Of a stretch of DNA of 41,947 nt, positions 1 to 41,947 are shown one piece after another; within the stretch, counting starts at the first letter, position 1, and every line of letters begins with the position of its first letter. The translations under genes were made by a program, and so were the position numbers. Under the pieces are notes generated by a model, which worked only from the letters and a program-made list of their open reading frames with translations, made no database searches and was not told the origin of the DNA. Origin of the DNA: an uncultured Acidobacteriota bacterium (GTDB lineage Bacteria; Acidobacteriota; Blastocatellia; RBC074); assembly GCA_903862855.1 (NCBI GenBank), contig CAIOZW010000121.1, positions 1 to 41,947 of the forward strand, in the 5' to 3' direction.

Positions 1-248
1 AGAACTCCGGGCATGACGATCGGCTTGCGTCCCGCCTGGTTGTAAAAATAGAGGACATTGAGCGAGATGAAGAGAATCGACATACTGGCGACTGCCAGCC
101 AGATGCCGATACGATATCCCTCCGGTGGAGGATTGCGTTCCTGCTCGAAGTCGCGACGACCGCCGCCGCCGCCCCCTCCAAGACCGCTTGGGGGAGCATC
201 CCCCCCGCCTGTCCGGTCATTGATCTGCTCTGTCAGTGAACCTGGCAC
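1..248 (-). CDS. Cytochrome c oxidase subunit III-like protein, N-terminal part (cut by window start)
   Basis: Only the first 82 codons are in the window. I choose a GTG start at 248 because a GGGAG Shine-Dalgarno lies about 9 nt upstream. The first ~45 residues are Gly/Pro-rich and disordered, including a run of seven glycines. A segment beginning YRIGIWLAVASMSILFISL then reads as the first transmembrane helix. The R-x-G-x-W/L entry into a first helix resembles bacterial heme-copper oxidase subunit III (CtaE/CyoC type), the seven-helix accessory subunit of terminal oxidases in the inner membrane. The rest of the gene is outside the window, so the identification rests on this one helix and the general look of the N-terminus. 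Another polytopic membrane protein is possible. Confidence 0.5.
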   Translation of the reverse strand, partial: MPGSLTEQINDRTGGGDAPPSGLGGGGGGGRRDFEQERNPPPEGYRIGIWLAVASMSILFISLNVLYFYNQAGRKPIVMPGV

Positions 249-405
249 GCCATCTACTCCCTTGCCGGGCCTTACTGGCCCTTGACTGATCGTCTGCCTT
301 CTGACTTCCCATTCGACGGGGAGTCATCAAAAAACGATCATAGCCGGGCAGGATGTAAAAATTGTGTCAGCCGTTAAAGAAAATATTGCCGCGTCCGCTT
401 CGGGA

Positions 406-1584
406 TCACTTCCGGCGTGCCTCCCGCATGAGAGTGATGAAGTTTTCAAAGAGATAGGTTGCATCGTGCGGCCCCGGCCCCGCCTCAGGGTGATACTGAA
501 CCGAGAAGAGTGGAAGTTCACGGTGGCGAAGCCCCTCCAGACAGCCATCATTGAGATTGACATGGGTCAGCTCGATCTGTGACGAATCCAGACTCTGCGG
601 ATCAACCGCAAAACCATGGTTGTGAGAGGTGATCTCGATCGTCCCGGTAAGGAGGTTCTTGACCGGCTGATTGCCGCCACGGTGGCCAAACTTCAGTTTG
701 TAGGTCTTTCCCCCGACAGCCAGGGCCAGGATCTGGTGTCCAAGACAGATTCCAAAGATCGGAGCCCGTCCGATAAGTGCCCGAACCGTCGCCACAATCT
801 CTGGCAGAGCAGCTGGATCACCGGGGCCATTGGAGAGAAAGATTCCATCCGGTGAGAGAGCCAGCACCTCCTCGGCGCTCGTCCGGGCGGGCACCACAGT
901 CACCTCACAGCCAAAGGCCTCGAGATAGCGCAGAATATAGAACTTGATTCCAAAGTCGAAGGCAACCACCCGGAAGGGACGTTCTCCCGCCTGTCGCATC
1001 TGGGCCATCCTCTCCCGGACGGCGAGGAGAGGATCGAGGCTGTGGGCGGATACTGGACGATCAAGATCAGCATTCGGCCAATCGTAGCGCTGCGCGCAGG
1101 TCACCACATCGACCAGGTTACGCCCCAGCATCTGCGGTGCGTGACGGGCCTTGTTGACCAGACTCGCCTCATCCGTGTCGATCGAGGAGAGACATCCACG
1201 CATGGCCCCCTTCTCCCGAATGTGGCGCACCAGGGCTCGCGTATCGATTTCGGAGAGTCCCACAATCCCATTCTGTTTCAGATAGTCATCAAGCGAGAGA
1301 GACGATCGCCAGTTTGAACGAATCTCGGAATATTCACGAACGATGAAACCCTCGGCAAATGGTCGTCGCGATTCGATATCATCGGGGTTGACTCCATAGT
1401 TCCCGATGAGCGGATAGGTCATGGTCACAATCTGGCCGGCATAGGAGGGATCGGTCAGAATCTCCTGATATCCCATCAGCGAGGTATTGAAAACAATCTC
1501 ACCAAACCGCTCACCATCAGCGCCCCAAGCCTCGCCGCGGAACACTCGCCCGTCCTCCAATGCCAAAATACCGGTTCTACTCAT
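406..1584 (-). CDS. carA: Carbamoyl-phosphate synthase small subunit (glutamine amidotransferase)
   Basis: This is the glutaminase subunit that releases ammonia from glutamine for carbamoyl phosphate synthesis, which feeds pyrimidines and arginine. The 392-residue protein has the CarA N-terminal domain ([15 protein letters not shown] through [18 protein letters not shown]). A class I GATase domain follows with FLSNGPGDP, the nucleophile loop GICLGHQ (Cys280) and the HPE of [13 protein letters not shown]. The start at 1584 has AGGAG about 6-7 nt upstream. A longer reading from 1641 would add a non-conserved tail before this RBS. The length fits the family. carB is not in the window, so the large subunit is encoded elsewhere. 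A GTCGCC/GGCGAC hairpin at 1616-1632 lies in the leader. Confidence 0.96.
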
Positions 1585-1615
1585 GCCTCTCCTTTGTTCA
1601 AAAATAATGGTATCC

Positions 1616-1632
1616 GTCGCCTCCCGGGCGAC
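1616..1632 (-). other. Small hairpin in the carA leader
   Basis: A perfect 6-bp inverted repeat GTCGCC/GGCGAC with a 5-nt loop lies just upstream of the carA ribosome binding site. It has no U-tract and is not a convincing terminator. It could affect leader folding, but no function is shown. Confidence 0.3.
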
Positions 1633-1722
1633 TCGGCCCAATTGCCGTTAGAAAGATTTGTCAGGCGTCTCACCCGGCGCTGAATCAGACAAGCCGAACT
1701 CTGTCTGCCGGGCCAACCCTGC

Positions 1723-2982
1723 TCAACGGCGCTCGCGAAGAAAGTTCTCCGCCAGGGTCAGCCAGCGCCGCTCCTGTCGATATTTGTAGCTCGGTGAGGT
1801 TCGCACCGCCTCGATGCACTGGCGCATCTCCTCACTCGCCTCATCATGCCGTTCGAGCCGTGCGAGAACCATTCCGCGCCAGTATCGCCCCTCTGCATCG
1901 GACGGACGCTGGCGCAGAAATCGGTCGAGCATCTCCAGTGCGTCATTATCTTGCCCGGCAGCATAGTACAACTGCCCTACCTCACGCCATACCTCATGCT
2001 GGGCGTGGGCCGGATCCTGGTCGATTACCTGTCCAAAGTGGGTGAGCGCCTCGTTGAGCCGTTTCTCATCGCGGGCCATCAGCCCAAGCTGGTAATGAGC
2101 ATCTACCTCACGCCGATCGATCTCGACCGCGCGCGTAAATGACTCCTTTGCACTCGCCAGATCACCCTGTTGGAGATGGAGCAACCCGAGATTGTAGTGG
2201 GCTGACGCATCGGCCGGGTTGAGCGTCGAGACTTCAAGATTATGCCGGAACGACTGGCGTGAGCGACGATGGCGCAAAAGATCATCGATTCGGTCACGCA
2301 GGAGGAAGACCAGCAGAACGATCAGCAGTGGCGAGGTACAGACCATCGACGCCGCCCGGATGACGAGCGGCAGGGCGAGCAGCGATACGAGCGATAACAG
2401 ATTGAGCAGGACGGCTGACGCGGGACGCAGACCGAAGAGAACTCCGCTCACCAGCACCATCAGGACCGCAAAGACCGGTAATGGCAGCAGCGGCAAGAAT
2501 GGGGCGATCACCGGATCACGCAACGTCCCCATCAGCACGAAAAGCAACGGAATCTGCACGGCAAGTGAGATGATCAAGATCAGCAGCACGCACGAGAGGG
2601 TTCCCGCGTAGTCCTGTCTGAGCATGGCGCCGACTCCACCGTAACGTCCGCTCCGACCACTCAAGAGGCGGCTATCGAAGATGCCGGCAAGCCAGATCAG
2701 TGCCGGAGTATGAACAACCGCAACGAAGAGGACCAGCATCGCTGAAGGACGGACAGCCTCGAGTGCCTGACGGAAGAGCACCGACCCGGTCGACCATCTT
2801 CCCCCGCGCAGACTTCGGTAGAACTCCCCACCCGACTCGGCCCACTCAATCAAACGAAGCTGCTCCTGGACGACTCCGGTCAAGGCAAGCCAGATCAGCC
2901 CGGTCATCCAGGCAAGTAACAGCAGACGCCCCACCGGCGCCAGATCGCGCAACCGTCTCAATCTGTCATCGATCAATTCCAT
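1723..2982 (-). CDS. Polytopic membrane protein with C-terminal TPR domain
   Basis: The 419-residue protein has two halves. Residues ~1-235 hold about six hydrophobic segments (first around 18-40, others around 80-100 and 125-225). Residues ~250-400 hold tandem tetratricopeptide repeats, for example ASAHYNLGLLHLQQGDLASA, VDAHYQLGLMARDEKRLNEA and GRYWRGMVLARLERHDEA. TPRs are protein-protein interaction scaffolds, and the topology suggests the domain hangs from the inner membrane. No enzymatic motif is visible. It lies between carA and lepB on the same strand and may be transcribed with lepB. I see no strong Shine-Dalgarno before the ATG. The exact function is unknown. Confidence 0.85.
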   Translation of the reverse strand: MELIDDRLRRLRDLAPVGRLLLLAWMTGLIWLALTGVVQEQLRLIEWAESGGEFYRSLRGGRWSTGSVLFRQALEAVRPSAMLVLFVAVVHTPALIWLAGIFDSRLLSGRSGRYGGVGAMLRQDYAGTLSCVLLILIISLAVQIPLLFVLMGTLRDPVIAPFLPLLPLPVFAVLMVLVSGVLFGLRPASAVLLNLLSLVSLLALPLVIRAASMVCTSPLLIVLLVFLLRDRIDDLLRHRRSRQSFRHNLEVSTLNPADASAHYNLGLLHLQQGDLASAKESFTRAVEIDRREVDAHYQLGLMARDEKRLNEALTHFGQVIDQDPAHAQHEVWREVGQLYYAAGQDNDALEMLDRFLRQRPSDAEGRYWRGMVLARLERHDEASEEMRQCIEAVRTSPSYKYRQERRWLTLAENFLRERR

Positions 2983-3114
2983 TTGATATCCGGAGACTGC
3001 CTCACGGCAGGTGGCAGACCTATCGCCATCAGACAGTCAAAAGCGCGGAGGCATATCGCCTTCCGCGCCGGCAACCGATCCTATCCGCCCCTGCTGTCTG
3101 ACCATCCAGGTCGG

Positions 3115-3765
3115 TCAATGCAACTTCCCGACCCGTTCAAAGGGCAGAAAAGGGTAGTAGCGGAAGATCGCCTTACCATAGATGTATTTCTCGGGAACCA
3201 GCCCCCAGCTCCGGCTGTCACTGCTGTTGTTGCGGTTGTCTCCCATTACGAAATAGTGATGCGCGTTGATGTCGACCGGCCCCGGGGTCGAATCGCGCGA
3301 GAGATACTCCTCATCGAGATAGGGCTCCTCGATCAGTTCGTTGTCGACATAGAGCTTGCCATCCAGTATCTCGATCTGCTCACCGGGCAGACCGACGACA
3401 CGTTTGATGTAGGACTTCGATGGATCGTTGGGATAGAGGAGAACGACAATGTCACCGCGCCTGATCGGGGTCTGATCCCCCAGCCACTCACGGAGCGGAT
3501 AGATGAACTTGTTGACGAAGATCCGGTCCTGATCGTGAAGCTTGGGCATCATGCTCTGCCCCTCTACGCGCACCGGCTGGATGACAAAGACAACTATCAG
3601 TACCGCGACCAGTCCGGCAAAGAGAATATCGCGAAACAGCGAGCGCATCTCAAACCAGATGCCTCCCGGTCGATGCTCATACCCCTGCAAAGTCGAGAGA
3701 TCCTCGATCAGCCGGATATCGTTGTCATCCTCGGGTACCACACCGAACAGCTTCTCATCTTTCAT
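3115..3765 (-). CDS. lepB: Signal peptidase I
   Basis: Leader peptidase of the S26 family, which removes signal peptides from exported preproteins at the periplasmic face of the inner membrane. An acidic cytoplasmic N-terminus of ~40 residues precedes a single transmembrane anchor (residues ~47-64). The catalytic Ser71 follows in GQSMMPKL, and the general base Lys121 is in [11 protein letters not shown]. The signature [11 protein letters not shown] is at ~175-185. The 216-residue length fits small single-anchor LepB enzymes. The ATG at 3765 has AGGGGG 9 nt upstream. A longer frame from 3840 would begin about 3 nt after the transcription start predicted from the TTGACA-N17-TATCTT promoter at 3850-3878, so I reject it. 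Confidence 0.93.
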
Positions 3766-3849
3766 CTCACAATACCCCCTGCACTCCGCTTCTCCGTCGT
3801 GCCGGCCTTCGCATTTGTGACATCGAGCGGCGACGAACATTCACGGAAG

Positions 3850-3878
3850 AAGATATTATGCTACCAATTCCTTGTCAA
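3850..3878 (-). promoter_or_regulatory. Sigma70-type promoter for lepB
   Basis: On the minus strand, a perfect -35 TTGACA (3873-3878), a 17-bp spacer and a -10 TATCTT (3850-3855) precede lepB. The predicted transcription start is near 3843, giving a leader of ~80 nt to the ATG at 3765. Confidence 0.6.
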
Positions 3879-3984
3879 TTAGCGCTCGTTTGGCAGGAGG
3901 AGCCGCTGCCGGAACCGGACAGAGGCCGCCGCACCACTCTACACTTTCAGAGGGCCGAAACTCGATTCGGTTCGAGAGGTGTCG

Positions 3985-4266
3985 TCAGTGGGTTATGGTG
4001 CCCTGAAGAGTCGTATCGATCTGGGTCTGCAATCCCTGGCCAAAAAGGAACGACTCCATATTGTTGATCAGAAACTGCTGATGCTCCGGATTGATGGTGC
4101 TCAATCCGTAGTGGTTGATGAGCTGGTTCTGTGTCGCTACCCATGCCTTCCAGCACGCCATACAGACCTGTTCATGGATCCGGCGCCCGAGCGTTCCGCC
4201 AAACGGGGCCTTGTCCAATCCGGGCAGCTTATGCCCGCAACGTACACATTTTATTACGTCAGCCAT
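3985..4266 (-). CDS. YggX-like Fe(II)-trafficking / oxidative damage protection protein with CxxC knuckles
   Basis: This small protein (93 residues from the ATG at 4266) aligns by eye with YggX. GGTLGRRIHEQVCMACWKAWVATQNQLINHYGLSTINPEHQQFLINNMESFLFG matches the family pattern of GxLGxRI, W-x(2)W, LIN, L..NxEHRxFL and FLF, shown here only in outline (residues ~23-75). YggX proteins protect Fe-S clusters and are proposed to handle iron. Unlike the classical protein, this one has CxxC pairs at C7/C10 and C35/C38, which could bind zinc or iron. The start at 4266 has GAGG about 9-10 nt upstream. An upstream ATG at 4293 would add nine residues without a Shine-Dalgarno. It is followed by no other gene until lepB. 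Confidence 0.72.
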   Translation of the reverse strand: MADVIKCVRCGHKLPGLDKAPFGGTLGRRIHEQVCMACWKAWVATQNQLINHYGLSTINPEHQQFLINNMESFLFGQGLQTQIDTTLQGTITH

Positions 4267-4309
4267 GACCTGATACCTCAAATCACCCTGCATTCATTCT
4301 CGTTTCCGA

Positions 4310-4351
4310 CGGCTTTCTTCTTCCGGCTTTCTTCATCCGGCTTTCTATTCC
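4310..4351. repeat. Three imperfect 14-bp tandem repeats
   Basis: Units at 4310-4323, 4324-4337 and 4338-4351 share CGGCTTTCTTC (the third reads CGGCTTTCTATTCC). They sit between the divergent YggX-like gene and typA. Read on the minus strand they are purine-rich (GAAGAAGAAAGCCG). The rest of this ~360-bp gap (4267-4629) holds a 7-bp hairpin CTCCCCC/GGGGGAG at 4363-4386 and the typA promoter candidate, but no gene. Confidence 0.7.
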
Positions 4352-4552
4352 CGGCCTCTGCGCTCCCCCCGTCTCAACCGGGGGAGACCAGCCCGTTATT
4401 CCGTGACCGACGCGCTCGCCGACCCGGTATCATCTCGCCAACCATCAACAGGGTATCTGATTTAGAACATACGAAGCGAAAGCCTCAGAGTCAAACGGAA
4501 GCTCCGGCTGAACAGATTTTTCTCGCGGACCGATGGCGAGCCCCCCCTTGCA

Positions 4553-4561
4553 TGGTATAAC
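4553..4561 (+). promoter_or_regulatory. Extended -10 promoter candidate for typA
   Basis: TGGTATAAC provides an extended -10 (TGn followed by TATAAC) about 70 nt before the typA ATG. No good -35 is present at 16-18 bp, as is common for extended -10 promoters. Confidence 0.4.
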
Positions 4562-4629
4562 ATTGAGTTTACTGACCCATTACTCACCCGCATTGGGTTG
4601 AAGGAAATCAGCGAGAAACTAATCAACTT

Positions 4630-6456
<1,827 letters not shown>

Positions 6457-6462
6457 GACCGG

Positions 6463-6498
6463 TAGGACTTATGGGACCAATAAGCCCTGTAAGTCCTA
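6463..6498 (+). terminator. Hairpin downstream of typA
   Basis: A perfect 9-bp inverted repeat TAGGACTTA (6463-6471) / TAAGTCCTA (6490-6498) starts 6 nt after the typA stop. It has an inner GGG/CCC pairing and is followed by TTACT. It is a weak-tailed terminator or 3' stabilising stem. Confidence 0.5.
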
Positions 6499-6509
6499 TT
6501 ACTCTGCAC

Positions 6510-6541
6510 AAAAAAGGGAGGATCCCACCTGGGATTCTCCC
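6510..6541 (-). terminator. Rho-independent terminator of guaB
   Basis: On the minus strand, an 11-bp stem GGGAGAATCCC/GGGATCCTCCC (one G-U) with a 4-nt loop is followed directly by six U. It lies 36 nt beyond the guaB stop. Read on the plus strand the stem could also serve typA, although its tail there is poor. Confidence 0.8.
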
Positions 6542-6577
6542 TTCAGCTCTCTTGAGGCTCACCGCTGTCGTGACAAC

Positions 6578-8053
<1,476 letters not shown>

Positions 8054-8091
8054 TCAGGAGGCCAACAGAAGATAGAGGTCTTGTCACCGCC

Positions 8092-8886
8092 TCAGTCGAC
8101 ATAATTGAGGTAATTCTCGCGCGTCAGAATAAGATTTGAGAGCACGACATTGCGTGGGGACTTGAGCACCTTTGCCGGGTTGAGCGTTCGGCCATTGATC
8201 GTGACACGAAGGGAGGGGAGGTTGCCGAGGCTGACAACCATCTTCTCACGGGCGGTAAATTCGATCGTCGAACCGGGCAACTGGGTCGACTCCTCGGCCG
8301 GCTCGGCATCACGAACGATCCTCATCCAGCAGGATGCTGAGACCGTCTCGATCCTCAGCTGAAGACCTTCAGGAGGCTTCTCTTCCGCCATCGGCGTGGG
8401 AGATGGAGAAGGAGATGGCGTAACTTCGAGACCGGCAATCGGCGCAGAGTTGGTCGGTGAGGAGGGCTCTCTTTCCGGGGTCACTTCGGTGGAAGGCGCC
8501 TTGGCGGTATAGAGATAGTTATAGGCAAACCATGCGCCAACCGAGAGCAGAATGAGGACGCCCAGGCTGATCAGAAGACCATTTCCAGTTGTCTGGGGCG
8601 GATCCCAATTCTCGACACCCATCTCATACACCGGCGCGGTGTCGAGGCCCTGCAGGTTTACCTGTTCCTCGTAAAGCTGGAGCGCCGCTGCCTCATCCAT
8701 TCCAACCATGGCCGCAAACTTGCGAACAAATGCACGGTTGAAGACCCCACCTGGCAGAGTGCCATAATCGTCAGTCTCGATCGCCTGGAGGAATCGAATC
8801 CCGATCAGCGTCTTGGCGGCGATCTGCTGAATGCTGATCCCTTTTTCCTCACGCCTTCTTTTCAGCTCCTGACCCAATGTTGCCAT
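8092..8886 (-). CDS. rodZ: RodZ-like helix-turn-helix membrane protein
   Basis: RodZ links MreB to the membrane in rod-shaped bacteria. The 264-residue protein has the family layout. A cytoplasmic HTH_25-type domain (residues ~4-75, LGQELKRRREEKGISIQQIA with GGVFNRAFVRKFA) is followed by one transmembrane segment (~103-125). A Pro/Ser/Thr-rich periplasmic linker (~130-165) and a C-terminal beta-rich DUF4115-like domain (~172-264, beginning LQLRIETVSASCWMRI) come next. It lies just upstream of guaB on the same strand, behind a near-consensus promoter. The symbol rests on architecture, and other proteins share the HTH-TM-DUF4115 plan. Confidence 0.78.
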   Translation of the reverse strand: MATLGQELKRRREEKGISIQQIAAKTLIGIRFLQAIETDDYGTLPGGVFNRAFVRKFAAMVGMDEAAALQLYEEQVNLQGLDTAPVYEMGVENWDPPQTTGNGLLISLGVLILLSVGAWFAYNYLYTAKAPSTEVTPEREPSSPTNSAPIAGLEVTPSPSPSPTPMAEEKPPEGLQLRIETVSASCWMRIVRDAEPAEESTQLPGSTIEFTAREKMVVSLGNLPSLRVTINGRTLNPAKVLKSPRNVVLSNLILTRENYLNYVD

Positions 8887-9596
8887 CTTTTGTACACTCC
8901 TGCCAAAATGTCGAACAACGTTCCCTGCTAGTTACTTGCCGTGACCTCTAACGATATGCTCTCTGGCTGAATCAGGTTATACCTCAAAATTGGTCGTTGA
9001 AGTTACTTCTTGAAGAGATCTGACATCTGATTATTCAATTTTCTATATTAGGGGCTCTGATTAGACCTGTCAAAGGGTGCACGGCGCGAAGATTACAAGG
9101 TTAAAGAAAGAATTGAAAAGTGCGGTGCGGTGCTTGAACAGCCTGAAAATTATTGATCCAATCTCCTGCAAGCCGGGACTGGCCGGTGATGATTTCCTGA
9201 GCGCTCCCACTTTACCGCCACTGGGGAATGCCCCATCGCGGAAGGATCATTTGTCGAAATTGCTGATTTTACTTGATTCAATTGGCGGGATGAGTAGTAT
9301 CTATAACTGCGCAGTGGCCATTTTGGTCGACGCAGCGCCTGCAGTCTCTCTCTCCGGTTAGCCCTCTTCCCAACAGGACGGAGGTGGCGTGTCGAAGGAG
9401 TGGAGACCTCACGAAGCGTGCAATTATCTGTTCCGCGAGTGGTCGATCTGCCAAATGATCCTCTGCTCTGCCTGAGTGGTCTTTCTTGGAGGCAGCAGCG
9501 ATCGTCCGGTACTGATGACCAGATTTCGGTGATAGGGCAAGGGTCGACGGATCGGTTCGACCGAGAGAATAACCAACAACAAATCTTTTCATCCGC
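8887..9596. other. Non-coding interval between rodZ and hisA
   Basis: This 710-bp stretch contains no convincing gene on either strand. Short open frames lack a Shine-Dalgarno, conserved motifs and coding-like composition. It holds the rodZ-guaB promoter (9045-9073). It also holds a nested inverted repeat at 9215-9241 (CCGC..TGGGG..CCCCA..GCGG) and a GGTCGA/TCGACC inverted repeat at 9542-9562 close to hisA. The first ~170 bp are noticeably AT-richer than the flanking genes. Confidence 0.55.
9045..9073 (-). promoter_or_regulatory. Near-consensus sigma70 promoter for rodZ-guaB
   Basis: On the minus strand, TTGACA (9068-9073), exactly 17 bp, then TAATAT (9045-9050). Both hexamers together match consensus at 11 of 12 positions. 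The predicted start near 9038 leaves a ~150-nt leader before the RodZ-like ATG at 8886. Confidence 0.7.
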
Positions 9597-10349
9597 ATGA
9601 TTATCATTCCAGCCATCGATCTGCGCGGTGGGCGCTGCGTCAGACTTACGCAGGGTCAGGTCACCGCTGAGACTGTCTATTCAGAGAATCCGGCAAGTAT
9701 GGCGCGGCGCTGGGTTGACGCAGGCGCGGAGATGCTGCATGTCGTCAACCTTGATGGCGCCCTCAACCAGAACGACACGAAGAATCTAAAAGCCCTCGAA
9801 CAGATCCTTTACGAGGTAAGCATTCCGGTCCAGTTTGGTGGCGGTGTGCGGACAAAGGATGATGTTCGTCGACTTGACGATCTGGGAGTGACGCGAATCG
9901 TCATCGGAACGACAGCGATCGAGAACCCGGTTCTGCTTGAGCACATCGTCGGCGAATACGGATCGACCGTCATCGTCGGGATCGATGCACGTGATGGAAA
10001 AGTTGCCCTGCGCGGCTGGGAGAAGTTCTCGCAGCTCGAGGCGATCGATTTCGCCCAGAAAGTGGCGGAGATGGGAATCGACCGGGTTGTCTACACCGAT
10101 ATCGCGCGTGATGGAATGCTGGTTGGTATCAATGTCGACACGACCAGGGAGATTGCCGAAGCGAGTGGCCTCAAGGTGACCGCCTCGGGTGGTGTTGCAT
10201 CACTCGACGATATCACTGCCGTCAGCAGACTCGAGCCATTTGGGGTCGACAGCCTGATTATCGGCAAGGCACTCTATGAAGGCGTCTTTACCCTCGAGCA
10301 GGCGCTCGAGTCAGCGGTTGAGGAGCAGGACTCCCCCCCCTCCCTCTAA
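9597..10349 (+). CDS. hisA: Phosphoribosylformimino-5-aminoimidazole carboxamide ribotide isomerase
   Basis: TIM-barrel isomerase that converts ProFAR to PRFAR in histidine synthesis. The 250 residues match the family. The catalytic acids are Asp8 in IPAIDLRGG and Asp130 in VGIDARDGKVALRGW. Phosphate-binding elements FGGGVR, ASGGVASLDD and IIGKALYEG are present. The ATG has no recognisable Shine-Dalgarno. No other his genes lie nearby, so the pathway is dispersed or continues elsewhere. topA follows on the same strand after ~240 bp. Confidence 0.96.
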   Translation: MIIIPAIDLRGGRCVRLTQGQVTAETVYSENPASMARRWVDAGAEMLHVVNLDGALNQNDTKNLKALEQILYEVSIPVQFGGGVRTKDDVRRLDDLGVTRIVIGTTAIENPVLLEHIVGEYGSTVIVGIDARDGKVALRGWEKFSQLEAIDFAQKVAEMGIDRVVYTDIARDGMLVGINVDTTREIAEASGLKVTASGGVASLDDITAVSRLEPFGVDSLIIGKALYEGVFTLEQALESAVEEQDSPPSL

Positions 10350-10481
10350 ATCCCGATCAGCTGGAATTGCGCCAATGCTGCCCCGCGAAGGAGGCCATTA
10401 TTCGCGGGTTGACCCTCCCCACTCTCTTTGCCAAAGTCTCCTTACTTGAACTTGGGAGCAGGTTCGTGGTATTTCATCTCC

Positions 10482-10523
10482 CTTTCAGGAGTGTCCAATA
10501 TTCTTTCAGGAGTGTCCAATATT
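10482..10523. repeat. Exact 21-bp tandem duplication upstream of topA
   Basis: Positions 10482-10502 and 10503-10523 are identical, abutting copies that contain CAGGAGTGTCCAATATT. They end 65 bp before the topA ATG. The unit equals two turns of B-DNA, so a protein bound to each copy would sit on the same face. The remainder of the 10350-10588 interval contains no gene. Confidence 0.85.
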
Positions 10524-10588
10524 AAGGATATTCGTCTGACCGGCCGATGGCGGATCGGCTGGCCAGACGGTTGGGAACGGTAAACAAT

Positions 10589-13306
10589 ATGTCAAAATCA
10601 CTGGTCATCGTCGAGTCGCCATCGAAGGCAAAGACCATCAACAAATATCTTGGTAAGGATTACAAGGTTCTGGCCTCGGTCGGGCATATCAAGGATCTGC
10701 CCAAGAAGGGGCTGGGGGTGGATCCAGAGAACGATTTCGAACCGACTTATGAAGTGATGCCCGGTAAGGAGAAGGTCGTCAAGGAGATCCGCGAGGCGGC
10801 GAAGGATGCTGAGGCCATCTACATTGCAACCGACCCTGATCGTGAGGGTGAGGCAATCGGCCGACACATTGCCGACGTGGTTGGTGGAGGTCGCGGGAAA
10901 TCGAAGAAGTCGATCTACCGGGTCATGTTCAACGAGATCACGAAGTCGGCGATTCAGGATGCCTTCAAGAATCCGGGCAGTATCAACGAGTCGCTGGTCG
11001 ACGCCCAGCAGGCCCGGCGAGTGCTTGACCGGCTGGTCGGGTACAAGGTCAGTCCCCTGCTCTGGGACAAGGTTCGTCGCGGACTCTCGGCTGGAAGGGT
11101 CCAGACGGTTGCCGTACGCCTGGTGGTTGAGCGCGAGCGGGAGATCCAGGCCTTTGTCAAGACCGAATACTGGTCGCTGATCGCCAACCTCTCCGCAGTA
11201 CTCCCCCCGGCCTTTGATGCCCGGCTCTACAAGATCGGCGAGAAGACCGTCAAGACCTCCGGGTTCGATGAGGGAGTCCGAAAGAACGAATTCCACATCG
11301 GGAATGAGGAGACGGCAAAGAAGATCCTCAAGGATCTGAAAGGTGCGAGTTACATTGTCCGGGAGGTCTCGACCAGGGAGAAGAAGCGGAATCCGGTTCC
11401 CCCTTTCATCACCTCGAAACTGCAGCAGGAGGCCTCGCGCAAACTCCGTTTTTCGGCCAAAAAGACCATGCAGATTGCGCAACGGCTCTATGAAGGAATA
11501 GAGATTGGCAAAGAGGGTGCGGTCGGACTGATCACATATATGCGTACCGACTCGACCCGGGTCGCGGATAGTGCGCTGGGCGAGGTTCGTGATTTTATCA
11601 CCAGTCAGTATGGTGCCCCGTACCTTCCCGAGAAGGCGATCCATTATCGTTCGAAGAAGGATGCCCAGGATGCCCACGAAGCGATCCGGCCAACCGCAGC
11701 GGAGCGGACACCGGAATCGGTCGGGGCCTACCTGAACAAGGATGAGCTGGCCCTCTACCGTCTGATCTGGCAGCGTTTTGTCGCGTCACAGATGATGCCG
11801 GCGATCTTCGATCAGACGACGATCGACATTGCGGCGGGTGAGGGATACCTCTTCCGCGCGACCGGCTCGGTCGTCAAGTTTGATGGGTTCCTCGCCGTCT
11901 ATGAAGAGGGCAAGGACGAGAAGGATGAGGATGACGACGAGCGGGCGGCAAAGCTGCCCAAGGTGACCAAGGGGGAGCAGCTGCAGCTCAACACGCTCAC
12001 CCCGAATCAGCATTTCACCGACCCACCGCCACGCTACACTGAAGCGACCCTCGTCAAGGCGCTCGAAGAGAAAGGAATCGGTCGCCCTTCGACCTATGCC
12101 TCGATCATGAGCGTGATCCAGGATCGTGAGTATGTCGAGAAGCTCGAGAACCGCTTCCACCCGACCGAGCTTGGCATCATTGTCAACGACCTGCTCGTGC
12201 AGAGCTTTGCCGACCTCTTCAATGTCGAGTATACGGCACGAATGGAGGAGGAGCTCGACGAGGTCGAAGACGGAAAGATGAAGTGGACAACTGCGCTGCG
12301 TGGCTTCTACGACAAATTTACTGTCGATCTGAAGGCTGCCCAGGAGCAGATGCGTGATGTGAAGCGTCAGGAGATAGTTACCGACGAGGTCTGCGAGAAG
12401 TGCGGTTCGAAAATGGCGATCAAGTTCGGCCGCTTTGGCCAGTTTCTCGCCTGCACCAACTATCCGGAGTGCAAATCGACACGTGATCTGGCAAAGCCGA
12501 AAGCCGCCATTACCAACGGTGAGATCGATCCGGAGGCGGCGGCGGAGAACCCCTACGCTAATGAGACCTGTGAGAAATGCGGGCGCGGAATGAGTCTGAA
12601 GCGGGGCCGCTTTGGACAGTTTCTGGCCTGCACCGGGTATCCGGAATGCAAGAACACCCGGCGGATCACCAAGACCGGCGCCGTTGCGGCACCAGTCCCA
12701 ATCAATGAGGACTGTCCGGAATGCGGTCAGCGACTGGCGATCCGACAGGGTCCATACGGTGACTTTACCGCCTGCTCAAACTACCCTGAATGCAAGTTCA
12801 TCAAGCGTGAAACAACCGGTGTTCCCTGTTCACGGGATGGTTGCAGCGGGGAGATTCTGGTCAGGAAGTCGAGGCGAGGGAAATATTTCTATGGATGCTC
12901 CGAGTATCCGAAATGTGAAACCGTCTACTGGGACAAGCCGGTGCAAGAGGCCTGCCCGCAGTGTCAGAAGCCATTTCTGCTCGAAAAGTATAATGCAAAG
13001 ATGGACGAGACGACGAAGTACTGTACCGATGAGGGCTGCGGTTTCCGAAGTATCGACGGGATTGTAAGCCTCATCGCCGCAGAGGAGTCGGTCAGGAAGT
13101 CGCCTTCCGCGAGGCGAGCGGCCTCGGTCGGGCAGACGGTTTCGGCGACCAAAGCCGCTCCGACCAGGAAGGCTGCTCCAGTCAAGAAAGCGGCGGCGAC
13201 GAAGAAGGCGGCTCCGGCAAAGAAAGCAGCTCCCGCCGGCAAAGCGGCAGCAGCGAAGAAGGCGGCACCGGCGAAAAAGGCATCGCCGGCCAGGAAGCGA
13301 AAGTAG
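10589..13306 (+). CDS. topA: DNA topoisomerase I (type IA)
   Basis: Relaxes negative supercoils. The TOPRIM domain opens with SLVIVESPSKAKTI, and the metal triad DPDREGEAIG is present. The strand-cleaving tyrosine is Tyr317 in GLITYMRTDSTR, close to its place in E. coli. After the core (~residues 1-600) come five cysteine zinc ribbons (three of CEKCG/CPECG...YPEC type, then CSRDGC...YPKC and CPQC...DEGC). The last ~70 residues are a Lys/Ala/Pro-rich repeat tail (KKAAP units). I place the start at MSKSLVIVES (10589), because a start at 10547 adds 14 non-conserved residues. Total length is 905 residues, longer than E. coli TopA mainly through ribbons and tail. Confidence 0.97.
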   Translation: MSKSLVIVESPSKAKTINKYLGKDYKVLASVGHIKDLPKKGLGVDPENDFEPTYEVMPGKEKVVKEIREAAKDAEAIYIATDPDREGEAIGRHIADVVGGGRGKSKKSIYRVMFNEITKSAIQDAFKNPGSINESLVDAQQARRVLDRLVGYKVSPLLWDKVRRGLSAGRVQTVAVRLVVEREREIQAFVKTEYWSLIANLSAVLPPAFDARLYKIGEKTVKTSGFDEGVRKNEFHIGNEETAKKILKDLKGASYIVREVSTREKKRNPVPPFITSKLQQEASRKLRFSAKKTMQIAQRLYEGIEIGKEGAVGLITYMRTDSTRVADSALGEVRDFITSQYGAPYLPEKAIHYRSKKDAQDAHEAIRPTAAERTPESVGAYLNKDELALYRLIWQRFVASQMMPAIFDQTTIDIAAGEGYLFRATGSVVKFDGFLAVYEEGKDEKDEDDDERAAKLPKVTKGEQLQLNTLTPNQHFTDPPPRYTEATLVKALEEKGIGRPSTYASIMSVIQDREYVEKLENRFHPTELGIIVNDLLVQSFADLFNVEYTARMEEELDEVEDGKMKWTTALRGFYDKFTVDLKAAQEQMRDVKRQEIVTDEVCEKCGSKMAIKFGRFGQFLACTNYPECKSTRDLAKPKAAITNGEIDPEAAAENPYANETCEKCGRGMSLKRGRFGQFLACTGYPECKNTRRITKTGAVAAPVPINEDCPECGQRLAIRQGPYGDFTACSNYPECKFIKRETTGVPCSRDGCSGEILVRKSRRGKYFYGCSEYPKCETVYWDKPVQEACPQCQKPFLLEKYNAKMDETTKYCTDEGCGFRSIDGIVSLIAAEESVRKSPSARRAASVGQTVSATKAAPTRKAAPVKKAAATKKAAPAKKAAPAGKAAAAKKAAPAKKASPARKRK

Positions 13307-13314
13307 ACGCCTGC

Positions 13315-13345
13315 CTGGTGATGGCAGAGCTATCCTGCTCACCAG
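13315..13345. terminator. Hairpin between convergent topA and methyltransferase genes
   Basis: Inverted repeat CTGGTGA (13315-13321) / TCACCAG (13339-13345) with an inner CAG/CTG pairing, 9 nt after the topA stop. No U-tract follows on either strand, so termination here is only a guess. Confidence 0.35.
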
Positions 13346-13390
13346 TCAATACCGGCAGATGACGTAGTGGCTCGATCAGTGTCAGGCTGC

Positions 13391-14767
13391 TCAATCAGCC
13401 AAGTGCAGATCGATGAGGAGTGGAGCAGAAGCCACCCCCTTGAAGATCAGGATAAAGCTGGTTGGCCCGGCGGAGAGACTTTCCTCACCTTGTGGAAGGT
13501 TGAGATCGACCTTGTAACCGGCAAAGTTCGGGTCGTATCCAACGTAGGCTGGTCGCAGGTTGAGCCCCGCGGCCTGAAGAACGACGTTATCGACGCTGGC
13601 CGTCTCATCGAGCCCCACCACGCAGAGAGTGATCGCCGATTTGGGCCCGGTCACCTCGATATCCGTTCCAAAATCGACCAGATTACGAAATGAGATGATC
13701 GTCGTCACGGTTGGAAGTGGTGCAACGACCTTCACCTCGATTGAGGGTGTAGCCATTGTCGGACTGGTAATGAGACGAACGGATCGCGCCCCGGGGGCTA
13801 TTCCCGGTGGGATTGCCGCTTCGAGATAGAGCATCCTCGCGGCAGCAGCGGGAAGCGACCTCGCATAGTGAGGGCGAATCTGCCCGGCGTAACGGGGGCA
13901 GACGCTCTGACCGTCGATCTCGACCCGAATCTCATTGGTGTCAGCCAGCTCCGGATCAAATCCGGAGACGACCAGCGAGAGCCAGGCATCGTTACCGGCG
14001 GCCGGAATGTCGGAGATGGTCGGATCATCGGCCCGACCGTAATGCTCGATCAGCGGGCGTCGATCCTGATCCGGGTTCTCGCCGGAACGTGGCTTGCGAA
14101 GAGTCGAGAAGCAGTAGAGGGTATCAACCGCATAGATACTGACGACACGCGCTCCAAGCTCGCGGGCCAGGTCGCGTACATCCGCCTCAGGAAATGTCTC
14201 ACCCACCCAGGTATCCTTCTCCGCGACGAGAAAAGTCGGATCTGTCACCCCATTGGTCTGGAAACGGAGCAGCCCGCCAGGCTTGAGGACGCGCCAGGCA
14301 TCGACGAGGGTCGACCTGATCGCCTCTTTTGTCGGGACGTGCTGAAAGACGAAGATGGAATAGACGATATCGAAGCAGTTGTCGGGATGAGGTCCGACAT
14401 CGGCTCCCGAAGTCTCGTAGAGATGGACGTTGGGCAGGTCGGCCAGTCGGGCGCGGGCGCGGGAGATCATCTCTCCCGAGACATCGGTTGAATGTACCTC
14501 CCCAAAGATGGCCGCGAGATGGCGCGTCATCCGTCCGATCCCGCACCCGATCTCGAGAAACCGCAGCGTCCGTGGATCGGCATGCTGGGTGAGCAGCTCC
14601 AGCTCTGGCAGAATCCACTGGGCGACTCCCTCTGCACCCGTCTGGTCGAACTCCTCCTCGGTCTGATCCATCCGCAGTGTATTGATATACCAGCAGGCAT
14701 TCTCGACTGCCCGCCGATTCCAGTCATCCTTCATCTTTGCCAGTTGTGTAATGATTTGACTCTCCAT
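13391..14767 (-). CDS. SAM-dependent class I methyltransferase with long C-terminal extension
   Basis: Residues ~60-215 form a Rossmann methyltransferase. Motif I is FLEIGCGIGRMTRHL (~70-84), an acidic loop STDVSGEMI follows, and DIVYSIFVFQHV and LKPGGLLRFQTNG match the type 11 pattern. Residues ~240-458 are beta-rich, without transmembrane segments or known motifs. They look like one or two Ig/TIG-like sandwich modules (ANEIRVEIDGQSV; ARSVRLITSP). The substrate is unknown. AGGA lies 6-7 nt before the ATG. It is divergent from the small secreted protein at 14791 with only 23 bp between starts, so promoters must overlap the coding ends. It converges on topA. Confidence 0.8.
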   Translation of the reverse strand: MESQIITQLAKMKDDWNRRAVENACWYINTLRMDQTEEEFDQTGAEGVAQWILPELELLTQHADPRTLRFLEIGCGIGRMTRHLAAIFGEVHSTDVSGEMISRARARLADLPNVHLYETSGADVGPHPDNCFDIVYSIFVFQHVPTKEAIRSTLVDAWRVLKPGGLLRFQTNGVTDPTFLVAEKDTWVGETFPEADVRDLARELGARVVSIYAVDTLYCFSTLRKPRSGENPDQDRRPLIEHYGRADDPTISDIPAAGNDAWLSLVVSGFDPELADTNEIRVEIDGQSVCPRYAGQIRPHYARSLPAAAARMLYLEAAIPPGIAPGARSVRLITSPTMATPSIEVKVVAPLPTVTTIISFRNLVDFGTDIEVTGPKSAITLCVVGLDETASVDNVVLQAAGLNLRPAYVGYDPNFAGYKVDLNLPQGEESLSAGPTSFILIFKGVASAPLLIDLHLAD

Positions 14768-14790
14768 TAAATTTCCTGAATCCTGTCGAG

Positions 14791-15348
14791 ATGAAACTCT
14801 ATTTTCGGCTGACCATTCTTACGTTTCTGATGCTTGCGACTGCCAACCTGCCAGTGGCCTCGCCAAGTAATGAAAAGGCGATCCGGATGTCCCTCCAGAA
14901 ATATTTCAACCTGCTCAGGACAGGGCGCTATGGAGAACTCTACGACACCCTGCCTTCCGCATTTCAGAAACAATCGACACGCGAAGAGGTCGCCGAAAGC
15001 CTCTCCCGAATCGGCGAGTTCCTGAAGCTCGGTCGGATGGAGATCGGACGAATCGAGGTCAGATCGATCGAGCAGCAGGGCGATTTTGCCGTCGCGGCCA
15101 CTACCATCTTTGGTCAACTCACGCGGCCAATCACTCTCAACAACCGGGAGATCAGACAGGGACGAATCAGTTCACAGCAGTATCTGATCAGAGAGAATGG
15201 TACCTGGAAGATCGCCTCGGCCAACGAACGGACACTTCGTGGATTTATGAAAGATCATCCGGAGGTTGCCACCCTCTTCCCCCAGACCCGGACGCGCCTC
15301 GAGCTTCTCAGCGATGGAAAGTGGATCAGAATGCCAGGAAGCCGCTAG
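14791..15348 (+). CDS. Small secreted protein, NTF2/SnoaL-like fold possible
   Basis: The 185-residue protein begins with a signal peptide (MKLYFRLTILTFLMLATANLPVAS, cleavage near 24, given here as the first 24 positions in outline). The body has an alpha-helical start (AIRMSLQKYFNLLRTGRYGELYD) and later beta strands ending QQYLIRENGTWKIAS. That pattern of a helix pair followed by ...NGxWKI is typical of NTF2-like/DUF4864-type domains. No catalytic residues can be assigned. Its stop codon shares the palindromic CTAG with the stop of the convergent gene at 15345. Function unknown. Confidence 0.68.
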   Translation: MKLYFRLTILTFLMLATANLPVASPSNEKAIRMSLQKYFNLLRTGRYGELYDTLPSAFQKQSTREEVAESLSRIGEFLKLGRMEIGRIEVRSIEQQGDFAVAATTIFGQLTRPITLNNREIRQGRISSQQYLIRENGTWKIASANERTLRGFMKDHPEVATLFPQTRTRLELLSDGKWIRMPGSR

Positions 15349-15920
15349 AGAAGCCCCTCGACGGTCTGCTGCCAGGCCAGTGTCTGACGAAGGATTCGCA
15401 ACCGTGATCGCTCCGATTCGTCGACCAGCCGATCGAGCTGGTCGATGATCGACCCGAGCAGCGGATGGGCGAAGAGCCGGGCGTGGGTCACAATGGTCGG
15501 AAAGTAGGCCAGACGCAGCGCCCCGCCATCCTCACGATGGAACTGCAGCAGTTCCTCTTCAGCCAGAGTCTCGACAGGCGAGTTGACCGGCAGAACCTCC
15601 CGCGGCACTCCCTGACGGTAGCGCTTCCCATCGGTCCAGCCAAGCAGGAGGATCGAGATGACCACTCCCTGTTCATTCAGAAAATCCGGACTGAAGACCG
15701 CGTTCAGCTCGTGCGGTGCGGTCAGCCGCGGACCGTATGAGCCAAATTCAGGATTGACCAGTTGTGAATTATAGATTATTCCCACCGCCCCGCCGCTACG
15801 GACAAAGCGGCCGAAGGCATGATCAGCGGGGACTGGCGCCGCAGCCGTCTCCTGCGAGTCGAGCACACGTGCAACATAGTCGAGGTGCGAAGTCGACTGA
15901 ACAACGCGGGCGATCTGCAT
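15345..15920 (-). CDS. Unknown conserved-looking protein, possibly a HAS-barrel-like N-terminal domain
   Basis: The 191-residue protein starts at the ATG at 15920, with GGGGGAG ~9 nt upstream and only 2 nt after the preceding gene's stop. It is therefore probably translationally coupled to the D-aminoacylase-like gene. A region GGAVGIIYNSQLVNPEFGSYGPRL is beta-rich and faintly resembles the small HAS barrel that precedes HerA-type ATPases, but no ATPase domain follows. The C-terminal third is helical and charged (LLGSIIDQLDRLVDESERSR). No signal peptide or membrane segment. I do not recognise the family with confidence. Confidence 0.65.
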   Translation of the reverse strand: MQIARVVQSTSHLDYVARVLDSQETAAAPVPADHAFGRFVRSGGAVGIIYNSQLVNPEFGSYGPRLTAPHELNAVFSPDFLNEQGVVISILLLGWTDGKRYRQGVPREVLPVNSPVETLAEEELLQFHREDGGALRLAYFPTIVTHARLFAHPLLGSIIDQLDRLVDESERSRLRILRQTLAWQQTVEGLL

Positions 15921-15922
15921 GA

Positions 15923-17650
15923 CTAACGTCTCCCCCGTGATGCTCCGGTGACCTTTCCCGGCCCCCATAGGGCCCGACCGGGTCTCTCCCCGGTGTGAAT
16001 CCCGTCACGGATCACCTGGCGACCGTTGACGAAGACGTGCGTCATCCCAACCGCATACTGATGAGGCTTCTCGAAGGTCGCCCGATCGGCCACCTTCTCC
16101 GGATCAAAGACGACCACGTCGGCAAAATAGCCTGGCTGCAATAGACCTCGCCTCTCCAGCCCGAGATTGGCGGCGGGCAGACTGGTCAAACGGCGAATCG
16201 CCTCGGTCAGCGAGAGGACCTTCTCTTCGCGGACATACTTGCCAAGCAGCCGGGAGAAGTTTCCATAGGCCCGGGGATGTGTCGAGGCCTTGAGAAAGAC
16301 ACCTTCCGTCGCCATCGACCCGGCATCCGATCCGAATGAGACCCAGGGATACCTCATCTGCTTGCTGATATTCTCCTCAGAGATCATGAAATAGACCGTT
16401 CCGACCCGCGAGCGATCCGCGAGAATGAGGTTCATGATCGTCTCGACCGGGTCCTCACCACGCTGACGGGCCACTTCGGCGAGTGTCTTGCCGATATATT
16501 TGCGCAACTCTTCACTGCGAAAGTCGACCAGCAACACCCGCTCGGGCGAACCTGCGCTGAGATAGAGATTCTCCCACTTATCAGTTGGTGTTCTTATCTC
16601 GTGGGCAATCCGGCGCCGCGTCTCCGGATCGGCCAGCCGCTTGAAGAGTGCCGGATATCCGCCGTCGAGCACCCAGGGAGGCATCGAGGCGGTCAGACCG
16701 GTCGATCCTGCGGTGTAGGTGTACATATCGGCCGTGATCTTCATCCCATCCTGCCGCGCCCGCTCGATCTTCGCCAGAACCTCATCCATCTTCCGGTAGT
16801 TTTCACTCCCCGCTGCCTTGAGATGGTAGATCTCCGCCGGGATGTCAGCCTCGCGGGCGATCCGCAACAGCTCGTCTACCGCCTCCAGCAGACGGTTCCC
16901 CTCACTGCGCATATGAGAGATATATTTGCCCTGATACTTTGCCGCAACCTTGCAGAGTTCGATCAGCTCCTCAGTCGAGGCATAGAACCCCGGTGCGTAG
17001 ATCAGTGAGGACCCGATGCCAAGCGCTCCATCCTTCATCTCTCGCCGGACCAGCTCACGCATCCGCTCCATCTGGACTGGCGTTGCGGGACGATCCTCGA
17101 GTCCGATCACGTGCTCGCGAATGGTCGTCGCCCCGATAAATGAAGCGACGTTGCAAGATACTCCACGCTGCTCGAGGTGACGCAGATATCCGGTCAGGGT
17201 TGTCCACTCGATCGGAAACCGAATATCTCCCTGCGCCGCAAGCTGGCGCTGGCGCATCTCTTTACTCACCGGCCCCATCGAGGTGCCCTCACCAAAGATC
17301 TCGGTCGTCACTCCCTGCAGCAGATCACCCATCGATCGCCCATCGACCAGCAGATCATCAACCGCCCAGGAGAGCATGTTGATGAATCCTGGCGCAACTG
17401 CCTTTCCCTGGGCATCGATGACTCTCTTAGCCCGGGCGCGGTAGCGAGGATGCTGATAGTCTCCGACTCCAATAACCCGGTCTCCACTTATCAGCAGATC
17501 GGCCCGTCGCGGCTCCTGCCCGGTTCCGTCATAGATCGTTCCGTTCAGAATCAGGGTTTGATCTGCAACTCTGGACTGGGCTCCCCCACTCACCGGCAAG
17601 AGGAGGCATACCACCAGGATAGGAATCAATGCACGCCATATTTTCGGCAT
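15923..17650 (-). CDS. Exported D-aminoacylase-like amidohydrolase with altered metal site
   Basis: A signal peptide (residues 1-~26, ending GGAQS) is followed by an amidohydrolase-superfamily protein of 575 residues. The layout is that of N-acyl-D-amino-acid deacylases: LILNGTIYDGTG at the start, APGFI before the first barrel strand, His246 in YISHMRSEG, His276 in IYHLKAAG, Asp442 in FGSDAG, and VVFDPEKVADRATF with a small C-terminal beta domain. The usual HxH after PGF(I/V)D is replaced by NMLSW (91-95), and the cysteine ligand region reads FGEGTS with Glu121. The activity may be unusual or restricted to a mononuclear site. GGAGG lies 8 nt before the ATG at 17650. Probably periplasmic. Confidence 0.85.
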   Translation of the reverse strand: MPKIWRALIPILVVCLLLPVSGGAQSRVADQTLILNGTIYDGTGQEPRRADLLISGDRVIGVGDYQHPRYRARAKRVIDAQGKAVAPGFINMLSWAVDDLLVDGRSMGDLLQGVTTEIFGEGTSMGPVSKEMRQRQLAAQGDIRFPIEWTTLTGYLRHLEQRGVSCNVASFIGATTIREHVIGLEDRPATPVQMERMRELVRREMKDGALGIGSSLIYAPGFYASTEELIELCKVAAKYQGKYISHMRSEGNRLLEAVDELLRIAREADIPAEIYHLKAAGSENYRKMDEVLAKIERARQDGMKITADMYTYTAGSTGLTASMPPWVLDGGYPALFKRLADPETRRRIAHEIRTPTDKWENLYLSAGSPERVLLVDFRSEELRKYIGKTLAEVARQRGEDPVETIMNLILADRSRVGTVYFMISEENISKQMRYPWVSFGSDAGSMATEGVFLKASTHPRAYGNFSRLLGKYVREEKVLSLTEAIRRLTSLPAANLGLERRGLLQPGYFADVVVFDPEKVADRATFEKPHQYAVGMTHVFVNGRQVIRDGIHTGERPGRALWGPGKVTGASRGRR

Positions 17651-17728
17651 AAGTAGGTCCTCCACCAATCCGGGGGCAACTCTCCCGGACTCTGTTTGAC
17701 TCAACCATTCGACACGCTCCGCTCGGTT

Positions 17729-18985
17729 TCAGCTGCTCTGCCGCCACTCCGCCTCGAAGCGGATCAACCCGTGGATGTGCCGTTGGGTAATCACGTTGAA
17801 CTGGTACATCTGGTAATGGACATCGGCCGGATCACGCCAGTCGGGTGCCCCCTTCTCAGTGTAGACCTTGAGTGACAGGTAATAGACATTGTAGGAAAGG
17901 CTGGCCGATGGCAGGCGCAGCTCGATCGTTCCCTTGCCCGGTTCAACCGGAAGTGGGGTTGGTGCGGTGTCGATATTGTTGACTGTTCCGATGTAGACAC
18001 CGTCATAGCGATGAATATCGACGGCAAAGACGGCCTCCGGATACGAGCCATCCGACTCGTAGTGGAGACGCAGGGTCACCGGCTGACCACTACGGATCAC
18101 CCAGGCGGCTCCCTCGCGATCCTCGATCATCTCGACTCCGGTAAAGCGGATCTTGCCATTGCCCCAGCGTGAGCCGGTCAACCGCAGCTCCCGCAGGATC
18201 TGCTCGTGCTCGGCAGGCCCATTCCCAATGCTCTGTGACGCCTCACGCAGACGCTTGTCCTCGAGCCTGATACAGAAGGCCTGGTAGGCGGTAACGACAT
18301 CCCGTGCCGCACCGAGCATCATCGTCTTCCCACCCTCGAGCCAGAGTGCTCGGTCACAGAACCGCTGAACCAGGCCCGGATCGTGCGAGACAAAGAGAAC
18401 CGTCTTGCCCGCTTTCCGGAAGAATTCCATCCGGTCGAGCGACTTGCGTTGAAAGTAGACATCACCCACCGAGAGCGCTTCATCGACGATCAGGACATCG
18501 GGGTCGACGTGGATCGCCGCGGCAAAGGCCAGCCGCATCAGCATGCCGGTCGAGTAGGTTCTGACCGGCTGGTCGACAAACTCCTCCAGTTCGGCAAAGC
18601 GGACGATCACCTCCAGTTTTCGCCGCATCTCGGCCTCGCTGACGCCGTGGATCTGACCGCTCAGAATGATGTTCTCCCGACCCGTATAGTCAGGGTTGAA
18701 ACCACTCCCAAGCTCGAGCAGTGCCGTCACCCGCCCCTCGACTTTGACTCTCCCCCGCGTCGGCTGCAGGACTCCGGCAATGATCTGGAGCAGGGTCGAT
18801 TTTCCTGCTCCATTCCGTCCAATCACCCCAAATGTCTCGCCCGTCTTGACATCGATCGAAACGTCATCGAGTGCCGCAAATTCGCGGTGATAACGCCGCC
18901 GCCCGGCCCAGATGAGCTCCTTGAGACGGTCTGACGGCGTGTCATAGAGTCGATAGTTCTTGGTAATGTGCGCGGCAATTATCAT
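17729..18985 (-). CDS. Wzt-like ABC transporter ATPase with C-terminal glycan-binding-type domain
   Basis: ATPase of the polysaccharide/teichoic-acid exporter type. Residues ~1-245 show Walker A GRNGAGKST (56-64), the signature YSTGM (144-148), Walker B DVLIVDEA (163-170) and the H-loop His201. YTGRENIILSG and VDEALSVGDVYFQRKS are typical of Wzt/TagH proteins. Residues ~275-418 form a beta-sandwich like the Wzt C-terminal domain, which reads the O-antigen end modification. No permease (Wzm-like) gene lies nearby, so the partner must be encoded elsewhere. It follows the GT-methyltransferase fusion by 42 bp, which fits export of a methyl-capped glycan. Confidence 0.9.
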   Translation of the reverse strand: MIIAAHITKNYRLYDTPSDRLKELIWAGRRRYHREFAALDDVSIDVKTGETFGVIGRNGAGKSTLLQIIAGVLQPTRGRVKVEGRVTALLELGSGFNPDYTGRENIILSGQIHGVSEAEMRRKLEVIVRFAELEEFVDQPVRTYSTGMLMRLAFAAAIHVDPDVLIVDEALSVGDVYFQRKSLDRMEFFRKAGKTVLFVSHDPGLVQRFCDRALWLEGGKTMMLGAARDVVTAYQAFCIRLEDKRLREASQSIGNGPAEHEQILRELRLTGSRWGNGKIRFTGVEMIEDREGAAWVIRSGQPVTLRLHYESDGSYPEAVFAVDIHRYDGVYIGTVNNIDTAPTPLPVEPGKGTIELRLPSASLSYNVYYLSLKVYTEKGAPDWRDPADVHYQMYQFNVITQRHIHGLIRFEAEWRQSS

Positions 18986-19027
18986 TTTTGAGACCTGGAG
19001 AACTTGTAAGGCTGACCGACCGTGAGA

Positions 19028-21082
19028 CTACTCGTAGAGTTCACGCGGAAACCGCTCGATTCTTCTCGTCAGTTTACGACCCACCGCAAAGATATTGTCT
19101 CCACGCAGGTCGCGGGAAATACCGGTTCGGTCAAGTCGGGCAAGAAGATCCTCTGGCGGGTCGTGCCAGATATTCTTTGTCAGCAGCCTGATCACCTCGA
19201 AACCACCTGCTTCCAGGGCCACCCGGACATCCTCCGGAGTATACTCACGTGCGTGCCGATCAGCCGGACTGCGGCGATTGTATTGCCCATAGATGTATGG
19301 ACTGTTTCCGCCAAGAACCGATTCGATACTGTGGGCAGAGGCGATATTTGGCGTGGTCAGGATCAGCAACCCTCCCCAACGCAAGACACGCTGAATCTCG
19401 ACCAGCATCTGGAGCGGGTCTTCGCGCAGGTGCTCGATCAGCTCGCCACACACGACCACGTCGAGTGTGCCATCATCGAAAGGCAGCCGATCATGCTCGA
19501 CATCAACATTGTGCATCAGGTATTGGAGCTCTTCACCGGTCACCGAGTGGCGGAGCGTCATCACCTTCTGACGCGGTCCTCCCTCCCACCAGTTGGTCAC
19601 CAGTATTTCACCATAGCCGCCATACCGATGGAGCAGCGGCGGCATCTGCAGATAACTGCTCAATTCAAGGATCTTCTGATCCGGCCTCCCGGGCGGAATG
19701 AGGGCGAGGGTCTCCATCAGCCTCTTCCCGTGGGTCTGCAGATAGTCAAGTGCTTCCGGGTTATCGGCAAAGAAGCCACCAACATAATGAAGCGCCTCCT
19801 CCGCATCGATGGTGGTTGGGAGAGGGTCCGGAAAATCGAGCCGGTAGTCGGTCTCGACCGGGACTGACACCCCAGCCTGGCGCTCATCGATCAGTCGGCG
19901 CGCAAACTGAAGATATCTCTCTGCCGAACGCTCGATGGTGCACTCCTCGCGAATCCAAGCCCGTGCCCGTCGGGCAAGGTGGTCACGGAGTTGGGGACGA
20001 TAGGCCAGCGCCTGCAGCTGGTCGGCCAGCCGCTCCTCCTCCCCTTCGCCCGGGGCAACCCGCAGACAGACATCCTCTGGAAGATCGGCAAACTGTCCGA
20101 AATCACTGACGATCATCGGCTTGCCAGCGCCGAGGCTCCTCACCAAGGTCCCCGAGGTCTCACCTGCCGTGGGATAACGCAGGTTGACCAGCACATCGCT
20201 CGCTTTCAGATAGCGGAAGAAGTCTCTGCCGGTCACATAACCGGTCAATCGAACGTGGTTTCGCAACCCGAGCTGCTCGATCAGCGGGGCCACCTGCCAC
20301 CGCCAGTGATCCTCCCCGACGATCAGATACCGCGCATTCGGCACCAGCCGCAAGAGCCTCTTGAAGGCTGCCAGAACCACCGGCAAACGCTTTGGCTGCG
20401 TCACAAAGCCCTGCGATGAGACGATAAATGCATCGTCCGGCAGGCCGAGCGAACGCCGACACTCCAGTCGATCCCAGCCATCCAGATCGAACGCCGCCGG
20501 GGAGAGATGATGCGGAATCACCTCGACCGGTCGGCCGGCCGCCGGGTCCTCCAGCTGTGATGCAGCGTAGTCACTGTGAACCGCCACCCCCAGGCTCCGG
20601 TTGATCAGCCGGTGGTTGAGTGGCATCAGAAACTGCTGGTACTCGCTCGAAATCGCCCGCGCGCGCGTCTCGGCCATCCGTGCCCCAAGGCGACCGTACG
20701 CATAGAACATCTCTCTCCAGTAACCCTCCTCATCTCCCTGCCCGAGCGTCCTCCAGACAATCAGGTGATGAAGGCAATGCTCATGGAGGACGAGCAGGCC
20801 TGGCGTGCGCAGGGCCCGCTCATAGACATAGTCGTGGTATGGATTGTTTCCCTGATGGTAGAGGCAGAGATCGAAGGGATTGAGCCGATCGATCTCTTCG
20901 AAATGGATTGCCTGCGCGATCTGGCAGGATGGATCAGGAAGACGGTCGGGCGACGATACCGGCGGCTGATCGACAAAGACCGTGATCTCCGCCCCCTTGG
21001 CCAGCTCTGGAAGAAGCTCTTCACTATAGTCGGCAATTCCCGACTTGACCGGCGGGAGCGGGGAGAAATAGGCCAGTCGCAT
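19028..21082 (-). CDS. Glycosyltransferase family 4 fused to a SAM methyltransferase
   Basis: The 684-residue fusion has an N-terminal GT4-type glycosyltransferase (~1-400). It opens MRLAYFSPLPPVKSGIADYS, contains SSQGFVTQPKRLPVVLAAF and YLIVGEDHW, and ends with the donor-binding ASDVLVNLRYPTAGETSGTL. A C-terminal class I methyltransferase (~440-684) carries NVDVEHDRLPFDDGTLDVVVCGELIEHL, EIQRVLRWGGLLILTTPN and a Tyr-rich substrate region. The G-rich motif I is weak (KILELSSYLQMPP). It lies 15 bp downstream of lgt and upstream of the Wzt-like ATPase. The fusion suggests chain extension and methyl modification or capping of a surface glycan. Cytoplasmic; substrates unknown. Confidence 0.87.
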   Translation of the reverse strand: MRLAYFSPLPPVKSGIADYSEELLPELAKGAEITVFVDQPPVSSPDRLPDPSCQIAQAIHFEEIDRLNPFDLCLYHQGNNPYHDYVYERALRTPGLLVLHEHCLHHLIVWRTLGQGDEEGYWREMFYAYGRLGARMAETRARAISSEYQQFLMPLNHRLINRSLGVAVHSDYAASQLEDPAAGRPVEVIPHHLSPAAFDLDGWDRLECRRSLGLPDDAFIVSSQGFVTQPKRLPVVLAAFKRLLRLVPNARYLIVGEDHWRWQVAPLIEQLGLRNHVRLTGYVTGRDFFRYLKASDVLVNLRYPTAGETSGTLVRSLGAGKPMIVSDFGQFADLPEDVCLRVAPGEGEEERLADQLQALAYRPQLRDHLARRARAWIREECTIERSAERYLQFARRLIDERQAGVSVPVETDYRLDFPDPLPTTIDAEEALHYVGGFFADNPEALDYLQTHGKRLMETLALIPPGRPDQKILELSSYLQMPPLLHRYGGYGEILVTNWWEGGPRQKVMTLRHSVTGEELQYLMHNVDVEHDRLPFDDGTLDVVVCGELIEHLREDPLQMLVEIQRVLRWGGLLILTTPNIASAHSIESVLGGNSPYIYGQYNRRSPADRHAREYTPEDVRVALEAGGFEVIRLLTKNIWHDPPEDLLARLDRTGISRDLRGDNIFAVGRKLTRRIERFPRELYE

Positions 21083-21097
21083 CCGTAGCGCCCTTCG

Positions 21098-21959
21098 TTA
21101 TACCTCGTCGGTCTCCAGCGAGCTTCTCCATCTCCGCCAGAAGATGACGTAGGTGACCGTGGCAAGCAGAACAATGATCAGCGAGATGAACTGGGACGTC
21201 GAGAGCCCCAACAGCTCGCCTCTCCAGTCATTTCGCCAATACTCGATGATGAAACGCATGATGCCGTAGAGGATTCCGTAACTGAGAATCACCTGACCGG
21301 CAAACTGACGGCGCAGAAAGAGCCAGACCAGCAGCGCTGTCAGCAGAAGCGTGCCTCCTGCCTCGTAGAGCTGCGTCGGATGGAGACTCACCGGTGCTAG
21401 AAGATCACCCAGCTTCTCAGACCACAGGCTCTGCTCAATCGGATCACGCAGGTGGGCAACGAGAAGCGGCACTCCGGTCAGCTCATGCGCCTTCTCCGTG
21501 AAATGGATGCCGAGGCCGGAGCTGGTCGGCTTACCCCAGCAGCAACCGGCGGCGAAACATCCAAGCCGGCCGATGGCCGTCCCGATCGCTATGCCCGGCG
21601 CACAGGCATCGGCCACCCTCCACCAGGGCATCTTGTAGATCTTCATGACGATCACCGACGCGAGAACCGCCCCGATGAATCCACCATAGAAGACTCCACC
21701 CGAACGGAAGAAGTCGAGCGAGAGGATCTGGCGCGGGTTATCTCGATAGTAGATGTTCCACTCCGTGATCACCAGCAGCAGCTTCGAGCCGATCAGCGAT
21801 GCGGCAAGGATCCATAGACCAAGATCGTATGCCCGCTGCCTGTTCAGACCATCACGCTCGGCGAGCCTCGCCATCAGCAAAAGCGCGACAATGAAGCTGA
21901 TCGCCTGCAGAAATCCGTAGGTGTTGAGAATAAATTCGGTTCCGGGAATTTTGAAAAGT

Positions 21960-21970
<11 letters not shown>
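21098..21970 (-). CDS. lgt: Prolipoprotein diacylglyceryl transferase
   Basis: Transfers diacylglycerol from phosphatidylglycerol to the lipobox cysteine of prolipoproteins, the first step of lipoprotein maturation at the inner membrane. The 290-residue polytopic protein has about seven hydrophobic segments and the Lgt signature GRLGCFAAGCCWG (134-146). HPTQLYEA and the late RFIIEYWRND region are also present. In the GGxxFHGG motif of E. coli Lgt the His is Tyr here (GGVFYGG, ~91-97), a change that occurs in other bacterial Lgt proteins. It overlaps lspA by 11 bp, and the two act successively on the same substrates. Confidence 0.96.
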
Positions 21971-22453
<483 letters not shown>

Positions 22454-22454
<1 letters not shown>

Positions 22455-25264
22455 CAGGATGCAACCCTTTCATCGAGGCTGACCACGCAACGCGCACAAG
22501 CCCCGGGATAGCGGGTATCGGCCCCGACATCGAGCGTATAGTTCCAGCAGCGCTCGCACTTGGCTCCATCAGCCGTCGCGACCGTCACGGTAAGAGCTGC
22601 TCCATCGACCAGTTCGATCTGCGAGACCAGCAGCAGAAAGCGCAACCCGTCACCGAAAGAGGAGAGAAACTCGCGTGTCTCGCCATCGGCCGCAATGGCC
22701 ACCTTTGCTTCGAGCGGAGAGCCGATCAGCCTCGCGGTCCGCGCCTCTTCAAGCGATTTGGTCACCACGCCACGAATCTCGAAGAGGCGGGCGTAACGGG
22801 CAAGCAGTGCCTCGTCATTCCACGCATCCTCGACCGCCGGAAAGACGGTCAGGTGAACCGAGGCTGCCTCTGCTGCCGCTCCGGGTATGTTCTCCCAGAT
22901 CTCATCAGCGGTGAAGGCGAGAATCGGGGCAACGAGCCGGGTCAGCCGATGGACGATCTCGTAGAGGGCCGTCTGTGCCGAACGTCGTCCGGCCGATCGT
23001 GGCGCGGCCGTGTAGAGCCGATCCTTGAGAATATCGAAATAGAGTGATGAAAGCTCGATCGTCGCATATGAGTAGAGCGTCTGGTAGACCTCCGTGAAGT
23101 CATACCGTGTATAGGCACCAATGACTCGCCGCGTCACCTGATCGAGCTGCGCAAGCGCCCAGCGATCGATCTCGAACATGTCCTTGTATGGAACCCGATC
23201 GGTCGACGGCTCGAAGCCATCGAGGTTGCCAAGACAATAACGGGCCGTGTTGCGCAACTTCCGGTAAGCATCAGAGATCCGCTTGAGAATCTCATCCGAG
23301 ACACGCATGTCTTCGTGATAGTCGAGCGCCGAACACCAGAGGCGCAGGATCTCCGCCCCCATGAGCCGGATCACCTTGTCCGGCTCGACGACGTTCCCCT
23401 TCGACTTCGACATCTTCTCCCCGTTGCCATCGACCGCCCAGCCGTTGGTGATAACCGTCCGGTAGGGTGGCGCACCATTCATCTCCAGACCCACGACGAG
23501 TGATGAATTGAACCAACCCCGGAACTGATCTCCACCCTCGAGGTAGACATCGGCCGGATAGGGCAGATCATAAGCCTTGAGGACCGCCATCGAGCTTGAA
23601 CCTGAATCGAACCAGACATCGAGAATGTCCTTCTCACAACGGAAGCGCGACGACCCGCATTTTGTACACTTCGTGCCGGCCGGCAGAAGATCTGCGACCT
23701 GACGGGTGTACCACGCGTCAGCCGACTCCTCCTCAAAGATGGCTGCGATCCGTTCGATGATATCCGCGTCGCAGAGACTCTCATCGCAATCGTCACAGTA
23801 GAAGACCGGTATCGGAACACCCCAGGCCCGCTGCCGCGATATGCACCAGTCCGGCCGGTCACGGAACATGTTCTTCATCCGCTCATTGCCCCAGCCAGGA
23901 ACCCACTGCACACGATCGCAGGCCTCGATCGCCTTCTCATTGAGCCCGGTCCCGCTCATGGAGATGAACCACTGTGGCGTGGCCCGGAAGATCACCGGGT
24001 GATGGCAACGCCAGCAGTGCGGGTACTGATGCTGGAACTTCTCCTGCCTGAGCAACGCCCCAATCGACTGCAGATGGGCAATGACCGCCCGGTTCCCGTC
24101 ATTGGCGGCATCGGCCTTACTCAGGGCAATCACCCGCTGCCCCGCAAAGTGCTCAACCTCCTTGACGAAGTAGCCACGATTGTCGACCGGGTTGTAGACT
24201 TCAAGCCCGTATTGACGGCCGATCACATAGTCCTCATAACCATGGCCCGGTGCGGTGTGAACCGCTCCGGTTCCCGCATCGAGCGTTACGTGATCACCAA
24301 GCAGGATCATGCTTTCGCGATCAATGAATGGATGACGCGCCTTGAGCCGGTCAAACTTCTCACCGCTGTAGTTGCCAATCACCCGGTAACCAGCCTCAGC
24401 CCAGCCGGTCTTGGCAGCCACGGTCTCGAGCAGTCCATTCGCTACAATGAAGACCTCATCGCCTACTTCGACCGCACTGTACTCGAAGCCGGGATTGAAA
24501 CTGATCGCGAGGTTGGCCGGCAAGGTCCAGGGGGTCGTCGTCCAGATGACGATGCTGACCTGGCGTCCGGCGAGCGCCGCATCGATCTTTGTCGCCTCCG
24601 GAAAGGGAAATTTGACATAGACTGAATAGCTTGTATGGTCGTTATATTCGACCTCAGCCTCGGCCAGCGCCGTCTGACAACTGATGCACCAGTGGACGGG
24701 CCGCATCCCTTTGTAGACCGAGCCCTTTCGCACAAACTGTCCAAAGACCCGGACGATCTCCGCCTGGTAAAGGTAGTTCATCGTCTGGTAAGGGTTTTCC
24801 CACTCACCCAGAATACCAAGCCGCTTGAAATCCTCACGCTGCAGGGCAAGAAACTTCTCGGCGTGCCGGCGGGCTGCCCGTCGAATGTCGATCACCGGCA
24901 TCTCGTTCTTGTGCGCTCCAAGCTCCTCTTCGACCTTGATCTCGATCGGCAGGCCATGGCAGTCCCAGCCGGGAACGTACGGCGACCAGTGGCCCATCAT
25001 CGACCGTGACTTGACGCAGAAGTCCTTCAGCACCTTGTTGAGAACGTGACCAAGATGAATCCGGCCATTCGCATATGGCGGACCATCGTGAAGTACAAAG
25101 AGCGGCTTACCAGCCCGCACGTGACGGAGTTGTCCGTAGAGGTCCATCTCTGCCCAGCGGGCAAGGCGGAGGGGTTCGTTCTGTGGAAGGTTGCCCTTCT
25201 GCGCAAAGTCTGTCTTCGGCAGGTTGACGGTGGATTTCAAATCAAGGGTCGATTCACTGTTCAT
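22454..25264 (-). CDS. ileS: Isoleucyl-tRNA synthetase
   Basis: Class Ia aminoacyl-tRNA synthetase that charges tRNA-Ile and edits valine. The 936 residues match bacterial IleRS. The HIGH motif appears as HLGH (70-73) within PPYANGRIHLGH. The editing domain has WTTTPWTLPAN and TAPGHGYEDY. KMSKS lies at 617-621, followed by the anticodon-binding helical domain. A C-terminal zinc finger has paired cysteines CERCW...CARC. It is the first gene of a long minus-strand run with lspA and lgt, with a promoter candidate at 25353-25381. I see no T-box leader. Confidence 0.98.
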
Positions 25265-25352
25265 TTTCGGTCGTCTTTTGAAGTTTCTTGATTGTTGTCG
25301 GACTCTTATTGGTGGCTACATCACCCACCGTTGACAGCGTTACAAGCTCCCG

Positions 25353-25381
25353 ATCATATCCTATTATCACGATCGCGGCAA
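25353..25381 (-). promoter_or_regulatory. Promoter candidate for ileS-lspA-lgt
   Basis: On the minus strand, TTGCCG (25376-25381), a 17-bp spacer and TATGAT (25353-25358), about 90 nt before the ileS ATG. The -10 is good and the -35 half-matches. The rest of 25265-25592 holds the terminator at 25488-25510 and no supported gene. Confidence 0.45.
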
Positions 25382-25487
25382 TTATGACGATGGTTATGGG
25401 AGCACCGCAGATGAGCGCCAATGTTACGGTGGTACCCGGTAAGAGGGTAACCCTCCAAATTACACGAGATAATTACCGCCACCATGC

Positions 25488-25510
25488 AAAAGGGGCGCCC
25501 CTGGCGCCCC
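25488..25510 (-). terminator. Rho-independent terminator
   Basis: A perfect 8-bp stem GGGGCGCC/GGCGCCCC with a 3-nt loop is followed on the minus strand by UUUU. It is placed 82 nt after the stop of the coiled-coil membrane protein gene (25593). It separates that transcript from the ileS operon. Confidence 0.7.
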
Positions 25511-25592
25511 ATCTCTCTGCTTGCCGGCCGTTAACTGATTACCATCAACTGGCATTCCAACAGAATCGCCAACGGAATCATGAACTCAACCG

Positions 25593-26147
25593 TCAGATGA
25601 AGAGCTCTTCATCCTGATAGACCTGATCGACCGGCAGCCGCTTTCCGGCCAGCAGGACCTCGATCGCTCGACGCAATCCGTAAATCACATATGAAAATTC
25701 ACGCGCCGGGGCAATCACACTCTGCTGGACGAGCGCCGTCGTTCGCTCGAACTCATCGGTCGCCATCTCAAGAGAGTCTTGTACCTTTGCCACCTGCTTT
25801 TTCGCTCGTTCGATTTCACGGCGTGCCTGGGCAGTCGTATCACCGAGCAGACTGCGTATCTCTGCCGCCTCATCCCGGGCCAGCTCGGCAATCGCGTTGA
25901 GATTCTCCGCTCCCTGAACAAAATAACCGGAAGCGACCTTCAGATCAGACATCAGGTTATGGGCCAGCTTGACGACCGGTTCGGTATTGTTGAGCAGATA
26001 TTCAGCCCGTGTCTGGAGCACACCCACCTGCTCGACGACTTTCACCACCCGTCGCGCCAGTATATACAGGCCGACAAAGACCGCGACCTGCACCGCCAGT
26101 AGAACTCCAACCGCCGTGGCGATAAAGATGGTCAATCCGTTATCCAC
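25593..26147 (-). CDS. DUF948-like membrane-anchored coiled-coil protein
   Basis: The 184-residue protein begins with one transmembrane helix (residues ~5-30, TIFIATAVGVLLAVQVAVFV). A long charged helical region with heptad character follows (~40-150, e.g. EVRSLL-type and EIERAKKQVAKVQDSL), consistent with a coiled coil. A short C-terminus ends in acidic residues. The GTG start at 26147 has AGAGG about 5 nt upstream. Its layout resembles DUF948-type general-stress proteins, and it is adjacent to a YtxH-family gene. These two families often occur together in bacteria. Exact function unknown. Confidence 0.75.
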   Translation of the reverse strand: MDNGLTIFIATAVGVLLAVQVAVFVGLYILARRVVKVVEQVGVLQTRAEYLLNNTEPVVKLAHNLMSDLKVASGYFVQGAENLNAIAELARDEAAEIRSLLGDTTAQARREIERAKKQVAKVQDSLEMATDEFERTTALVQQSVIAPAREFSYVIYGLRRAIEVLLAGKRLPVDQVYQDEELFI

Positions 26148-26168
26148 AATTACCTCTCAGATTGATGA

Positions 26169-26204
26169 TCCGGAGGGAGAAGACGCGTGTCTTCGCCCTC
26201 CGGA
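26169..26204. terminator. Long hairpin between the YtxH-like and DUF948-like genes
   Basis: TCCGGAGGG (26169-26177) pairs with CCCTCCGGA (26196-26204), and inner AAGAC pairs with GTCTT, leaving a 4-nt loop and a 2x2 internal loop. No U-run follows on the minus strand (AUUUCU follows on the plus strand). It may attenuate read-through or stabilise the ytxH-like mRNA end. Confidence 0.5.
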
Positions 26205-26322
26205 ATTTCTGTCAATGCAAAGACCAAATCAGAACAGGCACCATCGGGAGACTGCACACGGGAATCGCCGCGAATCAGGCACGCGTTCCAATGTTGCCAG
26301 TTCCGATGTCGGCTGTCTCAAT

Positions 26323-26709
26323 TTAGATCTCTTCTGCGGCCGCTGAGTCTGCCCGCTTTGCCTCACGATATCCCTGCTTGCCAGCCTCGATCGCGGCGCT
26401 GAGCTGCGACTTCTGACGGCTGATCAGATCACGTCCACGATCGGTGATATCTCCCACCGCCTCCTTACCGCGTGCTGAGAGATCGGCGATCTGTTCGACC
26501 CGTTCCTGGTAGTACTCACCCGCCCGGTCGGAGAGATCACGCCCCGTCTCACGAGCATAATCGAGACCTTTCCGGGTCGCGTCGGCAATGTCAGAACGCA
26601 GTTCCTCGCCCGACTTGGGGGCAAAAAGAAGCGCGGTGATGGCACCTATGCCCGCTCCGATGAGAAAGTAGACCAGTTTATCTCCTGAGTTACCATTCTT
26701 GTCTGCCAT
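26323..26709 (-). CDS. YtxH-family gas-vesicle/general-stress-like protein
   Basis: The protein has 128 residues. Near the N-terminus (~10-35) is the YtxH signature, a Gly-rich transmembrane helix followed by APKSGEELR (LVYFLIGAGIGAITALLFAPKSG). The remainder is an amphipathic helix rich in Arg, Asp, Glu and Ala. YtxH proteins are small membrane-anchored proteins linked to stress responses, with no defined chemistry. I start at the ATG at 26709, which has GGAGG 8 nt upstream. An upstream ATG at 26745 would put that Shine-Dalgarno inside the gene. It is driven by the promoter at 26944-26972. Confidence 0.88.
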   Translation of the reverse strand: MADKNGNSGDKLVYFLIGAGIGAITALLFAPKSGEELRSDIADATRKGLDYARETGRDLSDRAGEYYQERVEQIADLSARGKEAVGDITDRGRDLISRQKSQLSAAIEAGKQGYREAKRADSAAAEEI

Positions 26710-26943
26710 TTCCTCTTCCTCCATTTTTAAGTTGGCGTTTACCATCAGCCAGTGAATCCCATAAATCCCGGAAAGTCCGACGACAGTGGCAATCTGACCT
26801 GAGTGACTGATGCCATCGTGCCAACACCCGCCAGGTTATATAAGGTCAACCGGACAATTTTCTGGGAATCCGTACTCTTCACTGAGGTCACCACTGGCAA
26901 TTCATTGTCGGGGCCGTCGCGCCACAATATCGACTCAAAATCG

Positions 26944-26972
26944 AATATAGCACCAGGCCAGAGTAACATCAA
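26944..26972 (-). promoter_or_regulatory. Promoter for the YtxH-like gene
   Basis: Minus strand TTGATG (26967-26972), 17 bp, TATATT (26944-26949). The predicted leader is ~230 nt. Its -35 lies 12 bp from the -35 of the divergent tatA promoter. Confidence 0.55.
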
Positions 26973-26984
26973 GATAGGGGTTGA

Positions 26985-27014
26985 TTGACACCGTCAACTT
27001 GCCAACGCTACAAT
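26985..27014 (+). promoter_or_regulatory. Promoter for tatA
   Basis: Perfect TTGACA (26985-26990), 18 bp, TACAAT (27009-27014). The predicted start near 27021 leaves a ~30-nt leader to the tatA ATG at 27053. Confidence 0.7.
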
Positions 27015-27052
27015 GGCACGCAATTCTGGCAACTGACTTCTGAGGAGAGTTT

Positions 27053-27241
27053 ATGAACTATTTTCTCTATATCATTGGCGGCCTTGGGCCGACTGAACTG
27101 ATCATCATCCTGGTGATCCTGCTGGTTCTCTTCGGTGGCAGCCGCCTTCCATCGCTTGCCAAAGGGCTGGGCGAGAGCGTTCGCAGCTTCAAAAAAGGGA
27201 TCGCCGAGGAGGTTGATGAACCGAAGGACCAGAAGAAGTAG
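27053..27241 (+). CDS. tatA: Twin-arginine translocase subunit TatA
   Basis: The 62-residue protein has the TatA plan. A transmembrane helix carries GPTELIIILVILLVLFGGSRLP, and the hinge is followed by an amphipathic helix LAKGLGESVRSFKKGI and an acidic/lysine tail. TatA oligomers form the pore that moves folded proteins across the inner membrane. GAGGAG lies ~6 nt before the ATG. tatB/tatC are not nearby. The FGG and F-K-K-G positions fit TatA rather than TatB. Confidence 0.95.
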   Translation: MNYFLYIIGGLGPTELIIILVILLVLFGGSRLPSLAKGLGESVRSFKKGIAEEVDEPKDQKK

Positions 27242-27278
27242 TTCTGATCCGCCATCTCACACGATTCTGACCATCTCT

Positions 27279-27344
27279 GGCCAATCTACTTGAATCCGGG
27301 ATGGCCAACGTCGCCTCCGGCCAACATTCTCCGAGGATGGCCAA
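27279..27344. repeat. Four (T/C)GGCCAA motifs in 66 bp
   Basis: TGGCCAA at 27279-27285, 27302-27308 and 27338-27344, and CGGCCAA at 27318-27324. They lie in the ~220-bp gap between tatA and the AlbA_2-type gene, which otherwise has no gene. The core TGGCCA is palindromic, so the cluster could bind a dimeric regulator, or it may be a degenerate repeat. Confidence 0.5.
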
Positions 27345-27462
27345 TGACGGCTACTGGCTGCAATGGGCAGTCAAAGATAGTCAACGATGGAGATTGCGGC
27401 CCATTTGACACAGACCACCTGAGGAGCGGTCCGGGTGGCACGAACTGCACGAACTGGTGGTT

Positions 27463-28803
27463 ATGGCCCGTAAGCGCTCACATCAGCATCAGCGTTCAAG
27501 CCGGGCCCAGACGCCGGGATCCGAACGATCCTACTATGAGTACCTGGCCACGGCGCCAGCCTACCGCATCTCGCGCAGCGAGATGGTTCGCGCCATCAAG
27601 GGTGGCGAAGATACATACCTCGAGCTGAAGGTTCGCTTCAGCAATGTCGACAAACTTGTGGCCGAGATCATCGCCCTGGCCAACACTGATGGCGGGGCGA
27701 TCATATTTGGAGTCAACGATCAGTTACGGATCGAGGGAGTCGATGATCCGGAGGATGTCGAGACCCAGTTGCGTGAGATCTGTGCACGGCAGATCCAGCC
27801 GCCGGTCTTGCCCTGGATCAACAAGATCGCCTTTGACAATGGGCGACGGATCGTCATTCTCGAGCTGAACACGGCCAATCGTCCCCACCGCACGCTCGAC
27901 GATCGATTCTATGTCCGCGAGGGGGCGATCAAACGCGAGGCGACTGCAGAAGAGCTCTCCCGACTTTATGAAGACACGCACCTGACCCGCTTTGAGCAGG
28001 TGCCCGTCTTTGCCAGTCTGATCAGCAGAGATATCGATGAGTCACTATTCTGGAGCTATGTGCGTGGAGTCTACCCTGACCCGTGGAAGGATGGTGGGCG
28101 AGGATTTCCGACGGAGCAGGTGATGATGGAGATGGGCCTGGCCGTGAAGATTGGAACGGGGATCGTCCCGACCATCGGAGGGCTGATGCTCTTCGGGATG
28201 CCGGAACGGGTGGCCGAACTCCTGCCAGCCAACGACCTGCTGATGACCCGGTATAGTGGAATTGGTCCTGTTTCACCGGTCATTGAGCAGGTTCGGATGA
28301 ATGGCAATCTCTTCCAGATCTTTGAAGGGGCGCTGAAGTTCATCGAGCGTTACGTCGATCTGCGTGACGAGCGACCAACACGACGAGAGCGGCGCGGAGA
28401 TAACGGGCTTCAGGCCGGGGCCGATCCCGAGGAGCAATTTCTGCCGGTCCGCGCGAGTTACCACCGTGGTGTGCTGATCGAATCGCTGACCAATTGCCTG
28501 ATTCATCGCCACTGGGGGGCGCGTGAGAAGACGGGGCGGATCAACATTTTTGACCAGAGTATTGAGATGCTCAACCCGGTGGCGCCGCTGGAGCTCCCGG
28601 CCGTCTCGATGAGATATGGTATCGGCAATCCTCCCAATCCACGGCTGAAGGCCGTCCTCACCAATCAGCATTATGGACTGCCAACAGTTCGCGGAGGTGT
28701 TCCGTGGCTGGTCGCCGAGGCGGCAAAATATGCGCGGCGTCAAGCTGAATGGCCCGTGCTCAACCAGGGTGAGTTCCGGCTGAGGCTTCATGGGCTCTGT
28801 TGA
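27463..28803 (+). CDS. AlbA_2 (Schlafen-type) DNA-binding domain protein, RecG-helicase-like family
   Basis: The ~446-residue protein has an AlbA_2/Schlafen-type domain at ~40-155. It includes EDTYLELKVRFSN, ALANTDGGAIIFGV, PPVLPWINKI and the closing FYVREGAIKREATAEEL. A middle region follows, then a C-terminal ATPase-like part (~290-446) with ESLTNCLIHRHWG, resembling the HATPase_c_4 module (EAxxNAxxHRdY) of this family. Such proteins are often called putative transcriptional regulators or RecG-like, and their biochemistry is poorly defined. I start at the ATG at 27463. A GTG at 27457 is possible, and neither has a strong Shine-Dalgarno. Its 3' end overlaps the ComEA-like gene by 14 bp. Confidence 0.82.
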   Translation: MARKRSHQHQRSSRAQTPGSERSYYEYLATAPAYRISRSEMVRAIKGGEDTYLELKVRFSNVDKLVAEIIALANTDGGAIIFGVNDQLRIEGVDDPEDVETQLREICARQIQPPVLPWINKIAFDNGRRIVILELNTANRPHRTLDDRFYVREGAIKREATAEELSRLYEDTHLTRFEQVPVFASLISRDIDESLFWSYVRGVYPDPWKDGGRGFPTEQVMMEMGLAVKIGTGIVPTIGGLMLFGMPERVAELLPANDLLMTRYSGIGPVSPVIEQVRMNGNLFQIFEGALKFIERYVDLRDERPTRRERRGDNGLQAGADPEEQFLPVRASYHRGVLIESLTNCLIHRHWGAREKTGRINIFDQSIEMLNPVAPLELPAVSMRYGIGNPPNPRLKAVLTNQHYGLPTVRGGVPWLVAEAAKYARRQAEWPVLNQGEFRLRLHGLC

Positions 28804-29089
28804 GATTGACCGAAGATGGCGATGGCCGGCGGCTCGATGGGCTGGATGGCTCTGCCTGTTGCTGATGCTGCCGTTACAGAGCGGTGCGCAGGTGCCGCTC
28901 GACATCAACCGGGCGACTGCCGAGCAGCTGGAGAGGCTTCCTTCGATCGGGCCACAACTGGCGCAGAGGATCATCAGCCATCGAATCAGACACGGACCTT
29001 TCCGACGGGCTCAGGAGATTGTCGCCGTCCGGGGTTTCAGTGCGCGAAGGTATCGGCAAATTTCCCATCTGATTACAGTTATGCCCTGA
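28790..29089 (+). CDS. ComEA-like helix-hairpin-helix DNA-binding protein
   Basis: The 99-residue protein has an N-terminal hydrophobic signal/anchor (~15-34, ending SGAQ). One (HhH)2 ComEA-type domain follows (~36-97): LDINRATAEQLERLPSIGP, AQRIISHRIRHGPFRRAQEI and VRGFSARRYRQI. Such domains bind DNA non-specifically in the periplasm and hand it to ComEC during transformation. comEC lies 4 kb away. GAGG precedes the ATG closely. The start lies inside the end of the AlbA_2-type gene, so expression is probably coupled. Confidence 0.85.
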   Translation: MGSVEIDRRWRWPAARWAGWLCLLLMLPLQSGAQVPLDINRATAEQLERLPSIGPQLAQRIISHRIRHGPFRRAQEIVAVRGFSARRYRQISHLITVMP

Positions 29090-29120
29090 AGTTGGGCCTG
29101 AAGTTGGGCCTGAAGTTAGG
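29085..29120 (+). repeat. Three 12-bp tandem repeats at the ComEA-like stop codon
   Basis: CCTGAAGTTGGG at 29085-29096 and 29097-29108, and CCTGAAGTTAGG at 29109-29120. The gene's TGA lies within the first unit. The array fills most of the gap before the GT2 gene. Confidence 0.85.
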
Positions 29121-29156
29121 CCGCCAATCGGCCCAGAAGTCAGGTAACGACAGACT

Positions 29157-30311
29157 ATGAACCAGACGATAGAGCTCTCGATCATCATGCCCTGTCTCAA
29201 TGAGGCAGAGACGCTTGCGGTCTGTATCGGCAAAGCCCTTGGATTTCTGGAGCGGACCGGGATCGACGGGGAGGTGCTGATAGCCGACAATGGCAGTACG
29301 GATGGGTCCCCGCAGATCGCGCGGGAGGCGGGAGCACGTGTCGTCGCGGTGGCGGAGAAGGGCTATGGCAGCGCGTTGCGGGGAGGGATCGAGTCGGCAA
29401 TGGGGCGCTATGTGATCATGGGCGATGCCGATGACAGCTATGATTTTGTCCATCTCCTGCCATTCGTGGAACGACTGCGGGCTGGCGATGACCTGGTGAT
29501 GGGCAATCGTTTTCGAGGTGGAATCGAGCCCGGGGCGATGCCACCGCTCCACCGCTATCTGGGCAATCCGGTTCTGACGCAGATTGGCCGACTCTTTTTC
29601 GGCAGTCCGAGTGGCGACTTCCACTGTGGGCTGCGGGGGTTCAATCGTGAGTCGATTCTGAAACTGAATCTGCGGACAACGGGTATGGAGTTTGCGAGTG
29701 AGATGATCGTCCGGGCGTCGCTTGAGCAGTTGCGGATCAGCGAGGTACCGACCACCCTCTCGAAGGACGGCCGAAGTCGTCCGCCTCACCTGCGAAGCTG
29801 GCGTGATGGCTGGCGCCATCTTCGATTCCTGCTGATGTATTGCCCGCGCTGGCTCTTTCTCTATCCCGGACTGGCGCTGATGGCCGTCGGTCTGCTGCTT
29901 GGTTGTTGGTTATGGCCGGGGCCACGGATGGTCGCCGGAGTAGTCTTCGATTTCCATACCCTCTTTTATGCCGGACTGGCAGTGGTGATCGGCTATCAGT
30001 CGGTCATCTTCGCCATCTCGACCCTGCTCTTTGTGGTGAGTACGGGTATGATGCCGGCAAACCGGAGTATCAACAGGATCCTCGGTGCATCGAGTCTGGA
30101 GAAGGGACTCATCGCCGGCCTGGCCTTACTGCTGCTGGGGCTGGCGGGAACCGTCTGGGCAGTCGCTGACTGGGGGCTGCGGTCATTCGGCCCAGTCGAT
30201 CCGGGGCAAATGATGCGGCTGCTCATTCCCTCTGGAACGGCGCTGGTGATCGGCTGTCAGACCATCTTTGCGAGCTTCTTTCTCAGTATCCTCGGACTCC
30301 GTCGACGATAA
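29157..30311 (+). CDS. GT2 glycosyltransferase with C-terminal membrane segments (polyprenyl-phosphate sugar synthase type)
   Basis: The 384-residue protein starts with a GT-A domain. LSIIMPCLNEAETL (~7-20), the nucleotide-sugar motif IADNGSTDGSP, the DxD-containing GDADDSYDF (~93-101) and HCGLRGFNR are typical of DPM/DPG-like GT2 enzymes. About four transmembrane helices follow (~235-380). Enzymes of this type load a sugar on undecaprenyl phosphate at the cytoplasmic face. The next gene is a GT-C transferase that would use such a donor on the other side. The ATG has AGGT ~12 nt upstream. Confidence 0.87.
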   Translation: MNQTIELSIIMPCLNEAETLAVCIGKALGFLERTGIDGEVLIADNGSTDGSPQIAREAGARVVAVAEKGYGSALRGGIESAMGRYVIMGDADDSYDFVHLLPFVERLRAGDDLVMGNRFRGGIEPGAMPPLHRYLGNPVLTQIGRLFFGSPSGDFHCGLRGFNRESILKLNLRTTGMEFASEMIVRASLEQLRISEVPTTLSKDGRSRPPHLRSWRDGWRHLRFLLMYCPRWLFLYPGLALMAVGLLLGCWLWPGPRMVAGVVFDFHTLFYAGLAVVIGYQSVIFAISTLLFVVSTGMMPANRSINRILGASSLEKGLIAGLALLLLGLAGTVWAVADWGLRSFGPVDPGQMMRLLIPSGTALVIGCQTIFASFFLSILGLRRR

Positions 30312-30352
30312 GTCGGTGCCAGAGACGGTTGGGCACCTTCATCCGTTCTGAA

Positions 30353-32038
30353 ATGAATACCGATCAACTTCCCTCCCTGTTCCGGCTCTGGTCGCTCTTC
30401 TATCCGACCATTCCCCTGGTTTTGCTGGTTCTCCTGGGATGGAGATGTCCACATCTCTGGCGGGTCGGGTTTCGATCGTTTGAGAACTGGCTGGGCCACC
30501 AGTCGCGAAGCATCTGGCGAAGTGGACTGCTCATCGGTGGGCTTTCGCTTGGAGTCAGCGTAGTCCTCTCGACCTTTGTGAGATGGCCGGAAGCGGTGAT
30601 TGCTGATGAGTTCAGCTACCTGCTTGCCGCAGATACCTTTGCCTCGGGTCGGCTGGCCAATCCTCCCCACCCCTTCTGGCCCCATTTTGAGAGCCTTCAT
30701 ATCATCCAGCAACCTGTCTATGCGTCAAAATACCAGCCAGGACAAGGGCTGCTGCTGGCGGCATCGCAGCGACTGACATCGACACCAGTGGTTGGAATAT
30801 GGTTGGTTTCAGCCCTGGGTGCGCTGGCAGTTTTCTGGATGCTCCGCGGGTGGTTGTCGAACCGGCTGTCCCTGCTGGGCGGGCTTGTCGCGGCCCTCCA
30901 TCCGCTCGTGCTCGAATGGGGTCAGAATTTCTGGGGAGGAGGTCTGCCGCTGCTGGGTGGAGCCCTGACAATTGGAGCAACCGGACGGATCTGGCGCCAG
31001 CCGGGCCAAAGGGACGGGATTGCTCTGGGAGGGGGACTGGCGATCCTTGCTATTTCCCGGCCATATGAGGGGGTATTACTGGGACTGCTCTGCGGCGGAC
31101 TGATCCTGAACAGATTGTGGTGCGGGAGGCTGGCCTCCTCATCGATCCAGTTGCTCCGTGCCCTGATCCTTGCGCTGCTGATGCTCGTGCCGGCCGGTCT
31201 CCTGATCACCGCCACCAATCGCCGCATCACCGGGAGCAGCCTGCAGATGCCCTATCTTGTGCATCAGCAAAGCTACGCGATTGCGACACCATTCCTCTGG
31301 CAGCGTCTGCAGAATCCGCCAACATATCGCCACGACTCGATCCGGCGCTTCTATCTCGAATACGAACTTGCGTCGTGGCGCGAACTCCAGTCATTTGAAG
31401 GTCTGATCCGTCGGGGACTCATTCGCAAGATCGGGATTCTGATCCGAGGCTATCTCTCCACGGCCACGATGGCACTCGCGTTGCTTCTCCTGCCATTCAT
31501 CTGGAGACGGCAGGCAGATCGCCGGCCACTCCTCCTGCTGCTCGGAATCTTCATCATCGGAGTGCTGACCGAGACTTGGCTGCTCCCCCACTACCTTTCC
31601 CCCGCGGCCGGTATTATTTTTCTGATGGCCATCGATGGGTGGAGGATCCTGCGGACCTGGAGCTGGCGTGGAAGACGAGTCGGGCTCTGGATCGCCCGCG
31701 CATCATTGGTAGTGAGCCTGCTGGCGCTGCTCAACCTTGCGCTGCGGATAGATCGTGATCAGAAGGGATCCTGGGCCTGGGCCGATCAACGCCAGAAGAT
31801 CGCCGCGCGCCTCTCCGCTGATGGAAGACGACACCTCTTGCTGGTCAGGTACGGGCCGCGGCACAACGTCCATCAGGAATGGGTCTACAATGGAGCGGAC
31901 ATCGATGCGGGGCAGATTGTCTGGGCCCGTGAAATGGATGAGGAGAGCAATCGACAACTTGTGCGATACTTTCAAGACCGGGTCTGCCACCTGATCCTGA
32001 TCGAAGATGGGCCACCATCAGTTCTGCCCTGCCAGTAG
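30353..32038 (+). CDS. GT-C fold membrane glycosyltransferase (GT39-like)
   Basis: The ~561-residue protein has ten or more hydrophobic helices. After the first helix pair, an extracytoplasmic loop holds an acidic motif (VIADEFSYLLAADTF, ~85-100) followed by YASKYQPGQGLLLA. These are characteristic of GT-C polyprenyl-phosphate-sugar-dependent transferases of the PMT/ArnT type. The C-terminal ~100 residues are soluble (RHLLLVRYGPRHNVHQEWVYN). Acceptor unknown, either protein or glycan. The ATG at 30353 is chosen, and a TTG at 30329 is possible. It sits 41 bp after the GT2 gene and is probably co-transcribed. Confidence 0.8.
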   Translation: MNTDQLPSLFRLWSLFYPTIPLVLLVLLGWRCPHLWRVGFRSFENWLGHQSRSIWRSGLLIGGLSLGVSVVLSTFVRWPEAVIADEFSYLLAADTFASGRLANPPHPFWPHFESLHIIQQPVYASKYQPGQGLLLAASQRLTSTPVVGIWLVSALGALAVFWMLRGWLSNRLSLLGGLVAALHPLVLEWGQNFWGGGLPLLGGALTIGATGRIWRQPGQRDGIALGGGLAILAISRPYEGVLLGLLCGGLILNRLWCGRLASSSIQLLRALILALLMLVPAGLLITATNRRITGSSLQMPYLVHQQSYAIATPFLWQRLQNPPTYRHDSIRRFYLEYELASWRELQSFEGLIRRGLIRKIGILIRGYLSTATMALALLLLPFIWRRQADRRPLLLLLGIFIIGVLTETWLLPHYLSPAAGIIFLMAIDGWRILRTWSWRGRRVGLWIARASLVVSLLALLNLALRIDRDQKGSWAWADQRQKIAARLSADGRRHLLLVRYGPRHNVHQEWVYNGADIDAGQIVWAREMDEESNRQLVRYFQDRVCHLILIEDGPPSVLPCQ

Positions 32039-32106
32039 CCCCTGGCTTCGTGTTAGACTGCGTTCTCTTGAACAATATTTTATCTTGCAGATAAGGAAAT
32101 ACTGCC

Positions 32107-33279
32107 GTGAACCGCCATCCTCTCACAAGACATCTTCTGCCATTTCTTGCCGTAACGACGACGGCGCTGGCCCTTGCCGTCAGCGGGTGCCGGAAGGAGA
32201 GTACGACCGAGCCGGCAGCGCATACCGGACACGATCAGCACGAACACAGTGCGAGTTGTGAACACCAGCCATCCAATCGTGCTTCGATCATCGCCGCCAG
32301 TGGAAATGGGACGCCGACCGTTCTCCGCGGTGAGGGAGAGTATGCCGGAATGGTCTGGGTTCCGGCTGGCACGTTCACGATGGGTGCCGTCGACGGCGAC
32401 ACGGGTGCGCGTTCTGATGAACGGCCCCGCCACCTCGTCAGCACCGAAGGTTTCTGGATGGACGAGACTGAGGTGACCAATGCCCAGTTCAAGCTCTTTG
32501 TGAAGGCGACCGGATACAAGACCACGGCCGAGCGAAAGCCGGTCTGGGAAGAGATGAAGAAGCAGCTTCCACCGGGAACTCCCAGGCCGCCGGACGAGGT
32601 GCTGGTCCCGGGCTCACTGGTCTTCCGTCAGCCCGGCGGCCCGGTTCCCCTCGACAATCCAGCCTACTGGTGGGAATGGCGTCCCGGAGCAAGCTGGAGA
32701 CATCCGGAAGGTCCAGGCAGCACGATTGATGGACGTGACAATCACCCGGTAGTTCAAGTCTCCTGGGACGATGCGGTCGCCTATGCGAAATGGGCAGGTA
32801 AGCGTTTGCCAACCGAGGCTGAATGGGAGTGGGCGGCCAGGGGTGGTCTGCGCGAGGCGATCTATGCGTGGGGAAACGACCCGATCGATCAGGGAGCACC
32901 CCGCGCGAACACCTGGCAGGGTAACTTTCCGAACGAAAATACGCGGGGAGATGGATTTGAGCGTGCGGCCCCGGTCAAATCCTACAAGCCAAACGGCTAT
33001 GGACTCTATGAGATCTCTGGAAACGTCTGGGAGTGGTGCCAGGACTGGTATCGGAACGATTACTATCAGACGACCAATCGACCCGAGGGAGTCAGGAACC
33101 CGACGGGCCCCACATCGAGCTTCGATCCCGATGAGCCGACCGTCCCCAAAAGAGTTCAGCGAGGGGGATCATTTCTCTGTCATGACTCCTACTGTGCCAG
33201 CTATCGCGTTGCCGCCCGCATGAAGTCGAGTCCCGATACGGGACTGCTCCACAGCGGCTTCAGGTGCGTGAAAATATAG
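32107..33279 (+). CDS. Lipoprotein formylglycine-generating enzyme (SUMF1/EgtB/PvdO family)
   Basis: The 390-residue protein from a GTG start (AAGGAA ~8 nt upstream) has a lipoprotein signal peptide with Cys28 at the lipobox (AVSGC). A His-rich linker (H39, H42, H45, H47, C51, H53) precedes the FGE-sulfatase domain (~78-390). Motifs are MVWVPAGTFTMG, WMDETEVTNAQF, HPVVQVSWDDAVAYAKWAG, RLPTEAEWEWAARGG and GNVWEWCQDWY. Both catalytic cysteines are present, Cys358 and Cys363 in FLCHDSYCASYR, at the CxxxxC spacing of human FGE. It should oxidise sulfatase cysteine to formylglycine. A periplasmic lipoprotein form is notable because FGE is usually thought to act before or during export. Confidence 0.9.
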   Translation: MNRHPLTRHLLPFLAVTTTALALAVSGCRKESTTEPAAHTGHDQHEHSASCEHQPSNRASIIAASGNGTPTVLRGEGEYAGMVWVPAGTFTMGAVDGDTGARSDERPRHLVSTEGFWMDETEVTNAQFKLFVKATGYKTTAERKPVWEEMKKQLPPGTPRPPDEVLVPGSLVFRQPGGPVPLDNPAYWWEWRPGASWRHPEGPGSTIDGRDNHPVVQVSWDDAVAYAKWAGKRLPTEAEWEWAARGGLREAIYAWGNDPIDQGAPRANTWQGNFPNENTRGDGFERAAPVKSYKPNGYGLYEISGNVWEWCQDWYRNDYYQTTNRPEGVRNPTGPTSSFDPDEPTVPKRVQRGGSFLCHDSYCASYRVAARMKSSPDTGLLHSGFRCVKI

Positions 33280-35971
33280 CGATCTTCAGGTCACGGCCAT
33301 CGGTCGAGATGGTGATTGCCCCGTGCCGGCTGGTCTCCAGTATCTCCAGACCGCGGCTCCGCAGACGATCGATCACCTCCTGGTGCGGATGACCGAACGA
33401 GTTTCCAGCACCGGCAGAGATGACGGCGATACTCGCGTCTGTCCGCTCGAGAAACTCGGCAGTCGTCGATGTCTTCGATCCGTGATGAGCGACCTTCAGA
33501 ACATCGGTGCGAAGATCAAGCCCCTTTCCGACAAGGTTCATCTCCGTCTGCCGCTCGATGTCTCCAGTAAGCAGAAATGATCTTTCTCCGAATCTGAGGC
33601 GGAGGACGAGCGAGCCATTGTTTCCCTGACCATCAGCGGAGAGGACGTCGATCCTGACGCCATCCATCTCCACGCGCTCTCCTGCGACAAGTGTCCTGAC
33701 CGGTATGGATGCGTCAAGCATGGCCGGCGTAAATGCCCCCTGCTCTCCTCTTGCCTGCCAGGCTTCGACGACCCTCATCCCATTTATCATCTGCAGAAAT
33801 CCACCCACGTGATCATTGTCACCGTGGCTCGCAACGATCACGTCGAGCTGCTCTATCCCTCGCGACCAGAGATACGGCAGGACGGCCGCCTCGGCAATAC
33901 CGAGACGATCCTCGATAAATGGGAGCTCTTGAGCATCGGGCTGATCATGTCGCCGCTCGAATTGTCGATCTCCGCCACTGTCGACCATCATGACCCGTCC
34001 CTTCGGAAAGGTGATGACAATCGCATCTCCCTGTCCAACATCGAGAAAGGTCAGACTGAGCCGCCCCGGATCGAACTGATGGTCGATCGGATGGGTGACC
34101 AGCAGGAGACCGATGACGGCGATCACCATACCCGCCCCGGCTGCGGCGCAGCCAAGCCATCGACGCTGCCGTCGATCCGCCACCCTGTCTCCACGGGCAA
34201 GCGGGTTCCAGCGATCGAGCACCAGGATGAGGATGACAATCCCCGCACCATAGAGCCCAAAGAGCCACCCCGCATCATCGCCATAATCCGGGACGCGGCC
34301 ACCACCTCCGGGCCAGCCAGCCATGGTCTCACCTGTGTCGACCACGATTCGTCCAAGCCAGTCGATGAGGGGAATGATCAGACGAATCCAATCTCCAAGC
34401 AGAAGATGGAGAATCAGATAGAGTGCACCGACCGCCATCAGGGCGGTGACAAGCAGCGCTTCAACAACATTGATCAGTGGTGAGAGTAATGAGACGCGGT
34501 GAAAACCGGCAATCATCATTGGCAGAAGAGCGATCTGAACACCAATAGTAGTCAGGATGGTCAGTGCCGTCCAGCGCAGGACGGGTTGGAGCCTCCACTT
34601 CGAGAGGAGAAGCGCCGGGCGGGTCTTGAAGAGCCGGTAGCGGATTCTCGCCCGCCGCCGCTCTTGCTGAAATCCCCAACCATCCCAGTAGAGGATCTCG
34701 GCGAGGATCCGCACCCATCTCGAGACTCTGGGTGGCCAGGGCGTCCGGGCCATCGGTCGCCATTGTCCAATCTCCCGCAAACGCTCGGTCAGGGGACCAG
34801 TCAGAAAAACTATCACTCCGATTGTCAGAAAGGTGACCTGAAAGCCAGGGTTGAATAGATCTCCCGGCTCCCAGGCCAGCATGACTGCTGCGGCGACGGC
34901 GAGGCTGTTGGCACCATTGAGCGGACGGAAGATGTACTGCCCGGCAAGTGTCAGTGAGAGCATGATCACTGATCGGGCAACAGCCGGCTCCGCACCGACC
35001 ATCAATGCATATCCCCACATGATCGTGGCGCCACCCAGATACTGCACGGCCCGCGAATCGACCACCCTCCGCATCAACCCGAGAACCGCTATCGCAATCA
35101 AGGCCATATGCATGCCAGAGATCACCAGCAGGTGAAATGTGCCACCCGCACGAAATGGTTCTGCCGACTGGCGGGAGAGAAAATAGCGATTGCCGAAGAG
35201 TGAAGCGACCAGAAGACCAGCTGCCGGCTGTCTGATATGGCGGAGAAGAGTACGAATCCCCTCTGCCCGCAGCTCCTCCAGTCGAACCAGCAGACGGTTG
35301 CGACTTCCCTTCCCCAGTATCTCGATCAGGAGAGGGCTTCTGACCCACCCGGTCCCAGCTATTCCCTGACTCTCAAGAATCTCATCGAAAGGCGGCGCTC
35401 CCGGATTTCCATACTGCCGTCGTCCGCGAAGCTGCGCGAGCATCCGCAGTCGCGAACCATTCTCAATCCCCAGCTGATCGTACTCAAGTCTCGATCGGTC
35501 ATCGTTGAATGGAACTGCCAGCCTGACTACCCCCTGAAGACGGTAACTACGCCTCTCGGCCATTACCTGCTCCATCTCAAAATGGAGATAGATGCGGTCC
35601 GGTGCCAACTCTGGGGTCCTGACCACTTCACCACGGAGCTCGACTGGATCATCGATCTGTATTGCACCGCATTCGATGAGCTTTTGGAGCGAGTTACGGC
35701 CCCTTTCCGCCTCTCCGATCGTCTGAAGGCCTGCCCCCAGGGTCAGAAACCCAGTCAGAAGAACTGGCAGGACGAGGCGTCCCCATTCGAGCTGCTCGAG
35801 CAGTAATCCAACTGCCCATAGTCCAACGGTGAGAAGACTCCAGACCGGAAGCAGATGCTCCTGCGGAATGAGCCGGTCGGAGATAAGTATCCCCAGTCCA
35901 AGGGCCATCCCGGCCGGCAAAAGCGGAGCCTCCACGCTCCGCAATCCTTGAAACGTGAGACGTCGAGACAT
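33260..35971 (-). CDS. comEC: DNA uptake channel protein ComEC/Rec2
   Basis: Inner-membrane channel for single-stranded DNA during natural transformation. The 903 residues have three parts. The first is an N-terminal DUF4131-type region with two helices (~15-70). Next comes the multi-helix competence domain (~235-560; HLLVISGMHMALIAI is diagnostic). Last is a C-terminal metallo-beta-lactamase-like domain (~640-900) with FLDVGQGDAIVI, VDSGGD, VIVASHGDNDHVGGF and VAHHGSKTST. It overlaps the convergent FGE gene by 20 bp at the 3' end. A purine-rich GGAAAGAGAG precedes the ATG. Confidence 0.97.
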   Translation of the reverse strand: MSRRLTFQGLRSVEAPLLPAGMALGLGILISDRLIPQEHLLPVWSLLTVGLWAVGLLLEQLEWGRLVLPVLLTGFLTLGAGLQTIGEAERGRNSLQKLIECGAIQIDDPVELRGEVVRTPELAPDRIYLHFEMEQVMAERRSYRLQGVVRLAVPFNDDRSRLEYDQLGIENGSRLRMLAQLRGRRQYGNPGAPPFDEILESQGIAGTGWVRSPLLIEILGKGSRNRLLVRLEELRAEGIRTLLRHIRQPAAGLLVASLFGNRYFLSRQSAEPFRAGGTFHLLVISGMHMALIAIAVLGLMRRVVDSRAVQYLGGATIMWGYALMVGAEPAVARSVIMLSLTLAGQYIFRPLNGANSLAVAAAVMLAWEPGDLFNPGFQVTFLTIGVIVFLTGPLTERLREIGQWRPMARTPWPPRVSRWVRILAEILYWDGWGFQQERRRARIRYRLFKTRPALLLSKWRLQPVLRWTALTILTTIGVQIALLPMMIAGFHRVSLLSPLINVVEALLVTALMAVGALYLILHLLLGDWIRLIIPLIDWLGRIVVDTGETMAGWPGGGGRVPDYGDDAGWLFGLYGAGIVILILVLDRWNPLARGDRVADRRQRRWLGCAAAGAGMVIAVIGLLLVTHPIDHQFDPGRLSLTFLDVGQGDAIVITFPKGRVMMVDSGGDRQFERRHDQPDAQELPFIEDRLGIAEAAVLPYLWSRGIEQLDVIVASHGDNDHVGGFLQMINGMRVVEAWQARGEQGAFTPAMLDASIPVRTLVAGERVEMDGVRIDVLSADGQGNNGSLVLRLRFGERSFLLTGDIERQTEMNLVGKGLDLRTDVLKVAHHGSKTSTTAEFLERTDASIAVISAGAGNSFGHPHQEVIDRLRSRGLEILETSRHGAITISTDGRDLKIAIFSRT

Positions 35972-36113
35972 GACTGTCTCTCTTTCCGGGGTGGCTTGAT
36001 AAGGTCGTTCGAATGTTCTGAATCGACAGGCTTGAATGGCTGCTGAGATACTGTCGGCGGCTTGCTGGTGGCGTCGATCGAGCAGAGTAGATCAGCTTGC
36101 TGCCCCGCTCTTC

Positions 36114-37781
36114 TCACTGACCAAGCGGTCTGGTCACCTCATCACTCTCGAGATACCCGAGACGACATGACTTGACGCGGAGCACCTGTCCCGGATCAAG
36201 ATACAACTCTCCCGTGTAGAGGAGCCAGTGCGCTTCGCGACCCGACTCGATCGTGTAGGCAATCGATGCTCCCTCGGTGGCACTTGTCAGAATAACCTTG
36301 ACCCGGCCACCGGCAGGGGTGATGGAGATCGCCGGAACTGCCACCTGCTGCCAGACTCCTCCCGGGCGCATCCTCTCCCGCAGCTCCTGTTCCGGAACCG
36401 ACCCGAGATCCTTCGTCTCCTTCTGCCATTGATCGAGGGCTCCCCGCATCTCGCGTAACACCTCCTGGTGCTCCGGGGATGCAGCGAGATTGTTGACTTC
36501 GTGCCGGTCGAGCGTCACATCATAGAGCTCCTCCGCCGGCCTCGATGGCCGCAGAAAAGCCAGTTGTGCATCGTTGAGCGCTTTTCCATAATTTGGATCC
36601 AACGCGTTGAAATGCTCCTTGAAGAGCCGTCTCAACTCCTTCATCGTCGGCATCTCTTCGAGATAGTCGATATACTGGGCACCGGTCCGGTCAGGATGAA
36701 AGTTTCTGATATAGTGATATCTCTTCCCCATTACCGATCGAACCATATCGTGGGCTTCATCCATCCGGTCACGATGTGAGAAGGCGTAACGTCGCGGCGA
36801 TCTCTTCTGCGCACCAAGAAATGGCTGCGCCTGCATATGGGCTGGAACCTTCACTCCAGCCAGCGAGAGAACTGTCGGGCCGAGATCGAAGAGGCTCACA
36901 ATCTGGTCATTGACCGATCCCGGGGCAATCCGGCCCGGCCAGCGGATGATCAATGGAACGCGGATACCTGAATCGTAGACGTTTCGCTTTCCACGCGGCA
37001 GCCCTCGACCGTGATCACCCCAGAAGAAGACGATCGTCTCACTGGTCAGGCGATCGTCGTCCAACTGTTTCAGGATATCGGCAACCTGATAGTCCATGGC
37101 CGTGATATTGTCGTAATAGCGTGCCCAGTCACGCCTGACGACCGGCGTATCCGGGTAGTATGTGGGCAGCACCCCCTTGGCCGGATCGTGGAACTGCTCG
37201 GGCTTCAGTCGGGCCGTGTTACGACGGTAGTCGGCCTCGGACGCCCGAACCTGACTCTCGTGGGTCACATTCAGATTGAAGACGGCAAAGAAAGGCTGAC
37301 TGCGGTCTCTCCGGTTCCGCCAGTGGGCCCGATTGCCCGTCTCATCCCAGACCGTCTGGGGAGGACGATTGGACGGAGGTGCCTCGAAATTGTAGTCGGT
37401 CTTTGCGTTGTTGCTGCAATAGTAGCCCGCCCCGCGCAGGTACTCGGTGAAGGCCTTCACACCGGCTGGTGGCACTGCCTTAGAACGCATATGAAGCGAC
37501 CCGATCGTCGTCGGATACATCCCGGTAATGATCGCCGAACGCGATGGTGCACAGACCGGTGCGGTCGAAAAGGCATTGACAAAGCGCATCCCTTCCGTTG
37601 CAAACTGGTCGAGCGTCGGGGTGATGGCGTATCCATCACCATAGCTGCCAAGATCGGGACTGATATCCTCGGCCGAGATCCAGAGAATGTTCGGTCGATC
37701 CTTCTGCCCCTGACCAAAAGCCGGCACAACCAGCAGCGCCAGTGTCAACAAAATCGCTTCAAGCGGCCTTCTCATAATCAT
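36114..37781 (-). CDS. Exported formylglycine-dependent sulfatase (arylsulfatase/choline-sulfatase type)
   Basis: A signal peptide (1-~24, ending AFGQ) precedes a sulfatase. The formylglycine site is Cys77 in VCAPSRSAIITG, matching C-x-P-S-R. Metal-binding elements include NILWISAEDISPDLG and FFWGDHGRGLPRGKRN. RVPLIIRWPG and VSLFDLGPTVLSLAG are family motifs. The C-terminus (~490-555) is a small beta domain like Fn3_assoc/CHB_HEX_C. AGGA lies 7 nt before the ATG. The protein should hydrolyse sulfate esters outside the cytoplasm after activation by an FGE, and a lipoprotein FGE lies 2.8 kb away. No transporter or glycosidase lies beside it. Substrate not predictable. Confidence 0.93.
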   Translation of the reverse strand: MIMRRPLEAILLTLALLVVPAFGQGQKDRPNILWISAEDISPDLGSYGDGYAITPTLDQFATEGMRFVNAFSTAPVCAPSRSAIITGMYPTTIGSLHMRSKAVPPAGVKAFTEYLRGAGYYCSNNAKTDYNFEAPPSNRPPQTVWDETGNRAHWRNRRDRSQPFFAVFNLNVTHESQVRASEADYRRNTARLKPEQFHDPAKGVLPTYYPDTPVVRRDWARYYDNITAMDYQVADILKQLDDDRLTSETIVFFWGDHGRGLPRGKRNVYDSGIRVPLIIRWPGRIAPGSVNDQIVSLFDLGPTVLSLAGVKVPAHMQAQPFLGAQKRSPRRYAFSHRDRMDEAHDMVRSVMGKRYHYIRNFHPDRTGAQYIDYLEEMPTMKELRRLFKEHFNALDPNYGKALNDAQLAFLRPSRPAEELYDVTLDRHEVNNLAASPEHQEVLREMRGALDQWQKETKDLGSVPEQELRERMRPGGVWQQVAVPAISITPAGGRVKVILTSATEGASIAYTIESGREAHWLLYTGELYLDPGQVLRVKSCRLGYLESDEVTRPLGQ

Positions 37782-37842
37782 TGCTGGATCCTAGGTTCCT
37801 TCTTGGTTGGCTGAAACTGAAGCGGCTCTGTGAAGCGCCTCC

Positions 37843-37870
37843 GGCCGGGGCTGCGGATACAGCCCCGGTC
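37843..37870. other. 11-bp hairpin upstream of the sulfatase
   Basis: GGCCGGGGCTG (37843-37853) and CAGCCCCGGTC (37860-37870) pair over 11 bp (one G-U) with a 6-nt loop. It lies between cas5 and the sulfatase. It has no U-tract on either strand. It is strong enough to slow read-through from the cas operon. Confidence 0.55.
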
Positions 37871-37936
37871 AGAGGTCATTTGTGCTTCAGTACAGTACCA
37901 GTAAGTTGCTCAACGCCTGACGGCATCACTGACTCT

Positions 37937-37961
37937 ATGGTGGAAGGATGCCACCATCCTT
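37937..37961. other. Mutually exclusive hairpins downstream of cas5
   Basis: ATGGTGG (37937-37943) pairs with CCACCAT (37951-37957). Alternatively AAGGAT (37944-37949) pairs with ATCCTT (37956-37961). The two stems cannot form together. They lie ~65 nt past the cas5 stop, within a 245-bp gap (37782-38026) that otherwise holds no gene and no CRISPR repeat. Confidence 0.5.
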
Positions 37962-38026
37962 ATTACTCTGCAAGCCGGCGAACCCTGTTCTGATTGGCCA
38001 GGCTGGATCATCACAGTCATCCCTGC

Positions 38027-38731
38027 TCAGCCCTGCCGCCGGGGTCGTCCATAAGTCTTTATCCAACTCTTCTCCGGAGGGAACTGGTGCCGGCTCTCGA
38101 GCGGCGCCATAACCACACCCGTAGTCAGACTGTTGTCCAACCGGTCGATGGCCACCGTCAGCCGGCAGATACCTCGCCGATGTCGAGCATCTGACTCGAG
38201 CAGCACATACCACCAGGTTGGCGGAGGCTCCTCGACCAGCTCGATCTCGTCGATCATGAAACTGTTATCTCCCAGAAATGGCAGTCCGTACCGGTCTGTC
38301 TCCAGTTCTCCACTGACGCCCTTCCTGACCTGCCTGAGCAGCTCCCGATCATCCGACTGCACTCCGATCATTCCGTCGTATCCAACCAGAATCTCCCGCC
38401 GCGCCGGGCTGATATGATACTTGGCACCGTGTGTCATCTCGATCTTGCGGCTCGCGGTCAACCCAACCGGATAACTGTGGAGTTGCTGAAAGAGACGCTC
38501 GACCCTTGGTCTTTCGAGCAGACCAATCGCAATTCCCATCTCCGGCAATCCCTCCCGGATCCCTGTCGTCACTCCCTGAAGCGGCCCGCGCATCTCGATT
38601 CCCGCCAGATTGAGGACCAGTCCATATGCGGCCGATGGTGGCATGACCGGAAAAGTCGCCCGGTAACCACCTGCCTGAAACTGGCGAAAAGCGGCAAATG
38701 GAGCCCTGATTCGTAACCATAATCTCTCCAC
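38027..38731 (-). CDS. cas5: CRISPR-associated protein Cas5 (dev/MYXAN-like type I)
   Basis: Cascade subunit that caps the crRNA 5' handle; in Cas5d-type systems it also cuts pre-crRNA. The ~234-residue protein begins VERLWLRIRAPFAAFRQF, then FPVMPPSAAYGLVLNLAGIEMR (~25-46). This is the N-terminal pattern of Cas5/DevS proteins. The second half has TWWYVLLESD, GICRLTVAIDRL and an FPPEKSW end. I place the start at GTG 38731, four bases after the cas7 stop, because homology begins there. An ATG at 38761 overlapping cas7 is possible. It is last in the operon, and no cas6, cas3 or adaptation gene follows. Confidence 0.8.
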   Translation of the reverse strand: MERLWLRIRAPFAAFRQFQAGGYRATFPVMPPSAAYGLVLNLAGIEMRGPLQGVTTGIREGLPEMGIAIGLLERPRVERLFQQLHSYPVGLTASRKIEMTHGAKYHISPARREILVGYDGMIGVQSDDRELLRQVRKGVSGELETDRYGLPFLGDNSFMIDEIELVEEPPPTWWYVLLESDARHRRGICRLTVAIDRLDNSLTTGVVMAPLESRHQFPPEKSWIKTYGRPRRQG

Positions 38732-38735
38732 GACC

Positions 38736-39650
38736 TCACCCTTCGCTGTTTTCCAGTCCATCGAGACCAGCACCGGCAAGCCAATCATCGGCCAGAGCAG
38801 CGAGCAGCCTCTCCGGACTCTCCATCATCCGCACGCCCTGCCCGGTCAGGAGGTCTCGCTCCTCCTCACCCATTCCCCGCACAATCTCACCGCCAATCCA
38901 GAACTCATCACCCGGCAGATCGTTCGGCCCAATCCTCTTCAATGGCGCAAACTCACCGCCGACCCCAAAGCCATAGGTGTCATACCCTGCGACCAGCCGC
39001 GGAGTAAGCCGTGCCACGATGCTCGCCGGTCCCATGTCATAGAGGCTTCGCGCCTGCCCCCCTGCCACGCGTGCCAGCTCGCCTATCCCACCCAGCAGCG
39101 CTCTTGTCCATTCCGGCCTCTCCCGACACTCCCGCCCCGGAAGGGCCAATGGATACTGATAGGCAGTGTAGGCAACCTCCTGATGAATCAACGCCGCTCT
39201 GGTGGAATTTCGGAAGGGGCTCTCTCCACCCTGGCGTGGTGACTGATGAAAGAGTGTATCGAACCGGTATGGTGTCAAGGCGACGGCCAGATTGACCCGC
39301 AGGAGACTGTCCCGCTTGGCCGGACGATCCCGGTACTGCCTGACCGCCTTCTGATCAGCCACCAGATACCCAAAGAAATAGTCGTCCGCATACCTCTCCG
39401 GATCCGGATACTCACGATACTCAACCGCCAACTGTTCTTCATTGTGAAGCCGCCGCCTGTTGCAGGGTACCTTTGTGGCAAGAATCTCTCGCAGCGCATT
39501 GCGAATCGACTCGGCACTGATGACCGGATAGTCCTGCTCTCCTCTCGTGATCTTCTGGATTACAAGGCGATTCTCCTCGGACTCACCGCGGTAATTGGCG
39601 CTCGGGGCCGGATTGGTCAGGATTGTCGCAAAGAGATTACGATACATCAT
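38736..39650 (-). CDS. cas7: CRISPR-associated protein Cas7 (DevR-like backbone subunit)
   Basis: Backbone subunit that polymerises along the crRNA spacer in type I effector complexes. The ~304-residue protein starts MMYRNLFATILTNPAPSANYRGESEENR and continues with PVISAESIRNALREIL, where the xxSAxxIRxxLR pattern is typical of DevR/Csa2-type Cas7 proteins. A central region runs RVNLAVALTPYRFDTLF, and RARSLYDMGPASIVARLTP-type sequence follows near residue 220. AGGAGG lies 6 nt before the ATG at 39650, inside the end of cas8, so the genes overlap by ~14 bp. An ATG at 39647 is equally possible. Confidence 0.85.
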   Translation of the reverse strand: MMYRNLFATILTNPAPSANYRGESEENRLVIQKITRGEQDYPVISAESIRNALREILATKVPCNRRRLHNEEQLAVEYREYPDPERYADDYFFGYLVADQKAVRQYRDRPAKRDSLLRVNLAVALTPYRFDTLFHQSPRQGGESPFRNSTRAALIHQEVAYTAYQYPLALPGRECRERPEWTRALLGGIGELARVAGGQARSLYDMGPASIVARLTPRLVAGYDTYGFGVGGEFAPLKRIGPNDLPGDEFWIGGEIVRGMGEEERDLLTGQGVRMMESPERLLAALADDWLAGAGLDGLENSEG

Positions 39651-41301
39651 TTCCATCCTCCTCAACGGTTGTTCCAGCCACCGCCGCAATCAGTGCCAGC
39701 ATGGTGAGGGTTCTGATCCTGTCCGGTCTCTTCTCGATCATCACTTCCAACTCTTCCCACCCACCGTTTGAATCTGCCGCAGCGGCGCGGTCACGGCAAG
39801 GCTCGCCTCGCTGCCTCCCACTATCCATTCTTCGTGCCGAATGGATTTGGGAGAGGAAATATTCGATAAAGTCTCGCCCTCGCCGTGCCCGCACACCCAG
39901 GAAGAGCTCCCGGGCCAGACGGGTTCTGAACTGGCGTAATGTCAGCCCATCCGGCTCGGACCGGGCTTCATCACTGGCCGCACCTGCCAATAGTCGCACT
40001 ACTGCCCGGCAGACAAGCGTCTCATCCCCCGGTCCGGTCTCCCTTTCAACCCAGGCAAACACCGCCTCGACATCCCGCCGAAATGGCCCATTCATCAGTG
40101 TCTGTGAGAGGGGCAACTGCTCCAGGAGCCGATCATAGCCCGCATACCACAGATCCTGCTCACCAAGGATATTGACCAGTTGCTGGCGTCGAAAGCCAGG
40201 ATGGTGAAAGAGCATCTTCACCCTGCGGTAGGCTTCAATCAGACCCTCTTCCGGCTCCACCCGGCAGAACTGGAGCTGGCGAACACTGTTTCCCTCACGC
40301 TCGAGATGAAAAAGTTCGACTCCATCAATAATCTCCCCCACCGTCAGCGGTGCCGCCTCTTCACCCAACCGTCGCAGAAGATCGAGTCCCGCCTCCTCCA
40401 CCAGATCGATGATCGATCCAGCCGGTCGGTACTGCCGCGGACGATACGGGTCGGAACTTCGCGCCTTCAGCATCGGTGGAAAGAGACGACCGAACAGGTC
40501 GACCCGTCGCACATCAGGAACCGCCAGTACAAAGCCTCGAAGGTTGAGGTCATTCTCCGGACCATAGAGAACCGGCACATAGACCTGGGCAACCAACGGC
40601 CAGAAGTTGAGCAGAAACTGGTGACGTGCCCGATCCCGGAAAGGGAGCCTCTCTGCCGTTATACTCTGTGCTCCGATAAAGTATGTGCCGGGTAACGACA
40701 CCGCATGATCCCAGCCACGTCGCAGATCATTCCAGACCGTCTCGTAATCATTACTCCGTTCATCGTTCGCTCTTGCCTCATAGGGTCTCCGTGTCGCAGG
40801 AACGCTACGCAATATCGACCAGACGACCTCACGCCAGAGGCGGATCCAGAGGCCATCCTCTTCATCCACTGATGGGTCAAGCTCTGCGAGAAATGCTCCC
40901 TTTGGCACTATTGTCTCGTAGACATAGTACTTCGTCAGCCGCATCCTCCCGCTTTCCGGATCGGGCACCTCCCGCACCTCTTCGCGGAGCGGTGGAATCA
41001 CCTCTCGCGTGCGCTGATTGCGCACTGGCTGAAGTCTCTGCTGCTCTTCGCGCGTCGCGGCATAGAGTCCATTGAAGAGCTCCGAGAGCCCCAGCAGATC
41101 AAGGTAGAGTGTCACCACCTTTTCGGTCACCTCGAGATCGCAGATCCCTCGGGTAACATACTCCTGCTTGATCCAACCGGCCATCAGAACAAGCCCGGCC
41201 AGTCCGGCACGGTGCTGCGCCGATGGAAGCTCGGCCAGCCGGTACTCAATCTCCAGCAGATCGGGATAGGAATCCTTCTTCCTCTTCATAGACGGTGTCA
41301 T
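39637..41301 (-). CDS. cas8: Type I CRISPR large subunit Cas8 (Cmx8/Csx13/DevT-like)
   Basis: Large subunit of a type I effector complex, which recognises PAM and target in active systems. The ~554-residue protein has IEYRLAELPSAQHRAGLAGLVL near the N-terminus (~20-43), a pattern I associate with the MYXAN-type Cmx8/Cas8a1 family. No HD or helicase motifs are present. Assignment rests on this resemblance, on length and on its position directly before cas7 and cas5. I take the ATG at 41301; a TTG at 41313 would start within 3-4 nt of the predicted transcript start. The C-terminal ~60 residues are variable, ending in an acidic stretch. Ends inside the cas7 start. Confidence 0.75.
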   Translation of the reverse strand: MTPSMKRKKDSYPDLLEIEYRLAELPSAQHRAGLAGLVLMAGWIKQEYVTRGICDLEVTEKVVTLYLDLLGLSELFNGLYAATREEQQRLQPVRNQRTREVIPPLREEVREVPDPESGRMRLTKYYVYETIVPKGAFLAELDPSVDEEDGLWIRLWREVVWSILRSVPATRRPYEARANDERSNDYETVWNDLRRGWDHAVSLPGTYFIGAQSITAERLPFRDRARHQFLLNFWPLVAQVYVPVLYGPENDLNLRGFVLAVPDVRRVDLFGRLFPPMLKARSSDPYRPRQYRPAGSIIDLVEEAGLDLLRRLGEEAAPLTVGEIIDGVELFHLEREGNSVRQLQFCRVEPEEGLIEAYRRVKMLFHHPGFRRQQLVNILGEQDLWYAGYDRLLEQLPLSQTLMNGPFRRDVEAVFAWVERETGPGDETLVCRAVVRLLAGAASDEARSEPDGLTLRQFRTRLARELFLGVRARRGRDFIEYFLSQIHSARRMDSGRQRGEPCRDRAAAADSNGGWEELEVMIEKRPDRIRTLTMLALIAAVAGTTVEEDGNDVS

Positions 41302-41322
41302 ACTACCCTGCAACCTGCCTGA

Positions 41323-41331
41323 AATATACCA
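41323..41331 (-). promoter_or_regulatory. Extended -10 promoter candidate for the cas operon
   Basis: On the minus strand TGGTATATT (TGn + TATATT) lies ~20 nt before the cas8 ATG. No good -35 is present. The leader would be ~15 nt, carrying GCAGGG as a short Shine-Dalgarno. The 251-bp gap to birA (41302-41552) contains no repeats and no other gene. Confidence 0.45.
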
Positions 41332-41552
41332 GAAAACCGCCCTTCGTCGGACAGCCGATCGCGTTTTCCATCACACCTCTTCATCCAGCGACCCGGCAAC
41401 AGCTTGTCGCCAGAGCCACAGACGTAGTCTAATCACAATCCGACAATATTTACGATGTTTTCTCTGCACTGCTCCCGGAAGTATCTACTTTTGCGTGCGA
41501 TCGACCAGGGTGCTCCTGCTCTTTCCACACGATAGCTGGTGCAGCTAAGATA

Positions 41553-41947
41553 ATGACGATTTCAACTGGTTGGGTATCTCTACTGACAATGGTCTTCAAT
41601 ATCTGCCACCTCCCGGTCGTCGATTCGACCAACAACTATCTCAGAGCGCTCGTCGATGCCCCGGAGGGAACCTGCATCACGGCCGATCGACAGACTGCCG
41701 GAAGAGGCCGGCAGAGCCGGAACTGGCACTCTGCGGCTGGCGAAGGACTCTACCTCTCGCTCCTCCTCCGCCCGGCAAGGGGCATCGCCAATCTTCCACT
41801 GCTCAGTCTGACAACCGCCATCGCGGTGGCTGAGACCTTTATTGCCATTGGCCTCGACCGGATCGATATCAAATGGCCCAATGACCTCCTGAGCAGCGGA
41901 CGCAAAATCTCTGGAATCCTTATCGAGACAACCGGACTTCAACAGTC
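41553..41947 (+). CDS. birA: Biotin-[acetyl-CoA-carboxylase] ligase, N-terminal part (cut by window end)
   Basis: Attaches biotin to the carboxyl carrier protein via biotinyl-AMP. The visible ~131 residues are the start of the catalytic domain. LPVVDSTNNYL is followed by the biotinyl-AMP loop GRGRQSRNWHS, then GLYLSLLLRP and IKWPNDLLSSGRKISGILIE, all diagnostic. No DNA-binding HTH precedes it, so this is a single-domain ligase that should not act as a biotin repressor. The ATG at 41553 has only a weak purine stretch; ATG 41589 is an alternative. It is divergent from the cas operon. Confidence 0.93.
   Translation, partial: MTISTGWVSLLTMVFNICHLPVVDSTNNYLRALVDAPEGTCITADRQTAGRGRQSRNWHSAAGEGLYLSLLLRPARGIANLPLLSLTTAIAVAETFIAIGLDRIDIKWPNDLLSSGRKISGILIETTGLQQ

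Follow-up and report, generated by a model that had tools for sequence, protein, structure and literature searches.

The closest described enzymes to the protein discussed here are AfDam, the D-aminoacylase from Alcaligenes faecalis (1m7j), the N-acyl-D-glutamate deacylase from Bordetella (3gip), and the D-acylase from Klebsiella (9g5m/9gv8), together with the GlcNAc1A deacetylase PpOngB (9kb1, 9kb3). In the PpOngB paper (PMC12017989), a single zinc ion is held by Cys97, His222, and His252 and is sufficient alone, which bears out what an earlier note on this DNA had said of D-aminoacylase-type enzymes, namely that their tight zinc is held by a Cys and the two later histidines. Asp368 is the catalytic residue, Lys254, Tyr285, and Arg379 hold the alpha-carboxylate, and Tyr194 serves the amide oxygen; the replacement of either His of the HxH motif by Ala abolishes activity. 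The paper also presents PpOngB as a case in which a fold for amino acids has turned to a sugar acid, ties a Thr at its position 292 to D-aminoacylases rather than to OngB, attributes a Glu/His/His metal site to CE9 enzymes, and counts a metal-independent subset among the amidohydrolases. In NagA from E. coli, the CE9 N-acetylglucosamine-6-phosphate deacetylase, QxN replaces HxH and there is one metal, at the beta site, according to PMC3880350 and PMC6016474.

The window, a stretch of 41,947 nt of acidobacterial DNA, encodes a D-aminoacylase-like protein in which both the HxH motif and the Cys ligand are replaced. With a probability of roughly 0.55, it would be active as a hydrolase that binds one metal through Glu/His/His and cleaves N-acyl-D-amino acids or X-D-amino-acid dipeptides.

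The gene and its product

The amidohydrolase gene occupies positions 15923-17650 on the minus strand, in one open frame of 575 aa plus stop; by frame reading, the plus strand of the same interval is interrupted by stops. Its ATG, at 17650, stands 7 nt downstream of a Shine-Dalgarno-like GGAGGA (17658-17663, by direct sequence reading), and all the protein features given below are encoded on the same strand. Residues 1-25 (17576-17650) resemble a signal peptide, as judged by eye from the translation, the pLDDT of the model being low at residues 3-26, and the protein is probably secreted. A damaged gene or pseudogene was considered and rejected on the basis of the intact frame, the ribosome-binding site, and the retention of all the remaining site residues.

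The protein matches the Pfam family PF07969 (Amidohydro_3) with 90.8 bits, above the gathering cut-off of 29.7. Its score with the NCBIfam model NF006560 (PRK09061 subfamily), 217.2 bits, falls below the curated cut-off of 340, and 10 other homologues of both the Glu- and the Cys/Asp-type score 176-230 bits. The best solved structures by sequence are the D-aminoacylase 1m7j (2.8e-75), the Klebsiella D-acylase 9g5m, the D-Glu deacylase 3gip, and PpOngB (9kb1); no solved close relative of the Glu-type was found among the structure matches listed, as seen from their loops in the alignments. The AlphaFold2 model, made with 81 aligned sequences, reaches a mean pLDDT of 93.3 and a pTM of 0.91, and superposes on 3gip, 1m7j, 9g5m, and 9kb1 with Z scores of 52.7-53.8 over 466-470 residues (53.1-53.8 for the three D-acylases, around 53 for PpOngB). 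The superposition on 1m7j (Z 53.6, 467 residues aligned, rmsd 1.8) covers the D-aminoacylase fold over the full chain. The next-best family, that of dihydroorotase, reaches a Z of only 32.9, and the Foldseek ranking agrees with the superposition. The earlier note had proposed such a model as a check, and what it delivers is the fold. NagA was not seen in the best 50 structural rows, a scope that excludes nothing.

Loss of HxH among homologues

The homologues form a subfamily in which the loss of HxH goes together with a particular loop. Of 199 genomes from the window's phylum, Acidobacteriota, 104 gave matches at E ≤1e-60. In the acidobacterial set of 114 sequences, HxH is missing in 64, all of them with the Glu loop; those that keep HxH comprise 26 of the Cys-type, 11 of the Asp-type, and 11 with Glu, besides two distant ones (L006 and L007, paralogues from the window's own genome with an alignment-placed Glu, whose inclusion raises the number with HxH and Glu from 11 to 13). 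The second set of 79 sequences, made up of all 76 matches listed for Pseudomonadota and Bacteroidota and of three additional ones, divides in the same way: 22 lack HxH and have Glu without exception, and the 57 with HxH are 22 Cys and 35 Asp. Pooled over the three phyla, the 193 unselected homologues include 86 without HxH, all 86 have the Glu that corresponds to Glu121 of the window protein, and HxH is absent from none of the 94 Cys- or Asp-type rows. The Fisher value for this association is 5e-43, which, the sequences being related, is no true probability. Twelve further plasmid sequences behave alike: Glu is present in the seven that have lost the first His or the whole pair, and Cys or Asp in the five that retain HxH.

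A separate group of named loci, all 80 without HxH, is the best 80 of 542 found by sequence patterns; as one pattern spans PGF(I/V)(N/D)(M/I), the group was left out of the frequencies. The relatives with PGFINMLSW that the earlier note had mentioned do exist, and span ten phyla by NCBI ranks. One isolate with an orthologue is Algoriphagus boseongensis (L133). A search of the open literature that included the motif strings returned no paper evidently about the HxH-less clade, as judged by titles and abstracts.

The first His is lost in 86/86 unselected HxH-less proteins, and the second is kept in five of them and in four of the 80 named ones. Glu-type members with the second His only (L064, L226, L228, L277, L279, L281-L284, L144, L171, and L193) carry motifs such as DIQSH, DVMSH, NMLSH, and NVLSH, and may mark intermediate steps.

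Another variant of the metal site, with HxH kept and Asp (xDG) in place of Cys, accounts for 46 of the 193 unselected sequences, with L003, L004, L089, L095, L102, L103, L110, and L115 among the examples. Several changes are needed on the tree, so this variant may have arisen more than once. In the Cys-type sequence L208, from the Pseudomonadota set, both later His are missing in the alignment, the sequence being perhaps misaligned or else a real outlier.

The metal site and the pocket

As the earlier note had it, N91-M-L-S-W95 (17366-17380) stands at the site of HxH, which otherwise follows PGF(I/V)D. The D-x-H-x-H of canonical relatives is aligned to N91-M92-L93-S94-W95, so that L93 and W95 take the places of the two His. 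The region of the bridging cysteine reads F119-G-E-G-T-S124 (17279-17296), again as noted earlier, and replaces the canonical xCG/xDG loop with one that is a residue shorter in the alignment. Within it, Glu121 (17288-17290), invariant in the unselected HxH-less relatives, is the proposed third metal ligand. The alignment places it one column before the Cys of Cys-type relatives, and this offset and the shorter loop count against the single-metal reading, in which the ligand geometry of Glu121 is a prediction from sequence.

The remainder of the site is that of a D-aminoacylase. The roles of the PpOngB residues were mapped through the alignment to 1m7j and the spacing of residues. The predicted metal ligands His246 (16913-16915; PpOngB His222) and His276 (16823-16825; His252) are found in 86/86 unselected HxH-less proteins, and so are the predicted alpha-carboxylate anchors Lys278 (16817-16819; Lys254) and Tyr310 (16721-16723; Tyr285) and the predicted amide-oxygen partner Tyr218 (16997-16999; Tyr194). 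The predicted catalytic Asp442 (16325-16327; Asp368) and the third anchor, Arg460 (16271-16273; Arg379), are found in 85/86 each, the remaining one being a gap. In the named HxH-less proteins, Glu121 and these seven residues are all present in 80/80. The retention of both His and of Asp442 in the window protein, which the earlier note had pointed out, is thereby extended to its relatives. The window clade resembles AfDam, 3gip, and the Klebsiella D-acylase in fold, His/His ligands, catalytic Asp, and Lys/Tyr/Arg anchors; these three enzymes, however, have the HxH and the Cys ligand, neither of which occurs in the clade, and they lack its shorter loop with Glu121 and its W-E-N insert (W359-E-N361, 16568-16576), which is mostly missing in Cys/Asp-type relatives. 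Since two defining features fail, the Cys ligand and HxH, the protein was not filed as a D-aminoacylase.

Could a second metal be held by other residues? A canonical two-metal enzyme with a restored alpha site might draw on the second His where it is retained, or on Glu117 and Glu273, both enriched in the HxH-less clade. Nevertheless, no position has gained a conserved His or Cys (present in more than 80% of the NMLSW-class rows and in less than 30% of the HxH rows), and the universal loss of the first His makes this the least probable of the alternatives. The restoration of a binuclear site by other histidines, which the earlier note had named as a refutation of its proposal, finds no support in the alignment.

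What is seen instead are changes at positions that would border the former alpha site. At position 174, 85 of the 94 Cys/Asp-type rows have His or Gln, and 71 of the 86 HxH-less ones have Ala, as does the window protein (Ala174, 17129-17131). At position 275, Ser or Thr prevails in the Cys/Asp-type rows (86/94) and Tyr, Trp, or Phe in the HxH-less ones (85/86), with Tyr275 (16826-16828) in the window protein. The correlation of these changes with HxH loss is clear in counts, and the tree gives at most three independent pairs, with which the test has no power. We read the alpha site as abandoned and filled, as far as residue patterns can tell, and not as rebuilt.

With HxH and Cys, three classical ligand positions are gone, and a hydrolase with a degenerate metal site that works by acid-base catalysis of Glu121 and Asp442 would have company in the metal-independent subset mentioned in the PpOngB paper (PMC12017989). 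The conservation of His246 and His276 in 86/86 unselected and 80/80 named proteins would be unexpected without a metal, and NagA, as reported, retains one metal without HxH, which makes such a hydrolase improbable. Similarly, the inactivity of the HxH mutants of PpOngB (same paper) could suggest a non-catalytic pseudoenzyme with a binding or scaffolding role. A lost site is, however, not typically accompanied by a catalytic Asp, a His pair, and anchors that are near-invariant over three phyla, and this alternative is judged about equally improbable, if not slightly more so.

The single-metal reading has two precedents. PpOngB offers one for a single metal at the beta site, but differs by its Cys/His/His ligands, its kept and essential HxH, and its Ser292 where the clade has Thr317 (PMC12017989). 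NagA is alike in the absence of HxH and in the Glu/His/His single-metal site predicted for the clade; still, it belongs to another family of the superfamily and was not among the sequence matches listed, which excludes nothing. The residues of a subtype IV-like Glu/His/His site without HxH are present and invariant in the clade according to the alignment, which informs on residues and not on geometry. The clade most likely works like a D-aminoacylase with a NagA-like site, which it would have acquired independently, starting from an ancestor of the Cys- or Asp-type. The mononuclear site suggested in the earlier note is thus consistent with the invariance of Glu121 and with the loss of HxH only where Glu is present, the metal ligation by Glu121 being a prediction.

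Order of the changes

The tree of 114 sequences was built without the two site regions, from 80 of about 120 further listed places, the first loci, and five paralogues of the window's own genome (two more being duplicates); L032 was left out as a fragment. The 75 Glu rows fall on one side of a branch with an SH-aLRT of 97, and the 27 rows of the NMLSW class form a clade at 100. A subfamily, rather than damage, is strongly supported, as the earlier note had suspected, by the 86/193 unselected homologues without HxH and by their place in one Glu clade. On the best tree the HxH state changes three times. When the 64 HxH-less rows were held together, the likelihood was 5.6 log units better (AU p 0.58), and a single loss is not rejected. 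The simplest story, a likely one, has the Glu first and then one loss of HxH, with the deep branches of the Glu clade being weakly resolved.

Since either His is essential in PpOngB, the loss of both should be harmful unless compensated, and the way in which the clade would compensate is a guess of ours. A more tentative reading goes further and takes the order of events as a route to a NagA-like one-metal site within the D-aminoacylase family, leading from Cys or Asp to Glu, followed by the loss of HxH and a bulky refill, with an overlooked clade of secreted dipeptidases releasing D-Glu from L-Ala-D-Glu in at least ten phyla. In this doubtful scheme, HxH would be given up only in a Glu background, and D-amino acids, chiefly D-Glu, would be freed from peptidoglycan debris and taken up, entering in some hosts the DgcN/DgcA route.

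Proposed mechanism

In the single-metal reading, one metal would be held by Glu121, His246, and His276, and a water molecule would be activated by Asp442. The free alpha-carboxylate of the D-residue would be held by Lys278, Tyr310, and Arg460, and the amide oxygen by Tyr218. The second (alpha) metal position would be gone through the change of the HxH pair to L93/W95, accompanied by those of position 174 from His or Gln to Ala and of position 275 from Ser or Thr to Tyr or Trp. Likely substrates would be N-acyl-D-amino acids broadly, the foremost candidates being dipeptides with a D-residue at the end, for instance the L-Ala-D-Glu of peptidoglycan.

Genomic neighbourhood

The gene of the window lies in a co-directional run with genes for IleS, LspA, Lgt, a glycosyltransferase-methyltransferase, a Wzt-like ABC ATPase, an unknown protein, and a methyltransferase. 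As a functional clue these neighbours were set aside as uninformative, the partner genes being absent: S12 beta-lactamase-type serine hydrolase, DgcN, epimerase, and M19 dipeptidase gave no match within the window. Elsewhere in its genome, DgcN has a distant match of 149 bits, against a cut-off of 480.

Other genes of the window deserve a mention. The unknown protein is encoded on the minus strand at 15345-15920, its ATG (15920) lying 2 nt past the stop of the enzyme, and is probably translationally coupled to it; the longer ORF 15345-15968 had no Pfam or NCBIfam match. At 19028-21082, also on the minus strand, a single protein combines a GT1-type glycosyltransferase domain with a C-terminal methyltransferase domain and adjoins the ABC ATPase with its Wzt C-terminal domain, the two being probably part of a glycan export locus. 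A Schlafen/AlbA_2 domain protein is encoded on the plus strand at 27457-28803.

The relatives are more telling. At the 80 named loci, an S12 serine hydrolase occupies 10 of 156 adjacent positions compared to 1 of 623 farther ones; the Pfam tallies of adjacent genes cover 39/44 upstream and 34/39 downstream same-strand neighbours, with short, overlapping, or oddly placed ORFs left out. Single-sequence searches found S12 at 11 of the loci, DgcN at 3, a shared membrane protein at 3, an enolase-type epimerase at 4, and the M19 dipeptidase at 2. Any of these partners was present at 15/80.

The 65/80 named loci with none of them leave room for an enzyme with the same single-metal site and another class of substrates, such as N-acyl amino sugars, lactones, or xenobiotic amides, for which the D-amino-acid context would be incidental. 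The fold of PpOngB has itself exchanged amino acids for a sugar acid, as stated in PMC12017989, and the W359-N361 insert and further clade-specific changes could alter the pocket. Against this stand the alpha-carboxylate anchors, which 85-86 of the 86 HxH-less proteins in the unselected sets retain, and Thr317, which corresponds by alignment to PpOngB position 292 and is present in 27/27 NMLSW-class tree rows in place of the OngB-type Ser, Thr being the D-aminoacylase residue in the same paper. Such a change of substrate is rather unlikely, if the most plausible of the alternatives to hydrolysis of D-amino-acid substrates by this site.

In the most similar named relative (L118), consecutive genes encode DgcA, a POT peptide transporter, a TonB receptor, DgcN, S12, and the enzyme, with an overlap between the S12 gene and that of the enzyme; the Dgc scores lie below the NCBI cut-offs (DgcA 374 bits vs. 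400, DgcN 439 vs. 480). According to PMC12363236, a route of D-Glu racemisation has dgcN as its key gene. At two acidobacterial loci that share the class of the window gene (G114 and G025), S12 lies immediately upstream of the enzyme; G025 also has an enolase-family enzyme, the shared membrane protein, a tricorn-type protease, and an X-Pro dipeptidyl-peptidase-like protein. The adjoining genes in the closest relative (G009) are unrelated, with no partner genes among them. S12 is adjacent at 3 of the 14 NMLSW-class loci fetched from the phylum, one of them being the same locus as the named L187, and at none of the five of the DMLGQ-like class. A DgcN match above 430 bits occurs in 3 of 199 genomes of the phylum, two of them also with an NMLSW-class gene, numbers too few to use.

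Plasmid records add further cases, of which 11 of 143 enzyme matches and 6 of 81 DgcN matches were examined, one being unannotated in the stretch. Croceicoccus marinus, with an NMLSW-class enzyme, has the order TonB receptor, DUF1611/DgcN, membrane protein, serine hydrolase, enzyme. On pKN1 of Sphingobium yanoikuyae, the order is serine hydrolase, dipeptide epimerase, TonB receptor, DUF1611, membrane protein, serine hydrolase, M19 dipeptidase. The M19 membrane (renal-type) dipeptidase thus takes, after DgcN, the membrane protein, and S12, the last place held by the enzyme in C. marinus; it is unrelated by Pfam family, and gene order suggests it as a functional stand-in. In Novosphingobium EMRT-2, the row runs to a serine hydrolase with neither enzyme after it. 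At four other DgcN plasmid loci examined, dgcA or an epimerase lies beside dgcN in three, the Glu-type enzyme in none, and an HxH/Asp-type amidohydrolase is near one. A Glu-type enzyme is also encoded at four Deinococcus plasmid loci. In three of them it is accompanied by serine hydrolases, ABC transporter genes, and a MurR/RpiR regulator, in one case together with a membrane dipeptidase, and the fourth has none of these partners.

A membrane protein of about 370 residues recurs beside DgcN, S12, and the enzyme (L278 2174-3289, L292 1887-2984, L174, L192, L134, and L313 7993-9126). It had no Pfam match in the three copies scanned, and is a candidate transporter of D-Glu or of dipeptides. The S12-DgcN arrangement is present in L174, from Sphingomonas caseinilyticus, and in L192, from Luteimonas sp. 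8-5.

Since Cys-type homologues (from Natrialba and Haladaptatus) have similar neighbours, the gene context points to D-amino-acid peptides for the wider family and not for the new site alone.

Significance for the family

The database names "D-aminoacylase" and "amidohydrolase family protein" ignore the altered site. Beyond what the earlier note had described, the comparison shows in what order the site is likely to have changed and which genes accompany its relatives. If the single-metal reading is true, the clade would be a natural experiment, in which a swap of metal ligands makes an otherwise essential HxH dispensable, a dispensability previously known, in the literature as far as available, from the distant NagA family. 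Members of the clade occur in Acidobacteriota, Bacteroidota, Pseudomonadota, Verrucomicrobiota, and other phyla. Its predicted function would be the cutting of X-D-amino-acid dipeptides from cell walls, and the partner genes in other genomes point to the recycling of cell-wall D-amino-acid peptides.
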